Assembly: GCA_019912845.1 (NCBI GenBank)
Contig: JAIOHU010000137.1
Location: forward strand, 1 to 64,000
Length of the DNA: 64,000 nucleotides
Source: a bacterium
Lineage (GTDB): Bacteria > Electryoneota > Electryoneia > Electryoneales > Electryoneaceae
Direction: 5' to 3'
Below are positions 1 through 64,000 of the stretch, one piece after another. The notes below the pieces were generated by a model, which worked only from the letters and a program-made list of their open reading frames with translations, was not told the DNA's origin and ran no database searches. The position numbers and the translations under genes are program-made. Within the stretch, counting starts at the first letter, position 1; the number at the start of each line of letters is the position of its first letter.

Positions 1-318
1 CGCCGTATCTTCTATCATCACCCAGAAAGATTCTGGTTTGAACGTCTCATTACTGACAGGAGAAACGATTCGACCAAGCAAAACCTCTCGTACACCTTCT
101 TGACTGAATGGCGTCCTTCCAAGACCTGACTCCTGGCAACGAAGAAGACGCGAATTTTGTTAATCATGATAAAGAGCCTCCGTTGCAGAGACTCCACAAC
201 AACAATGTGAAATATACTTTATCCTGATCTGAATGTCAGGTGTTTCTTCAATATTCTAAAATCTTTTTACATCTACGGAAACAATACGTTATCTACAATA
301 TAAACAAATACTTATACA

Positions 319-942
319 TTAAGAATCCAACTCTTTCATAGCGTGAATCTGCTCCATTAACCGTTCCGTAACGTACGTATAGGTCTCACGTCTGGGTAGC
401 TCTTTGTCCAAGACCTCCTGGAGACGAATTGGTGTACCAAACCGTACCTTCAGATTTCTCTTCCAGAAAGTCTTTTTCAAGTTTTCCGAATTCGTGACAC
501 GCACGGGAATCAGATCAGCTCCGCTCATCACCGCCAGCATACCCACACCCGCTTTGGGTTTAATTCCTTCAGGGTCGAGTGTCCGTGTCCCCTCAGGAAA
601 TATCAAGACCGCTTTGTCCTCTTTTAATTTTTCAGCCAGTGCTTTAATCGCTTCCTTGTCAGATCCAGTCCGTCTCACCGGAATTGCATTGAGGTAGGTT
701 ATCAACTTCCCTAGCAAACCCTTGAATAGCTGTATTTTTGCGGCAAAATAAATTTCCCGGGGAACAATTCCTCCCACTACAGGAGGATCAAAGTTTGAAA
801 GATGGTTGCTTACGACCAGTAGTTTGCCGGTAATAGGGACATTTTCCCTTCCATAAATCCGCAATCCAAACACCACCTTGAAAAATAATGTTGAGGTCCA
901 TCCTGTAAGCCGGTATCCAAACCTCATTTTACCCGTTTTCAT
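319..942 (-). CDS. plsC: 1-acyl-sn-glycerol-3-phosphate acyltransferase (PlsC family)
   Basis: Acyltransferase motifs NHLSNFDPP and FPEGTR; overlaps cmk by 4 nt. Confidence 0.9.
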   Translation of the reverse strand: MKTGKMRFGYRLTGWTSTLFFKVVFGLRIYGRENVPITGKLLVVSNHLSNFDPPVVGGIVPREIYFAAKIQLFKGLLGKLITYLNAIPVRRTGSDKEAIKALAEKLKEDKAVLIFPEGTRTLDPEGIKPKAGVGMLAVMSGADLIPVRVTNSENLKKTFWKRNLKVRFGTPIRLQEVLDKELPRRETYTYVTERLMEQIHAMKELDS

Positions 943-1619
943 GAATGGTCCCCAATCCCGAAACGTTCACGAACAATCATCATTACCTTGTCAATCTGTT
1001 CGCATAGACTCATTCCGTCTGTCATAAGGATTACTGCATCGTCTGCTGGAACCAAAGGGCTTTCTTTCCGGGTTCGGTCACGTTGATCTCGAATGCGCAA
1101 CTCTTCAACGATCTTTTCTAATGCTATCTCTTTACCTGCTTTACGATAATCTCGTAAACGTCTAGCGGCTCGTTCTTCTACACTGGCATCAAGGAATATT
1201 TTCAAGCCAGCATTTGGAAAGACGACTGTGCCCGTATCTCTTCCTTCCAGCACAGATGGTTGTTTTCGCCCCAGTTCCTGCTGCAATTCAACCAGTTTTC
1301 TCCTCACAAAACCGTGTACACTGATTTTGCTGGAAGCCTCTGAAACTTCCGCTGAACGAATTTCTTTGGTGACTTCACTCCCATTCAATTTAATTCGCAC
1401 CGGGAGTGTGGGGTAAAGCTCAATGTCTGTTCTTTCAAGCACTGGCAGCACTTCCTCGCCATTTGAGGGATCAATGCCAGCTTGTGTAGCAGCAAGTGCC
1501 ATCGCACGATACATCGCACCTGTGTCGATGTATTGCCATTGCAGTGCTTCTGCAACACCTTTTGCCGTTGTTGATTTTCCCACTCCCGCGGGGCCATCTA
1601 TGGTAATTACTTTTTCCAT
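939..1619 (-). CDS. cmk: Cytidylate kinase
   Basis: ITIDGPAGVGKSTTAKGVA P-loop, YIDTGAMYRA, EGRDTGTVVFP motifs. Confidence 0.95.
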   Translation of the reverse strand: MEKVITIDGPAGVGKSTTAKGVAEALQWQYIDTGAMYRAMALAATQAGIDPSNGEEVLPVLERTDIELYPTLPVRIKLNGSEVTKEIRSAEVSEASSKISVHGFVRRKLVELQQELGRKQPSVLEGRDTGTVVFPNAGLKIFLDASVEERAARRLRDYRKAGKEIALEKIVEELRIRDQRDRTRKESPLVPADDAVILMTDGMSLCEQIDKVMMIVRERFGIGDHS

Positions 1620-1783
1620 GCGATCTCTTTAGATGCTATCTAAGAACGAATCGTTTCGGATGTTTCTCGGGAATCACGTATAAGTTTTGTTTTTTAACAT
1701 TAATAATATCAATACCTTCCTGGATGCCAGCTAAAACCACGCTGGCATGACGCAGTGTGAAACCGTGTTCCAGAACAGCCTCT

Positions 1784-3106
1784 CTAGAGGAAAACAACCT
1801 TTGCGGGAAAATCATCTGCAATTTCACGTACTGTGTTCCGGGTATCAAAAATCAGTTCACCATGGGTCAGTACGTCCTGATAGTTTACTTGCTTTTTATG
1901 GTTTGTGGTGATGATTATCAAATCCTGCGCTTTAAGAAATTCAGGGGTAAGTTCCTGTGAATAGATTATTCCCTGTTCCAGTTTTACCTTCGGACAGTAA
2001 GGATCATGGTAGCTAACCTCCGCACCACGTCTGGTCAACAGCTCAAATACATCCAATGCAGGGGATTCACGCAGATCATCTATGTCATTTTTGTAGGCAA
2101 CACCCAGGAGTAGAATCTTAGAGGTTTTTACCGGCTTTGCAACATCATTAAGCAGTTCTGCTGAACGTACCACAACCCATTCCGGCATCTTTGTGTTTAC
2201 TTCGGTCGCAAGATCAATGAATCGTGTTTTGTATTCCAATCCCCTCATTTTCCAAGCCAGATAACTGGGATCGATGGGGATACAATGACCACCTAAGCCT
2301 GGACCTGGATAAAAGGGCATAAACCCGAAGGGTTTTGTCGCTGCAGCATTGATGATATCCCAGATATCCACATCGAGGAGGTGGCATATAATCGCCAACT
2401 CGTTCACCAAACCGATGTTGATGGCACGAAAAGTGTTTTCATACAACTTCACCATTTCAGCGGCTGTAGTTGATTTGACCGGAACAACAGTATCCAGAAT
2501 CTGACTGTAAAACGACACCGCGACATTGGTGCAAGCTGGGGTTATTCCACCAACCACCTTTGGTGTGTTTTTCGGTCCAAACTGCTTGTTTCCCGGATCA
2601 ATTCGTTCGGGGCTGAAAGCGATAAAGATATCCTCGCCCGGAGTAAACCCAGCCTCTTTTACAACTGGTTCAAACAGTTCTTCTGTGGTTCCAGGATAGG
2701 TTGTACTCTCGAGCACAATCAGCATGCCTTCATGAATGTGTGGCTTGAGAGCATTTAGTGCACTATCCACAAAGCTCATATCTGGGTCGCCGGTTTTCAC
2801 CAGTGGGGTGGGGACTGTTATCAGCACAGCATCCACATTGGCTAGTTCTGCGTAATCAGTGGATCCACGAAGTTTGCCCTGTGCGACGAGCGTTTTCACC
2901 GCTTCGGTTGGTACATCCTGAATGTAGCTTTCACCCCGATTAATCTGATCAACTCGTGCAGAATCGATCTCGATTCCCACAACTTCATATCCACCTTCGG
3001 CAGCCAGCTGCGCCATGGGAAAGCCAACATATCCCATCCCGATAATACCGATTTTCGCTGTACGGTTGGTGAATGCTTGTTCTAATTGTTTTGTTAGATT
3101 TGACAC
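1784..3106 (-). CDS. Nucleotide-sugar dehydrogenase (UDP-glucose/UDP-HexNAc 6-dehydrogenase family)
   Basis: GIIGMGYVGFPMA Rossmann motif, GPGLGGHCIPIDPSYL catalytic Cys motif, GVAYKNDIDDLRESPAL. Confidence 0.93.
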   Translation of the reverse strand: MSNLTKQLEQAFTNRTAKIGIIGMGYVGFPMAQLAAEGGYEVVGIEIDSARVDQINRGESYIQDVPTEAVKTLVAQGKLRGSTDYAELANVDAVLITVPTPLVKTGDPDMSFVDSALNALKPHIHEGMLIVLESTTYPGTTEELFEPVVKEAGFTPGEDIFIAFSPERIDPGNKQFGPKNTPKVVGGITPACTNVAVSFYSQILDTVVPVKSTTAAEMVKLYENTFRAINIGLVNELAIICHLLDVDIWDIINAAATKPFGFMPFYPGPGLGGHCIPIDPSYLAWKMRGLEYKTRFIDLATEVNTKMPEWVVVRSAELLNDVAKPVKTSKILLLGVAYKNDIDDLRESPALDVFELLTRRGAEVSYHDPYCPKVKLEQGIIYSQELTPEFLKAQDLIIITTNHKKQVNYQDVLTHGELIFDTRNTVREIADDFPAKVVFL

Positions 3107-3594
3107 GAATCTTAGCCCTTATATTCAAGTCTGATTGTAAAAAACAGGAATAACATCCTTGTTTATTGAGAGTAATAAATGCAAGGAAATGCTTTGCTTT
3201 GAATCTGGGAAAGCTAACGTGTACCTCCAGTAAATACAAGTGGTGAGCACCACTCATAAATGGAGAGAATTGCTTTGTAGTGGAGCTTGGCTGTGGTGGA
3301 GGGTGGCACGGGGATTGAACCCTATCACAATTATAATTTCGTTGAGTCTGGAAGCTGAACTATTAATAAGAGATCATTGAGTTGATCAATCCCCGTGAAC
3401 CTCTCTTGTTCGTAAGTTCAAATACCACTTGTTCCCGTACACTCGACAATACCCCCTCGATGCTCTACCTACGGTCGGGTTCTTCGATTCCAGCTAACAC
3501 AATGCTGGAATGACGCATGGGATAAATCCACTTATTGAGTTATTAGACCGTGGACAAATCCAACGCCAACATTCATTGCATGAAAGACAGTCCA

Positions 3595-5337
3595 CTAGAA
3601 AACTGTGATCAACCTGGTATGCAGAACCGCCGCAGACCACCCCTCGTTCGCTGGCAGGGCAACTGATACATTCAGTTGATTGTTTCCCGCTTTAACCAAT
3701 GCTCCAAGACCATAGGAATATACCCATTCCGATCTTTTCGGTTTTTCCAGCCAGGCTGTATCAACTAATCCATAGAGACGACTATTTTTTCCGGTGAGGT
3801 ATCTTGCTTCAAGGTTTAGCCATGCAGATCGTGGAGCGGTTAAGGCATTCTCCTGGTAACCACGTATTGTTGTAATACCTCCCATGCGAACCCATTCAGA
3901 AAATGGGGGAGTGCCATTTTCTGTTCTCGTATCCATATAGTTTAGTCCGATCGAGGCAACCCAGGGATATGAGAATGATAGAATTTGCTGGAGTTGAATT
4001 TTATTTTTCGTCAAATTTTTCAGAAAAGCATGTTTTTCAGCATACAAACGTTCTGTTTTTACGCTGTACACTCCTCCCTCACGAGGATTTACTACGTTGT
4101 CACGTGTATCAACAATAACACCTGCCGATAAGCCGGTCATCGTGTATGACAAAGAATCCTGAGAGACGACGATTGTGTCGGCGTGCGAAAGCCGACGTGT
4201 TATTCCGGTTACTACTGTCCAGTTACTAACCGGAGAAAATCCCAGTTCACTTCCAAAGGTTTGAAGAACATATAGACTGTCAGCAAACTCCTGCTCGAAG
4301 AAGAGGTCTCCGGAGACATTCTGACGGAACAGATACGGCTCGCGATATCGCAGGGCAAACGATTGATATTTCGGGTTATCCCGTTGCCAGTGAATCTCAA
4401 AACGTCTCCCACCACCAAACAAATTACCAAGCACAGCATCCATGCTTCCCGCAATTCCATCTGCGCCATCTGCCTGGGGGGAGTATCCCAACCCTCCGCT
4501 GAACGAGCTTGTCGGTTGCTCGTTTACAGGAAATAGAACGCCAAATTGATCCTTTGCAGTCAAAAATAGTTGAGGAGACTCTACCTCCGAAAACCAACCA
4601 GTGCGAAGAAGATTACGTCTGGCAAGCTCAAGCTGTCGTGAGTTATAGGGTTCACTACGTTTTAATTTAGAAATACGAAAGGCGGTTTGAGGGCGAGTTC
4701 TTTTTAATCCTTTGAATCGAATGTCTTCGAGATAAACAAGCCTTCCAGGGCTAATAGTCATACCCGCTATTACACCCACATGCGTTGAATTAAAAACTGG
4801 TACCAATGGATGAGTTGATACTTCAGCAAAGGGATAACCCACCTCCTCCATATAAGCTACCACTCTTTGAACATCTGCATTCCATCTTAATGGCGAAAAG
4901 AATGAACCGGGCTTGGTTAGGATTACAGTTTCGAGTTTATCGCGAAATTGGTTGATCGATCCGTTCAGTATGATTGTATCTACTTTGGCAGGTAACCCTT
5001 CAGAAATATGGATAACGATGTCGAAATAAGTGGAGTCGGGTGGAAAGTCGAATTGGACACTGTCGATATCAACAAATGGAAAACCGAAATTTATGCCCAA
5101 ATTTACAATCGTTGAATCAAGTCTATCGAAAAGCTTTTCTGGCTCATAGATTTCTCCCACCTGTAACTTAATTCCATCCAGAACAGTTCTATCCGAAAGT
5201 TCTACATTGCCGCTGATATCAATTTTGTGCAATGGTAAAGGTGCTGACGTCAACAAACCGACAGCACCCAGGTGAATCAGCAGAATCAAAATTCCAGTGG
5301 TGGTGTTTTGTTTTTGCATTGTTTTCCACTGCTGCAA
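3595..5337 (-). CDS. Outer-membrane protein assembly (Omp85/BamA/TamA-like) with POTRA repeats
   Basis: N-terminal POTRA-like segments (ISGNVELSDRTVL..., IRFKGLKRTRPQTAFRI) and C-terminal barrel with GGITTIRGYQENAL. Confidence 0.85.
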   Translation of the reverse strand: MQQWKTMQKQNTTTGILILLIHLGAVGLLTSAPLPLHKIDISGNVELSDRTVLDGIKLQVGEIYEPEKLFDRLDSTIVNLGINFGFPFVDIDSVQFDFPPDSTYFDIVIHISEGLPAKVDTIILNGSINQFRDKLETVILTKPGSFFSPLRWNADVQRVVAYMEEVGYPFAEVSTHPLVPVFNSTHVGVIAGMTISPGRLVYLEDIRFKGLKRTRPQTAFRISKLKRSEPYNSRQLELARRNLLRTGWFSEVESPQLFLTAKDQFGVLFPVNEQPTSSFSGGLGYSPQADGADGIAGSMDAVLGNLFGGGRRFEIHWQRDNPKYQSFALRYREPYLFRQNVSGDLFFEQEFADSLYVLQTFGSELGFSPVSNWTVVTGITRRLSHADTIVVSQDSLSYTMTGLSAGVIVDTRDNVVNPREGGVYSVKTERLYAEKHAFLKNLTKNKIQLQQILSFSYPWVASIGLNYMDTRTENGTPPFSEWVRMGGITTIRGYQENALTAPRSAWLNLEARYLTGKNSRLYGLVDTAWLEKPKRSEWVYSYGLGALVKAGNNQLNVSVALPANEGWSAAVLHTRLITVF

Positions 5338-5472
5338 TGCTCTCGATGTTTTTTACGTTTTCATCATTGGCATATACTGAATCCACATGTTCCAAGCACG
5401 GTTATTTCGGAGTATCAGTTGTAACTCCAGTTCATCGATCTCCCTTTCGTGACAAGAGCCAACTGAAGATTG

Positions 5473-6549
5473 TCAGGGAGCTAGTACCTCCAATGTGGCA
5501 CTGGAATAAGGACCTGCCCCAAAATTACCATTTCCTTCAATAAACTCAGGAATTGCATCTGCTTCTGTCAATTGTGTACTCAACCATACTTTGAACACGA
5601 TCGGTTGTCCTGGTGTGAAACCTTCTAGTTCCAGGCTCGGATCACCCTGCCATGCAGTTATCACCATTGCAGTATCTGGAAAACTGCTCTCGACCACAGT
5701 TGCTCCAACGCATAAGTCTCCATCAAAAACTGCGACTTCATCACCCAATAGCAGGGTCTCGCCATCGAGTTGCGCTTCGGTAACGATTATTGCATAAGGA
5801 AGCCCTGTATTTCGCACGGGTTGATAACGTCCATCATGTTCAGAAGTTCTAAAGCTCCATATATCACTGAACGTTTCATGCTCGTGGTCGTCACGTACAA
5901 CAATCTGCCAGTAGTAGGTTGTATCGGTTATCAATGTTGTTCCAGGCTGATACTCAAATTCAGCTATCCCTCCAGCGACCAATGGCGGTGGGATATTTAA
6001 ACCCAGGTGTACATCAAAAGTAAGCGGATCAGCATCCAGGTCGAGGCATTCCCATTGCAGAGACGTATACACATTTTGATTTGCAGCATCGTCCGTCGGG
6101 TTCACCGGAGTTGGCGGATCGGGTGCTACATTTGAATCGCCTTCATTTTCTTCCGTTGTAAAACTCCATATCGGGCTGTTTGTGCTCCTTTCGCCGTCAC
6201 TCGCAATAATCTGCCAGAAGTATTCGGTCGACAGCTCCAGCGAATCGGGACGGAATGATGTCTCTTCGATCCCAGTCGCATAATTCCCGGGAGGATCTGT
6301 GGTGCCGAGATTCAGCGTATAGGTCAGTACATCACCCTCATCCGGATCATCACATACCCACGATAAACGAGGTGCAATGGAAATATTCGTCGTATTATCC
6401 ACTGGTACAGGGTCCGATGGTATCTGCGGTGCACGATTGCTTGATGGATCCGCCGGGTTGTCATCGTTACCACCACAGCCAACTGGGATTACGGTAAATA
6501 GAAGCGCAAGAAACAACACTTCTGCACTGTAAAACAATGATTTTCTCAT
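5473..6549 (-). CDS. Secreted lipoprotein with fibronectin type III-like repeats
   Basis: Lipobox-like VIPVGCGG; repeated 'AP..P.PVNPTDDA...L.W.C.D.D.D.LTFDVHLG...W.I...D......SPIWSFTT' units. Confidence 0.75.
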   Translation of the reverse strand: MRKSLFYSAEVLFLALLFTVIPVGCGGNDDNPADPSSNRAPQIPSDPVPVDNTTNISIAPRLSWVCDDPDEGDVLTYTLNLGTTDPPGNYATGIEETSFRPDSLELSTEYFWQIIASDGERSTNSPIWSFTTEENEGDSNVAPDPPTPVNPTDDAANQNVYTSLQWECLDLDADPLTFDVHLGLNIPPPLVAGGIAEFEYQPGTTLITDTTYYWQIVVRDDHEHETFSDIWSFRTSEHDGRYQPVRNTGLPYAIIVTEAQLDGETLLLGDEVAVFDGDLCVGATVVESSFPDTAMVITAWQGDPSLELEGFTPGQPIVFKVWLSTQLTEADAIPEFIEGNGNFGAGPYSSATLEVLAP

Positions 6550-7245
6550 TACACATCCGAGTAGTACGTTGTTGAAAATTAATTTGGGGTAAGATACACT
6601 GGATTCACTGGCTCGACAATGTTCTTTTTTTTGTGTAAATGCCCAAATGGTCGATTTACATGTTTTAATAGTGGCTTTGACCCTGGCATAATTTATATGA
6701 CACCCTTTGTTCCCTTTTGAACCCGTGAAAAATCCAAAGCTACTCCCTCGTTATCTATCAATCTTTTCACTATGACAAAACATCCTTAGTTCCCCGAAAC
6801 CCTTATTACACTTGTGATGTAGCGCACATTTTCCTCTCTTTACTCTCTAAACTCAAGAAAACTGAAATTGAAACATGTTTAAACTTAAAGCTAAAGTGAG
6901 GTTTATCTTCTCTCTGTCCTTAAAGTTAAATTGAAGTATGCAGGTAGGTATTTTAACCATGAAGAGAGACCCTTCAAACCATTGAAATTCTCTAGCAGCC
7001 TCATGAATAAAGGGTTTGTGATACAGGCGCATCCTGGCTTTTAGCAAAAACTTAAAGTAAAGAGGGAGTCAAACTGAGAGCATAGAGCACAAAAAAGCTA
7101 AAGTTTTTGGTGAAGGGGTCGATATTATAATTGAAGCCAGGGAGGGACCTTGGTTTTCAATTCCCCAGATAATCCCAGAGGAGGCTTTATCGAGGAGTCT
7201 TGACATACCTCTTTAGCTTTAGCGGCTAAAATCTCTTGCTACCAC

Positions 7246-7283
7246 ATCGCCTGGTCAATCCTTCAGATCAGGCGATCTTTTTT
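7246..7283 (+). terminator. Rho-independent terminator-like hairpin
   Basis: ATCGCCTG (7246-7253) pairs with CAGGCGAT (7269-7276), followed by CTTTTTT. Confidence 0.55.
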
Positions 7284-7357
7284 GTCTGAAATGTTCTGAT
7301 CCAGTTTGACCAACCCCTCGCCAGGTTCTACTTTTAAGGACAGCGTCCAATTTAAAC

Positions 7358-10300
7358 ATGAGTGTAATTATGAGGCTCACCTCTAGCTGTTTCCTGATCC
7401 TGCTATTTCTACTATTTGCATTTACTGTTTCGGCTCAAGACAGCTTGAATGTTTCCATTGTTTCCAGACAGTACCAGAAGTGGCAGAATAGCCAGTCGAT
7501 GGTTGTGGATAATGGATACGCTTACTTGTTTACCGAGGGGGAAGGGTTGCATATAATTAATGTAAGTACCCCTGAACTTCCACTGCTTGCAGGTGAATAC
7601 CTGGAAAATCCATTCGATCAATATGACGGTGCTATTTTACATAACAGTTACCTCTATTTTTGTGCAGATGGTGATATTCATATTTTGGATGTAAACGATG
7701 TAGAACAACCAACTTTTGTAACAACCTATCCCTCCCCTGGAAATGATATACAAGGGCTTGCGGTCTCCGGCGACCTTCTGTACGCAGTCGGCGAACATTT
7801 TGGCATTCAGATTTCAGATATCAGCGATCCCGAAAATCCTGAACAGGTGGGGTGGAATGATGTTTTCTACGGTTGCAAATCTATTCTGATACAAGGTGAT
7901 ATTGCGTTTATTCCTTGTGGAGTGGGAGGATTTCGATCTGTAAATATCAGTAACCCCGAAGATATCCGGCAAATGGATGTACTTGGAGGAGATTACCGTC
8001 ACGCAGTGATTCAGGGAGAAATAGCCTATCTGACCGCTTCATTGGAAGGTATACTTTACGCTGCCACTATCTCCAACGCTGATGAAATAACCATTATTGG
8101 CGAGAGTGAAGAGGATATCCCAGGCATTTTTTATGGACTAGCTGGAAATGGAGATTATGTTTATGTCTGCAATGGAAGCCAAGGAATGCGCATTTTTGAT
8201 ATATCCACTCCAGAAACCCCATCACTCAGCAATACCTATAGTTTCAACAATATTCATGTCGGATCAGCATATTCACTGCCTCCAATTGTACATGGAAATT
8301 CTCTCTTCATCGCCGATGAAGAAAATCACCTCATGGTGTATGATATCACAGACCCTGTCGATTTATCTCTGGCGGGAAACCTTACGTATAATCCCCGTTT
8401 TTCAACTCTGGTGCTGGACGAAAGTACCATACGCCTACATGATATCAACCAGGGTCTGATTGATTTCGATGTCCAGAATCCCACCTCGCCAAACCGAACC
8501 GATATGCTCTACCTCAGCACTGGTGATCTGAAACAGATGGCCAACCACAACGGTTATTTGATTCTATCCAATCTTGATGAATTGCTGGTCTACAATAATC
8601 ATGATCTCATCAATTCGTGGGAGATGACCGACGATATAACTGCGCTTTGTTCTGTTAATAATGGGCTTTTTGTCGCTCTTCAGACTGGAAAAGTGGTCAG
8701 TCTTGATCTCTCAGATATCCAGAGTCCCAGCCCGGTCGATTCCATTGACCTTCCTGGATTTATTCCCAGTCTTACTTACAATGATCCATATCTACAGGTC
8801 TGCTCCTATAACGGTCAGTTGACTTTATTGGAAGTCGATGAGGATTACAATTTTGTGCAAGTCGGTCAGAGGATGCAATTTGGGATGCTGACTTCAAGTA
8901 CTGGATTAGACGGATATGTCTATTGCGCACGTGATTCCTCCAGGATTGAAATTCTGGACATCGAAGACCCCGAAAACATCATTGTGGTCGATGATTTTAT
9001 GTTGAACGGGATTCACAAGCTGAAAATATATGATGGTTACTTAATAGGGCTGGCTAAGGAGAGTGGGTTCAGGATATATTCGCTGGATAACTTTGAGCTT
9101 CCCGCATTGGTTGGCTCTTATGATACCCCAGGTGAACCGCATGATATGCTCGTTGAAGGTGAGTATGCCTACCTCGCTGATGGAGAGTACTTTGAGGTTT
9201 TCGATGTTTCAGGTGCGATACTTACAAATCAACTGACTGTAACACTTCGTGCGAATTACTACAATCTTGTTTGTACACCCTATACTCTACCTGCCCTCGA
9301 TGCGATTGACGTTTTCGGAGATATTGCTGGATTACAGATCGTTTATGGTGAAGATGGTTCGATTTTCCTGCCACCTGAAATCAACACAATCGGTGATATT
9401 GATCCCAGTCGTGCCTGGCAGGTATTTACCACAGAAAACACAAATTGGAGGGTAGGTGGCGAAGCAATCTCTCTGGAAACGCAATATTTAATTGCTGCCA
9501 ACCGCTGGAATTGGATCGGGCATCCTTTCACTGAACATGTTGATGTAGAGGAAGTTTTCCCCGACGATGCGGAAGAGGTGCTTACTGTTCTGATTGCCGA
9601 TAATGGAGACTATTGGATTCCATCACTTGGCATAAATACACTTGAAGTTTTAAGTCCGGGGCGAGGTTTGATTGCCCATTCGTACGAGGACTTTGCTTTT
9701 CTGTTTGAAGCAGCAGACGAAGGAGCACTTACACACATATACGAGGATACGCATAACGAGAACTCACCCACTCATCAGACTGATTTTGCTCGACTTGTAC
9801 ATCCAACCGGAAAACCCTATCCTGTTGTGCTCAAGTTCGACCAATCGTTTTCAACCGACCAATCCGTCTCTGTTCACCTCTACGATGGCAGTGAGCTTGT
9901 GGGGTATTACGATGGTATGCTTGATTCCGAATTGCTTCCGCTAATAGCATGGGAAAAAACACATGACGGTTCAAACTACGGTTTTACGCAGGGAAATCCG
10001 ATCACTGTTGAGCTATATGACGAATCAGTAAACCTCAAGTGTCGAACAACTCAAGGAACATTTGGAAAACCACCTTATGCGCTTATTGATCTTGAAGTTG
10101 AGATTGATGCAACAACACCCTCAAACTTTGCGGTCGTTTCCCTCTCTCCAAACCCATTCAACGATAAGACCACACTGACTTTTTTCCTGCCCGAAAGTGG
10201 GGAGGTTTCTATTTCCATCAGCAATTTACTTGGTCAAACGGTTTATAAAGATGTTTCGAAGTACAATTCTGGAAAACAGAACTTCCTTTTTACCAACGCT

Positions 10301-10387
10301 GATAACCTGCTCTCAAGTGGCTTGTATTTTGTGAAGGTTCGCTATGGGTCTAATGTCTGGGCGGGAAAGTTACTTTATCTACGGTAA
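7358..10387 (+). CDS. Large secreted LVIVD-type beta-propeller repeat protein with type IX-like C-terminal sorting tail
   Basis: Signal peptide; many 'GxYAYLxxx..L.I.DISDPENP..VG' repeats; C-terminus LSPNPFNDKTTL...LLGQTVYK...LLSSGLYFVKV. Confidence 0.85.
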   Translation: MSVIMRLTSSCFLILLFLLFAFTVSAQDSLNVSIVSRQYQKWQNSQSMVVDNGYAYLFTEGEGLHIINVSTPELPLLAGEYLENPFDQYDGAILHNSYLYFCADGDIHILDVNDVEQPTFVTTYPSPGNDIQGLAVSGDLLYAVGEHFGIQISDISDPENPEQVGWNDVFYGCKSILIQGDIAFIPCGVGGFRSVNISNPEDIRQMDVLGGDYRHAVIQGEIAYLTASLEGILYAATISNADEITIIGESEEDIPGIFYGLAGNGDYVYVCNGSQGMRIFDISTPETPSLSNTYSFNNIHVGSAYSLPPIVHGNSLFIADEENHLMVYDITDPVDLSLAGNLTYNPRFSTLVLDESTIRLHDINQGLIDFDVQNPTSPNRTDMLYLSTGDLKQMANHNGYLILSNLDELLVYNNHDLINSWEMTDDITALCSVNNGLFVALQTGKVVSLDLSDIQSPSPVDSIDLPGFIPSLTYNDPYLQVCSYNGQLTLLEVDEDYNFVQVGQRMQFGMLTSSTGLDGYVYCARDSSRIEILDIEDPENIIVVDDFMLNGIHKLKIYDGYLIGLAKESGFRIYSLDNFELPALVGSYDTPGEPHDMLVEGEYAYLADGEYFEVFDVSGAILTNQLTVTLRANYYNLVCTPYTLPALDAIDVFGDIAGLQIVYGEDGSIFLPPEINTIGDIDPSRAWQVFTTENTNWRVGGEAISLETQYLIAANRWNWIGHPFTEHVDVEEVFPDDAEEVLTVLIADNGDYWIPSLGINTLEVLSPGRGLIAHSYEDFAFLFEAADEGALTHIYEDTHNENSPTHQTDFARLVHPTGKPYPVVLKFDQSFSTDQSVSVHLYDGSELVGYYDGMLDSELLPLIAWEKTHDGSNYGFTQGNPITVELYDESVNLKCRTTQGTFGKPPYALIDLEVEIDATTPSNFAVVSLSPNPFNDKTTLTFFLPESGEVSISISNLLGQTVYKDVSKYNSGKQNFLFTNADNLLSSGLYFVKVRYGSNVWAGKLLYLR

Positions 10388-10456
10388 GGTGGAAGACTTG
10401 AAAACGATCTTGTGGTAAATCAAACTCCGTTATTGCCGAGTCCACCAATACGGTTA

Positions 10457-11530
10457 CTATTTCGGGGCACGTGAAAAAAGAAAGCTTCCCAGGAAAAGAA
10501 AAATAATGTTTCCAAACCATGCTGCCAGCCAGGGAGGCAGAATTTCTTTATACCCCAACACCTTTCCAATCTGCATGAGACCAAAATAAATAAAAGCGAT
10601 CAGTAGAGATATGGTAATCCCGAAGACCATACCAGACCGTCGACGCACTGCCGAGACTGGCACCCCGAACAACACAATAATCACACCTGCAAGCGGTAGA
10701 GCAACCTTGGAGTGGATGTCCACGATCCATCGGGTGGGATTGCCGCCGGTTGAACGCATCCTGTCCACAAAACGTTGCAGGTCTGCCATTCCCATCTCTT
10801 CCGGTTCAATTTTTAACTCTACCATATCGTCCGGCTCGACAGCCAAGCCTATTTTGAAACGGCTCTCTCGGATAATCTTCTCGTTTTCATCCAGAAAATC
10901 ACGAATTACGACGTCGTGCAATACCCACTGGTCACCATTCCACGTCATCTGCTGGGCGGTATAACGTCGGATTATGCGGTTATCCTTGTAAAAATAATAA
11001 TCGATTCCATAGCCGGTTTGTGATTTGGGCTGGTATAAATCGAGGTGCAGAATTTTATTCGGACCATCCTGCAGGTAAATCCGTCCCTGCTCGGTTAATC
11101 GCCAATCCTGTCTGTTTTTAACCTGTTGACGCCATATCTCCATCCTTTCACGATTTGCGGATGGCACAAGTGTTTCCCCAAACCATAAAGTTGTTCCGCT
11201 AAGCACAGCTCCGATCACCAAAAGCCAAACCAAATGGCGTGTGAGTGGTATACCCGATGCGGTCATCGCCAGAAGTTCATTTGATGAGGTTAATCCACCG
11301 ATGCAGAACATGGTTGCCAGCAAAATTGCGACGGGGAAGGTCAGGTAGATGATGTAGGGGACATACAGAACGTAATACCGAAATATCTCCTGCTTTGAAA
11401 CTCCTCTATCGAGGAAATTGTCGAGATTTTCAATTGGGTCAACCACAAGATAGATCGCCAACGCTGCCAGTGTTGCCAGAAAAAAGAAGAAGAAGAACCG
11501 TTTCGCAACATATATATCAATTTTCTGCAT
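10457..11530 (-). CDS. lptG: LPS export permease, LptG/LptF (YjgP/YjgQ) family
   Basis: YjgP/YjgQ architecture: N-terminal TM block, periplasmic domain, C-terminal TM block; overlaps the next family member by 14 nt. The LptG versus LptF assignment is tentative. Confidence 0.82.
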   Translation of the reverse strand: MQKIDIYVAKRFFFFFFLATLAALAIYLVVDPIENLDNFLDRGVSKQEIFRYYVLYVPYIIYLTFPVAILLATMFCIGGLTSSNELLAMTASGIPLTRHLVWLLVIGAVLSGTTLWFGETLVPSANRERMEIWRQQVKNRQDWRLTEQGRIYLQDGPNKILHLDLYQPKSQTGYGIDYYFYKDNRIIRRYTAQQMTWNGDQWVLHDVVIRDFLDENEKIIRESRFKIGLAVEPDDMVELKIEPEEMGMADLQRFVDRMRSTGGNPTRWIVDIHSKVALPLAGVIIVLFGVPVSAVRRRSGMVFGITISLLIAFIYFGLMQIGKVLGYKEILPPWLAAWFGNIIFLFLGSFLFSRAPK

Positions 11531-12836
11531 TCGGTTCCTCTTGTTTTTTCTGTCTGATTTCTGATTCTTTTGCGTCTTCCTGGTCTGCCTCTATCGCAAG
11601 TTTTATTTCTGGATTCGGAACCCCGGCATGAGTGGCATAGGGATTGAGGTCTTCTTCTGTGCGTTTAATTGCCCTCTTTCGCTCTCTAGCCAGACTTCTC
11701 GTGGAAACCAGTGGTTTCAGTTCGCGCCAGACCAGAAAAATTCCCAATACAAACAGGAGGATGTTTGGCAACCACATTGCCAGCCAGGGAGACAGGATTT
11801 CTCTGTCCGCCAGATCTTCACCAGCAATAAGAAAACTCCAATAGAGCAGAAAGAAGAACACAGACAGTCCGCCAGACACTCCAAGCCCGCCACGATGAAG
11901 CCTGACCCCTAATGGTGCTCCAATAAACACAAATACAATCGCGGCTATTGATATGGTGAATTTTTTGTGGTATTCCACTTTATATTTATTGATCATTTTC
12001 AGGTTGTTAGGACGTTCTTCTCGTTTTTTAAGATTGTCTATTCGCGCTTGCAATCCCGCCAACCCCAACTCCCTGTCGCCACGATACCCCTCTTCACGCC
12101 TGTTCAAAAGCTGACTCTTCGAGTCGAAACGAAAAATCGCCTCGCGAAACTGGAGAACCTCATAGGTTTCGGGGTCATCCCTTTTCATCTGGTGAATCTC
12201 ACCGGAAAAAAGTTTGAAACGATACATGCCAAGTGTATCGATGTATGCCAGTCTTCCACTGTCCGCCACAACTGTAGTCGGTTGTTTGGGGTTGGATTCA
12301 TCAAAGATGGTTATTTGTTTCAGAATATCCGAATCTTCATTTTTTTCTTTTACCAAAATGGTCTGATCAGGGAGATCACGTGTAAAAATGCCCTCCCGCA
12401 AGGCAATATGAGGTCGTTTTTGACGTATTGATTGGGTCAACAGCTTATTGCGGTGGTTCATATCGGGTAGGATTTGATCTTGAAAATAGAGCGAGAATGC
12501 TGCAACGAAAAAAGAGGTTATCAATACTGGACGAATCATCCGTAACAACGAAATACCAGAGGCTTTCATGGCAACAACTTCAAGGTCTCCTGCAAACCGT
12601 CCAAATGCCATTAAACACGCCAGCAGAACACCCATTGGCACCGCAAGAGTGATAATCCATGCTAAATTCAGGAAGAAAAATTCAGCGATAATCATCGGTT
12701 CGAGCCCCTGCCCAACAATACGTCCCAGCATACGAAACGCCAGGTTCAGCGTAAAAAGCAGCATGATTAATGCGATGCTGAAAAAGAAGGGGGCGATGTG
12801 TTCGCGTACGATATTCCAGTCAAGCCTGTTGAACAA
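11517..12836 (-). CDS. lptF: LPS export permease, LptF/LptG (YjgP/YjgQ) family
   Basis: YjgP/YjgQ architecture: MKASGISLLRMIRPVL and C-terminal TM block; paired with the adjacent family member. Confidence 0.82.
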   Translation of the reverse strand: MFNRLDWNIVREHIAPFFFSIALIMLLFTLNLAFRMLGRIVGQGLEPMIIAEFFFLNLAWIITLAVPMGVLLACLMAFGRFAGDLEVVAMKASGISLLRMIRPVLITSFFVAAFSLYFQDQILPDMNHRNKLLTQSIRQKRPHIALREGIFTRDLPDQTILVKEKNEDSDILKQITIFDESNPKQPTTVVADSGRLAYIDTLGMYRFKLFSGEIHQMKRDDPETYEVLQFREAIFRFDSKSQLLNRREEGYRGDRELGLAGLQARIDNLKKREERPNNLKMINKYKVEYHKKFTISIAAIVFVFIGAPLGVRLHRGGLGVSGGLSVFFFLLYWSFLIAGEDLADREILSPWLAMWLPNILLFVLGIFLVWRELKPLVSTRSLARERKRAIKRTEEDLNPYATHAGVPNPEIKLAIEADQEDAKESEIRQKKQEEPNAEN

Positions 12837-12940
12837 TACCTGGTCCGGGTTATACTGTTAGGGAATTCCTGCGTTTTATTGAATATAGCTACTTGTCCTG
12901 AGTGGTTTCAGGTTCCACAAACGATAAGACTCTCTGGAAA

Positions 12941-14875
12941 CTAATCTCCTTGATCTGATTTCTCTTCAGTTTCCGTGGGATGTTCCAGTCCACACCAGGT
13001 TTCGAAAGTGGTAACTTGCTGCTCGCTGGGATTTTCTACTCCCTTTAGTTTATACTGGAAAGGATCAGCAGCAAATGTTACCTCATACTCATATATTTTA
13101 CGGTCGCGGTTTATCATAAATTGAACTTTTTCACCAATTTCCATGCGGCTCAAGAACTCTTGATACTTTCCAGGGAGGACACGGTAGTCATCAATTGCAA
13201 TTAACTCATCACCGTTGCTAAGACCAGCTTTTCCTGCCGGTGTGCCGGTTCGAACAGTTTTCATGAAAATTCTGCCATCCATTACACTCCAGTCGATACC
13301 AAGCCAGGGTTCGGGTTTTTCAGGATGCTCAAATTTTAAGCCCATCAGCTCCAACCAGGGAGCGTAGTTCAATTCGACTGTATCGCGTATGTAGTCATCC
13401 AACATTGAGGTAACATCCACACCGGTGGTTCGCAGAACAGCATCTTCGAATCCACCTCTCTCTTCGTATCCTTTTCCAGATGTTTGATAGTCATGCCAGA
13501 GAGTACGCATGACATCATCAAGGTTCTTTTCGCCATTTGTTTCTTGACGTAAATGACCATCAAGCAGGAGTGCGACCAATGCCCCTTTGTTGTAATAACT
13601 GATCTGACTGTTGCGGAAATTTTCTTCCGCACGATAAAACTTTATCCAGGCTTCCTGGCTGGAGGCTTCCAGGGTTTGGTGAATACGACCGGGGCTGGCT
13701 TGCAGACGATGAATCTCTTTTTCAAACTGTTTGAAGAGTTTCTTGGTGTCATAGATTCCTGCACGGGCGGGGATCAGCAGGTCATAGTAGCTGGTGATTC
13801 CTTCCACGATCCACAGGTTTCGAGTATAATTCTCTTCCTGGTAGTTAAAGGGTCCCAATGGTTCTGGTCGGATACGCTTCACATTCCACAAGTGGAAATA
13901 CTCATGTGCGCATAAACTCATAAAGTCCTGGATATCCTCTTCGGTGCGAAACTCATGACGAGGCCAGACCAGGTGAGTGCCACGTAAATGCTCCAACCCC
14001 CCATGTTTCGGTTCGAGGCTGACAAGGAAGGTATACTCCGGGTAAGGCAGAATGGGTGAAATACCAGATGCAGGTAGTGGGCTATTTCCCCTGAATATTT
14101 TTTCTGTTGCTTCTACCGTCTTTTTCAGTTTTTCTACAATTTCTACCGCATCATAGTTGGCGGGACCATCAAAAATCAGGAAATGATCTTTTCCGCCATA
14201 CTCGAAATGATGTGTCTCCAACGGTCCGGCGATGCCAGCGGCATCGTAAAATTGATCTAGGGTATTTGCTGTCCAGACATTTTCAGTTCCTTCGTCTCTA
14301 TCCATAAGCATATTCGCTTCCCATGAGTCGGGAAGAATTACTTCAACCTTATATTGCGAAAATTCCTCGTCCAGAGGGGTTACGAAAAGAGCGGTGGGTG
14401 TCCAGCAGGCGCGTGTAGATGTGATATAGGGCGTCCTTACAGATAGGGTTCCGCCATAAATTTCATATTGAATTTGAATTGTCGCACCATCATCATGAAG
14501 AACTTTCCACCTGTCCTTTGCTGCCAACTCCATTTTCAATGGGTTTGAATATTCATCTGTTGCATGGAAGGAGAGGATGTTCTGTGAGTATTCTCGGATC
14601 AGATAAGATCCCGGCGACCAGGCTGGAAGACGCAGCAGGGTTGAATTCCCTGGGCGATTTGAAAATGTTGCTGTAACCGAAAACAAACGGGATTCGTGCG
14701 TAGTCAGGTCTAGAATATAGTCCGCACTCTCCTGGTTGATTTGCGACTCTGCCCTGGCAAAACCGACATTCAAAACCAGAAAACTTAGAACAATGCTTGT
14801 CCAGAGCTTGAGCACTCGTGAAACTGTATGGTTGTGAAAATAGTTGTCTTTCCTGGCAAATCGAGTGAAACTCAT
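12941..14875 (-). CDS. M61 family glycyl-aminopeptidase-like protease with PDZ domain
   Basis: HEYFHLWNVKRIRPE (HExxH zinc motif), IVEGITSYYDLL, C-terminal PDZ segment GTPAGKAGLSNGDELIAID. Confidence 0.9.
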   Translation of the reverse strand: MSFTRFARKDNYFHNHTVSRVLKLWTSIVLSFLVLNVGFARAESQINQESADYILDLTTHESRLFSVTATFSNRPGNSTLLRLPAWSPGSYLIREYSQNILSFHATDEYSNPLKMELAAKDRWKVLHDDGATIQIQYEIYGGTLSVRTPYITSTRACWTPTALFVTPLDEEFSQYKVEVILPDSWEANMLMDRDEGTENVWTANTLDQFYDAAGIAGPLETHHFEYGGKDHFLIFDGPANYDAVEIVEKLKKTVEATEKIFRGNSPLPASGISPILPYPEYTFLVSLEPKHGGLEHLRGTHLVWPRHEFRTEEDIQDFMSLCAHEYFHLWNVKRIRPEPLGPFNYQEENYTRNLWIVEGITSYYDLLIPARAGIYDTKKLFKQFEKEIHRLQASPGRIHQTLEASSQEAWIKFYRAEENFRNSQISYYNKGALVALLLDGHLRQETNGEKNLDDVMRTLWHDYQTSGKGYEERGGFEDAVLRTTGVDVTSMLDDYIRDTVELNYAPWLELMGLKFEHPEKPEPWLGIDWSVMDGRIFMKTVRTGTPAGKAGLSNGDELIAIDDYRVLPGKYQEFLSRMEIGEKVQFMINRDRKIYEYEVTFAADPFQYKLKGVENPSEQQVTTFETWCGLEHPTETEEKSDQGD

Positions 14876-15002
14876 TAATGCTCCAATTTGAAGTGGACAG
14901 AAGTGTCATTTTGCGAAAGTTAGCCTAATCTAACTTCAGGTTCAAGGGAACGCTTCAAACCTTATCTTTGATAAACTTATAGTATTCTTCACTCATTTAT
15001 TT

Positions 15003-16412
15003 ATGCTCTTGTTTCCTGACAAGCTTGCGTCACTTGCCATCGCAGGTATAAATCTATACCCTTTCAAGACTTTTAATATTACTAGCTTGCTGGAGAAAAA
15101 GATTCAGATAGACACTACAAAATTACGTGTGGCTTTCTCAACCCTTGGCTGCCGTTTGAATCAAGCAGAAACTGAAGCTGCAATGGAACAGTTTGTTTCA
15201 CGTGGTTGGACAGTTGTCGATTTCGACAAGCCTGCCGATGTTTATTATATCAACACTTGCACCGTTACGGGCAGTGCTGATCGATCGTCTCGTCAATTGC
15301 TACACCGAGCACGTCGTAAAAATGAAGATGCCGTTGTAGTTGCAGCAGGCTGTTTTGCAAAACGCGCTGCTCTGGAACTGGCGGACTCCTCGGAGGTAGA
15401 CCTGGTTCTTGGCACAATTGAAAAAATGCATCCATTTGATCATCACGATTATCTTGAACGACCTGCAAAACCTATTGTCAAAGTTTTTGGGGATGGTGAC
15501 AAAAAGGTTCACCCTGCAGTCGGAACAAGGATTTCAGGTAGAACTCGTGCACATCTTAAAGTGCAGGATGGCTGTGATCACTCCTGCGCCTACTGTGCTG
15601 TCACATTGGCACGCGGAAAATCACGAAGCGCAAGCTGGGGTGATATCCTGATCGCCTTGAAACGTGTGAAAAGTCTTGGTTATCAGGAGGTTGTGTTTAC
15701 CGGAGTTGATCTGACTGCATGGGGTAGAGATAAACCTTCGGGTTCCAAAGATTTTGTCGACCTGGTTTCCCTGGCAACAGATATTGGGATACCTCGTGTT
15801 CGATTAAGCAGCGTTGAACCCTGGGAGATAACTCCCGAACGAATTGAACGTTTACTGCAGCACGATACCTGGTGCCCTCACCTTCATCTTTCACTTCAAT
15901 CCGCTAACCCGAAAGTGTTGCAGACGATGAATCGACTGTCTGATTTGGGTAGATTGCGGGAATCAATAAGCACCCTGCTGAGTGCTGTTCCTGATGCGAC
16001 TCTTGGAGCCGACATAATTGTTGGTTTTCCAGGAGAGGATGAAGATGCTTTTCAGGACTCTCTTCGATTTTTACATGAGTCACCTTTACATTATCTTCAC
16101 GTGTTTCCCTTTTCGCCCAGACCGGGGACAGTGGCTTCCCAACTGCCGACTGATCTGGATAAAAACACGATTGGTAAACGTGCCAAGTTGCTTCGCAGGG
16201 CTGGACAAAAGCAGAAAAGAATGCATTTATCTTCAATGGTTGGTGGAATACAGGAAGTTTTAATTGAAGAGGGTGGTGAAAAGGGATATACAAGGAATTA
16301 TTTACGAGTCCATCTGGTTAATGGTGAAGGAAAACCACAAACTCGTATACAAGTGAAGATTTTAGAATTAGAATCAAACAATGATATACTTGCCGCAGAG
16401 GAGATGCCATGA
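15003..16412 (+). CDS. mtaB: tRNA t6A37 methylthiotransferase MtaB-like radical SAM protein
   Basis: STLGCRLNQAE, INTCTVT, CDHSCAYCAV radical SAM cluster, ADIIVGFPGE; actual start probably downstream of 15003. Confidence 0.88.
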   Translation: MLLFPDKLASLAIAGINLYPFKTFNITSLLEKKIQIDTTKLRVAFSTLGCRLNQAETEAAMEQFVSRGWTVVDFDKPADVYYINTCTVTGSADRSSRQLLHRARRKNEDAVVVAAGCFAKRAALELADSSEVDLVLGTIEKMHPFDHHDYLERPAKPIVKVFGDGDKKVHPAVGTRISGRTRAHLKVQDGCDHSCAYCAVTLARGKSRSASWGDILIALKRVKSLGYQEVVFTGVDLTAWGRDKPSGSKDFVDLVSLATDIGIPRVRLSSVEPWEITPERIERLLQHDTWCPHLHLSLQSANPKVLQTMNRLSDLGRLRESISTLLSAVPDATLGADIIVGFPGEDEDAFQDSLRFLHESPLHYLHVFPFSPRPGTVASQLPTDLDKNTIGKRAKLLRRAGQKQKRMHLSSMVGGIQEVLIEEGGEKGYTRNYLRVHLVNGEGKPQTRIQVKILELESNNDILAAEEMP

Positions 16413-17572
16413 GCGAATTTAAAGTAATGAAAGAACAACTCGTTGAAGACTTTTTAACTTTAGTGCAAATTGACAGCCCATCAAAAGATGAACGTGGTGT
16501 TGCTGATTGGCTGACCGCCCGCTTCAAAGAACTTGGCTGTGAGGTGGTTGAAGATAACGCCGGAGAAAAAATTGGTGGAAATACTGGAAATCTGAAAGTT
16601 AAATATAAAGGGAATGTTCCTGACGTTGGTGCGCTTCTCTTCAGTTCACACATGGATACTGTTGAGCCCGCGCGTGGCGTGAAACCGATAGTTGAGGGTG
16701 ATCTGATTCGTTCCGGCGGTGATACCATACTTGGGGCTGACGATAAGGCTGGTCTTACGGTAATTCTTCATCTTGTTCGAATGGCGAACGCACAACCGGA
16801 TATTCCTCGTCCTGACCTGGAGTTTTCCATTCATATCAGCGAAGAGATTGGTCTCTTGGGTTCAAAGGGATTAGATGCCAGCGACTTTAAGGCAATCGCT
16901 GGTTTTGTGTTGGATGACCACGACATTGACGGTATAACGACACGCAGCCCTTCTGCGGCACGCCTTACATACATCGTTCACGGAAAAGCTGCCCACGCCG
17001 GTGTTGAACCCGAAAAAGGTATCAACGCGCTTAAAGTTGCTTCCGAAGCGATTGCAAAGATGAAGCTGGGACGTATCGATAGCGAAACCACTGCCAATAT
17101 TGGTGCGATTGAAGGTGGAACAATGTCTAATGTCGTCCTCGAAAAGCTCACAATGAAGGCTGAAGCACGTAGCCACGACCCGGCAAAGTTAGCTGCTCAA
17201 ATTGAACACATGGATTCATGCTTTGAAGATGCTTGTAAAGCCTGGCGTAAAGATGGATCCGATTTGCCTAGAGTGGAGATTCAACGCCACGATGACTACA
17301 TGGCTGTTCAACTTTCTGCTGATGATTATGTTGTTAAGTTGCCATCCTACGCCGGAAAAAAACTTGGTCTGAAAATGGAGTTGAAGGATTCTGGCGGTGG
17401 AACCGATGGGAATATTCTACATCAAAAGGGTATACCGACAACAGTGCTCGGTGTGGGAATGCGTGATATTCACTCCACAAAAGAGCATATTTATATCAAA
17501 GACCTGGTTCAGTCTACCGAGTTGATGGGTACCATCCTGACTTCTCATGCAAAGGGTGAGGTTGAGGCATAG
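16409..17572 (+). CDS. M20-family peptidase, peptidase T-like
   Basis: FSSHMDTVEPARGV, ILGADDKAGLT, HISEEIGLLGSKGL; overlaps mtaB by 4 nt. Confidence 0.88.
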   Translation: MSEFKVMKEQLVEDFLTLVQIDSPSKDERGVADWLTARFKELGCEVVEDNAGEKIGGNTGNLKVKYKGNVPDVGALLFSSHMDTVEPARGVKPIVEGDLIRSGGDTILGADDKAGLTVILHLVRMANAQPDIPRPDLEFSIHISEEIGLLGSKGLDASDFKAIAGFVLDDHDIDGITTRSPSAARLTYIVHGKAAHAGVEPEKGINALKVASEAIAKMKLGRIDSETTANIGAIEGGTMSNVVLEKLTMKAEARSHDPAKLAAQIEHMDSCFEDACKAWRKDGSDLPRVEIQRHDDYMAVQLSADDYVVKLPSYAGKKLGLKMELKDSGGGTDGNILHQKGIPTTVLGVGMRDIHSTKEHIYIKDLVQSTELMGTILTSHAKGEVEA

Positions 17573-17761
17573 CTTCCTGATTTAGTCAGGAGAGTCATGT
17601 AAGTCTTTTTGAGGCTTTATTCGTTAATAATCATGGCTTTGACTTGATTATCTGAGTTCGTTCTACTATATTCATCTTGATATAAACTATAAATATGGGT
17701 TCGACTCTATAGATACAGCTTACAAGCATTGGTTGCATGTGTCGTTCTCTCCTGCTAGTAG

Positions 17762-19321
17762 GTGCTGGAGGGCAACATGCTTAGGCAAAAATCTTTAAAA
17801 TATTTGGCGCTTCTCGCTGTCTTCGTTGTCTACGTCTGTCCGATGAGTTCATCAGCCGAGACAATTGTATCTGGTGAGGTCTCTGGAACGTGGGCATTGG
17901 AGAATAGCCCGTACATCGTTGAATCTGATATTTTTCTGTCACAGGGTCAGTTTCTAGCGATACAGGCGGGTGTTGAGGTGAGGTTTGCTCCTGCTACACG
18001 TTTTGCGATTCGAGGTGGCTTACAAGTTAATGGCTCCGAAGATAATCACGTCACTTTCAGAGGATTTAACCCCGGTGATACATGGGACGGATTACGTATC
18101 CATGATGCCTTTAATGAAAACCGTGCTTCAATTGACTTCGCAGAATTTAACGATTGCCTCTATGGTATCGAAATCCGAAACTCACAAGCAACAATCTCAA
18201 GCACCAACATTGAAGTTACCCTTACTGAAATTCCCCTTAGTATCTATGCCATCAAAGTGTTGTTAAGTCCAAATGTTGTGTTGAATAAAGTGAAGGCAAC
18301 CCTAAATTCTACCGTTTCAAACGCTAAGACCATTGTCCTCTCTGATTCTTATGTTGATATGATAAATTGTGTTGTTGAGTTGAATGTTCAGGGAATCCAC
18401 TCTGCGGGTGATGTAGAAGGAATTGCTCTTGATGTTAGCAGCATTGTTGGTCGGTTTGAAGGAAATCATATCCGTGCCAGTGCTGTTAATTCTGAACTGA
18501 TCGGTATGAATATAAGTCGTGGTGAACAACTTACGATGTTGAAAAACTCTGTTTCTATCGTCGATTCCTCCAATACCGTTTCACACGCTGTTCAAGTTCA
18601 AGCCACCCCTCAGATAATGCTTGAGCGTTTTACGATTTTCATGAGACCAACTGAATATACAACCTTGATGTATGGTGTCTCATCTTTGAATGGTTCTTCG
18701 GTTCAACTGGTTAATTCTATTATTTCCAGTCCAATTGATGGAAAAGCTGAAAATAGTATTGCTGCACATGTCGCTAACGCCCAGTCATATATCTTTATCG
18801 ATTATTGCGATCTGTATAATTTGAATATCCCGGAATCTCCGAACATCGTTATAAATAATGCTGTATACGACAACCCTCAGTTTAGTGATCTTTCTACATT
18901 TGAGCTGGGTCCAACTTCTCCCTGTATTGATGCCGGTAGTTCTGTTTATTCAGAAGACGATCCTGACAATACACCTCCAGACCTGGGCATGCAATTTTAC
19001 TTCCAAATGACAGCCGTGCCGGAAGCTGAGTCCATGGAAATTCCCTCGGAGATATCGATATCGTCTATCTATCCGAACCCTTTTAACAGCACTGCAAGAG
19101 TAGAATTTACGCTCGCATCTCCCGGTCGAATTATTATATCAGCATATAATACCCTCGGAATTCAAGTGGATCAGCTTGTGTCTGCAAGATTTCAGGCGGG
19201 TACACACACTGTTGTATGGAATACAGAGCAGAACAATCAAATGCTTTCAAATGGAATCTATTTCTTGAGAGCAGAATCAGCGAATAAAACAGTTGTCCAG
19301 AAGGTAACATTGCTGAAATAG
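17762..19321 (+). CDS. Secreted beta-helix-like protein with type IX-like C-terminal tail
   Basis: Signal peptide, parallel beta-helix-like repeats, C-terminus SIYPNPFNSTARVEF...NGIYFLRAE...VTLLK. Confidence 0.8.
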   Translation: MLEGNMLRQKSLKYLALLAVFVVYVCPMSSSAETIVSGEVSGTWALENSPYIVESDIFLSQGQFLAIQAGVEVRFAPATRFAIRGGLQVNGSEDNHVTFRGFNPGDTWDGLRIHDAFNENRASIDFAEFNDCLYGIEIRNSQATISSTNIEVTLTEIPLSIYAIKVLLSPNVVLNKVKATLNSTVSNAKTIVLSDSYVDMINCVVELNVQGIHSAGDVEGIALDVSSIVGRFEGNHIRASAVNSELIGMNISRGEQLTMLKNSVSIVDSSNTVSHAVQVQATPQIMLERFTIFMRPTEYTTLMYGVSSLNGSSVQLVNSIISSPIDGKAENSIAAHVANAQSYIFIDYCDLYNLNIPESPNIVINNAVYDNPQFSDLSTFELGPTSPCIDAGSSVYSEDDPDNTPPDLGMQFYFQMTAVPEAESMEIPSEISISSIYPNPFNSTARVEFTLASPGRIIISAYNTLGIQVDQLVSARFQAGTHTVVWNTEQNNQMLSNGIYFLRAESANKTVVQKVTLLK

Positions 19322-19359
19322 AAACTTCGATTAATGCTATACGCTGTTTTTCTTTAAAT

Positions 19360-19388
19360 AAAGCCATATCCACTGGATGTGGCTTTTT
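19360..19388 (+). terminator. Rho-independent terminator
   Basis: AAAGCCATATCC-act-GGATGTGGCTTT stem (one G.U) followed by TT. Confidence 0.7.
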
Positions 19389-19434
19389 CTACATGTAATA
19401 CAGAGAGGTGGTTTAACTTGAGAGTAATATTTTC

Positions 19435-20541
19435 ATGAATATCGCAGTTTACGTTACTGGTCACGGCTTTGGTCATCTTACCCGATCAATGGAGGTGATA
19501 CGTTTTTTGAATAAAATTGCACCCGAATGCGATATTCACATACGTGCTCCCTACACTTCGAATCAGATCAAAGACGCTCTTGGTTTCACTCCGTCCTCTA
19601 TTGAAAACGTCCGCCTTGAAATCGGATTGATTCAAAAAGACTCATTGCTTTCCGATTTCGCCGCTTCTATTCAGCATCTTGAACATTACTATGGCTCTCA
19701 GGGAGACAGAGCTGTGGAAGCAGAAGCCAGGTGGATTGAAAAGGCGAGAATAGACGCTGCTTTTATTGATATTTCTCCAAGAGCATTTGACGCCTGTGAT
19801 CTAGCTGGCATACCTGCCTTCGGTTGTACCAATTTCAGTTGGGATTGGATATGGCGAGAGTTGGGCAGGTCAGATTCACGTTTTCTTCCTTTTGCCGATA
19901 AAGCGGCAAAAGCTTATGGGACTTCTGCTTGCCTCTTCAGAACAGTAATGGACGGCGATCTCACCGCTTTTCCTGTTATCGAAGATGTACCCCTTATTGC
20001 ACGCATTTCAACGCTTGAAAAGTCTGATATTCGCTGGAAACTTTCCATCCCATCAGATAAGTTGGTTGTAATCTTATCCTATGGTGGCGAAGGGCTTGCA
20101 GGTGCTGAGCTTCCCGAACGATCGCTATATGAGGATTTTTATTTTATCACCACGGAACCCATGCATAATCCCGGCATTCCCTTTCATCATATGACTGACG
20201 CTGAGATTCGTGCGAGAGGGTTACGTTATTGTGATCTTGTACATGCTGCAGATATCGTGATGAGTAAGCCGGGGTATAGTACTGTTGCAGAGAGTGTTGC
20301 AAACCAGTCAGCGTTTATCTATAGTGAACGTTCCAGTTTTGCTGAATACCCGATTATTGTTGACTATATAGAAAATAACCTACCAAACCGATTCTTGCCA
20401 AGCGAACAATTGCTCTCGGGCAAGTGGGGCGAAGTGTTGTATAGTCTGCAAAAATCTTTTCCATTTGATTTCAGTGATGTTGATATCCACGGCGCGGAGC
20501 ATGTAGCCGGACGTTTTTGGGAACGACTGAAAAGCAGATAA
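19435..20541 (+). CDS. Glycosyltransferase-like protein (GT28/MurG-like fold)
   Basis: N-terminal GHGFGHLTRSMEV and C-terminal HAADIVMSKPGYSTVAESVANQSAFIYSER motifs. Confidence 0.7.
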   Translation: MNIAVYVTGHGFGHLTRSMEVIRFLNKIAPECDIHIRAPYTSNQIKDALGFTPSSIENVRLEIGLIQKDSLLSDFAASIQHLEHYYGSQGDRAVEAEARWIEKARIDAAFIDISPRAFDACDLAGIPAFGCTNFSWDWIWRELGRSDSRFLPFADKAAKAYGTSACLFRTVMDGDLTAFPVIEDVPLIARISTLEKSDIRWKLSIPSDKLVVILSYGGEGLAGAELPERSLYEDFYFITTEPMHNPGIPFHHMTDAEIRARGLRYCDLVHAADIVMSKPGYSTVAESVANQSAFIYSERSSFAEYPIIVDYIENNLPNRFLPSEQLLSGKWGEVLYSLQKSFPFDFSDVDIHGAEHVAGRFWERLKSR

Positions 20542-20611
20542 TTTTCTTGAAATTGACTCTCTCATAAGCAACGATAGCATGCACGAGGGGGATTTCTATA
20601 TTCCTGCCGAG

Positions 20612-20640
20612 TTGACTCCCTAAAAGCTCTATCCTATATT
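20612..20640 (+). promoter_or_regulatory. Sigma70-type promoter upstream of rpmH
   Basis: TTGACT (20612-20617), exactly 17-bp spacer, TATATT (20635-20640), 67 bp upstream of the rpmH ATG. Confidence 0.6.
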
Positions 20641-20707
20641 GACGAGTTCTTCGAGTAGGGATACTCTTGAATAAAATTAATGGCTAACATAAACAAGATT
20701 GTGGATC

Positions 20708-20851
20708 ATGAAAAGGACATTTCAACCCAGTAATCGCAAGATGCGTAACAAGCATGGCTTTCGTGCACGCATGGCGACCAAAAATGGACGTAAGGTGCTG
20801 AAAAGAAGGCGTGCAAAGGGCAGAAAAAGACTGACTGTTTCGGATGCCTGA
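20708..20851 (+). CDS. rpmH: 50S ribosomal protein L34
   Basis: Read directly (too short for the ORF track): [47 protein letters not shown]. Confidence 0.97.
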
Positions 20852-21217
20852 GTTACCTCAAACCTTGCATAAGGAGGAAATCCTCCGTTCCGGTACTGCC
20901 ATTCAAAAATTGTTTCGTGATGGTAACAGGGTGTCCGTGTTCGGTATCACCCTTTTTTTTTACCATCTCGGTTGCGAAGATTTGCAGTAGTTGTACCAAA
21001 AGCTGTTGCTGCCAATGCCGTCAGAAGAAATTATGCAAGAAGACGTATTCGTGAGTATTTCCGCAGGAATAAAATTAAATTCCCCGCTGAAACTGATATG
21101 CTTTTGAAAATTTACAAGTATCCGAAAGACTGGAATCGGTTTTTTTCCTCCCTTGAAACTCTTCTTCACCAGGTTGAGCACAGGGCGATGGAAAATAAAC
21201 GTTCCGAAACAAGATGA
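20844..21217 (+). CDS. rnpA: Ribonuclease P protein component, split over two frames at a T9 run
   Basis: Frame 1 (20844-20990): [42 protein letters not shown]...; frame 2 continues as [36 protein letters not shown]...; frame change at TTTTTTTTT 20953-20961. Confidence 0.85.
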
Positions 21218-21489
21218 TGGTAGCTGAAATCTCCAGTAAATTGAATAGACTGGCTGTCGTTCTGGTAGCACTGCCTCTGTTGAGGCTATACCATTTTATT
21301 GGGTCGCCATTTTTTACATTTATCGGTAGTCGTTGCCGGTTTTACCCAAGTTGCAGCCATTATTCCGAAGAGGCATTTCGTATTCATGGATTTATACGCG
21401 GTTTGTATCTGTCTACAATACGTGTTGCCAAGTGTAATCCTCTTCACCCCGGCGGCATTGACCCAGTTCCTGGCAGCAATGAGAACTAA
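21214..21489 (+). CDS. yidD: Membrane protein insertion efficiency factor
   Basis: [15 protein letters not shown]...[13 protein letters not shown] signature; ATGA overlap with rnpA. Confidence 0.95.
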
Positions 21490-21536
21490 AACATATATAC
21501 GCAGGTGCGAATACCTGAATATGGTACGGTAAAATA

Positions 21537-23312
21537 ATGGATCGTAATTCAATTCTCGGCTTTATCCTGATTGGCGTTATTCTGTTGACAATGCCATATT
21601 ATTTAAAATTACTCGCTCCCCCCGAGGAACCCGGTGTTGCTGATACAACAAGGGTTCAAGCTCCGATTGACCCTACAAAACAGTTTGACGCTGCTGTAGG
21701 AAACCCTTCGCAGGATCAATTTTCTACTGGATTCAAAGAGCAGGCTCAAGCTGTCAAATCAGATAGCAACCAAGCCAAGGTAAAAACTGTAATCATTGAG
21801 ACTCCACTGTACTCTGCGGAATTCAGTACACTCGGCGCTTCTGTTCAATCCTGGATCATCAAGCCGACAAAACCTTATCTGCAATCCTCAGAACAGATGA
21901 TACGTGCACGTTATGCAAACCGTAATCTGGTCTTGCTCGCTAGAGGGGGAACTGGCTTACTTCGTACTGAGGAGAAAGTCTTTGAACCTTCTGCACTTCA
22001 AGTGGCTCTTAAAAAAGGTGACCGACCGAAAAAGTTAACTTTCACGTTACCACTGGAGAATGGGGGGTATTATAAGGAAACCTACACCATTTATCCTGAT
22101 CTGTATAAAATGGATATTGAAATTGAAAGCCGTGGACTTGGCGATTTAACAGGTGCGGTCAGTGCCCTCTTTACGTGGGGAGGGGCTCTGGAGGCAACAG
22201 AGAAAGATTCCTCCCAGGATCTTTTCTATACCGAAGCTTCATACCAGATGAACCGTTCCATGGAAAAGTTCAAACCAAAAGGAAAGAAGTATGAGGAAGA
22301 GGTACCTATCGGTCCAACTGATTGGGTAGCTCAACGTGTTAAGTATTTTGTTATGGCACTCGATCCCGAAACGCCTGCCGATGGTGCTCGACTCTCTTCC
22401 TGGCCGGATACCCTCTATCAGGGTCAACATACACCAAAGCTGATAGAAACAGGATTGCTTTTTTCACTAAAGAATGGCGAATTAGATCATAAAATCACAT
22501 TGTACCTCGGACCTTTGGACAAACAGTTGATTTCCGCTGTTGATCCCTCTCTGCAGCAGACCATGTCCTGGGGATGGCCAATCATTAAACCATTTTCTAT
22601 AGCGGTACTCTGGACATTAGAGTTTCTGCATAGATTTATCCCGAATTATGGTCTCGTATTGATCATTTTCTCCATTCTTATTAAGATAATTGTCTGGCCC
22701 CTGACCCATAAATCTCATGAATCCATGAAGCGGATGCAGTTACTTCAGCCGAAGATTAAGGAGATTCAGGAAAAGCATAAGAATAACCCTCAGCATGCCC
22801 AAAAAGAGATTATGGCGATGTACAAGGAGCATAAGGTTAATCCCATGGGTGGGTGCTGGCCTGTAGCTCTACAGATGCCGTTGCTTTATTCTCTCTTTAT
22901 AATCTTTCGCTCTACAATAGAGTTACGTGGTGCATCATTCGTTCTTTGGATCAAAGACCTATCGATGCCCGATGTTTTATTTGAATTACCTTTTTCAATA
23001 CCTCTATATGGTGATCATGTCGCATTGTTGCCTTTTATTATGTCTGCAAGTACCTATATGCAGTCAAAACAAACAATGACAGAACCATCGCAGAAACCAA
23101 TGTTATACATGATGCCAATCATGTTTATCTTTCTGTTTAATAATTTTCCAAGTGGATTAACCTTGTATTATACATTGTTTAATCTACTTAGCTGGGCACA
23201 ACAGCACTATATGAAGGTTAAAGCTCCTGATATCGACAAAGAGCTTAATGAAGTAAAGATGTCTAAGGCTAGAGCAGAGAGTAAAAAGGGTAAAAAACAA
23301 CTTAAAAAATAA
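21537..23312 (+). CDS. yidC: Membrane protein insertase
   Basis: Long periplasmic domain; NYGLVLIIFSILIKIIVWPLTHKSHESMKRMQLLQPKIKEIQEKHKNNPQ; NPMGGCWPVALQMPLLYSLF. Confidence 0.96.
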   Translation: MDRNSILGFILIGVILLTMPYYLKLLAPPEEPGVADTTRVQAPIDPTKQFDAAVGNPSQDQFSTGFKEQAQAVKSDSNQAKVKTVIIETPLYSAEFSTLGASVQSWIIKPTKPYLQSSEQMIRARYANRNLVLLARGGTGLLRTEEKVFEPSALQVALKKGDRPKKLTFTLPLENGGYYKETYTIYPDLYKMDIEIESRGLGDLTGAVSALFTWGGALEATEKDSSQDLFYTEASYQMNRSMEKFKPKGKKYEEEVPIGPTDWVAQRVKYFVMALDPETPADGARLSSWPDTLYQGQHTPKLIETGLLFSLKNGELDHKITLYLGPLDKQLISAVDPSLQQTMSWGWPIIKPFSIAVLWTLEFLHRFIPNYGLVLIIFSILIKIIVWPLTHKSHESMKRMQLLQPKIKEIQEKHKNNPQHAQKEIMAMYKEHKVNPMGGCWPVALQMPLLYSLFIIFRSTIELRGASFVLWIKDLSMPDVLFELPFSIPLYGDHVALLPFIMSASTYMQSKQTMTEPSQKPMLYMMPIMFIFLFNNFPSGLTLYYTLFNLLSWAQQHYMKVKAPDIDKELNEVKMSKARAESKKGKKQLKK

Positions 23313-23343
23313 ACATACGCTTTTGATTGAGTAATATGAGTTA

Positions 23344-24684
23344 ATGAACAGTTTTAATGATACAATTGCAGCTATTGCAACCCCTGATGGCACAGGAGCC
23401 TTGGGGGTTGTCCGTTTGACCGGAGCTCAATCCCTGAACATTGCATCGCAAATGGTAGCTCCTTCCGGAAAAATGCTTCCTATTAAACCACAATTTGCAA
23501 GTTTGTTCGGAATCATTGATGGAGATGGCGACCTCATTGACCAAGCGGTTGTTTTATATTGGAAGTCTCCCAGATCGTTTACCGGCGAGGATATGGTCGA
23601 GTTTTCATGTCACGGGGGAAGAGAGGTGCTTCGTGCAGTCTATACTAGACTTCTCGAGTTAGGTGCAAGAGCTGCAGAAGCTGGCGAATTTACCCGGCGA
23701 GCTTTCCTTAATGGTAAAATGAGCCTCGATCAGACTGAAGCGGTAGCAGCATTAATAGAATCTCGAACAAGATCGGCTGTTAAGGTCTCGGCACGGATAC
23801 TTGATGGCGGTTTACGCAGTAAAATCGAAGCGATACGTCAAGAGTTGATTGATATAATCTCACGTATTGAATTAGCACTTGATTTTGTTGAAGAAGAGTT
23901 GGACCATGAGTTTGCAAAGGTGACCTTACCTGGATTAGAGGAGCTCAATAAAACAGTCGATGAATACATTCGGCAGTACGAGTCTGGAAAATTTCTCCGA
24001 AATGGTGCGAATGTGGTTATAGCTGGTCCTCCGAATGCTGGAAAGTCCACCCTGATGAATACGCTTGCTGGTTTTGAACGTGCGATTGTCAGTGATACAC
24101 CTGGTACAACACGCGATTTTATTGATGTAACCCTGGACTGGAATGGAATTCCAATACGTCTATATGATACCGCTGGTTTACGTGAGGCGATTGATGAAAT
24201 TGAAAAAGTAGGCACTCTTAAAACTCGACAATTATTTGAGCACGCTGATGTTGTTGTCTGGTTGATGTCACCACCAGGATTTGAAAAGCCTGACCACGAA
24301 TTAGGAAAATTCAACAATTTGATAACTGTAGCAAATAAGAGCGACCTTTTCGAGGACATACTAATAGACCCTGTTGCTGACCTTACTATCAGCGCTAAAT
24401 ATCATGATGGCGTGGAGGAGTTGCAGAATCTTGTAACACGTTTTTTATTAAAAGATTACGATCCTGGTGATCTCCTTGTTCTGGAACAACGGCAAGCCTC
24501 TCTACTACAACAGGCTAGTGATTTGATTCGCTCTGGTTCAATCAACCTCGAGACGAACCTGGGCTTGGAACTTGTTGTTACGGATTTACGTTCAGCGTTA
24601 AATTTAATCGGCGAAATCACAGGAGCTGTAAGCAGTCAGGATATTTTACACGCTATTTTCAGCCGTTTCTGTATCGGAAAATAA
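23344..24684 (+). CDS. mnmE: tRNA uridine-5-carboxymethylaminomethyl modification GTPase
   Basis: DTIAAIATPDGTGALGVVRLTG, GPPNAGKSTLMN, DTPGTTRDFI, C-terminal FCIGK. Confidence 0.97.
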   Translation: MNSFNDTIAAIATPDGTGALGVVRLTGAQSLNIASQMVAPSGKMLPIKPQFASLFGIIDGDGDLIDQAVVLYWKSPRSFTGEDMVEFSCHGGREVLRAVYTRLLELGARAAEAGEFTRRAFLNGKMSLDQTEAVAALIESRTRSAVKVSARILDGGLRSKIEAIRQELIDIISRIELALDFVEEELDHEFAKVTLPGLEELNKTVDEYIRQYESGKFLRNGANVVIAGPPNAGKSTLMNTLAGFERAIVSDTPGTTRDFIDVTLDWNGIPIRLYDTAGLREAIDEIEKVGTLKTRQLFEHADVVVWLMSPPGFEKPDHELGKFNNLITVANKSDLFEDILIDPVADLTISAKYHDGVEELQNLVTRFLLKDYDPGDLLVLEQRQASLLQQASDLIRSGSINLETNLGLELVVTDLRSALNLIGEITGAVSSQDILHAIFSRFCIGK

Positions 24685-24686
24685 TT

Positions 24687-24702
24687 TGTTCCACGTGAAA
24701 CA
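24687..24702. promoter_or_regulatory. parS-like ParB binding site 1
   Basis: TGTTCCACGTGAAACA, one mismatch to TGTTTCACGTGAAACA. Confidence 0.75.
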
Positions 24703-24724
24703 CCTGCTCATTCCAGCACCCAGA

Positions 24725-24740
24725 TGTTCCACGTGAAACA
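24725..24740. promoter_or_regulatory. parS-like ParB binding site 2
   Basis: Identical 16-mer TGTTCCACGTGAAACA, 38 bp after site 1. Confidence 0.75.
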
Positions 24741-24763
24741 CGCTTTCAGGAATATTCTCAGTT

Positions 24764-26632
24764 ATGTATGATTTACTCATTATTGGTGGGGGACATGCAG
24801 GCGTAGAAGCTGCAACCGCTGCAGCTCGTGTAGGCGTGAAGGTCGGTCTCATCACACGTGAACGTGTGGCACTGGCGCGTCTCTCATGCAACCCTGCCAT
24901 GGGCGGAACTGCGAAGGGACAACTCGTTAAGGAACTGGATGCTTTAGGCGGCATTATGCCAATTGCAACAGACCTCTCCGCAATACAGTACAGAATGCTA
25001 AATAAATCTAAAGGTCCCGCTGTCTGGTCACCAAGAGCACAAGTTGACAGGGATACATACACGCAATCAATAGATGCCATTATTAGTGAACGTTATCCTG
25101 ATATCGATATTATTGAAAACGAAGCTGTTGGGATAGCTACGAATGCCAGTGGTGTAGCAGGCGTGATGGTTAAAGGGGGAGAAGGGGCAATTCCCTGTAA
25201 GGCTGTCGTTATTTGCAGTGGTACCTTTTTACGGGGATTGGTACATGTAGGTGCTGAAAACTGGGAATCCGGTCGCTATAAAGAAGAACCTTCCAACCAC
25301 CTTTCAGCAAATCTATCCGCACTAGGGTTTCCCCTGCTTCGTTTCAAAACAGGTACACCCCCCAGAATAATAAAGGAAACAGTTAACTTATCCATAATGG
25401 AACAACAGGATAGCGATGAAAATATCTGGTTCTTCAGTCACGAAACAAACAAACGCCACCTAAACCAATATCCCTGTTTTCGTACCCACACCAATCAAAC
25501 TACTCATGAAATAATCGGAGACAAAATTTCACTTTCACCCATGTTCAACGGTACAATTAAGTCAGTTGGTCCGCGATATTGTCCTTCGATTGAAGATAAG
25601 GTTCATCGTTTTCCAGATAGAAATAGTCATCCCCTGATATTTGAACCAGAGGGCATTGACCATCCCTGGTTATATATCAACGGATTTTCTTCGAGTCTTC
25701 CAGAAGAAGTACAACTACAGGCACTTCGTACAATTGATGGATGCGAGGAAGCTGTTATCGGGCGACCGGGATATGCGGTAGAATATGATGTTGTACCACC
25801 ACGTGAACTACGTAACACTCTGGAAACAAGACGAATCCCCGGGCTCTACCTGGCTGGACAACTTTCAGGTACATCGGGATATGAAGAAGCAGCGGTTCAA
25901 GGTTTGATAGCAGGCGCGAATGCAGCTCTGAAAATACTCAATCGAAATCCTCTTGTTCCAGGAAGAAACGATGCCTATATCGGCGTACTCATTGACGACT
26001 TAATAACTCTCGATCCTGACGAACCCTATAGAATGTTCACCAGCCGTGCAGAATATCGTCTGCTTCTCAGGCAGGATAACGCGGAAGAACGCCTCTCTGA
26101 AATGGCGTTTTCTGCGGGATTGATAGGCGAAGAGAGAATCGAAAATATCAGGGAGAGGATGGCTTCTGCCAAGTCCTGGGTCGAACGCCTGCATTCTGTA
26201 AAAACTCGAAGAGATACGGTTGTTAAAAACGATAAGGAACCAGAAAAGGTTGAAAGTGCGGCTCAACTATTGAAACGTCCTGAAGTAACACTTGATATGC
26301 TTATCGAATCTCTCGATGGTAAACTTAATCACGGTCTCAATATGTCGAAACAGACCAGGGACGCTGCTGAAATTGAAGTTGTTTACGAAGGATATATCAA
26401 TCGTCAGAAAAGAGAGGTAGAGCGTCTGAAAAAGCAGGAAGAACGTGCAATCCCAGAAAACTTTGATTATACTATGTTGAAGGGACTTTCTGCTGAATCA
26501 AAATTAAAACTTGAAAATCACAGACCCTCTACAATTGGTCAGGCATCCAGGTTGTCAGGTGTAACCCCTTCAGACCTTGCCATTTTAACGGTCTATATTA
26601 AACGTCACCAAACTCTTTCTCAGGATTCATGA
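24764..26632 (+). CDS. mnmG: tRNA uridine-5-carboxymethylaminomethyl modification enzyme
   Basis: [81 protein letters not shown]. Confidence 0.97.
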
Positions 26633-27411
26633 ACAAAGGACCTTATAAATCAAGCTCCGCGAGCAAACGTCACAAAGACAGTGACTCTCGTAAACCATCA
26701 GGCACCCCCAAGCGAAGTCGATATAAGAAAATCAAAACGTCGCCCCCTCCAATAATCGATCCTACGCATGTAGTCCCAATCTCTTCGGCAAATGTTCAGA
26801 AAGAACTTGATAAACTCGAACATAAATTTTCTGACGAACAATTTTCTCTATTTGTTGATTATCTCATCTTAGTCCGTGAATTGAATGGGGAGATAAACCT
26901 GGTCTCCCGTAAAAACGCCGAGGAAGTGCTACTTAGTTCACTTTATGAAAGTCTTGCTCCAATAAAAAATGATAGCTGGAAGGGTGGGAGCAGCCTGCTG
27001 GATATTGGCACAGGTGGAGGGTTTCCGGGGATACCACTTGCCATTGCAATGCCGGATGTACAGTTCACACTCCTGGATTCACGACGTGCAAAAATTATCG
27101 CTTTGAAAAAAATAATATCTGAAATATCGCTTGATAATGTTGAAGTATTGCATGATCGCGCGGAAATTCTGGCGGATCACTCAGAGAACCGTTATGATAT
27201 AGCAACGGTGCGGGCTGTGGGTGCTCTTCGGGAAGTGACCCCATGGGTTGGCGGGCTATTGAACCCCGGCGGAAAGCTCCTCGCCTGGAAAGGTCCTGAA
27301 GGGATGCGCGAAAAAAATGAAATGGATAAGACAAGATGGGAGCTTATTAAGCGAATATCTATTCAAAAGCATAGATATGTAATGGTATTTAAGTATGTTG
27401 TTCCAGATTAA
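26629..27411 (+). CDS. rsmG: 16S rRNA m7G527 methyltransferase with basic N-terminal extension
   Basis: [44 protein letters not shown]; extra Lys/Ser-rich N-terminus of about 50 aa. Confidence 0.95.
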
Positions 27412-27417
27412 TTGGGT

Positions 27418-27585
27418 TTATTCTTGTATAATACGCTCTTCATCGTGTGGATAATAAACATTATACGGTTTTTCTAATAATTGTGCAATTATTGTAGCCG
27501 CAAACGCAACAATAATTGCTGATATAAAAACAATTATCATTTGTTTTGTACTTCTTTTTATTTTTCGTTTCCTGTTTCTTGACAT
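27418..27585 (-). CDS. Small single-TM protein (55 aa), last gene of the EPS operon
   Basis: Read directly: MSRNRKRKIKRSTKQMIIVFISAIIVAFAATIIAQLLEKPYNVYYPHDEERIIQE*; starts 3 nt after the methyltransferase stop. Confidence 0.5.
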   Translation of the reverse strand: MSRNRKRKIKRSTKQMIIVFISAIIVAFAATIIAQLLEKPYNVYYPHDEERIIQE

Positions 27586-27588
27586 TTA

Positions 27589-28434
27589 CTATCCCGTACT
27601 TGCAATTCGTCTCTTTGCCCATGTTTCCAAGGTAGGGGAAAAGATATATCGATTGCCACTCATTTGCTCTACTTTTGATGAAAACAAACCGAACGACCTC
27701 TTTGTATATTCGACCCATTTACCTTTCTTTCCGACACCGTATGCATCCCCACTCGTAAGTGCTCCACCCATTATCTGGAATTCGAGGTTATTTTTGGCGA
27801 ACAGTTTTTTCATCGTTGCAGTTTCATAATTAAAAGGGTGAAATACTGCCGGGTTCTTAAAACCTGTTTGAGTGCCAGCAATTTTCCAAAACTCATCAAT
27901 CTTTCTTACAACCTTGTGGTTTCGTACCCTTAAAAAAAGCAAACCATCATCCAAAAGCAAATCTGCCGCCCGTTGTATCTCATCAAGTGGATTTTCAACC
28001 AGCATCAACACGTCCCAGTAGGTGATCAAATCAAATCTGCTACTTGTTTTTTTCTGCGTCGATAGAACCCCTGATTTGACGGAATGTCCTCTGCTGTTTG
28101 CTATCTCGACCAGTTGTTCTACCGGCTCAATTCCAAATGTTTCCCATCCACGATCTTTTGCTATATCTAAAAATCCTCCAACTCCGCATCCTATGTCCAA
28201 CACGCTGCCTGGTTTGGATAAGTATTTCTCTGCCTTTCGCAGAACAGCTTGATATAGTTCCTGCTTACTTTGGTTGATGGCATAGGTCGGGTTTACCGAT
28301 TCATAATATCCAGTTGAATCTTCGTGTGGTGGATCACGCCAGAGTAGGTTGCAAATTAAACACTTTCGATACAGAGATTCACCATGCTCTTCGATCTCAT
28401 TGGATTCTACATTGCAAATAGGACAAGTTTTCAC
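27589..28434 (-). CDS. SAM-dependent class I methyltransferase with N-terminal Cys zinc-binding motif
   Basis: CPICN...CLICNLLWRDPP; VLDIGCGVGGFLDIAKDRGWETFGIEP. Confidence 0.85.
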   Translation of the reverse strand: MKTCPICNVESNEIEEHGESLYRKCLICNLLWRDPPHEDSTGYYESVNPTYAINQSKQELYQAVLRKAEKYLSKPGSVLDIGCGVGGFLDIAKDRGWETFGIEPVEQLVEIANSRGHSVKSGVLSTQKKTSSRFDLITYWDVLMLVENPLDEIQRAADLLLDDGLLFLRVRNHKVVRKIDEFWKIAGTQTGFKNPAVFHPFNYETATMKKLFAKNNLEFQIMGGALTSGDAYGVGKKGKWVEYTKRSFGLFSSKVEQMSGNRYIFSPTLETWAKRRIASTG

Positions 28435-29930
28435 AATTTACCCCCATACGAAGAGAATTCTGCTTTTTGTTGTTGTTTTATAAAACGCTCGATGGAGTTA
28501 ATGTCTTGGTCGATTTCCTCTTCCTCCAGAAAACCTGGGAGCACGATGACCATAGCCGTGAGAAACCAGAAGGGCTCCATCACACGGACGATAATAAAAG
28601 TATTCGCACCGACAGCATGTGTTAGTAACCCAAAAAAGCTGGCTATAAACCCAGCAACAATACCATAGTATTGTGGAAACCTTTTCTCATTAATTTTTTT
28701 CAAACTTTTCCTTGCATTCACAAAAACGCTTGCGAGTACCCAGGCAAACAGGCTGAATCCCACAACACCAGTTTCTACTAGAACACGGAAATATTGTGCA
28801 TCCTTAAAGCCTGCACCAGTAACTCCATAACCAAATATTGGACGTTTTGTCCATTGCTCCAGCGTACTTGTCCACGATTGAATTCGGAGAGAGGTAGAAG
28901 GATCCAGGCTTGTATCACCCAAATCAACAACATCGGTTCTAAGCGTGTTTTCATCAGAAAAAGTATATTCTACACGTTCGATTACCGCTTCAGGAATAAA
29001 AGCTGGTGAAGCGAGGACAGTAACAGCCAGCACTGCGATGATATATTTTCGTTTGGGTGAAAATGCGATCATGACCAGAATAGAAGGAAAGAATGAAATC
29101 CATGAAGAGCGTGACAGGGTGTAGGCGAAAGGAAGCATCATCAACAGTAAAAAAGCCCCTAAACCAACCATTGCATTGATTTTTTTTGTGCCTGTCATGA
29201 TTCCAATGACAATGAACATGATAATTATCAGATACCCGCCAAGTGTGTTAGCTTCACCCGCTTTCCCTTCAAATGGTGCGGAGACTCGTACCCCGGAAGG
29301 AATTTGAATAATTGCATAGACTGACACGATAAATGCGGTCACAAGCAACAGTGTAATATAACGATTAAATGTTTTTATGTTTCTAATATGCGAAGAAACC
29401 ATGAAGTAGATCATGAAATATTGAAAATATTTAACGTTATACAGAATTCCAACCAGTGGTTTGACGTCGTTGGTAAATATCCCGAGGATGGTGGAAAACA
29501 AGCTGGCGAGAATATAGGCGAAGATCGGTTTGTTCAGCGGGGTTTTGATAAAAATACCGATATCTTTATTCAGGGCTGTTTTTGCAAGCCAGGAAAGCGT
29601 AATGATGCCCAGCAAGACATCATCCACACGAATCACGACATCCCTTTGCGCTGCCATGCTGCCTTCGGCAGCACCACTACCAGATCCAAATTCAGGTGAC
29701 AACAACATGGAGAGAATCAGCATGGAAAGAGCAAAGTCGGTGTTCACGAAAGCGAAGAGAAAAATTACCACACCAGCAAGGAGGTAAATGGCGAGAGATT
29801 CGTTCGCGCCTACAAGCTGGCTGATCCCCAGGGCGGATATAATTATTACAAAAGCTGCCAGGACGGAGAAAACTTTAGAGTTAGAGTTAAAAAACGTATC
29901 AGAGAGAAAGTTTGCCATCACCAACCTCAC
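28431..29930 (-). CDS. O-antigen ligase/polymerase (Wzy/WaaL-like) membrane protein
   Basis: Polytopic; central loop then WTKRPIFGYGVTGAGFKDAQYFRVLVETGVVGF typical of the O-antigen ligase family. Confidence 0.8.
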   Translation of the reverse strand: MRLVMANFLSDTFFNSNSKVFSVLAAFVIIISALGISQLVGANESLAIYLLAGVVIFLFAFVNTDFALSMLILSMLLSPEFGSGSGAAEGSMAAQRDVVIRVDDVLLGIITLSWLAKTALNKDIGIFIKTPLNKPIFAYILASLFSTILGIFTNDVKPLVGILYNVKYFQYFMIYFMVSSHIRNIKTFNRYITLLLVTAFIVSVYAIIQIPSGVRVSAPFEGKAGEANTLGGYLIIIMFIVIGIMTGTKKINAMVGLGAFLLLMMLPFAYTLSRSSWISFFPSILVMIAFSPKRKYIIAVLAVTVLASPAFIPEAVIERVEYTFSDENTLRTDVVDLGDTSLDPSTSLRIQSWTSTLEQWTKRPIFGYGVTGAGFKDAQYFRVLVETGVVGFSLFAWVLASVFVNARKSLKKINEKRFPQYYGIVAGFIASFFGLLTHAVGANTFIIVRVMEPFWFLTAMVIVLPGFLEEEEIDQDINSIERFIKQQQKAEFSSYGGKL

Positions 29931-32263
29931 TTCTCTTTCTTACTGAACATGGAGGTTGTCTCCTTGATTCTCTCCCCGATTTTTCGGATAAAACCGTTCT
30001 TCTCTTCCGCTTTCATTGTGGTTTGTGTTTTTTGGTCTGGTCTGCCATAATAACGCCCATAATAGTAATGTGAGCCAGCATAACCAGCGATATCCGCCTT
30101 CAGGTCGTTCAGTACCACTCCAAGAACATTTGCACCTACAGACTCTATCTGCACTTTCGCACGTTTCAGGGCTGCACGTGGAACTTTACCGGTACGATAA
30201 ATCAACAGCGTTGCATCTGCACGATTTGACAGAATGGCAGCGTCTGTAACGGGTAGAATCGGAGGAACATCAAATAACACGATATCGAATTCTTGAGATG
30301 CTTCTTCCATAAATTGTTTCATTTTAGCGGATGCAAGCATTTCTGAAGGATTGGGCGGTACACCACCGCTAGTGATGATATGCAGGTTCTCCATACCGGG
30401 GGTCATTAAAATGGATTCCATGCCCATCTCGCCCATAATAATATCGGTAACGGTACGGATCGTTTCCTGCCATTTTTTTCTACCCAGTACGATATCTGTT
30501 ACCCCGGGTTCCTGTTCAAGTCCAAAAATTCGATACAGGGTGGGACGCCTCAGGTTGCATCCTACGAGCAATGTTCTGGTACCACTCTGAGCCAAAGTGA
30601 TCGCAAGATTAACAAGGGTGGTTGATTTACCTTCCTGCAAAGAAGCTGAAGTAGCTACCAAGGTTCGGATTTGGCGTGAAATAGACCTGAATTGAAGATT
30701 TGTTCGCAATGAACGGTATGCCTCTGCCACAGGGTCTTTGGGTGCAAAATGGGTAACCAGGCGTGCTGATGAAGCCAGGTTGGGATTGTTCTCCAGCATC
30801 GGATTCTGTTCGACCAATCGATCAGAAACCGCTTCAATGTCAATGTGGGGGATAACCCCCATAACGGGTACCTGTAAATACTCCTCAACATCCTCAATTG
30901 TCCCGATAGATGTATCAAAAGTTTCGAAAAGAAAGGCAAGGACAAGCCCCAGCATCAATCCGATGACGATACCAACGCTTATGGTTCGGAACATATTGAT
31001 ATTAATAGGAGAAGAGTTCAACATCGCAGGACGAACAACCATCACCTCATCTGCTTGATCTGCTTCACGTATCAACGCTTCCTGATGTTTCTCGGTAAGG
31101 AAAGCATATTGATTTTCGCGTAAACTTACTTCTCTAAGCAGTTGTGAATATAGGCGTTGCGTACGTGGAACACTATCCAAAATCGCACTGATATTATTGA
31201 TATATGCTGAAAGCGAATCCTTCTTTTGTTCCATCAGCGACAAATTGCCGCTGACTTCAGAGACCAATTCGCGGATCAAATCCTTAATTTGAGACTCAAG
31301 ATCTACGATCTTGGGATAAGTGGGGCGGTAATCTTTCAGTAATTCGCTTTTCTGAACCTCTAATGAAACCAATCGTTCATTTAACAAACCAAGTGGACCG
31401 GAACCTTCTTCTGAGCTGATCCAATCAATGTCATATTCTTGTGAAAGCTCTTCTTCACCCGAATAACTTATCGACCCATCCGCAAGGATAGTTGGATTTC
31501 TCAGCCCGCTCCCATTTGTTTTTGGCTGAATACGTTCCTGTAGTTGATCGCGCTGGAGCCGAAGTTCTTTTATACGTTCAGCTAAATTTCTCTTTTGTTG
31601 TTCAATGTTTATCAACTCTTCGATGCGAATTTTGATGTGATCATCAAGAACCGGGTAAGGGTTTTGCTCACGATAATTCTGCATCTGCTCTTCGGCGGCA
31701 TTCAATGCTGCCTTGGAAAAGCGTAACTGCTCCTCAATAAATTCCCTGGTTTCACGATCCTGTCGCGTTCTCTGTTCGAGGTGTTCCTCAGAAAAAACTT
31801 CGGCAAGGTTCTGGGAGATTTCCCGTGCTTCATAGGGATCATCTGAGGTGACATATATATCTATGATATTGGTTCTACCATTTCGTTCGGTAGAAACCTT
31901 GGAAATCATATTATTGATCAGGGCGGATAGCTTGGTATCCTGACGAATTTCTCGTGCTGACATAGCGTTGTCGATCAAACCCATCCGTTTGGCAACTTTT
32001 TCCATCACAGGAAAGCTTTGTATCAATTCCTGGGCGGTGGCAATGTTGTCCCAACGTGTATAGGTAAGCTTTTGCAGCAGCAAGCCTGCGACGGTATTCG
32101 TTTCTTCAATCTTTACAGAAGAATAAGTCTGATAGAGAGGGAGTCGCGAGCGACCGAAAAAATAGCTGAATACAGCCACCAGAAGCGTAGCAAATAACAC
32201 TACTTTCCAGCGTCTGCGGAAAATTCGTTGATAATCACGTAAATTCAGGTCGTATTGCGCCAT
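29927..32263 (-). CDS. Polysaccharide co-polymerase / BY-kinase (Wzz-Wzc type) with Tyr-rich tail
   Basis: Wzz N-terminal domain, coiled coil, EGKSTTLVNLAITLAQSG Walker A, FDIVLFDVPPILPVTDA, C-terminal SHYYYGRYYG. Confidence 0.9.
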   Translation of the reverse strand: MAQYDLNLRDYQRIFRRRWKVVLFATLLVAVFSYFFGRSRLPLYQTYSSVKIEETNTVAGLLLQKLTYTRWDNIATAQELIQSFPVMEKVAKRMGLIDNAMSAREIRQDTKLSALINNMISKVSTERNGRTNIIDIYVTSDDPYEAREISQNLAEVFSEEHLEQRTRQDRETREFIEEQLRFSKAALNAAEEQMQNYREQNPYPVLDDHIKIRIEELINIEQQKRNLAERIKELRLQRDQLQERIQPKTNGSGLRNPTILADGSISYSGEEELSQEYDIDWISSEEGSGPLGLLNERLVSLEVQKSELLKDYRPTYPKIVDLESQIKDLIRELVSEVSGNLSLMEQKKDSLSAYINNISAILDSVPRTQRLYSQLLREVSLRENQYAFLTEKHQEALIREADQADEVMVVRPAMLNSSPININMFRTISVGIVIGLMLGLVLAFLFETFDTSIGTIEDVEEYLQVPVMGVIPHIDIEAVSDRLVEQNPMLENNPNLASSARLVTHFAPKDPVAEAYRSLRTNLQFRSISRQIRTLVATSASLQEGKSTTLVNLAITLAQSGTRTLLVGCNLRRPTLYRIFGLEQEPGVTDIVLGRKKWQETIRTVTDIIMGEMGMESILMTPGMENLHIITSGGVPPNPSEMLASAKMKQFMEEASQEFDIVLFDVPPILPVTDAAILSNRADATLLIYRTGKVPRAALKRAKVQIESVGANVLGVVLNDLKADIAGYAGSHYYYGRYYGRPDQKTQTTMKAEEKNGFIRKIGERIKETTSMFSKKEK

Positions 32264-32285
32264 GAACCCTGTTCCACAATTGCTT

Positions 32286-32990
32286 TTATATCACAACAAG
32301 TAAGATTACAATTTGCAGACCGATTGAAACAGCCTGTAGATATCTATTAACTGTCACAATCCATTTTTCCTCTTTAACCGGAACAAAGACTCTGTCACCA
32401 GGCTGTAACAGGATGTTTTGTGACGTATCGCCAAATTCGAAAAATGCGTTAAGATCAATAAGAATAAGGTCTCCATTTGATCTTAAAATAGTGATCTGTT
32501 CAAGATTTGCACCGGGTTGGACTCCACCATACCTCGCAATAAAATTGGCAAGCCGCATCCCCGGAGGTAAACTGTATTCACCCTGGGAAATAACAGATCC
32601 GAGAAGAGATACTTTCTGGCCTAGAAATTCCAGAACTTCAATTCGTAATACTGGATTTACCACATACTTCTGCATTTTATTTCGCAACAATCCCTCCGCC
32701 TGTTTCAGCGTGAGCCCGGTAACTGCAACCTCGCCAACCAACGGAAAATAAATTGTGCCATCATTCTGGATTACCAGGTCAACCTTTTTCCCCTCGTCAT
32801 CAAGGCTACGTTGACCAAAGTAGGTTATTCGGAGACGATCCCCCACCCCCAGCAGATATCCTTCAGGAACCTTCATCGCTGGTGCGCTCTCTTCAACAGG
32901 GTTCATCTGTGCGAAAGAATTCGTATAAATTCCCGCAGTAATGCATAAGATTAATATTAGTATCTGCCGTATCAACGTATTATCCTTCAC
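32286..32990 (-). CDS. Polysaccharide export protein (Wza-like, SLBB)
   Basis: YLLGVGDRLRITYFGQ, IQNDGTIYFPLVGEVAVTGLTLKQAE, SLBB segment, LQPGDRVFVP. Confidence 0.9.
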   Translation of the reverse strand: MKDNTLIRQILILILCITAGIYTNSFAQMNPVEESAPAMKVPEGYLLGVGDRLRITYFGQRSLDDEGKKVDLVIQNDGTIYFPLVGEVAVTGLTLKQAEGLLRNKMQKYVVNPVLRIEVLEFLGQKVSLLGSVISQGEYSLPPGMRLANFIARYGGVQPGANLEQITILRSNGDLILIDLNAFFEFGDTSQNILLQPGDRVFVPVKEEKWIVTVNRYLQAVSIGLQIVILLVVI

Positions 32991-33372
32991 TCGAAATCAT
33001 ACGCGCAAGAACGCTTGTTTCAAGATAATCAAGATCAATTGGCTTTACGACAAAATCGGACGCCCCCATACTCGGAGCTTCAATGCCGATATTTCTGTCA
33101 TGAACGCCAGTCACCATGATAATACCAATATCCGCATTCAGTTTTTTTATTTTCTTGAGCAAATCCAGACCATTTGTTTCTGGGATCAAGATGTCCAGGA
33201 GAATTATGGTGGGAAAATTCTGAATAATCTTCTGCATCGCACGTTCAGGGGAAGTGGCATAATCGGCAGCATACCCTTTAGAGAGGAAGAAGTCGACAAG
33301 AATTTTACATACTTCGACTTCATCATCGATAACCAGGATGCTATTTTTTATCATCCGATACTCCTGCCCCAA
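32980..33372 (-). CDS. Single-domain response regulator (receiver)
   Basis: ILVIDDEVEVCKIL, IILLDILIPETNGLDLL, VTG, KPIDLDYL; overlaps wza-like gene by 11 nt. Confidence 0.9.
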   Translation of the reverse strand: MGQEYRMIKNSILVIDDEVEVCKILVDFFLSKGYAADYATSPERAMQKIIQNFPTIILLDILIPETNGLDLLKKIKKLNADIGIIMVTGVHDRNIGIEAPSMGASDFVVKPIDLDYLETSVLARMISSEG

Positions 33373-33390
33373 AATACCAACTTTGGATAT

Positions 33391-34305
33391 TCAGTTTGAA
33401 AGTGAACCTGTTGATTTGTAAACAGTCCTTGCGATGCTGGCGGCCGTATCAATATCTGCCTCCATTTGCACAGGAACGCGTTGCAGTAGCTCTGAGAGCA
33501 TTTGAAGAGTTGATGCGGCTATGTTATCAAAATAAGTCAGTGACAGCAATTTCATAATCAATTTTGCCTGTCGATTGTCTGTCATATCAATGGAATCATC
33601 CAGCAGGATAATTCGTTTCAGTGTTGCAGATTGTGACCAGGGAACATGATCTGGAGACAATCTTCTTTTCCCACTTGGCTCCAACTGATTCGCCTGCCAT
33701 TGCGGAAAGCGAGTCCATACGTCTTGAAATGCGCGTGGACCATCCCCCATTCCATAAATAATGTGTGAATCGCCATCTCTGCTGAGGAAGACCATATCAT
33801 CTGCGATCAGTTTTCCACCTTCTGCTACTAACTGAAGTGCGCAGGATGTTTTTCCCGACCCCGTTTCACCGGCGAACATAATGCCCATACCGTTCATCTC
33901 AACAGCGCTGGCATGGATTCCACGCATGCCTCTCGCAGCAAATGGGGGCAACAGTGCGGGCAGGATAATTTGGTCCATAATGTCGGTTGCCCGGTTCCAC
34001 GCCCACTGGGGCAAAAAAATACTCCCTGTTCCCGCTCTTGGATGAACTTCGATGAAGGTTCCCATTTGTGGGTGAGTCCAAACCAGCCGCGTCTTATCAC
34101 CGTACGCCCTGGTGTTTCCTCTTTGCAGACTGGTTTCTGTGTCGGGAGGAACCACCTTCAGTACCCCCACCCCAACATTAAAATGAATGTCAGGGTCAGT
34201 CTGGTTTTCACTGGCAATCGGAAATCCTGCCGGAAAGTTTATATTTGGAACCCCGGTTTCAATGGTAAATCCGACTCGTATATCACCAAACTTTCTAACG
34301 ATCAA
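33391..34305 (-). CDS. HPr-kinase-like (HprK-related) P-loop kinase
   Basis: IHASAVEMNGMGIMFAGETGSGKTSCALQLVAEGGKLIADDMVFL; adjacent to PqqD-like gene. Confidence 0.8.
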   Translation of the reverse strand: MIVRKFGDIRVGFTIETGVPNINFPAGFPIASENQTDPDIHFNVGVGVLKVVPPDTETSLQRGNTRAYGDKTRLVWTHPQMGTFIEVHPRAGTGSIFLPQWAWNRATDIMDQIILPALLPPFAARGMRGIHASAVEMNGMGIMFAGETGSGKTSCALQLVAEGGKLIADDMVFLSRDGDSHIIYGMGDGPRAFQDVWTRFPQWQANQLEPSGKRRLSPDHVPWSQSATLKRIILLDDSIDMTDNRQAKLIMKLLSLTYFDNIAASTLQMLSELLQRVPVQMEADIDTAASIARTVYKSTGSLSN

Positions 34306-34308
34306 CGT

Positions 34309-34578
34309 CTATGCCTTTGTAAATCCTGATTCTCTTAGCTTGACAAGAAACTTTTCTACCAGCGGTTCAATCTCTGTCCGCGATGGAGCATTCTTCATTC
34401 TAGTCAATTCTACTTCTATTTCATCCACATTCTGTGCATTGGAAAGCGCACGCCAGACCGTCGCACCGGTATGGTTCAATACTAGATATTCACCATTCTC
34501 TTTTAGAAGTAGTAAGCCTTCATCCACGTCCTGCTCAACAACACCATCTACCGGACGCGGGAGATCACTATCCCACAT
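34309..34578 (-). CDS. PqqD-family (RiPP recognition element-like) protein
   Basis: DGVVEQDVDEGLLLLKENGEYLVLNHTGATVWRAL, a typical PqqD/coenzyme PQQ synthesis D pattern. Confidence 0.85.
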   Translation of the reverse strand: MWDSDLPRPVDGVVEQDVDEGLLLLKENGEYLVLNHTGATVWRALSNAQNVDEIEVELTRMKNAPSRTEIEPLVEKFLVKLRESGFTKA

Positions 34579-34770
34579 AACATTTTCCCTAAAGCTGAAT
34601 CAGATTCGTCGAATCGCTTATATTGTGAGAAATAAAATTTCTAAAAATATGAATATCTCATTCCAACATAAACAAGAAGTCCACACCGGACTGCCATTCT
34701 ATCTTCTTCTTGCTGCTTTACTATAATTTAGTAAGATACTTCAACTACAATGAAATACGCAACCAGAATA

Positions 34771-35949
34771 TCATGTAAAGTAAGACTTTTTCGGTTCCTG
34801 CCTATTTATTCCAAACCCTCTGCTCAACCGATTGAGAACATATTGAACCAATGATATTTCAGGATCATCAAACTCACGTAACAACGCTTTCGGAGGAAAT
34901 AAAAGCCGTTTGAGGTAACCGAACGCTTCACTGCGGCTGTCCTGTAGGTCAATTAATCCCGTGAGACGTCGCAGGTTGCGAGGAGAGACATCTTTACCTC
35001 GCATGATTAACGAGGGAGGTCTACGGTTTAATGTTCTTTGTATTTCGACTATTGACGTATCAACCGCTAAATTCTTCGGTCTAAATCTGAATATCTTTTG
35101 TGTCAGTGCGATGCTGGTGTTGACCGCTTTTGAAATTCTCCAGTCTTTTGTTCGTTTTCTGAATAACTCCTCGTCCAGTTCAATCTCGTTTGAGTTCAAC
35201 AAGCAATAAATATCATAGAACCAGGTTATCTTAAAGTAAGCATGGCGTACACTGTGAAGTGCAAGTATGGCAAGGTGATCTTCGACCGATGGCGCAGAGA
35301 CAGCGAGATTTTTATCAATGGATAAATATCGCTTACATTTTAACAAATCTGAAGAAGGAATCCAGAAAGGCTCAGTGCGATCAACTACTGCCCGATGTAA
35401 ATCCAGGGTAATTGGAATTTCTGGATGGCGTAACACAAGAGCAAAACCGTATTGTTCAGCAATTTTCTTTTCTCGTTTCCAGTGGACACTTTTCTGAAGC
35501 GTCCAGCCATTGTCGCAAAAAACTTCAACAACATCATCAAACTGATCAATCTGAACCAAAATATCCAAGTCACCTGGATGACGATTTTGAGGATTTGGAT
35601 GGTAGAATGCTGCGAGCAACCCTTTGAAATAGATGTAATTATATCCTGATAGTAGTGCGATAGTGTCCTTCAAGGCTGTTTTAGCCAGACGGTTCCTGGC
35701 GATTGCCTGATGTTTTGCGATCTTTAATTTATCAATTTCTCCCTGGTTCAATAGTTCCTGCCATCCATAAATTTCCACTACGGTTTCATACGCCCTGGCT
35801 GAAAGCTCGTTATGGTTTAAGAATGGAATCAGGTCATGCGGAATGGAGGTAATTTTTCCTGGGGGTACTTTGGTCAGCAGTTTAACAACAACATCTAAAT
35901 AAAGACGAGGATCGACCATTAGATTCTGCTTTTCAGGGCTTCCATCCAA
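34771..35949 (-). CDS. Nucleotidyltransferase family protein (NTP_transf_5-like)
   Basis: NYIYFKGLLAAFYHPNPQNRHPGDLDILVQ (GDxD) and architecture; neighbours PqqD/HprK-like genes. Confidence 0.8.
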   Translation of the reverse strand: MDGSPEKQNLMVDPRLYLDVVVKLLTKVPPGKITSIPHDLIPFLNHNELSARAYETVVEIYGWQELLNQGEIDKLKIAKHQAIARNRLAKTALKDTIALLSGYNYIYFKGLLAAFYHPNPQNRHPGDLDILVQIDQFDDVVEVFCDNGWTLQKSVHWKREKKIAEQYGFALVLRHPEIPITLDLHRAVVDRTEPFWIPSSDLLKCKRYLSIDKNLAVSAPSVEDHLAILALHSVRHAYFKITWFYDIYCLLNSNEIELDEELFRKRTKDWRISKAVNTSIALTQKIFRFRPKNLAVDTSIVEIQRTLNRRPPSLIMRGKDVSPRNLRRLTGLIDLQDSRSEAFGYLKRLLFPPKALLREFDDPEISLVQYVLNRLSRGFGINRQEPKKSYFT

Positions 35950-36416
35950 TTTCTTATCCGCCAGAGTAATGGAATTTCCATTGGGTGAATAATTCCAGAT
36001 CGTTTCACGTGTGTGATCATACCGATCAAATGTTCGCGGCTAAAGGGATGAACGATTCTCGAATGATCACCACTTTCAAAAAGAAATTTATCACCGATTC
36101 CCACCAGTCGATGGACAACGGTGTTTTGATTTCCCGGATTTAAACGAAACACCAGCATACCGCATTGCAGTAGCTGGTGTTCAACACTTTTCAGAGGTAC
36201 TACCCGGACAAAGTCCCCGTCAACCAATGTGGGACGCATTGACCCCCCTCTCACTTGTATCCAGAAGGGTGTCTCAAGTTTTTTCAGGTGCTTCAGGCCG
36301 TTTGGCTCAGGGACCCCAAGGATCGGGTTCGTCACTGAAGAGCCGTGCTTCAACTTTTCCTGTTTCAAGAATCTCGGGATCTTCCCAAACTTGTTCTTGC
36401 GAATGGTGCTCTTCAT
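35919..36416 (-). CDS. Signal peptidase-like S26 protein (Sec11/SipW-type Ser-His)
   Basis: VRGGSMRPTLVDGDFVRVVPL...GMLVFRLN...TVVHRLVGIGDKFLFESGDHS; overlaps the NTase gene by 31 nt. Confidence 0.75.
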   Translation of the reverse strand: MKSTIRKNKFGKIPRFLKQEKLKHGSSVTNPILGVPEPNGLKHLKKLETPFWIQVRGGSMRPTLVDGDFVRVVPLKSVEHQLLQCGMLVFRLNPGNQNTVVHRLVGIGDKFLFESGDHSRIVHPFSREHLIGMITHVKRSGIIHPMEIPLLWRIRNWMEALKSRI

Positions 36417-36914
36417 CTTTTCGTGATTCCATCATCCACCTGCTTGATTAAAAGATCATTTAGCGATTAATTCCTGACGTTATAAAAGTGATTCAAAGAG
36501 GCTCTCCTGTCAAGACTCCAGGGACAATGAAAAAAATCCAATTACTCATAGGAGAAAAATAAAAATTATAGATTCAAGTCTCACGAAAGACTCTACTCAC
36601 CTCAAAAATCGCTCACTCAACAATTACTCAAAGCACTACAAAGAGAGACAACTATTCAACGCCCCAAAGGGGGCTGTAAATTTTCTTCAAGAAACACTTT
36701 AACTAATTTGTTCAAAATAGAAAAGACTGTTCCTTGCCAAACGTGGGGAGAAATTCAAGATTCTCAGTGCAGAACTTCAGTATCTAGAAGTGTCTGGTTG
36801 TGCCGAACTTTACTATTTTATAACGTCTTCTGAAGACTTGGCAAACATAGGAATTCAAAGCTTAACAAACAACTCTTCCTACCAAATCTCCAAAGTTATT
36901 TTCTTGTGATCCAT

Positions 36915-39385
<2,471 letters not shown>

Positions 39386-39399
39386 TTCCAGAAAGAGAT

Positions 39400-39427
39400 C
39401 AGGCGGGACAGTCTACTCTCCCGCCTG
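39400..39427 (-). terminator. GC-rich hairpin between dnaN and the dciA-like gene (terminator/attenuator-like)
   Basis: CAGGCGGGA (39400-39408) perfectly complementary to TCCCGCCTG (39419-39427); no strong U-tract. Confidence 0.4.
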
Positions 39428-39452
39428 GAAAGGACATCATTTATTTCCAGAA

Positions 39453-40565
39453 TCAGTTTAAACGTACCGGCATGATTAACATCAGGAAATCTTCACCTTC
39501 AGCAGGTTCAGTGGGTTTAATAATTGCCGCTTGTGTCGTACCACCTACATCCATGCGAAGTTCATCTGTTTCTATCTGTTTTAGAATTTCGAGGATATAA
39601 TTGGCATTGTAGCCAATCTCTTTAGGACTGCCATTATAACTGGCAACAATTACTTCCTTACCCTGTCCACCCAGCTCGATATCTTCGGCAGTTATTTCAA
39701 GTTTTTCAGCCTCAACTTTGAAAATAACTTGTCTGCTGATTGGATTTGAAAATATTGCAGCTCGTTTTACCGCACGAATCAAATCTTCAGTTCCTACGAT
39801 CAATCTATCTTCAATATTCTGTGGAATAACACTCTCGTAATGGGGATATTTTCCTTCGATCAAACGACTAAAAAGTGTAGCGTCTTCCAGTTTAATCATC
39901 ACCTGATTTGCACCAATGTTGATTTCAACATCTCCCTCTTCAGGTAGATTCCGTCTAACCATTTCCAGTGCCTTGACTGGAAAGATTAATTCACGTGGAT
40001 CCCCATCATATTGGAATGATTGGTCAACAATACGTACCAGACGGTGACCATCTGTGGCAACACCACGAATTTCATTTGGACGCAACTGGAAAAACACACC
40101 AGTTAAAGCTGGACGTAATTCATCTTTCGAAACCGCGAAAGTAAGACGACGTATGAAACCATCCATTTTATCAGTTGAGAGTGTAACTTTTGCCGATTCT
40201 TCTATTTCAGGAAGATTTGGAAATTCCAATGCAGAAATCCCGGGAACTTTATAACTACCCGCCCCAGCATTCATCAGCAAATGGTTATTTTCATCCATCC
40301 AGCACTCAAGATCAAGTCCTTCCAACTCTCTTGAAATATCACCAATCTTTTTCGCCGGTACAGACAATGCACCATCTTCTTGACCATGGACTTCAATCTC
40401 AGTTAGAACTGATACTTCTAAATCAGTAGCAACCATCCGCAAACGGTTACCTTCCAACTGCAACAAGATGTTTGATAAAATGGGAAGCGTTGATTTGCTG
40501 GGTACCGCAGGTGCAATGCGGTTAAACGCTTCAATAAAATTTGACTGGGATGTTGAAAATCTCAT
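39453..40565 (-). CDS. dnaN: DNA polymerase III beta clamp
   Basis: ALTGVFFQLRPNEIRGVATDGHRLVR; C-terminal EDFLMLIMPVRL. Confidence 0.97.
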   Translation of the reverse strand: MRFSTSQSNFIEAFNRIAPAVPSKSTLPILSNILLQLEGNRLRMVATDLEVSVLTEIEVHGQEDGALSVPAKKIGDISRELEGLDLECWMDENNHLLMNAGAGSYKVPGISALEFPNLPEIEESAKVTLSTDKMDGFIRRLTFAVSKDELRPALTGVFFQLRPNEIRGVATDGHRLVRIVDQSFQYDGDPRELIFPVKALEMVRRNLPEEGDVEINIGANQVMIKLEDATLFSRLIEGKYPHYESVIPQNIEDRLIVGTEDLIRAVKRAAIFSNPISRQVIFKVEAEKLEITAEDIELGGQGKEVIVASYNGSPKEIGYNANYILEILKQIETDELRMDVGGTTQAAIIKPTEPAEGEDFLMLIMPVRLN

Positions 40566-41072
40566 TGTCTTCCCGAATTAGATGTATGAAAGCCTTATCC
40601 TTTAAAACTCAGATTATTTAGTTTGTACACACAGGGTTTTAATAAGTTCAAATAGTTTTAATACTATTGTTCTTGTTATTTGGTTTGTGGATAGAGTGGA
40701 TAAAATAGAATTATGCCATTTTTATTCAATTATACCAAGAATCCTGCCATTCACATGCATCATTTTTCAGAGGGGATAATCTAATACTTATCCACAAGTT
40801 TATCCTCAGGAGTGAGTAATTATAACCATGAAAGTTATTTTCCACCGCCAATTCACTCCTTCTATTCCAAATGTGGAATAACAATGTGGATAAGTCGAAT
40901 CTAAAGAACAATCCCAAAAAATTATATGACCCGGAAATATAAGAATTTAATGAATTAAAATGCAAGTAAGAAATAGAGGTTTGTTAAAGATAAACCAATT
41001 TAATTATTATTCTTATTCATTGATTTTTAAGAGTTTATGAAGCAATACCGATTTTGTTGAGATAAACAGTTT
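40566..41072. other. Putative oriC (dnaA-dnaN intergenic)
   Basis: DnaA boxes: TTATCCACA 40788-40796, TGTGGATAA 40885-40893 (perfect); TGTGGATAG 40686-40694, AGTGGATAA 40695-40703, TTATCCTCA 40800-40808 (one mismatch); AT-rich stretch about 40920-41040. Confidence 0.7.
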
Positions 41073-42488
41073 TTAAAGCGAATCTTCTTGAATACGTCTA
41101 CTCAAACGATCCAGTTCGTTTGCAAAGACTGAATCCTCATTTTCCCACTTCAATATTGTCTGTTTAGCATGTAATACTGTAGTATGATCACGGTTACCAA
41201 ATTGTCTACCAATTTGTTTCAAAGAATGCCCGGTCATACGAACGGAGAGAGCCATTGCAATCATTCTGGCACGGGCAATTGGTTGGGTTCGTACCTTTGC
41301 GCTGAGCAAATCATGGGAAACCTTGAAGTGATCAGCCGTGCATTTTTTTATATTATCAACTGAAACACGTCGATCACGTGTTTCACAAAGGTCTTGAAGG
41401 GCACGTTTAGCTAATTCGAGGGTTATATCTACACCATTGAGATTTGCTTGAGCAAAAAGACGTATCAATGCACCCTGTAGTTCACGAACATTTTTTGTTA
41501 TATGTTGTGCCAGATAATGGCAGACATCAGTTCCTAGTTCTGAATATTCTTCTTCGGCAAGCCTTTGTATAATTGCCAGACGGGTATCATAGTCTGGAGG
41601 TCCGATATCACATACCAAACCCCATCCGATTCGACTAACAAGACGTTCATCCAAACCACCAAGTTCACGAGGGGGTTTATCTGAAGTCAGAACAATTTGT
41701 TTGCCAGCCTGATGAAGTGCATTAAACGTGTGGAAAAATTCCATCATCGTCCGTTCTCTATCTATCAGAAACTGTATATCATCCAGAAGTAAAATATCCA
41801 CCTGGCGGTACTCTGCAGAAAATTGTAATGCCCGGTTTTTGCTGATTGCTTCCACAAAATCCTGAGTAAATCTTTCGCTGGAAATATACTTTATGCGGAG
41901 ATCCGGATATATACGTAAACTCTCATTACCTATTGCCTGTAATAAATGAGTTTTCCCAAGTCCTACACCACCATACAGTAGAAGAGGATTATAAGAAGTC
42001 TTACCTGGCTTCTGGCTGACTGCAGTACACGCGGCACGGGCAAAACTATTTCCAGGACCCTCGACAAAATTCGAAAAACAATATCTTGGATTGAGATCAA
42101 CCGACTTATAAGTTGGAGAAGCAACTACCTCTGGTAAGGGTGCATATGTAGTAGGTTTGGCTGAGGGAGGTTCAGGGAGTTCATCACCATCTTTCTGAGA
42201 AACAGAATAAACCAATTTCCCTGATTTTCCCAGGGTATCCTCAAGGGCGTTCTCAATATTCGCGGCATAATGACCTTCGATCCACTCATAATAAAAACGG
42301 CTGGGTACTTCCACGGTCAAGGTAAATTCTTCAAAACTCAAAGGTTTAATTGGTTGAAACCAGGTTTTGAATGCCTTTGTTGGAAGATCGTCACCGATCT
42401 TTTCGCAGATATGGTGCCAAGCCTCATCAGCAGCTTGAACACTACCATTCTGAGGTGAATTTAATATTAAGGGTCTGCTGTTTGTCAT
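41073..42488 (-). CDS. dnaA: Chromosomal replication initiator protein
   Basis: NPLLLYGGVGLGKTHLLQAIGNE, DILLLDDIQFL, GNRDHTTVLHAKQTI. Confidence 0.98.
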   Translation of the reverse strand: MTNSRPLILNSPQNGSVQAADEAWHHICEKIGDDLPTKAFKTWFQPIKPLSFEEFTLTVEVPSRFYYEWIEGHYAANIENALEDTLGKSGKLVYSVSQKDGDELPEPPSAKPTTYAPLPEVVASPTYKSVDLNPRYCFSNFVEGPGNSFARAACTAVSQKPGKTSYNPLLLYGGVGLGKTHLLQAIGNESLRIYPDLRIKYISSERFTQDFVEAISKNRALQFSAEYRQVDILLLDDIQFLIDRERTMMEFFHTFNALHQAGKQIVLTSDKPPRELGGLDERLVSRIGWGLVCDIGPPDYDTRLAIIQRLAEEEYSELGTDVCHYLAQHITKNVRELQGALIRLFAQANLNGVDITLELAKRALQDLCETRDRRVSVDNIKKCTADHFKVSHDLLSAKVRTQPIARARMIAMALSVRMTGHSLKQIGRQFGNRDHTTVLHAKQTILKWENEDSVFANELDRLSRRIQEDSL

Positions 42489-42523
42489 TATCTCATCATG
42501 AATACAAATTGTGAACAGATGAT

Positions 42524-42599
42524 AGTGGATAAGTGTTAATAACTAAATTGAAGTCTTTTGTTTTCAAGGTGTAAGGCAGTACATTTTAGATGTGGATAA
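42524..42599. promoter_or_regulatory. DnaA boxes in the dnaA upstream region
   Basis: AGTGGATAA 42524-42532 (one mismatch) and TGTGGATAA 42591-42599 (perfect). Confidence 0.65.
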
Positions 42600-42656
42600 G
42601 TCCTTGAAAAGCAATGCCAACAAGAATTACAAGGGATGCAACTCCCGTCGAGTGAG

Positions 42657-42685
42657 AATATAGATGAGTGTTTTCTACCTGTCAA
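42657..42685 (-). promoter_or_regulatory. Sigma70-type promoter upstream of dnaA
   Basis: On the minus strand TTGACA (42685-42680), 17-bp spacer, TATATT (42662-42657). Confidence 0.65.
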
Positions 42686-43238
42686 GGATAAATTTCTTCT
42701 CATTTGGCAATGATGGAATTCTAACCGTTTTCAAACATTCAATGCGAAGAAATTTCAGAGCTAAGTGCATAATCTACGAGCTGAATTCCTTTTCAGTTCT
42801 GGCTCGAGAGGCGGGTAAATTTTAGAATCAGAAATGGTGGTGCACTGTGATAAAACTCACAACAACAAACCAAATTTTAGTGCAGTTTACAAAGTCAATT
42901 TGTACACAAGTTCTCTCGATTAATTTTAGATTTGGTTGTTACTATTTAAATGTTGATATTTTATTGCTACCTTTCGTATTGTTGATAGTTCATCAAAAAA
43001 CAACGATAAAAAGTAGATGTGGGATTGAATTCGTTTTTTAATACATGATAAAGATGGAAAATATATGTTCGTAATTGAACGAGTGAAGCGGTACAGCAAG
43101 CATTTTTTGTGGAATTTGAAGAAACATAAAATTAAATGATCGAGTTAGAACGGAAAGAAAAAATATTTAGCAAAGCTAGAGAGCAATCTAGTACCCACAC
43201 AAATTCACATGTCGCAACCATGTTGAAAGGAAGAGCAA

Positions 43239-44810
43239 ATGGCTACAAAAAAGAAGAAAGCTCCTGTCATTGAAAACGAGCTTCTGACAGGATTCACCGA
43301 TCTACTTGATGGTGTCGGTGAAGATGAAGATCTGGATACAAAAATTCTTGATCTTTTAAAAGAACAATTCGGCGGTGATCATGGCATGCTGCTTGAGCCT
43401 GAAGTTACCACAGGCAACTTACGCGAAGTAGCAAAGTTTGGCGAAATTGAAGAAATGCTGAACCAGGATATGAGGAATTTTACTCAATTTACCATGGATC
43501 ATCCTGAGGATCCAGATTTTGTCGTCGTAGCACCAGATGCAAAAAAAGTACAAAAACTCGCCGCACGCAAAAGTGTACGAAGAGATATGACCAAGCAGGT
43601 GTTAATCTTCCCGTTGACCGCAGGTGATGAGGCGATGGGAGTCGTTTATCTTGGTTCAAAAGATGGAAAATCGCTCAAGGTTGATGGTCTGACGCAGGAA
43701 TCAGTTCTGGAGTTTGGTAAAACATTCGGAAAGATTCTTAAAATTGACCGTGCCATTCAACGTGTCGCTCTCCAAAATCAATCATTACAACGTACAGTAA
43801 GTGGTGAAGCGGTTTACCAGAACCTGGTAGGATCCAGTGAATCTGTAGAACGGATTAAACGTGCGCTGGCATTAGTTGAAGCGACTGATATCCCTGTAAC
43901 CCTGGTTGGCGAAACAGGAACAGGGAAAGCAATGTTGGCACAAATATTACATAACAACAGCGGTCGTAAAAAGAAACCGTTCATCCATCTGCAAATCAAT
44001 GAAATTCCTGAAAAACTGCTGGAAATCACAATTTTCGGACGTGCTTCAAGATCAAGCAACAAGGCAGTGCGCGGTGCATTACGTGATGCAAAAGGCGGAA
44101 CCCTGTTTATCCAGGACGTCGATAAACTGCCACTGCGTCTACAAGCACAATTACAGCAAGCCATCGAAAATGGTGAAGCATTCCCATTACAAGGCGATAA
44201 TGAATATCCAGTAGATGTACGATTGGTCGCCTCAACCGAATCAAATCTCGCGACACTCTTTGAAGAAAATAAAATTCGTGAGGATTTGTACCAACGTCTA
44301 AGCATTTTCCCGATTCTGATACCACCATTGCGTGATCGTACCGAAGACCTGCCCGTGCTGGTGCCTCACTTTATCGACGAAGCTGCGGCAGCATTTGGAA
44401 AAGCTGTGTCTGGTGTTAACAGTGAAGTTTACGACTACCTGGGCACCTATGATTGGCCAGGAAATATCACTGAACTGGAAAAGGAAATCCGTCAAGCGGT
44501 GTTACGTGCGCCGGATCGTGGTGGAGTGTTAACTCCAAGCTCGCTCAGTAAGCATTTGATCAGCAAACGCGAACCAGCAATTTCTCTTCCAAAAGAAGGT
44601 ACCTTGAAGCAGAGAATCGCTGGAATCGAAAAACGGTTGATCATGGAAGCGTTGGAGCAATACAAACACAATCAATCCACAACGGCAGATCGTCTCGGAT
44701 TAAGCAGACAGGCACTAATTAACAAACTGCACCGTTATGGTATTGAGACAGGAAGAAAATATAAGAGACGTCTTCGTGAAATTGAAGCGAAAGCTGAGAT
44801 TACCGAATAA
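43239..44810 (+). CDS. Sigma54-activator-like AAA+ protein with N-terminal GAF-like domain and Fis-type HTH, lacking GAFTGA
   Basis: LVGETGTGKAMLAQ, IREDLYQRLSIFPILIPPLRDRTEDL, C-terminal HNQSTTADRLGLSRQALINKLHRYGI; GAFTGA position not recognisable. Confidence 0.85.
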   Translation: MATKKKKAPVIENELLTGFTDLLDGVGEDEDLDTKILDLLKEQFGGDHGMLLEPEVTTGNLREVAKFGEIEEMLNQDMRNFTQFTMDHPEDPDFVVVAPDAKKVQKLAARKSVRRDMTKQVLIFPLTAGDEAMGVVYLGSKDGKSLKVDGLTQESVLEFGKTFGKILKIDRAIQRVALQNQSLQRTVSGEAVYQNLVGSSESVERIKRALALVEATDIPVTLVGETGTGKAMLAQILHNNSGRKKKPFIHLQINEIPEKLLEITIFGRASRSSNKAVRGALRDAKGGTLFIQDVDKLPLRLQAQLQQAIENGEAFPLQGDNEYPVDVRLVASTESNLATLFEENKIREDLYQRLSIFPILIPPLRDRTEDLPVLVPHFIDEAAAAFGKAVSGVNSEVYDYLGTYDWPGNITELEKEIRQAVLRAPDRGGVLTPSSLSKHLISKREPAISLPKEGTLKQRIAGIEKRLIMEALEQYKHNQSTTADRLGLSRQALINKLHRYGIETGRKYKRRLREIEAKAEITE

Positions 44811-44841
44811 CACCGAGTCTCTAGTATCATTAGATTGAATC

Positions 44842-44873
44842 ACAAACGCCCTCATCACAGAGGGCGTTTGTAT
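44842..44873 (+). terminator. Rho-independent-like terminator
   Basis: ACAAACGCCCTC (44842-44853) / GAGGGCGTTTGT (44860-44871), perfect 12-bp stem, then ATT. Confidence 0.65.
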
Positions 44874-44875
44874 TA

Positions 44876-45012
44876 TACTGATTCTTGGAATTATTGTCTT
44901 ATGCTGAACTGCAATATGTTTGTGTTGTTCGGATTACCGCTTTCCAATCAGTCCTAAAATCAATAATATTACTACTTTCCTGGATGCCAGCTAACCCCAC
45001 GCTGGCATGACG
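44876..45012 (+). repeat. Composite intergenic repeat, copy 1 (D motif + A palindrome)
   Basis: TACTGATTCTTGGAATTATTGTCT and CCTGGATGCCAGC...GCTGGCATGACG; inverted copy at 52660-52799. Confidence 0.55.
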
Positions 45013-45048
45013 AGATCAAACAATATTTTCGAGCATCGCTCTAATTGA

Positions 45049-47013
45049 CTATTTCCCAACACCAAAGAACACTCCCAGCAAAAGGGGAAGCAAGATCAGG
45101 AAAATTCCCATCAAACTTTCGCCTGCGATCAAGCCAGATGCCACTGGAACAGTAAAGGTTTTGTCAGTGGCTGATGATTTTTTGCTGATTATCCAGGCAA
45201 TCAATCCACCGAGAAACATTGAAAGCGAATACCAGAAGTGGAAGGTGAATGCCAGACCGATTCCCATAGGTGAGGGTACCCATTTTTTAGCTTTATCCGG
45301 CAACCACATGGGCAACAGAACGAGCAAAATTCCCACCAGACCACCAATCACCAAAGCCATCTGGGCTGTCGGGTGCAATGATTCAAAGCCATTTGCAAGT
45401 AATTTGGCAACAGAAGCCCAAACTTGTGCTGCAGGCGCAGGCCACTGATCTGTACCCAGTGCTGAGGCATCAGGAACCAATAGATAAAATGCTGGCACTG
45501 TAACCGCGGTACCGATAAATATTCCACTAAATTGAGCCAGAAACTGCTTTCGTGGATTCGCACCGAGCACATACCCACTTTTCAGATCGATCAAAAGGTC
45601 GGAAGCACTATCCGCAACTCCTGCAGTAATACAGGCAGCCATGAGATTTGTATTCGTCTGTTTTGGAGCAATCGCACCATAAGCTAGCTGGGTAACTTTT
45701 CCCATCGCTCCAACAGGTGTGGTATCCGTTTCGCCTGTTGTACGACAAGCGACTAAAGCCAGGAAAAACGACATCACAACTGCCAGCATCGCCATCCAGA
45801 GTGCCATCCCAAATGCAGCATGGGCAACCCAGACCACGCCAATCCCACCAGCAATAGCACCGGTTGCAAACCACGATCCGGGCACTTCGACTTTATCCAT
45901 CGCCAGAAGTTCGTCAGATTTCTGTGTAGGAGCGTTTTTGGAAAAAATGGCAGTCACACCACTGAATGCCCGTAAAATGGTTCGCCATTGTAGTCCAAAT
46001 GCCAGCAGACCGCTGGTGACCATACAGGATGCACCTCCCCACAATGACCAGGAAACCATAGTACGATAGTCCAGTGATTCAATGACTCCCATATTGTGCA
46101 TAATCGGCACCAGAATCACCCAGTTGATAATTGCTCCCAGCAGGACAGAGGTTGCGACACGTATCCCCATCAAGGCTCCGCCAGCCATCAGCAATACACT
46201 ACCTTCCACCCCAACGGTATATTCAAGGGCACGTTTGCCAAAGAGTGGATAAACCTCATGGATGATATGAAACGGTTTCTTCAGCAATCCGATTTCGGAT
46301 AACATCACAAAACCATCACGTAAGAACGCGACCAAAGCACCAAGTCCACCAGCAAGGAATAGGGCTTTTGCGCTTTTTTCACCCTGCTCTTCGCTAAGAA
46401 TAGCATCTTCAAAATCTTCTTCTTTTTCAGCGGCACTTTTTTCATCCATCCCGACATCTGCAACAGGCCCTTCGGTAGCTGGAGAATGTTCATAGTCCGC
46501 GTGTAAAGATCTGAGTGTCATTGCTGCAGCAATACCTGATGGAAAACGGAGACGTTCGATATTGATCATCTGACGTTTCATGGGAATTGCCAGGGTAACA
46601 CCAAGTACAGCGAGGAAAAATATCCAGAGGGTAAGTTGACCATAAGGAATGTGATGACCGTTTATGAGCAGAAATGCGGCTATCGCTGAAACCAATGTTC
46701 CACCAGTCGAATAACCAGCAGAAGAAGCCGTAGACTGCATGGAGTTATTTTCGAGAACGGTCATCTCGGATCTGGCAAAGCCCAGCTTTTTGAATGTTTT
46801 CCAGATCGCAAAACTAAGCACACAAGAGGTAATCGCAACCCCGAAGCCCCAACCGGTTTTCAAGCCGATGTACAAATTGGAAAGGGACATAATCGCGCCG
46901 AGGAAGGAACCCATCAATACAGCTCGCAGGGTCAGTTGTTTCATCTCGCCACGGTAATGCTGGTGGAACCATTGTAATTCCAGTTCTTCCGGGGTGGGTC
47001 TTTTCGCTGCCAT
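45049..47013 (-). CDS. OPT family oligopeptide transporter
   Basis: GSFLGAIMSLSNLYIGLKTGWGFG, SASDLLIDLKSGYVLGANPRKQF, polytopic. Confidence 0.92.
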   Translation of the reverse strand: MAAKRPTPEELELQWFHQHYRGEMKQLTLRAVLMGSFLGAIMSLSNLYIGLKTGWGFGVAITSCVLSFAIWKTFKKLGFARSEMTVLENNSMQSTASSAGYSTGGTLVSAIAAFLLINGHHIPYGQLTLWIFFLAVLGVTLAIPMKRQMINIERLRFPSGIAAAMTLRSLHADYEHSPATEGPVADVGMDEKSAAEKEEDFEDAILSEEQGEKSAKALFLAGGLGALVAFLRDGFVMLSEIGLLKKPFHIIHEVYPLFGKRALEYTVGVEGSVLLMAGGALMGIRVATSVLLGAIINWVILVPIMHNMGVIESLDYRTMVSWSLWGGASCMVTSGLLAFGLQWRTILRAFSGVTAIFSKNAPTQKSDELLAMDKVEVPGSWFATGAIAGGIGVVWVAHAAFGMALWMAMLAVVMSFFLALVACRTTGETDTTPVGAMGKVTQLAYGAIAPKQTNTNLMAACITAGVADSASDLLIDLKSGYVLGANPRKQFLAQFSGIFIGTAVTVPAFYLLVPDASALGTDQWPAPAAQVWASVAKLLANGFESLHPTAQMALVIGGLVGILLVLLPMWLPDKAKKWVPSPMGIGLAFTFHFWYSLSMFLGGLIAWIISKKSSATDKTFTVPVASGLIAGESLMGIFLILLPLLLGVFFGVGK

Positions 47014-47290
47014 GCGTGATCTCCCAAGTCAAATAGAGGTAAGTGGTTTTGAGCACTGCAAATATAGGGGAAATCAAGGGAGCGTGAAAGGAAAAGTGGG
47101 ATGAGTTACAAATTACGAATCAAGAGTCAATAATCAAGGATTTAATCCGAACCCAAAACTTAGTTTGATCATTGCCAACCCTACGTCAGCACAAATTCGG
47201 TTTGATCCCTGATTCCAAATTTCTAATTGAGACAATTCCCTTATGGCAGGAAAGTACTATAAAGCAAACTGTCTCCCGTCTAGGTGAGCA

Positions 47291-47713
47291 TTATTGCCAG
47301 GGTATACGGTCTAGCGTCCAGTGTATACCGTCAAGGTAGACCATTTCGGTATGGTCATCATCTAAGAATTTATATCCACGAACATAACTAGTGTCGTGCA
47401 CCTCATGGATAATAAAATCCTGCCAACAGTAACTACGACCCTTGAAAGATAAGGGTTGTACTGTGAAAGTTGTATCAGTAAGCTCTATGCATCCAAACTC
47501 TTTTAGGGTCTTCTGGCATCCATCCTCATAAGTATCTACTGCGAATTTATTCTCATAAAAAAAGAAAAAATTCCCTGAAAAGCCGCGAACTTCCCAAGCT
47601 GTATTCACCAATTCTTCAGGTACGGTTACCTCAATTACCGATGTCGCCCTTACCGGTTCGCTATCTTCAGAGCATCCCAAGAATAGCAGTAAAAGCAGTA
47701 TAAAGTATTTCAT
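47291..47713 (-). CDS. Small lipoprotein, paralog 1
   Basis: MKYFILLLLLFLGCSEDSEPVRATSVIEVTVPEELVNT; lipobox; ends TLDRIPWQ. Confidence 0.65.
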   Translation of the reverse strand: MKYFILLLLLFLGCSEDSEPVRATSVIEVTVPEELVNTAWEVRGFSGNFFFFYENKFAVDTYEDGCQKTLKEFGCIELTDTTFTVQPLSFKGRSYCWQDFIIHEVHDTSYVRGYKFLDDDHTEMVYLDGIHWTLDRIPWQ

Positions 47714-47788
47714 GTAATTTTCTCGTTTTCATAATCGACCAAGATTCCCTAAATTACCATACTTAAGCAATGAAAACCAAAGGATACA

Positions 47789-48337
47789 ATGAAAAGAGCT
47801 ATATTTCTGTTGCTACTTATAAGTAGTGCTGCAAGCGCAAAAGAAGTTGCCATTCGATTGTCACCAATTTTCAATAAAGTCGAATTTGGAGATTCGGATT
47901 TTGCACTCGGTGTTTTCGGGGGTGTTGATATTTCCTTCCGCGATAGCTTGTTCTTTTCATTTTATATCACCCATTTATCAATCAGCGAGAATACAAAGTT
48001 CGACCAATTGAACCAATCATACAACATCGGCTTCAATATTGCAGAGTTTGGTATAAACGCTAATGCGATTACGACACCCCATATCCGCACAAAAATTGGT
48101 GGTGTTTTGGGGATTGCCAAAGGATATATTAATCAAAGTGACAAACAAGTGCACTCATCTACAGGACTTTCTGCTAGAATATTTTATGATATTGAGGGTA
48201 ACCTCGCACCAGAAGTAAATCCATTTCTGACAGTCTCTTTCAGATATGCCAAACTGGGTGAATTTCGGAATGAACCTATTTATAATTTTTCTGGAGTTGT
48301 TTTTATGGTTGGACTAAGGCTTAGGCTGAGGACATAG
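47789..48337 (+). CDS. Secreted protein, probable small outer-membrane beta-barrel
   Basis: Signal peptide (MKRAIFLLLLISSAASA), alternating aromatic strands, ends VGLRLRLRT. Confidence 0.5.
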   Translation: MKRAIFLLLLISSAASAKEVAIRLSPIFNKVEFGDSDFALGVFGGVDISFRDSLFFSFYITHLSISENTKFDQLNQSYNIGFNIAEFGINANAITTPHIRTKIGGVLGIAKGYINQSDKQVHSSTGLSARIFYDIEGNLAPEVNPFLTVSFRYAKLGEFRNEPIYNFSGVVFMVGLRLRLRT

Positions 48338-48412
48338 CGACTCTCCCGTTTTTGCAATTTCGATTCCTCAATCCTTTATACCATATTCCAGGATCGGTGG
48401 GAATAAATAGCT

Positions 48413-48838
48413 TCAATTCCAAGGGATACGGGTAAGGTGAATGACTATATTTGGAATATGCCAGAAGTCTAACTCTGTCGAGTCCGGTTCTGTATATTTG
48501 TAATACTGGATCGAGGGGGCACTGTCTCCAATTTCCGAATACTCAAAATCATTTACGCAGTTTGCACGATGCTTGTTGGATTCAATTTTTAGCGTAAAGG
48601 ATGTATCGCTAACCTCTTCGCATAAATAAATTGATTCCGACATTAGGCAGTATTCGTTTTCAGTGGTAATGATGAACTCGGTCTCCGAAAAAATCATCTC
48701 TTCCCCGAAGTTGCTAGACCACCGCGTATTGACTAATTCTTCGGGCACAGTGATCTCAATTACCGATGTCGCCCTGACCGGTTCGCTATCTTCAGAGCAT
48801 CCTATGAAAAGCAGTAAAAGAATTATCAGATATCTCAT
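48413..48838 (-). CDS. Small lipoprotein, paralog 2
   Basis: MRYLIILLLLFIGCSEDSEPVRATSVIEITVPEELVNT, near-identical N-terminus to 47291-47713; ends HLTRIPWN. Confidence 0.65.
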   Translation of the reverse strand: MRYLIILLLLFIGCSEDSEPVRATSVIEITVPEELVNTRWSSNFGEEMIFSETEFIITTENEYCLMSESIYLCEEVSDTSFTLKIESNKHRANCVNDFEYSEIGDSAPSIQYYKYTEPDSTELDFWHIPNIVIHLTRIPWN

Positions 48839-49014
48839 GGTTTATCTTTGAGTTTAAAAATTTCGTTGTTTTTTTGTAGCTTGATAATCTGATCAAGCCT
48901 ATATTTTACTCCGAACACGGCAAAAGGAAGTATAGTCCAAAGGACTACTATCACGACAGTTGTAACCCCAAGCAACCCATAAATCGCCCCAAGTGCTCCC
49001 AAACTTGTAACCAT
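48835..49014 (-). CDS. Small TM protein (59 aa), ATGA-coupled to lipoprotein paralog 2
   Basis: Read directly: MVTSLGALGAIYGLLGVTTVVIVVLWTILPFAVFGVKYRLDQIIKLQKNNEIFKLKDKP*. Confidence 0.55.
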   Translation of the reverse strand: MVTSLGALGAIYGLLGVTTVVIVVLWTILPFAVFGVKYRLDQIIKLQKNNEIFKLKDKP

Positions 49015-49070
49015 AAAACCTCATATGTAGACGATAAAAGGTTTAACTCCTCATTCCTGATTAGTCAAGT

Positions 49071-49742
49071 TCAGGGAAGTTGATCGAGATGATCCAGCCA
49101 AAATTCCGGCTTCTCCAATTTCATTTTTTGATGATCGCCAAAGCCATAGGAGACAGCCGCCGCATGACAACCGGCAGCGTGGGCAGCTTGAATGTCCGCA
49201 GGGGTATCACCAATGACCAGGGTTTCGGAAGGAGTGGCATCCAGACGTTCGAGGGCAAGATGAATTACGAAGGGATCGGGTTTAACTGGTTTATCCTCAT
49301 CAGTCCCACAGATTTTATCGACTGAATCATGCAGCCCGATACCCTCCATCACAAACTGTGCCGCCTCCTCGAACTTGGTCGTTGCCACGGCGATATTTGC
49401 ACCACAATGACGTATTCTCGCGAGGCATTCTCTAACTCCAGGATAAAGTACCACTCCTGAAGGAAAATGGGCATCATGCCCGCGACGATAAGCGGTCACC
49501 AGACGATCAAACAACACGTTATCCATTTCATCAAAGATACCGTTCTCTCGCATATAGTAAGGAAAAATTTCAGAGAGAGGACGTCCAATCCATCTGGCAA
49601 CATCATCGATGGTAACACCATTGATATTCATTTCGGCGAGTGCAGTTATCACACCTTCACCGATTGCAATACGAGAATCTGTCAAGGTTCCATCGAGGTC
49701 GAAGATATAATGTTTGTAACGGCAGGGAGCTTTAGGGGTCAC
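49071..49742 (-). CDS. HAD hydrolase, phosphoglycolate phosphatase-like
   Basis: YIFDLDGTLTDS, AVATTK, KPDPFVI, LVIGDTPADIQAAHAAG. Confidence 0.9.
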   Translation of the reverse strand: MTPKAPCRYKHYIFDLDGTLTDSRIAIGEGVITALAEMNINGVTIDDVARWIGRPLSEIFPYYMRENGIFDEMDNVLFDRLVTAYRRGHDAHFPSGVVLYPGVRECLARIRHCGANIAVATTKFEEAAQFVMEGIGLHDSVDKICGTDEDKPVKPDPFVIHLALERLDATPSETLVIGDTPADIQAAHAAGCHAAAVSYGFGDHQKMKLEKPEFWLDHLDQLP

Positions 49743-50230
49743 TATGTTTTGTCCACTGTAGCATTTGTTTGTTTGCGGTGCAGGAGCATCATGGGAATGG
49801 GTTTCGGTTTAAGTGTGATCAAGGTATCCAGCCCGCCAACGATTTTACCAATGATGTTGACAGGTGTTGCAGGACGAATTTCACCATTCTGCGATATGGG
49901 TGTCGGACCCCAGAAAATACAGAAGGCATTTCCCAGTGGCCAGTAGGCGAGTGTACCGGGTTCAGTGATGGTGGAGACAGGCTTGTCCTCTCCGACATAG
50001 ACCGGTATCGAACCATACAACTCTTCGCCCCAATAGTCGCCAGCAAACTCTAAAGGCAGTTTCTTAATAATGGCACGGGCAGTAAGGGTGTTGTTCAGTT
50101 CAGCGGTAAGCGTCAAATCACCAACTACAATTTTTATTGGAAAGTTCACATCGCTCCTCGCACTCCTCAGGACAACATATGTACTTCCATGAATAGCTGA
50201 AAGGTATGCAGCGAATGAAAAGCACCTCAA
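49742..50230 (-). CDS. Cyclophilin-like fold protein (TM1367-like)
   Basis: ELNNTLTARAIIKKLPLEFAGDYWGEELYGSIPV...GTLAYWPLGNAFCIFWGPTP; N-terminal part probably not translated. Confidence 0.7.
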   Translation of the reverse strand: MRCFSFAAYLSAIHGSTYVVLRSARSDVNFPIKIVVGDLTLTAELNNTLTARAIIKKLPLEFAGDYWGEELYGSIPVYVGEDKPVSTITEPGTLAYWPLGNAFCIFWGPTPISQNGEIRPATPVNIIGKIVGGLDTLITLKPKPIPMMLLHRKQTNATVDKT

Positions 50231-50293
50231 GTAAAAAACAAAAGAATTTTAATTCATTTTGCGTAAATCCTGGAGACTGGAGCCACATCACAG

Positions 50294-51679
50294 GTGGAAG
50301 CCAAACCACCCATCGTGATATATTCGTCCACACTTCAAAATAGATCAAATATAAACTGGGAGATGAAAATGTTTCGCATAGGGATACGAAGGGAAGATAA
50401 GACAGATCAGGAACGTCGTGCACCACTGGCACCGCATCATGTAAGGCAATTAATAAAAGACAACGTTGTCGAAATTTACGTCGAACGAGCCGAGCAACGT
50501 GTTTACTCCCACGATGAATATGAAAATGCTGGAGCAAAAGTGGTGGATGATTTGCCCGAATGTGATCTTATTATGGGGGTAAAAGAAATTCCAGTGAGCC
50601 GTCTGCATGCAGGAAAACCGCACCTCTTCTTCTCCCACACCATCAAGGGTCAGGAATATAATATGCCGTTATTGCAATCCATTCTTGACCAGAATTGCAC
50701 CTTGATGGACTATGAGGTGGTTACAGATGAACAAAATCGACGATTGGTCTTTTTTGGTGTACAGGCGGGTCAGGCTGGAATGCTGAACAGCCTATGGAGT
50801 TTGGGACAACGTTATCAGAATCTTGGGATCGAAACTCCTTTCAAACATTTACGTCAAGCAAAAACCTACCCTTCGTTGGATGAAGCCAGAGAAGCTGTAA
50901 GTGCTGTGGGGGAGATGATTCGACGCGAAGGGTTACCAAAACAGATAACACCGTTTATTTGCGGGATTACTGGATATGGGAAGGTCTCACAGGGTGCACA
51001 GGAAATCTACGATCTACTCAAGCCAGAAACAGTTCATCCCGAAGAGCTGTCAAAAATGCGTGATGGGACACTGTTTTCCTCTGCCAACAGGGTCTACAAA
51101 ACAGTATTTAAGGAAGAACACTTTGTTAAGCGAATCGACAATACTGAACCATTCAATCTGCAAGAATATTTTTCCACTCCAGAACTGTACACCTCCTCCT
51201 TTGCACAACACTTTCCCTACCTGAACTGTTTGATAAATGCAATATACTGGGATGATCGTTATCCTCGTCTTATAACATGGGAAGACCTCACTACAATACT
51301 CGAAAAGAACTATCCTCTTGCTGTCGTCGGGGATATCACCTGCGATATCGATGGTTCGATCCAGTTTACGGTCGAAGCTACTGAGCCGAATAATCCGGTT
51401 TACGTGATTAATCCAGATTCACGAAAGCCGCAATATGGTTTTGAGGGTGACGGCATTCAGATGATGACAGTGGATATTCTTCCAACCGCAATCCCACGCG
51501 ATTCGACGAATGCCTTTGGCGATATGCTGGTTCCATTCATTCCAGGATTGGCGAAAACCGATTTTACGTTACCTTTCGACAAGCTGAATTGTCCACCAGA
51601 ATTCAAACGTGCGATTATTGCACACCAGGGAAAACTGACTCCTGAATTTACTGGACTGGAAGAGTTTCTGAAAAAATGA
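50294..51679 (+). CDS. Saccharopine/alanine dehydrogenase-like (LKR/SDH N-terminal type)
   Basis: GIRREDKTDQERRAPLAPHHVRQL, MGVKEIPVSRL, VGDITCDIDGSIQFT; probable start 50363 or 50369. Confidence 0.8.
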   Translation: MEAKPPIVIYSSTLQNRSNINWEMKMFRIGIRREDKTDQERRAPLAPHHVRQLIKDNVVEIYVERAEQRVYSHDEYENAGAKVVDDLPECDLIMGVKEIPVSRLHAGKPHLFFSHTIKGQEYNMPLLQSILDQNCTLMDYEVVTDEQNRRLVFFGVQAGQAGMLNSLWSLGQRYQNLGIETPFKHLRQAKTYPSLDEAREAVSAVGEMIRREGLPKQITPFICGITGYGKVSQGAQEIYDLLKPETVHPEELSKMRDGTLFSSANRVYKTVFKEEHFVKRIDNTEPFNLQEYFSTPELYTSSFAQHFPYLNCLINAIYWDDRYPRLITWEDLTTILEKNYPLAVVGDITCDIDGSIQFTVEATEPNNPVYVINPDSRKPQYGFEGDGIQMMTVDILPTAIPRDSTNAFGDMLVPFIPGLAKTDFTLPFDKLNCPPEFKRAIIAHQGKLTPEFTGLEEFLKK

Positions 51680-51725
51680 GCGTGAACATTCCAGACTCCA
51701 AGATATATGCTTTAGAAAATATCCA

Positions 51726-51758
51726 GGGAGATAGCTGTTTGCTGTCTCCCTTCTTTTT
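51726..51758 (+). terminator. Rho-independent terminator
   Basis: GGGAGATAGC/GCTGTCTCCC (one G.U) followed by TTCTTTTT. Confidence 0.75.
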
Positions 51759-51814
51759 GCGAAATTTTCCACAAGGTTTGTTATAAGTGATTGAAATTTG
51801 TTTAATTTCATGAA

Positions 51815-52612
51815 ATGAAATTGTATCGGGAAGATCACGATAGATGCTTTGGAGGAGAAAGGATGAGTGAAGTCTCACAAAATCCACAAGAGTACCAGGA
51901 AAACCCATCTTTATGGGTGTCACTTGCCGCCCAGATAGCAAAAAACAATGAAAGTCCACCCTTGGAATTGGTGGAAGCGCTGAAAATATCCGAACACCCG
52001 GTTATTAAAGACCCTTATGCAGCTCAACCCTATCTCTGGGAGCTGTTTGGAGTACCTCATCGAGACAAGGGATTGAGATGGCTTGATTCGCACGGATTGC
52101 TTGCAGAGATACTTCCAGCATGGGGAGGCAACGCTGTACGTAGGTCATTGCGTCTAAACGCCACCGAAAATGTCCACCTCGAAAAATGGCGCGAAGGGCT
52201 TGACGACGGCGTATTCAGGTTGATCTGCGATATTCATGATGTGGTTATTGATGGGCGATTAAATCGTTGGGCATGGACTGCTGTTGCGACCCTCCTGGCA
52301 GGCGGTGATACAGAAAATGCTATCCAATGGATGAAGTTTATCCGACGTGATCTCTACAAAGTAGGTGCAACAGAAGCGGAGATTATCTGGGTAGAGCGTG
52401 TGCTCACCAGTTTTAATCGCGGCCTGATGTTCATTCGTGGCGATGCGAAAGAGAGTGCCATGACTCCGGCTGTGGCGGTGGCTTGTTTGAGCACATTGCA
52501 TGCGTTGAAGGAAGGTCTAACGGAAACAGACTTCAAAGCAGCAGCCGAACGAATAAATGTAGCTCTTGCTGATCAGGTCAATCCACTGGATAACGATGAT
52601 GTTGAAAAGTAA
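51815..52612 (+). CDS. Hypothetical protein resembling the helical C-terminal part of CCA-adding enzymes
   Basis: YLWELFGVPHRDKGLRWLDSHGLLAEILPAW; no nucleotidyltransferase domain; likely start 51863 (MSEVSQNPQEY). Confidence 0.45.
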   Translation: MKLYREDHDRCFGGERMSEVSQNPQEYQENPSLWVSLAAQIAKNNESPPLELVEALKISEHPVIKDPYAAQPYLWELFGVPHRDKGLRWLDSHGLLAEILPAWGGNAVRRSLRLNATENVHLEKWREGLDDGVFRLICDIHDVVIDGRLNRWAWTAVATLLAGGDTENAIQWMKFIRRDLYKVGATEAEIIWVERVLTSFNRGLMFIRGDAKESAMTPAVAVACLSTLHALKEGLTETDFKAAAERINVALADQVNPLDNDDVEK

Positions 52613-52659
52613 AGAAATCAATCGATTTTATTACGGTTCTCGAAAATAAGATCCACTCG

Positions 52660-52799
52660 CGTCATCCCGGTGATGAGTTGGGCCGAGATCCAGTAAGGAA
52701 TTAATATTCTTCATTATAGGATAGAAGGGAATGTAAGAAATCCAGGCAATCCGAACACTTAGCAGTTTTAAGATGAGACAATAATTCCAAGAATCAGTA
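52660..52799 (-). repeat. Composite intergenic repeat, copy 2
   Basis: GTCATCCCGG...GATCCAG palindrome plus AGACAATAATTCCAAGAATCAGTA (24 nt identical, inverted, to 44876-44899). Confidence 0.5.
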
Positions 52800-52831
52800 T
52801 GTATCCAGCCCTAAAAATCAGCGCATCTATC

Positions 52832-52858
52832 CCGCAATATCTTCGGATATTGCGGAAC
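52832..52858. repeat. UNCG-loop hairpin repeat, copy 1
   Basis: CCGCAATATC-TTCG-GATATTGCGG then AAC. Confidence 0.55.
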
Positions 52859-52910
52859 GTAAATGCAGGAATTCTTACCTCTAGTGCATCAACTCACATT
52901 TTTTGATAAC

Positions 52911-52983
52911 TGGCTTTGGACTTGTCCAAAGTTTAATAATTCTCGTGTTCGTTTTATTAAACCTTGGATAAATCCAAGGCCAA
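52911..52983. repeat. Nested palindromic repeat (family B), full copy
   Basis: TGGCTTTGGACTTGTCCAAAGTTTAATAA ... TTTATTAAACCTTGGATAAATCCAAGGCCAA. Confidence 0.55.
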
Positions 52984-53006
52984 TCAATCAGTCCATTAGA
53001 ATCGAA

Positions 53007-53327
53007 CTACTTATCCAGAATGTCTTCCACCCAGGTCATGTTTGCCATGGATGCCGGAAAACCGAGTGTGGGGATACCAAGCAATGCAACCTGACGTATT
53101 TCCTCATCAGTCAAGCCGATCTCCAGTGCCTTCCGGGTTTGTGAGTGGACTCCACCTTCAAGCCGCGCGCCCATAGCCAGCCCCAGTTTAACCAGCGCAC
53201 GCGATCGTTCATCCAGCGGTCCATGTTCGTGGATTTTTTCGCCCATTTTACGGTAAGCTGCGGCGATCTCAGGATACGTTTTACAGAATTCGGTGTAGGT
53301 TTTTGGCAGGTTCATCTGTACCCCCAT
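53007..53327 (-). CDS. Carboxymuconolactone decarboxylase family protein
   Basis: LDERSRALVKLGLAMGARLEGGVHSQTRKALEIGLTDEEIRQVALLG. Confidence 0.85.
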   Translation of the reverse strand: MGVQMNLPKTYTEFCKTYPEIAAAYRKMGEKIHEHGPLDERSRALVKLGLAMGARLEGGVHSQTRKALEIGLTDEEIRQVALLGIPTLGFPASMANMTWVEDILDK

Positions 53328-53350
53328 TTGGTTGTTCTTTTGTTATAATT

Positions 53351-54418
53351 TTATTCTTGATGAAACGGATAGACACCACTCCAGAATCGTTGCCATCCAG
53401 ATTCGCTAGTTTCAGAGCCTTTCTCAGGCTCACTCATATCATCATCATGAACGACGACTTCATCTTCGCTTTTCTTTTTTCCACCAGGGAAAACCCTGCC
53501 GAAAGTATTTCGTTTCAGAAGGTCAGCAACATCACGCGCCCAACGTTCAAGTTTGCTTCGGTATTTTCTGGCAGCTTCTTCTGATGACCAGGGACGGTAG
53601 CTTCGGCAACGGTCAACAGCAGCATGACCTGCAACCGAAGTTAGCAAGCCACTGAACAACCCTTCCGAAAAAGGTTCACCATATCGTCCAACCAGGGGAA
53701 TATGTCGCCCCAAACCAATCCAGAGATTATCCATATTACCAAGCAGGTTCACCGCAGCGACCACACGTGCGATATCATAAAAGATCGACCATGTTTCACG
53801 TACTGAAGGACGGCTCCGGTAGACACGAATTATTTGGTTGATCATACGAAAGTTTCGGTTCAATACGATGTACATATCAATGCTGCGATAGGGCGAAAGC
53901 GTAGTACCGAGTGAAACAATACCAACATTGTCAGCGATGATCTCTTCGGCTCTTTTATCCAGGATGGTAAGCAGGGGAGCCATGTTTTCTGTTTCGATTG
54001 CCTGCACTTCCTGCTGAAACTCGCCGGCGTTCCCAAGTGGTGAACCGAGCTTCTCAACTCGATTACGGAAAGTGGTCAAACGTTGCGGGGTTTTCTCTTT
54101 CAACAGTGGGTTCGCTTCAAAACGCTCGACCAGCATGAGCAGATATTTACGAAAACGTATCGCATCACGAACCGAAACATCACCCTCTGTGGGTAAGGGT
54201 GGTGCTTTGGGCACCTTCCCAAAACTGAAAATCCCACGTACCTGCCAGACAAGGTATCCCAACAGGAGAGCAATCAGAACAAGAAAAGCATACCCGGCAT
54301 AAGGATGAACCTCTTTCAAGGTTACATAAGCACGCAATACTTCCATGATTGCGAAGATGGAGAACAAAATACCAACAGCAACCAGAGCACGTTCGATATT
54401 ATTCAGTAGGGGTTTCAT
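53351..54418 (-). CDS. DUF697-like membrane protein
   Basis: Two TM segments, VSLGTTLSPYRSIDMYIVLNRNFRMINQI, GLLTSVAGHAAVDRCRSYRPW; start moved to Met at 54418 because the track ORF start lies in a repeat. Confidence 0.6.
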   Translation of the reverse strand: MKPLLNNIERALVAVGILFSIFAIMEVLRAYVTLKEVHPYAGYAFLVLIALLLGYLVWQVRGIFSFGKVPKAPPLPTEGDVSVRDAIRFRKYLLMLVERFEANPLLKEKTPQRLTTFRNRVEKLGSPLGNAGEFQQEVQAIETENMAPLLTILDKRAEEIIADNVGIVSLGTTLSPYRSIDMYIVLNRNFRMINQIIRVYRSRPSVRETWSIFYDIARVVAAVNLLGNMDNLWIGLGRHIPLVGRYGEPFSEGLFSGLLTSVAGHAAVDRCRSYRPWSSEEAARKYRSKLERWARDVADLLKRNTFGRVFPGGKKKSEDEVVVHDDDMSEPEKGSETSESGWQRFWSGVYPFHQE

Positions 54419-54466
54419 CCTGTTAAGGTAGCTCGAAAAGGAGGTATTCTCAAAACTCAAGCATAA

Positions 54467-54539
54467 TTGGCATTGGACTTGTCCAATGTTTAATAACGCT
54501 GGTAGTAGATTCATTAGACCCTGGATAAACTGGGGTCAA
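54467..54539. repeat. Nested palindromic repeat (family B), second copy
   Basis: TTGGCATTGGACTTGTCCAATGTTTAATAA ... TCATTAGACCCTGGATAAACTGGGGTCAA. Confidence 0.5.
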
Positions 54540-54625
54540 TTAGGTATTTCAGGTGACTGAACTCACCAGATAATCGAAACAATAATCCTTTGATAAACCC
54601 ACACATGAGTTTACCAAAAGGAGGA

Positions 54626-55735
54626 TTACTCTGGTTCGGGCGAGGAAAGTACGCCAAGAACAGTGTTTGCGACCAGTTCGTGACCCAATTTATTCCAGTG
54701 GTTATCGTACGGGGTCTCAAAGCGTTGTTTATGTTTAGCATAGTGAGTTTTGAATATCGGGGTCATATCAATAAATTCGCAATCTCGTGAAGCGCAGATT
54801 TCACTCATTAACATGTGCAAAAACATGAGCTTGCTATTCTTGAAACTGTTATTGTATATCTCTTCTCGCAATCCATCCATGATAAAGATGACTCGCTTGT
54901 CCGAATTTTCCTTCAGGATAGTTTCGATGAGATAGGTGATACCGGATTTTATGTCCTCCAGACGCTCAAACATCGCATCAACATTGATGTTCATGTTGTA
55001 TTCCGGAGCGTCACCACCCATCGTTAATCGGTTTATAAATCCCTGAAGAACTTCCTTAGCATGCAAATTGATGTACAGGTAACGAACGAGTGCGCTTTTG
55101 CGAATCATCCGGATTGTATTGTTGGGTCGATATGCTTTTGGTGGAATTTCATTGATTCCATGTGCGCTGTCCTCGATCTGCATAAATAACGGATTCCGAA
55201 TCATATCCGTATGACTCTCATCAAAATCATTGTGAATGACAACAAAAACCAGGATATCGGGATCGAAATTTGTGTTCACATAACGTGAAACATGCAAATA
55301 CTGCGAAAAAGGTGCACCTGCCATCCCGAAACTGTAAACACGCATGCTATCCTGCAATGAATCCGCCACCAGCGAGCTCATTTTCTGGTCAACATCCAGT
55401 TGCAGCCCATCCACATAAGAATCGCCGATGATCGCCACCAACGGCTTTGTGGACGAACGATCATAATCAAATGGACTATTCCAGCCATAGTTGTTGATAT
55501 GCCATCTGCCACGTTGCTGAGCGAAGTTACCAATGGTAAACAACCCATCACTATTCAGGGAAGCGTTGTAATTCATCACATTTCCATTGGGGTCAGTTTG
55601 ATGGTATGGCGGGAAACTTGCCGGGATGATAAAACGAAAGGTCAGTTCTGCGAATGCCAGCAAAAGAATTATTGTTGGAACAGTCACCAGCAAAAAGTTA
55701 CGCAATATTGCCCTGAATTTATTCACTTTTTCCAC
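54626..55735 (-). CDS. SGNH/GDSL hydrolase-like membrane-anchored protein
   Basis: N-terminal TM; VAIIGDSYVDGLQ, DILVFVVIHNDFDESH, C-terminal DNHWNKLGHELVA. Confidence 0.75.
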   Translation of the reverse strand: MEKVNKFRAILRNFLLVTVPTIILLLAFAELTFRFIIPASFPPYHQTDPNGNVMNYNASLNSDGLFTIGNFAQQRGRWHINNYGWNSPFDYDRSSTKPLVAIIGDSYVDGLQLDVDQKMSSLVADSLQDSMRVYSFGMAGAPFSQYLHVSRYVNTNFDPDILVFVVIHNDFDESHTDMIRNPLFMQIEDSAHGINEIPPKAYRPNNTIRMIRKSALVRYLYINLHAKEVLQGFINRLTMGGDAPEYNMNINVDAMFERLEDIKSGITYLIETILKENSDKRVIFIMDGLREEIYNNSFKNSKLMFLHMLMSEICASRDCEFIDMTPIFKTHYAKHKQRFETPYDNHWNKLGHELVANTVLGVLSSPEPE

Positions 55736-55824
55736 TCAGCAGAAACGACCATCAGTGATTTTTTGATTGGTGGAAGGTAAAAGATGCTCCTCGTACTAGC
55801 AAGGTTGGGAATTTACTGATAGCC

Positions 55825-57380
55825 CTATTTTACATAAAAGATTCGTACGCTCTGACTCTGTTGCGAAGATCGAAGTGTCAGGTAATATACCCCTGCTGCC
55901 ATGTTCTCGGAGGCAACCCATGAGAGTTGGTGGTTACCGGGAGATAAGGTATAAGATTTACGTGATATTTGCCGTCCCAGGATATCATGCACAAAGAACG
56001 TATACGGCTGAGGTTTTGGGATTTCAACAGATAGGGTAATCTGTGAATTAAAGGGATTCGGATACACAGAATTCAACTGAAAAAGGGATGGATTTGATGT
56101 CTGGCGAGGAGTCAGAACAGCGTTTTGATTGAAGTAGTGAATGCCTATGTCTACAAGACCACCATCAGGATCAGAGAGCGAATCAATTAATCCTGCTTCG
56201 GTTGTCCCTGCATCAATACACGGGGAAATTTCTAATGGATGGAAGTTATTATTGGCTGGATCAATTAGCTGAGGATTTAGAAAAATATTTTCATATAAAT
56301 CGCAGACCTCTCCATTTGCGTTTTCAGAATCCAAATGCCCAAAATTTTCTGAGTAATGCGAATCTTCCGCAAAAGTGACGTTGTTTCCGTTTTCAAAATA
56401 CAAGCTATTGTAACTTCCAAGTAATCCATCTCTAGTATAAATAGCTTCAGTACCGTTATTTTGAAAGATTATGGTATTGATGATAAATGTTGGATATCCA
56501 AAATAGACTGATCCCGAATCGGCAGTATTATCAAAAAACACTGAATTTGTAATATTGACTGCGGCAAACCGTGATCCAGAATAGATGGCTCCACCTTTGA
56601 TTTCAGCCGTATTTGATTTGAACAGTGATCTGTCAATCCTTACATAACCTGTTGAATACAAAGCAGCTCCAACCAATGCTGAATTATAACTAAATTCGCA
56701 ACTATCAATTTCTATACCGGATGACCATTCCTTAATGGCTGAATTTTCATTGTTTATAAAATTGGACAGTGATAATGTTAAGTATCCGTAATTTGAATAA
56801 ATTCCATTGTTAGTATTACGTGCGAATACACAAGAGATGATAGTGTTTGAATCCAAATCACTATAAAAGCCGATCCCACGATTTTCACTTATTGAACTAT
56901 ACATTATGGTATCCAAACCCAATGTGTGACTATGAATCCCAGCGCCACGTCACCCTGCACTGTGTTGTGTGAAATACGGCTGTGACGTAAAGTCATTGTT
57001 GACATAGGTGAAACAGATATTCCAGAATCATCGCTACCGGTTACAACGATATAGTTGAGTTTAGTGCGATAATTAGTCGTTTCCAGGTTGATACCCCGCC
57101 ATGGAATTCCTTCTTCAAATGATTCAAAACGAATGCTGTCTCCCTCTGCACCCATTGCATAGAGGGCACCATGATTGGTACATCGCACTCCCTCATAAAA
57201 GCGTAGGACTACTCCGGGACGCAAATACCATAGGGTATGGGATTCTACCCAGATATCATCTTCTACGATATATTCACCCGCATCGAGCGTATCAGACTGT
57301 GCACCGGAGAGATATATTTGCGAAAAACAGAGCGTGGAAAGCATTATGAAAATGAGTATCAGCAGGAATAGTCTTCGCAT
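55825..57380 (-). pseudogene. Secreted right-handed beta-helix protein with type IX-like tail, interrupted by a frameshift
   Basis: ORFs 57380-56904 (signal peptide and N-terminal helix) and 56922-55825 (beta-helix and SVYPNPFNSQITL...VRIFYVK tail) are in different frames but read as one protein; frame change near 56930-56955. Confidence 0.65.
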
Positions 57381-57460
57381 GGGTTACCTGACATTTTTTC
57401 AGGTTAAGAGGGATGCGTTCACTGGGAACAGGAGTAAGTTACGTGAGATTGTTTACTTCT

Positions 57461-57485
57461 GCAACATCTACGGATGTTGCGAAAC
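57461..57485. repeat. UNCG-loop hairpin repeat, copy 2
   Basis: GCAACATC-TACG-GATGTTGC then GAAAC. Confidence 0.5.
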
Positions 57486-57658
57486 TTTCGGCATGGACTT
57501 GGATAAGATCAACAGCTAATAAAATCAGGATGTAAAATTGTTCATCGCTTTACCACCACAGCGTGGTGGAATTTGGGTAGCCCCGCGGTGCAGCGAAGCG
57601 GAACCCGGGGAGCACCGAAGCACGCCAAATAAAAGCCTTGTATGGGCGGGACGACCTT

Positions 57659-59368
57659 TTACTTCATCAATACCAGCTTTTCCGAAGCAACTGTTCTGCC
57701 ATTTGAATGCACTTGCACAATGTAAATCCCGCTGCTCAAACCCTTACCCTTGATTGTAAATTCCTTGAAGCCCGATTCAAGGCCTTCATCCTGGAGACGT
57801 ACAACTTCTCTTCCCAACAAATCAAAAAGCACCAGATCAAATGCTGCCGGGTTTGATAGTTCAACCTTGATACGTGTTTGCTGATTAAAGGGATTTGGGT
57901 AAATCGAAGCAATCCTGAAATCTTGAGGAGTGCTATTTTCAAATTTTTGTGAAGGCACATCCAACTGCGCAAGCTCCAGCGCGGCCTGGGCGTTCACACG
58001 TCCATAACCGAGCAAGCCAGCATACTGAGGGTTAATCTGATCGACATTGTCGCATGAGGCGTTCAGCATGGCTGTTATCTGAGCACGGCTGAAATCAGGA
58101 TTATAACCCAACATCAACCCGGCAACCGCAGCAACGAAGGGTGAGGACATACTCGTACCATTCCAGAGGGCATAAGAATACTCATGGTACTGGTTGAATG
58201 ATATGGTGCTGCCAATATCCACACCAGGCGCACTAATCGACACCCATTCGCCATAGCTGGAAAAATCAGCTTTTACATCCGAAGAATTCAAGGCGGCAAC
58301 AGCGATTACATTATCATACGCCGCTGGATAATTGTAGCTGTCATCATTTGAATTGCCTGCAGAAGCGAGCACCAGCACATCCAGTTCTTCGGCATAGTTC
58401 AGCGCAATTTCCCAGATCATACGCGGCTCAGTATCCCCAAACGACATGTTTATTATGTCTACATTCATATCCACTGCATATTGAATCGCAGGTGCAGCAT
58501 CATCGAGATAGGCGATGGAGTTCATTACCCCCTCTTCCTGCCAATATGCGAACATCACTCGGAGTGGTAGATGTTTTACATTCCACGAAGCGGAGGCAAT
58601 ACCAACAGCATTATCCGTAACCCCAGCAGCGATGCCCGCAACATGAGTTCCATGACCGTAAAAATCAGGATAAACTGTGTTGTCGCGAGGACCAACATCC
58701 TCGCCAGACACCAGTGAGAGCCAGTCGGGGAGTTCTGCTTCAGGTACAGAGACAAAATCATAACCGGTGAAATCATCAATGAACCCATTGTTATCATCAT
58801 CAACGCCATTCAGTTCATTAATATCCCAGTTTCCATTGTGGTTCAAATCCTCCCCGGGATTCACATACTGATTGGCAGCCAGGTCTTCATGGTGAATATC
58901 ACAGCCAGTATCAATTGTAGCGATCAAAATATCCGAAGTGCCATAATGCACATCCCAGGCGGAGGGAAGCCCCATCTTTTCCAGCCCCCAGAGATCAAAA
59001 TTAGTGTAATCATTCGGGAGACGGTGGCTTAGTTGCATCGGAGGTTGAAGGTCGATGGCTGTGACACCTTCGACACCTTCCAGACTGGTGGCGGTAGTAT
59101 AGGGATCAGTACTCAACTCGACACGGAACCAGCGATGCAGTCCGTGACGATACCATGATTGCAGGTTTTCCGTTTTGCTGGGCAGATAGAAAACAGGCAC
59201 CAGCTTTATTTCGCCAAGAAGCGAAGTTTCGAGAGTAAACTGTTCTACATTCCAGAGTGAACGAGCGGTGTTGTCATTCAGTTCGACCAGAACACGAGGG
59301 GGATACTCGCTGGAATACCCGGAAACAGTCAAGGCAACAAGCAGAAGTGTGAGTATAGTCAGGCGCAT
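57659..59368 (-). CDS. Subtilisin-like S8 serine protease with type IX-like C-terminal tail
   Basis: ATIDTGCDIHHEDL, GHGTHVAGIAAG, NGTSMSSPFVAAVAGLM; C-terminus SIYPNPFNQQTRIKV...GIYIVQV. Confidence 0.93.
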   Translation of the reverse strand: MRLTILTLLLVALTVSGYSSEYPPRVLVELNDNTARSLWNVEQFTLETSLLGEIKLVPVFYLPSKTENLQSWYRHGLHRWFRVELSTDPYTTATSLEGVEGVTAIDLQPPMQLSHRLPNDYTNFDLWGLEKMGLPSAWDVHYGTSDILIATIDTGCDIHHEDLAANQYVNPGEDLNHNGNWDINELNGVDDDNNGFIDDFTGYDFVSVPEAELPDWLSLVSGEDVGPRDNTVYPDFYGHGTHVAGIAAGVTDNAVGIASASWNVKHLPLRVMFAYWQEEGVMNSIAYLDDAAPAIQYAVDMNVDIINMSFGDTEPRMIWEIALNYAEELDVLVLASAGNSNDDSYNYPAAYDNVIAVAALNSSDVKADFSSYGEWVSISAPGVDIGSTISFNQYHEYSYALWNGTSMSSPFVAAVAGLMLGYNPDFSRAQITAMLNASCDNVDQINPQYAGLLGYGRVNAQAALELAQLDVPSQKFENSTPQDFRIASIYPNPFNQQTRIKVELSNPAAFDLVLFDLLGREVVRLQDEGLESGFKEFTIKGKGLSSGIYIVQVHSNGRTVASEKLVLMK

Positions 59369-59666
59369 ATTTTTTCCAGGCAGAAAAATGAGTTCTCGAT
59401 ATTAAGGTAGCAAATCATGGCAGCATTTAAAACTCTACCTGTTAAATACTTCCACTCTCAATTTAGTGTAATTTGAATTTAAAGAGGGTGATATGTGGCA
59501 CATTTTTGAGTAGAGTGAAAAATTGTCATAGTAAAGAAGCAAAAATGAAAAATATTTCGGGCTGAGTAGTTTATTGACGATCTTCACTGAACTATATTCC
59601 TCAATCGTCTTCTTATAATGTTGATCGAGTATAACCAATAATTTCACACCTGAAAACGGTGGTACC

Positions 59667-60851
59667 ATGAGCAGGGAGATCACACACCGTTTCCGTGAAT
59701 TTCAATCAGAAATCCAGCAGATGTTGGATGGGTTTCGTGAGGCACGGATCGCTCGTATCTTTATTATCATCCTGATCCTGATGATCGCGGGTGGGATGAC
59801 GCTCTGGGCGATTGAGGGACGTAAGACTTTCGCGACCCCATTCGATGCTTTCTGGTGGGCATTAGTGACCATGACGACTGTGGGGTATGGCGATATCACT
59901 CCGCATGGTGTCAGTGGACGTATTGCTGCAATGGTGTTGATGATACTTGGGATGTCTATTGTAAGTTTGTTTACGGCATCGGTTTCTTCGGTATTGGTAG
60001 CGATAAAAATCCGGGAGGGAAAGGGTTTGCGAGACATATCTTATATTAACCACCTGGTGATATGCGGCTGGCATGATGGCGGCGAGGAAGTGATCAGCAG
60101 TTTAAAATCTCTCAGTAAAGAGAAAATGAAACTGGTGCTTATCAATGATCTGTCTTCCGGGAAGTCCGAAGAACTGCTTGAACGCTTCAAGGACCTGAAC
60201 CCCAAGTTTGTAAGAGGCGACTATCACCTCGACTCCATTTTGAGACGTGCTGCCGTTGATAAGGCAGCTGCTGTGCTTATCCTTCCCGAAATAAAAGACG
60301 ACCTCGCAGCTTCTCATGTAGACCAGCATACCATTCTGGCAGCTCTGGCGATTAAAGAGATCAATCCACGTGTGAAGGTATACGCGCATGCTTTGGATAG
60401 AAACTCCGTTCCTCACATGAGACGGGGTGGGGTAGATCGTGTGGTACTGCGTGACGCCCATATCGGTTTTCTGTTGGCAGCTCACGCCCTCGCCCCTGGA
60501 ATTCCCGAAGTTGTGGATGAATTGCTTACTTACGAATCGAACAATAGGATAGAACGCGTAACGATGCCGAAAGAGCTTGTTGGCAAAACTTTCCGTGACG
60601 CTCAACTCTGGGCTGTTCATGAACTGGATGGTATGCTGATTGGGCTTGTGTCGGAGGAGCAGGTGCTTGGGGTTACCGATATTCTTTCTGACGACATTTC
60701 ATCGATTGATCAGTTTATAATGAAAAAATTCGAAGAAGCGGGACGATCTGCTGAAGAACTCGCAAGCACTCAAATAACCATCAACCCTTCACCAGAACGT
60801 CAAATCGGACCGCGGGATGTTGCTGTTGTAATTCGACGGGTTGGCGAATAA
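59667..60851 (+). CDS. Potassium channel with TrkA-N domain
   Basis: TMTTVGYGDITP selectivity filter; HLVICGWHDGGEEVISSL; RCK-like domain. Confidence 0.92.
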   Translation: MSREITHRFREFQSEIQQMLDGFREARIARIFIIILILMIAGGMTLWAIEGRKTFATPFDAFWWALVTMTTVGYGDITPHGVSGRIAAMVLMILGMSIVSLFTASVSSVLVAIKIREGKGLRDISYINHLVICGWHDGGEEVISSLKSLSKEKMKLVLINDLSSGKSEELLERFKDLNPKFVRGDYHLDSILRRAAVDKAAAVLILPEIKDDLAASHVDQHTILAALAIKEINPRVKVYAHALDRNSVPHMRRGGVDRVVLRDAHIGFLLAAHALAPGIPEVVDELLTYESNNRIERVTMPKELVGKTFRDAQLWAVHELDGMLIGLVSEEQVLGVTDILSDDISSIDQFIMKKFEEAGRSAEELASTQITINPSPERQIGPRDVAVVIRRVGE

Positions 60852-61018
60852 AATCAGCAGGGTTTAAAATGATATCAGTGCTGTATTGAATTCTGTTTTG
60901 CAGCCGGTGTTACCCTGCGTCCTGCCAGCATGGTATTGGTTGGCATCCAGGAGGGTTAATCGTGAATAAACGGTTTTTAAAAAGGTACTAGAAAAAATAT
61001 ATTGAAAAAGGATAATCC

Positions 61019-61555
61019 ATGAGCAGGAGCAAAGCTGGCAACTCAACCATCAGCGTCGATCTGTTGCTCGAATATCCACTTTTTCGTGATATGTCTCATA
61101 CGCAGGTTGCAGCAGCAGCCAATCACATCGAAAAGCTAGGCTACGAAAGCGGGACAAACATCTTCAAAGAGGGGGAGCAGGGTGATGATGTGTTTATTCT
61201 GCTCGAAGGTGAAATCTCGATTACCCAAAGACTCACCCTGTTTACCTCACGTGATGAAAAACAGGAACGCGATAAATCCTTAATCCACCTTAATGCGAGC
61301 ATGCGTCCGGTTATCGGCGAAATTGCTCTCTGCGCAAACACCCCACGTTCCGCTTCAGTTACTGCCAGGAGTGATGTAGTAATTGGTGGTTTCAGTGCGG
61401 ACGATCTCAAACTGGTTATCGACCAGGACCCACACTTCGGCTATCTCTTCTATAGAAATCTCTCGTCCATTATCTCGCAACGTCTGATCACTGCAAACGA
61501 AAATGTTCTCAAGCTGACAACGGCTTTCTCTCTGGCACTCCAACGCAAAGTCTAA
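61019..61555 (+). CDS. Cyclic nucleotide-binding domain protein
   Basis: GTNIFKEGEQGDDVFILLEGEISI, PVIGEIALCANTPRSASVTARSDVVI. Confidence 0.85.
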   Translation: MSRSKAGNSTISVDLLLEYPLFRDMSHTQVAAAANHIEKLGYESGTNIFKEGEQGDDVFILLEGEISITQRLTLFTSRDEKQERDKSLIHLNASMRPVIGEIALCANTPRSASVTARSDVVIGGFSADDLKLVIDQDPHFGYLFYRNLSSIISQRLITANENVLKLTTAFSLALQRKV

Positions 61556-61562
61556 CTACTTC

Positions 61563-61680
61563 TAACCACAGAGACGCACCAATGAACCACAGAGACACAC
61601 CAATGAACCACAGAGGCACAGAGACGCAGAGACACAGAGGTAAAACTTGAACCACAGAGATCACAGAGAACACAGAGAAA
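61563..61680 (+). repeat. ACAGAG-type direct repeats, left arm
   Basis: Tandem CACAGAGA/CACAGAGG units ending AACCACAGAGATCACAGAGAACACAGAGAAA (61650-61680). Confidence 0.9.
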
Positions 61681-61688
61681 AGATTAAA

Positions 61689-62060
61689 ATGAATAAAGAT
61701 GAGCTTACCGGAAAAATTATTGAAGCTGCAATTGAGGTGCATAAAACATTAGGTCCCGGATTGCTGGAAAATACGTATGAAATTTGTCTGCACTGGGAAC
61801 TGACAAATAGAGGGATAAAATCAGAACGTCAGGTGGAATTACCAGTTATATATAAAGGGGTAAAAATTGAAACAGCATATCGACTAGATATTTTAGTTGA
61901 GAGCAAAGTCATAGTTGAGGTAAAGGCAGTGCAGGAACTAAACGCAGTGCATGATGCCCAATTGATGACTTACCTGAAATTGAGCAAGCTTAAAACTGGT
62001 CTGCTTATTAACTTCAGTAACAAGCTGCTGAAGAATAATATCAAAAGAATATCAATGTAG
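61689..62060 (+). CDS. GxxExxY protein, PD-(D/E)XK nuclease-like (PDDEXK_3 type)
   Basis: GPGLLENTYEICL (GxxExxY), YRLDILVESKVIVEVKA (D...ExK). Track start 61647 is a TTG inside the repeat. Confidence 0.85.
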   Translation: MNKDELTGKIIEAAIEVHKTLGPGLLENTYEICLHWELTNRGIKSERQVELPVIYKGVKIETAYRLDILVESKVIVEVKAVQELNAVHDAQLMTYLKLSKLKTGLLINFSNKLLKNNIKRISM

Positions 62061-62214
62061 TCCTGTAGTAATAATCTTTTCGGTAATCCAGATAACTGAC
62101 CTCGCTGGTTAATGCGGAGAATTCTGTGGACGCCTGTCTCTTGTTATCCAGCAACCGCAAGCTACCGTATCCTATCTATTAAACTGTTCTCGTTCAGTGT
62201 ATTCCAGATAAGAA

Positions 62215-62283
62215 TTTCTCTGTGTTCTCTGTGATCTCTGTGGTTAAATTTCTTATACTCTGTGTCTCTGTGGTAAAATTTTA
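62215..62283 (-). repeat. ACAGAG-type repeats, right arm (inverted)
   Basis: 62215-62245 is the exact reverse complement of 61650-61680; further CTCTGTGTCTCTGTGG units. Confidence 0.9.
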
Positions 62284-62305
62284 ATATTCACTTGCGAGGA
62301 AATAA

Positions 62306-64000
62306 ATGGACATCCCGAAAACCTACGATCCGAACAAAGTAGAAGCAAAATACGCCAAATGGTGGCAGGAAAAAGGTTTTTTCAAAACAGCCCCCGACCC
62401 GGATAAAGAACCATTCACCATCATGATGCCCCCTCCGAATGTGACTGGTGTGCTGCACATGGGGCATGCGTTACAGGATACCATACAGGATACCTTGATA
62501 CGGTATCACCGTATGCAGGGTTTTGAAGCTCACTGGCAGGCAGGAAAGGATCACGCCGGCATTGCTACCCAGACGGTTGTCGAAAAAGAGCTGAAGAAAA
62601 ATCGTCAACCGGATCGTCGGACACTGGGACGTGATAAGTTCATAGAAGAGGTGTGGAAGGTTGTTGAACGTAACCAGAATGTGATTACGCGCCAGAAAAT
62701 GGCGATGGGGGACAGTGCGGACTGGTCACGTGAACGTTTTACTCTTGATGAAGGGTTGAGTCGTGCGGTACGAGAGGTATTCGTCAGACTGTATGAGGAC
62801 GGCTTGATCTATCGCGGACCATATATCGTAAACTGGTCACCGGCGCTTGGTTCTGCGATCAGTGATGAGGAGGTCGACCACAGGGATGAAGAGGGTCATC
62901 TCTGGCATATCCGTTACCCGGGAGTCAATGGTGGAGAAGGCGCAGTAGTAGCTACCACTCGTCCCGAAACCATGCTCGGCGATACTGCGGTCATGGTGCA
63001 TCCAGAGGATGAACGTTATCAGCACTTGATCGGTAAAGAGGTGGAGCTGCCTTTGACCGGTCGTCGAATTCCAGTCATCGCTGATGATTATGTCGACCGT
63101 GAGTTCGGAACTGGTACCGTAAAAGTTACCCCTGCACATGACCCCAATGATTTTGAGGTAGGCAAACGTCACAATCTCCCGATGCCGGTCATTATGGACA
63201 CTCATGCCCAGATTCAGGCACCGGCACCGGAAAAATATATCGGGATGGACAGGTTCAAAGCACGAGATGCGATTATAAAAGACCTTGAGGAGCAGGGATT
63301 GCTGGTGAAAGTAGAAAAACATCAGCATGCTGTTGGCTACTGTCATCGCACCAAAGTTCCTATCGAACCCTATCTGTCGACCCAATGGTTTTTGAAGATG
63401 AAACCACTAGCCGATCCGGCGATTGAAGCGGTGCGTAACGGTGAGATTCAGTTCGTTCCCAACCGTTGGGAAAAGGTTTATTTCCAATGGCTTGAAAATA
63501 TCAGGGATTGGTGCATATCTCGTCAGCTATGGTGGGGACATAGAATTCCGGCGTGGTATTGCGACAATTGCGACGAGATGACAGTAAGTCGTGAAGACCC
63601 GGGTGAATGCTCAGCCTGCGGATCAAAAAACATTCGACAGGATGAAGATGTGCTGGATACATGGTTCTCCAGTTGGATATGGCCCTTCTCTACACTTGGT
63701 TGGCCGGACGAAACAGATGAAATCGGATATTACCACCCGACAGACGTTCTGGTGAGTGGGTATGATATCATCTTTTTCTGGATCGCACGCATGATTATGG
63801 CGGATCTCTATTTCACCGGACACATTCCCTATAAAACGGTTTATATCACAGGGATGATCAAAGATAAACAGGGACGCTGGATGTCGAAATCCCTCGGGAA
63901 CGGCATTGATCCCCTGGAAATGATCGAGCAGTATGGCGCGGATGCCGTGCGTTACAGTTTGACTGTGCTGACTACAGAAGGGCAGGATATCAATCTCGAT
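62306..64000 (+). CDS. valS: Valyl-tRNA synthetase, truncated by the window end
   Basis: Starts MDIPKTYDPNKVEAKYAKWWQEKGFF; PPPNVTGVLHMGHAL; GRWMSKSLGNGIDP; open to base 64000. Confidence 0.97.
   Translation, partial: MDIPKTYDPNKVEAKYAKWWQEKGFFKTAPDPDKEPFTIMMPPPNVTGVLHMGHALQDTIQDTLIRYHRMQGFEAHWQAGKDHAGIATQTVVEKELKKNRQPDRRTLGRDKFIEEVWKVVERNQNVITRQKMAMGDSADWSRERFTLDEGLSRAVREVFVRLYEDGLIYRGPYIVNWSPALGSAISDEEVDHRDEEGHLWHIRYPGVNGGEGAVVATTRPETMLGDTAVMVHPEDERYQHLIGKEVELPLTGRRIPVIADDYVDREFGTGTVKVTPAHDPNDFEVGKRHNLPMPVIMDTHAQIQAPAPEKYIGMDRFKARDAIIKDLEEQGLLVKVEKHQHAVGYCHRTKVPIEPYLSTQWFLKMKPLADPAIEAVRNGEIQFVPNRWEKVYFQWLENIRDWCISRQLWWGHRIPAWYCDNCDEMTVSREDPGECSACGSKNIRQDEDVLDTWFSSWIWPFSTLGWPDETDEIGYYHPTDVLVSGYDIIFFWIARMIMADLYFTGHIPYKTVYITGMIKDKQGRWMSKSLGNGIDPLEMIEQYGADAVRYSLTVLTTEGQDINLD

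Follow-up and report, generated by a model that had tools for sequence, protein, structure and literature searches.

What is the substrate of a peptide-modifying cassette that lies within an operon for the export of exopolysaccharide (EPS), and how might the two be connected? The question is raised by a group of genes in a 64,000-nt stretch of DNA (the window) from a MAG of Candidatus Electryoneota, in the FCB group (G000). A preliminary description placed ten genes on the minus strand, mostly overlapping or abutting, and both order and arrangement were confirmed by annotation, Pfam searches and direct reading of the ORFs.

Following the direction of transcription, the annotated operon starts with an S26/SipW-type Ser-His peptidase that is predicted to be the leader peptidase (35919–36416; a weak Pfam match to S26/S24, E = 4e-4). 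Its end overlaps as TAATG with the gene of an NTP_transf_5 nucleotidyltransferase-fold protein (NTase; 34771–35949; Pfam E = 2.7e-30). After the sole real gap in the operon, of 192 nt, there is a PqqD-family protein, a discrete RRE predicted to bind the leader peptide (34309–34578; Pfam PqqD, 1.3e-8), and 3 nt further on an HprK-like kinase with HASAV, Walker A GETGSGKT and ADD motifs (33391–34305; Pfam Hpr_kinase_C, 2.3e-11). The strand then continues with a lone receiver (REC) protein (32980–33372; Pfam Response_reg, 1e-22), a Wza-like outer-membrane polysaccharide export protein (32286–32990; Pfam Poly_export and SLBB), a Wzc-like chain-length determinant or BY-kinase (29927–32263; Pfam Wzz, GNVR and AAA_31) and a membrane protein of the Wzy/O-antigen-ligase type, either polymerase or ligase (28431–29930; Pfam Wzy_C). 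The operon ends with a SAM methyltransferase (27589–28434; Pfam Methyltransf_23), with orthologues in G003 and G006, and a small basic single-TM protein read directly as an ORF (27418–27585; frame MSRNRKRKIKRSTKQMIIVFISAIIVAFAATIIAQLLEK...); a small TM ORF of similar kind follows Wzy in G005. REC and Wza overlap by 11 nt, and Wzc/Wzy and Wzy/methyltransferase by 4 nt each; the other junctions overlap or are no longer than 22 nt. Of the components of a Wzx/Wzy-type EPS system, Wza, Wzc and Wzy are encoded in the operon; no glycosyltransferase or flippase was found among the operon proteins scanned.

The operon is flanked by rsmG and gyrB. This part of the window (21537–42488) is the oriC region, with yidC-mnmE-mnmG-rsmG on one side and gyrB, a DUF721-like gene, dnaN and dnaA on the other, the last four being identified by inspection. 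In G005 the same operon is found at this site, from gyrB/dnaN/dnaA to mnmG/mnmE/yidC (locus L016), and in Electryonea clarkiae (G003, L018) PqqD-HprK-Wza-Wzc-Wzy-methyltransferase lie between those same neighbours. The assembly of G006 is broken; S26-NTase-PqqD-HprK adjoin gyrB, and Wzc-Wzy-methyltransferase adjoin mnmG/mnmE/yidC on another contig (L017, L152). The arrangement is therefore not due to chance, since the site is shared by G005, in part by E. clarkiae, and at both ends of the operon by G006. In three members of the family that lack the cassette, different genes occupy the site beside gyrB.

The preliminary description suggested that these genes could be a RiPP-like cassette for modifying peptides, tied to the secretion of polysaccharide and acting on a very small substrate, with no obvious precursor present. 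The former idea is supported; the latter was wrong. A 42-codon ORF on the minus strand (36435–36307) encodes MMESRKDEEHHSQEQVWEDPEILETGKVEARLFSDEPDPWGP, and this precursor, assigned from its homologues and codon differences, is the first gene of the operon. It is out of frame with S26 as annotated, whose initial 110 nt it overlaps. The leader contains WEDPEI (36370–36387), a lasso-type RRE-binding motif WxxPxI, and the core is LFSDEPDPWGP (36310–36342), in which the codon of an invariant serine occupies 36334–36336. Two other places had been proposed for a precursor. That at 34579–34770 has in-frame stops and contains none; the interval 36417–36914 does hold the first codons of the precursor, but the rest lies outside it. 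The peptide was first spotted by a three-frame reading of the locus in G006, as a 44-codon ORF upstream of S26 ending SDEPDPWGGP, and in G005 the same peptide is likewise out of frame. The start is preceded by candidate Shine-Dalgarno sequences (AGGTGG in G000, AGGAGG in G005 and AAGGGG in G006). Hidden in an overlapping frame, such precursors would be missed by automatic annotation.

Of 39 genomes in the phylum, six matched a DNA pattern for DEPDPWG and none matched the reversed control. Each of the six matches is a short ORF with a [Y/W]xxPx[I/V] leader and LFSDEPDPWG. Pairwise comparison of the six genomes over these ten codons gives 73 codon differences in the peptide frame, every one of them synonymous; when the same stretch is read in the S26 frame, none of 61 is. 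The ORF is thus very likely to be translated and selected as a peptide. The codon differences rule out conservation of SDEPDPWG as a by-product of the overlapping S26 frame, and the same selection is seen in G037 and Tariuqbacter arcticus (G038), where no S26 gene overlaps. The core is near-fixed across genera, and the serine lies at +17 from the leader Tyr or Trp in all eight EPS-type precursors. A profile search revealed three more divergent paralogues in G037 and G005. G037 has three precursor paralogues (L029 on C137, L177 on C197), with SDEPDPWG, SDEPNPWG and YSDEPPVAPPW, and the paralogue of G005, FTPPTLVEIELLDETLRGFSDEPNPWTP, bridges the EPS-type and MsbA-linked types of precursor. Scanning the DNA of 84,980 species genomes for FSDEPDPW gave 18 matches, of which those bearing a leader were found only in Electryoneota; the others were rejected as coding coincidences with no leader, for example a Halioglobus/Haliea protein with LFSDEPDPWHH.

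The true start of the S26 gene is probably the GTG at 36335, within the Ser-Asp codons of the precursor. The S26 genes of G000, G003 and G006 could all start at a GTG or ATG created by these codons, whereupon the overlap between precursor and peptidase genes would be ∼29 nt. The NTase probably starts at the ATG at 35919. Residues S59, H102 and D117 of the S26 protein (ORF numbering) are invariant in its orthologues, as in SipW/Sec11-type enzymes; no TM segment was found in it. In the NTase G110, R123, D127, D129, H185, H232 and D246 are invariant in 19 relatives, and these include the D127-x-D129 pair. Its fold was modelled with a pLDDT of 86.7, and the nearest solved folds are those of MenT1 and LnuA, followed more weakly by FKRP, solved with CDP-ribitol; a profile search against PDB sequences gave no match. 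At two other loci of the phylum (L112:6620-8245 and L118:6205-7848) there is a natural fusion of S26 and NTase into one protein of ∼545 aa. The AlphaFold model of the PqqD protein (pLDDT 91) is best matched in the PDB by the leader-bound lasso RREs TbiB1 and TfuB1, with TM scores of 0.76–0.86. The His, Walker A and Asp-Asp motifs of the kinase are those of HprK, and it matches HprK/P structures by profile; a protein-level scan of the 84,980 genomes with the kinase gave no match.

The same set of enzymes makes the linear polyphosphorylated peptides (LPP) of the lpp cluster of Paenibacillus alginolyticus (Popov et al. 2026, PMC13381572), so the chemistry of the cassette is precedented. In that pathway LppB (an RRE) presents the precursor to the SipW-like LppS, which cuts the leader; Ser3 of the core is polyphosphorylated by LppK, LppN had no detectable effect when LPP was expressed heterologously, and the MsbA-like LppD is the export pump (PMC13381572). 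The leader consensus is YxxPxVLxHQxIxFETxxS, with the serine at +18, and the LPP and paeninodin clusters of Bacilli are often found within capsule loci (PMC13381572). The window shares with LPP the combination of a discrete RRE, an HprK-like kinase, a SipW-like S26 with Ser/His/Asp and an NTP transferase, together with the absence of a macrolactam cyclase, a [Y/W]xxP leader, a serine only one residue away from the phosphoserine of LPP, and proximity to polysaccharide genes, as in the capsule loci. There are also clear differences. The system comes from Electryoneota rather than Bacillota, and the operon has an EPS export module instead of an MsbA-like transporter. Its leader keeps [W/Y]xxPx[I/V] and mostly I, V or L at position 12, but HQ and FET are missing and the serine is at +17, not +18. 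The core is short and invariant, whereas LPP cores are variable, and the precursor overlaps the peptidase gene. As the operon lacks an MsbA transporter and the leader lacks HQ and FET, we have filed the system as a variant resembling LPP, outside LPP itself. The possibility had been raised that these genes were an already characterised set. That is so for the enzymes, but the LPP paper confines the pathway to Bacillota and describes it with an MsbA exporter and with no known biological role; a form with a fixed core linked to an EPS exporter does not appear there (PMC13381572). The best reading of the cassette is thus as a new EPS-coupled variant of the LPP-like RiPPs.

Three other families were compared. 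Lasso peptides of the paeninodin/pseudomycoidin type also employ an RRE, an HprK-like kinase and an NTase for a serine of a leader-bearing precursor, and the precursor in the window has an RRE-type [Y/W]xxPx[L/I/V] leader. However, the operon has an S26 peptidase in place of cyclase and B2 protease genes, and its product is presumably linear; identity as a lasso peptide was rejected, as no match to the B2 protease (PF13471) was found in the genome. The SynChlorMet (SCM) system (NCBIfam TIGR04248-TIGR04251) is resembled by PqqD, HprK-like ScmC, S26 and NTase neighbourhoods elsewhere in the phylum, where two kinases and one radical SAM pair score above the ScmC/E/F cut-offs. The window kinase reaches only 19.7 bits with the ScmC model, whose cut-off is 125, there is no radical SAM pair, and the precursor is not Cys/Gly-rich. 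Elsewhere, L111 and L114 are SynChlorMet-type cassettes having Cys/Gly-rich precursors with YEKPEL leaders, and in L111 both radical SAM proteins exceed the ScmE and ScmF cut-offs. The HPr-rel-A system (TIGR04352/TIGR04353), associated with exosortase/EPS loci, has the same pairing of HprK-like and PqqD proteins, but the window kinase reaches 23 bits where 200 are required, and the PqqD of the window is not among the TIGR04353 matches. No paper dealing with both PqqD and an exosortase was found in the literature searched.

We propose, with a probability of about 65%, that the product of the operon is a short phosphopeptide of ribosomal origin, reserved for the EPS export module of the same operon, as follows. 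The PqqD protein would bind the [W/Y]xxPx[I/V] leader of the 42-aa precursor, and the HprK-like kinase would phosphorylate, or perhaps polyphosphorylate, the single invariant serine of the core (Ser34) in FSDEPDPWG. From the analogy with LppN, and with PsmN, which puts hexoses on phosphoserine in pseudomycoidin (PMC9266682), the NTase-fold protein is predicted to take the phosphorylated peptide as its substrate; it would then add a sugar or sugar-phosphate to the serine phosphate. Cleavage of the leader by the SipW-type S26 would leave a core of ∼10–13 residues, which may be passed to Wza/Wzc/Wzy in place of the usual MsbA-type exporter, and leave with or as part of the polysaccharide. This handover is proposed on the basis of gene linkage and co-occurrence.

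The REC-Wza-Wzc-Wzy module is present in five of the six peptide-bearing genomes, and REC adjoins Wza in G005, G038, G009 and G012 also. When the phylum was searched with Wzc the best matches were in G000, G003, G005, G006 and G038, followed by G012 and G009. These seven cassette-linked Wzc proteins and a fragment at a contig end in G010 form one clade with 100/100 support, in a tree that carries a long-branch warning. Five of the seven are on the same contig as all or part of the cassette; of the remaining 23 Wzc genes in the tree, none has a PqqD gene on its contig. In G006 and G038 the cassette stops at the end of one contig and the EPS module begins at the end of another, so that the link crosses contig breaks, and no end overlap joining C310/C134 of G038 or C415/C558 of G006 was found. 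Within the family four genomes have both the peptide and the Wzc clade and three have neither, the members without peptide also being without the operon; in the phylum five of the six peptide genomes have the clade. Fisher tests give p ∼1e-5 for the phylum and 0.03 within the family; their significance is inflated by relatedness, and the family genomes are not phylogenetically independent. The linkage is not absolute, because the precursor is unlinked in three genomes. In G003 precursor, S26 and NTase lie apart from PqqD, HprK and the EPS genes. In G037 and G038 a solitary precursor gene precedes Por_Secre_tail genes, and G037 has no close Wzc and no PqqD match (assembly 77% complete).

A second EPS-coupled cassette occurs in the sister family f2 (G009 L108:7440-16001, G012 L109:1835-9552), with the order NTase-HprK-PqqD-radical SAM/SPASM-precursor-S26-REC-Wza-Wzc; in G009 an arginine-methyltransferase-like gene is inserted after the precursor. 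The absence of radical SAM noted in the preliminary description is therefore true of the window locus, but not of this version. The f2 precursor (59 aa, MKRKYHPPEI...CYERTRS) has a C-terminal serine. A kinase tree has separate supported groups for f2, for the window type (four of its five kinases) and for the ABC-linked ScmC type, with the long-branched G038 kinase unplaced, and the two links to EPS may thus involve different kinases.

It is conceivable that this is an ordinary secreted peptide system of LPP type that merely shares a promoter with the EPS genes, its product being secreted by an unlinked ABC exporter. LPP clusters do co-localise with capsule genes in Bacilli (PMC13381572), and many MsbA-linked cassettes occur elsewhere in the phylum (their precursors include KKRDYEPPELIEIDLLDESARGWSEPPPPEQPGG; the two kinases scored are both ScmC). 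We consider this unlikely. Both EPS-linked versions lack MsbA and share one Wzc clade, the core is fixed where those of LPP vary, and no ABC-type cassette was found in the G000 genome, which has only two PqqD genes, the second belonging to an ATP-grasp/decarboxylase set. In that set (L019:1396-4005 on G000:C196, and L156:6323-9109 on G022:C9) genes for an ATP-grasp protein and for a PLP-dependent decarboxylase come after PqqD. The decarboxylase has a lasso-type leader tag at its own N-terminus (KPYVKPTIVRHASGGILNKFGRPP / KQFWEKPTIVKHIVGLTNKFGRHP), apparently an RRE client tag fused to an enzyme of 450 aa.

Another improbable explanation is that the peptide regulates EPS assembly from within the cell or the periplasm: its phosphorylated acidic (DEPD) core would gate export by docking on Wzc, on the receiver or on the polymerase, and the peptide would not leave in the polymer. 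The lone receiver and BY-kinase of the operon would suit such a role, and a fixed core suggests a protein-binding ligand over a varying secreted product. However, a leader peptidase and NTase imply a processed and decorated product, export is presumed for the LPP and lasso relatives, and in G037 and G038 the precursor adjoins genes of secreted proteins instead. Those same Por_Secre_tail neighbours, and the overlapping starts of precursor and S26, would accord with the kinase and NTase modifying a larger envelope protein, the short ORF being only a translational-coupling leader for S26, but this is very improbable given selection at the amino-acid level even where no S26 overlaps, a canonical RRE leader motif, and G037 paralogues that retain most of the core.

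Both precursors on C137 of G037 lie directly upstream of a Por_Secre_tail protein gene. At ten loci (L021, L106, L107, L112, L113, L115, L118, L119, L029 and L030) an LPP-like precursor or cassette, ABC-linked or stand-alone, adjoins a Por_Secre_tail (PNPFNP) gene, mostly downstream of it, and upstream in L029 and L030. This adjacency looks enriched, on a background of ∼60 to 550 candidate tails per genome.

Returning to a phosphopeptide dedicated to the EPS module, a stronger form, which we hold only tentatively and think unlikely, is that the peptide becomes covalently part of the exopolysaccharide. The serine phosphate and a first sugar added by the NTase would then be a primer or end cap for the Wzy/ligase-type protein, with exit via Wza. 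If true, this would be a RiPP-primed polysaccharide.

The locus places an LPP-like cassette outside the Bacillota, in a little-known phylum, joined to an EPS export operon and without an exporter of its own. The role of LPP has been hinted at only by its capsule-locus neighbours, and the operon provides a system and a substrate with which to ask whether phosphorylated RiPPs act in polysaccharide assembly. With a peptide gene that is near-unchanging, the idea that a ribosome-made peptide may be part of the building of a polymer becomes testable.
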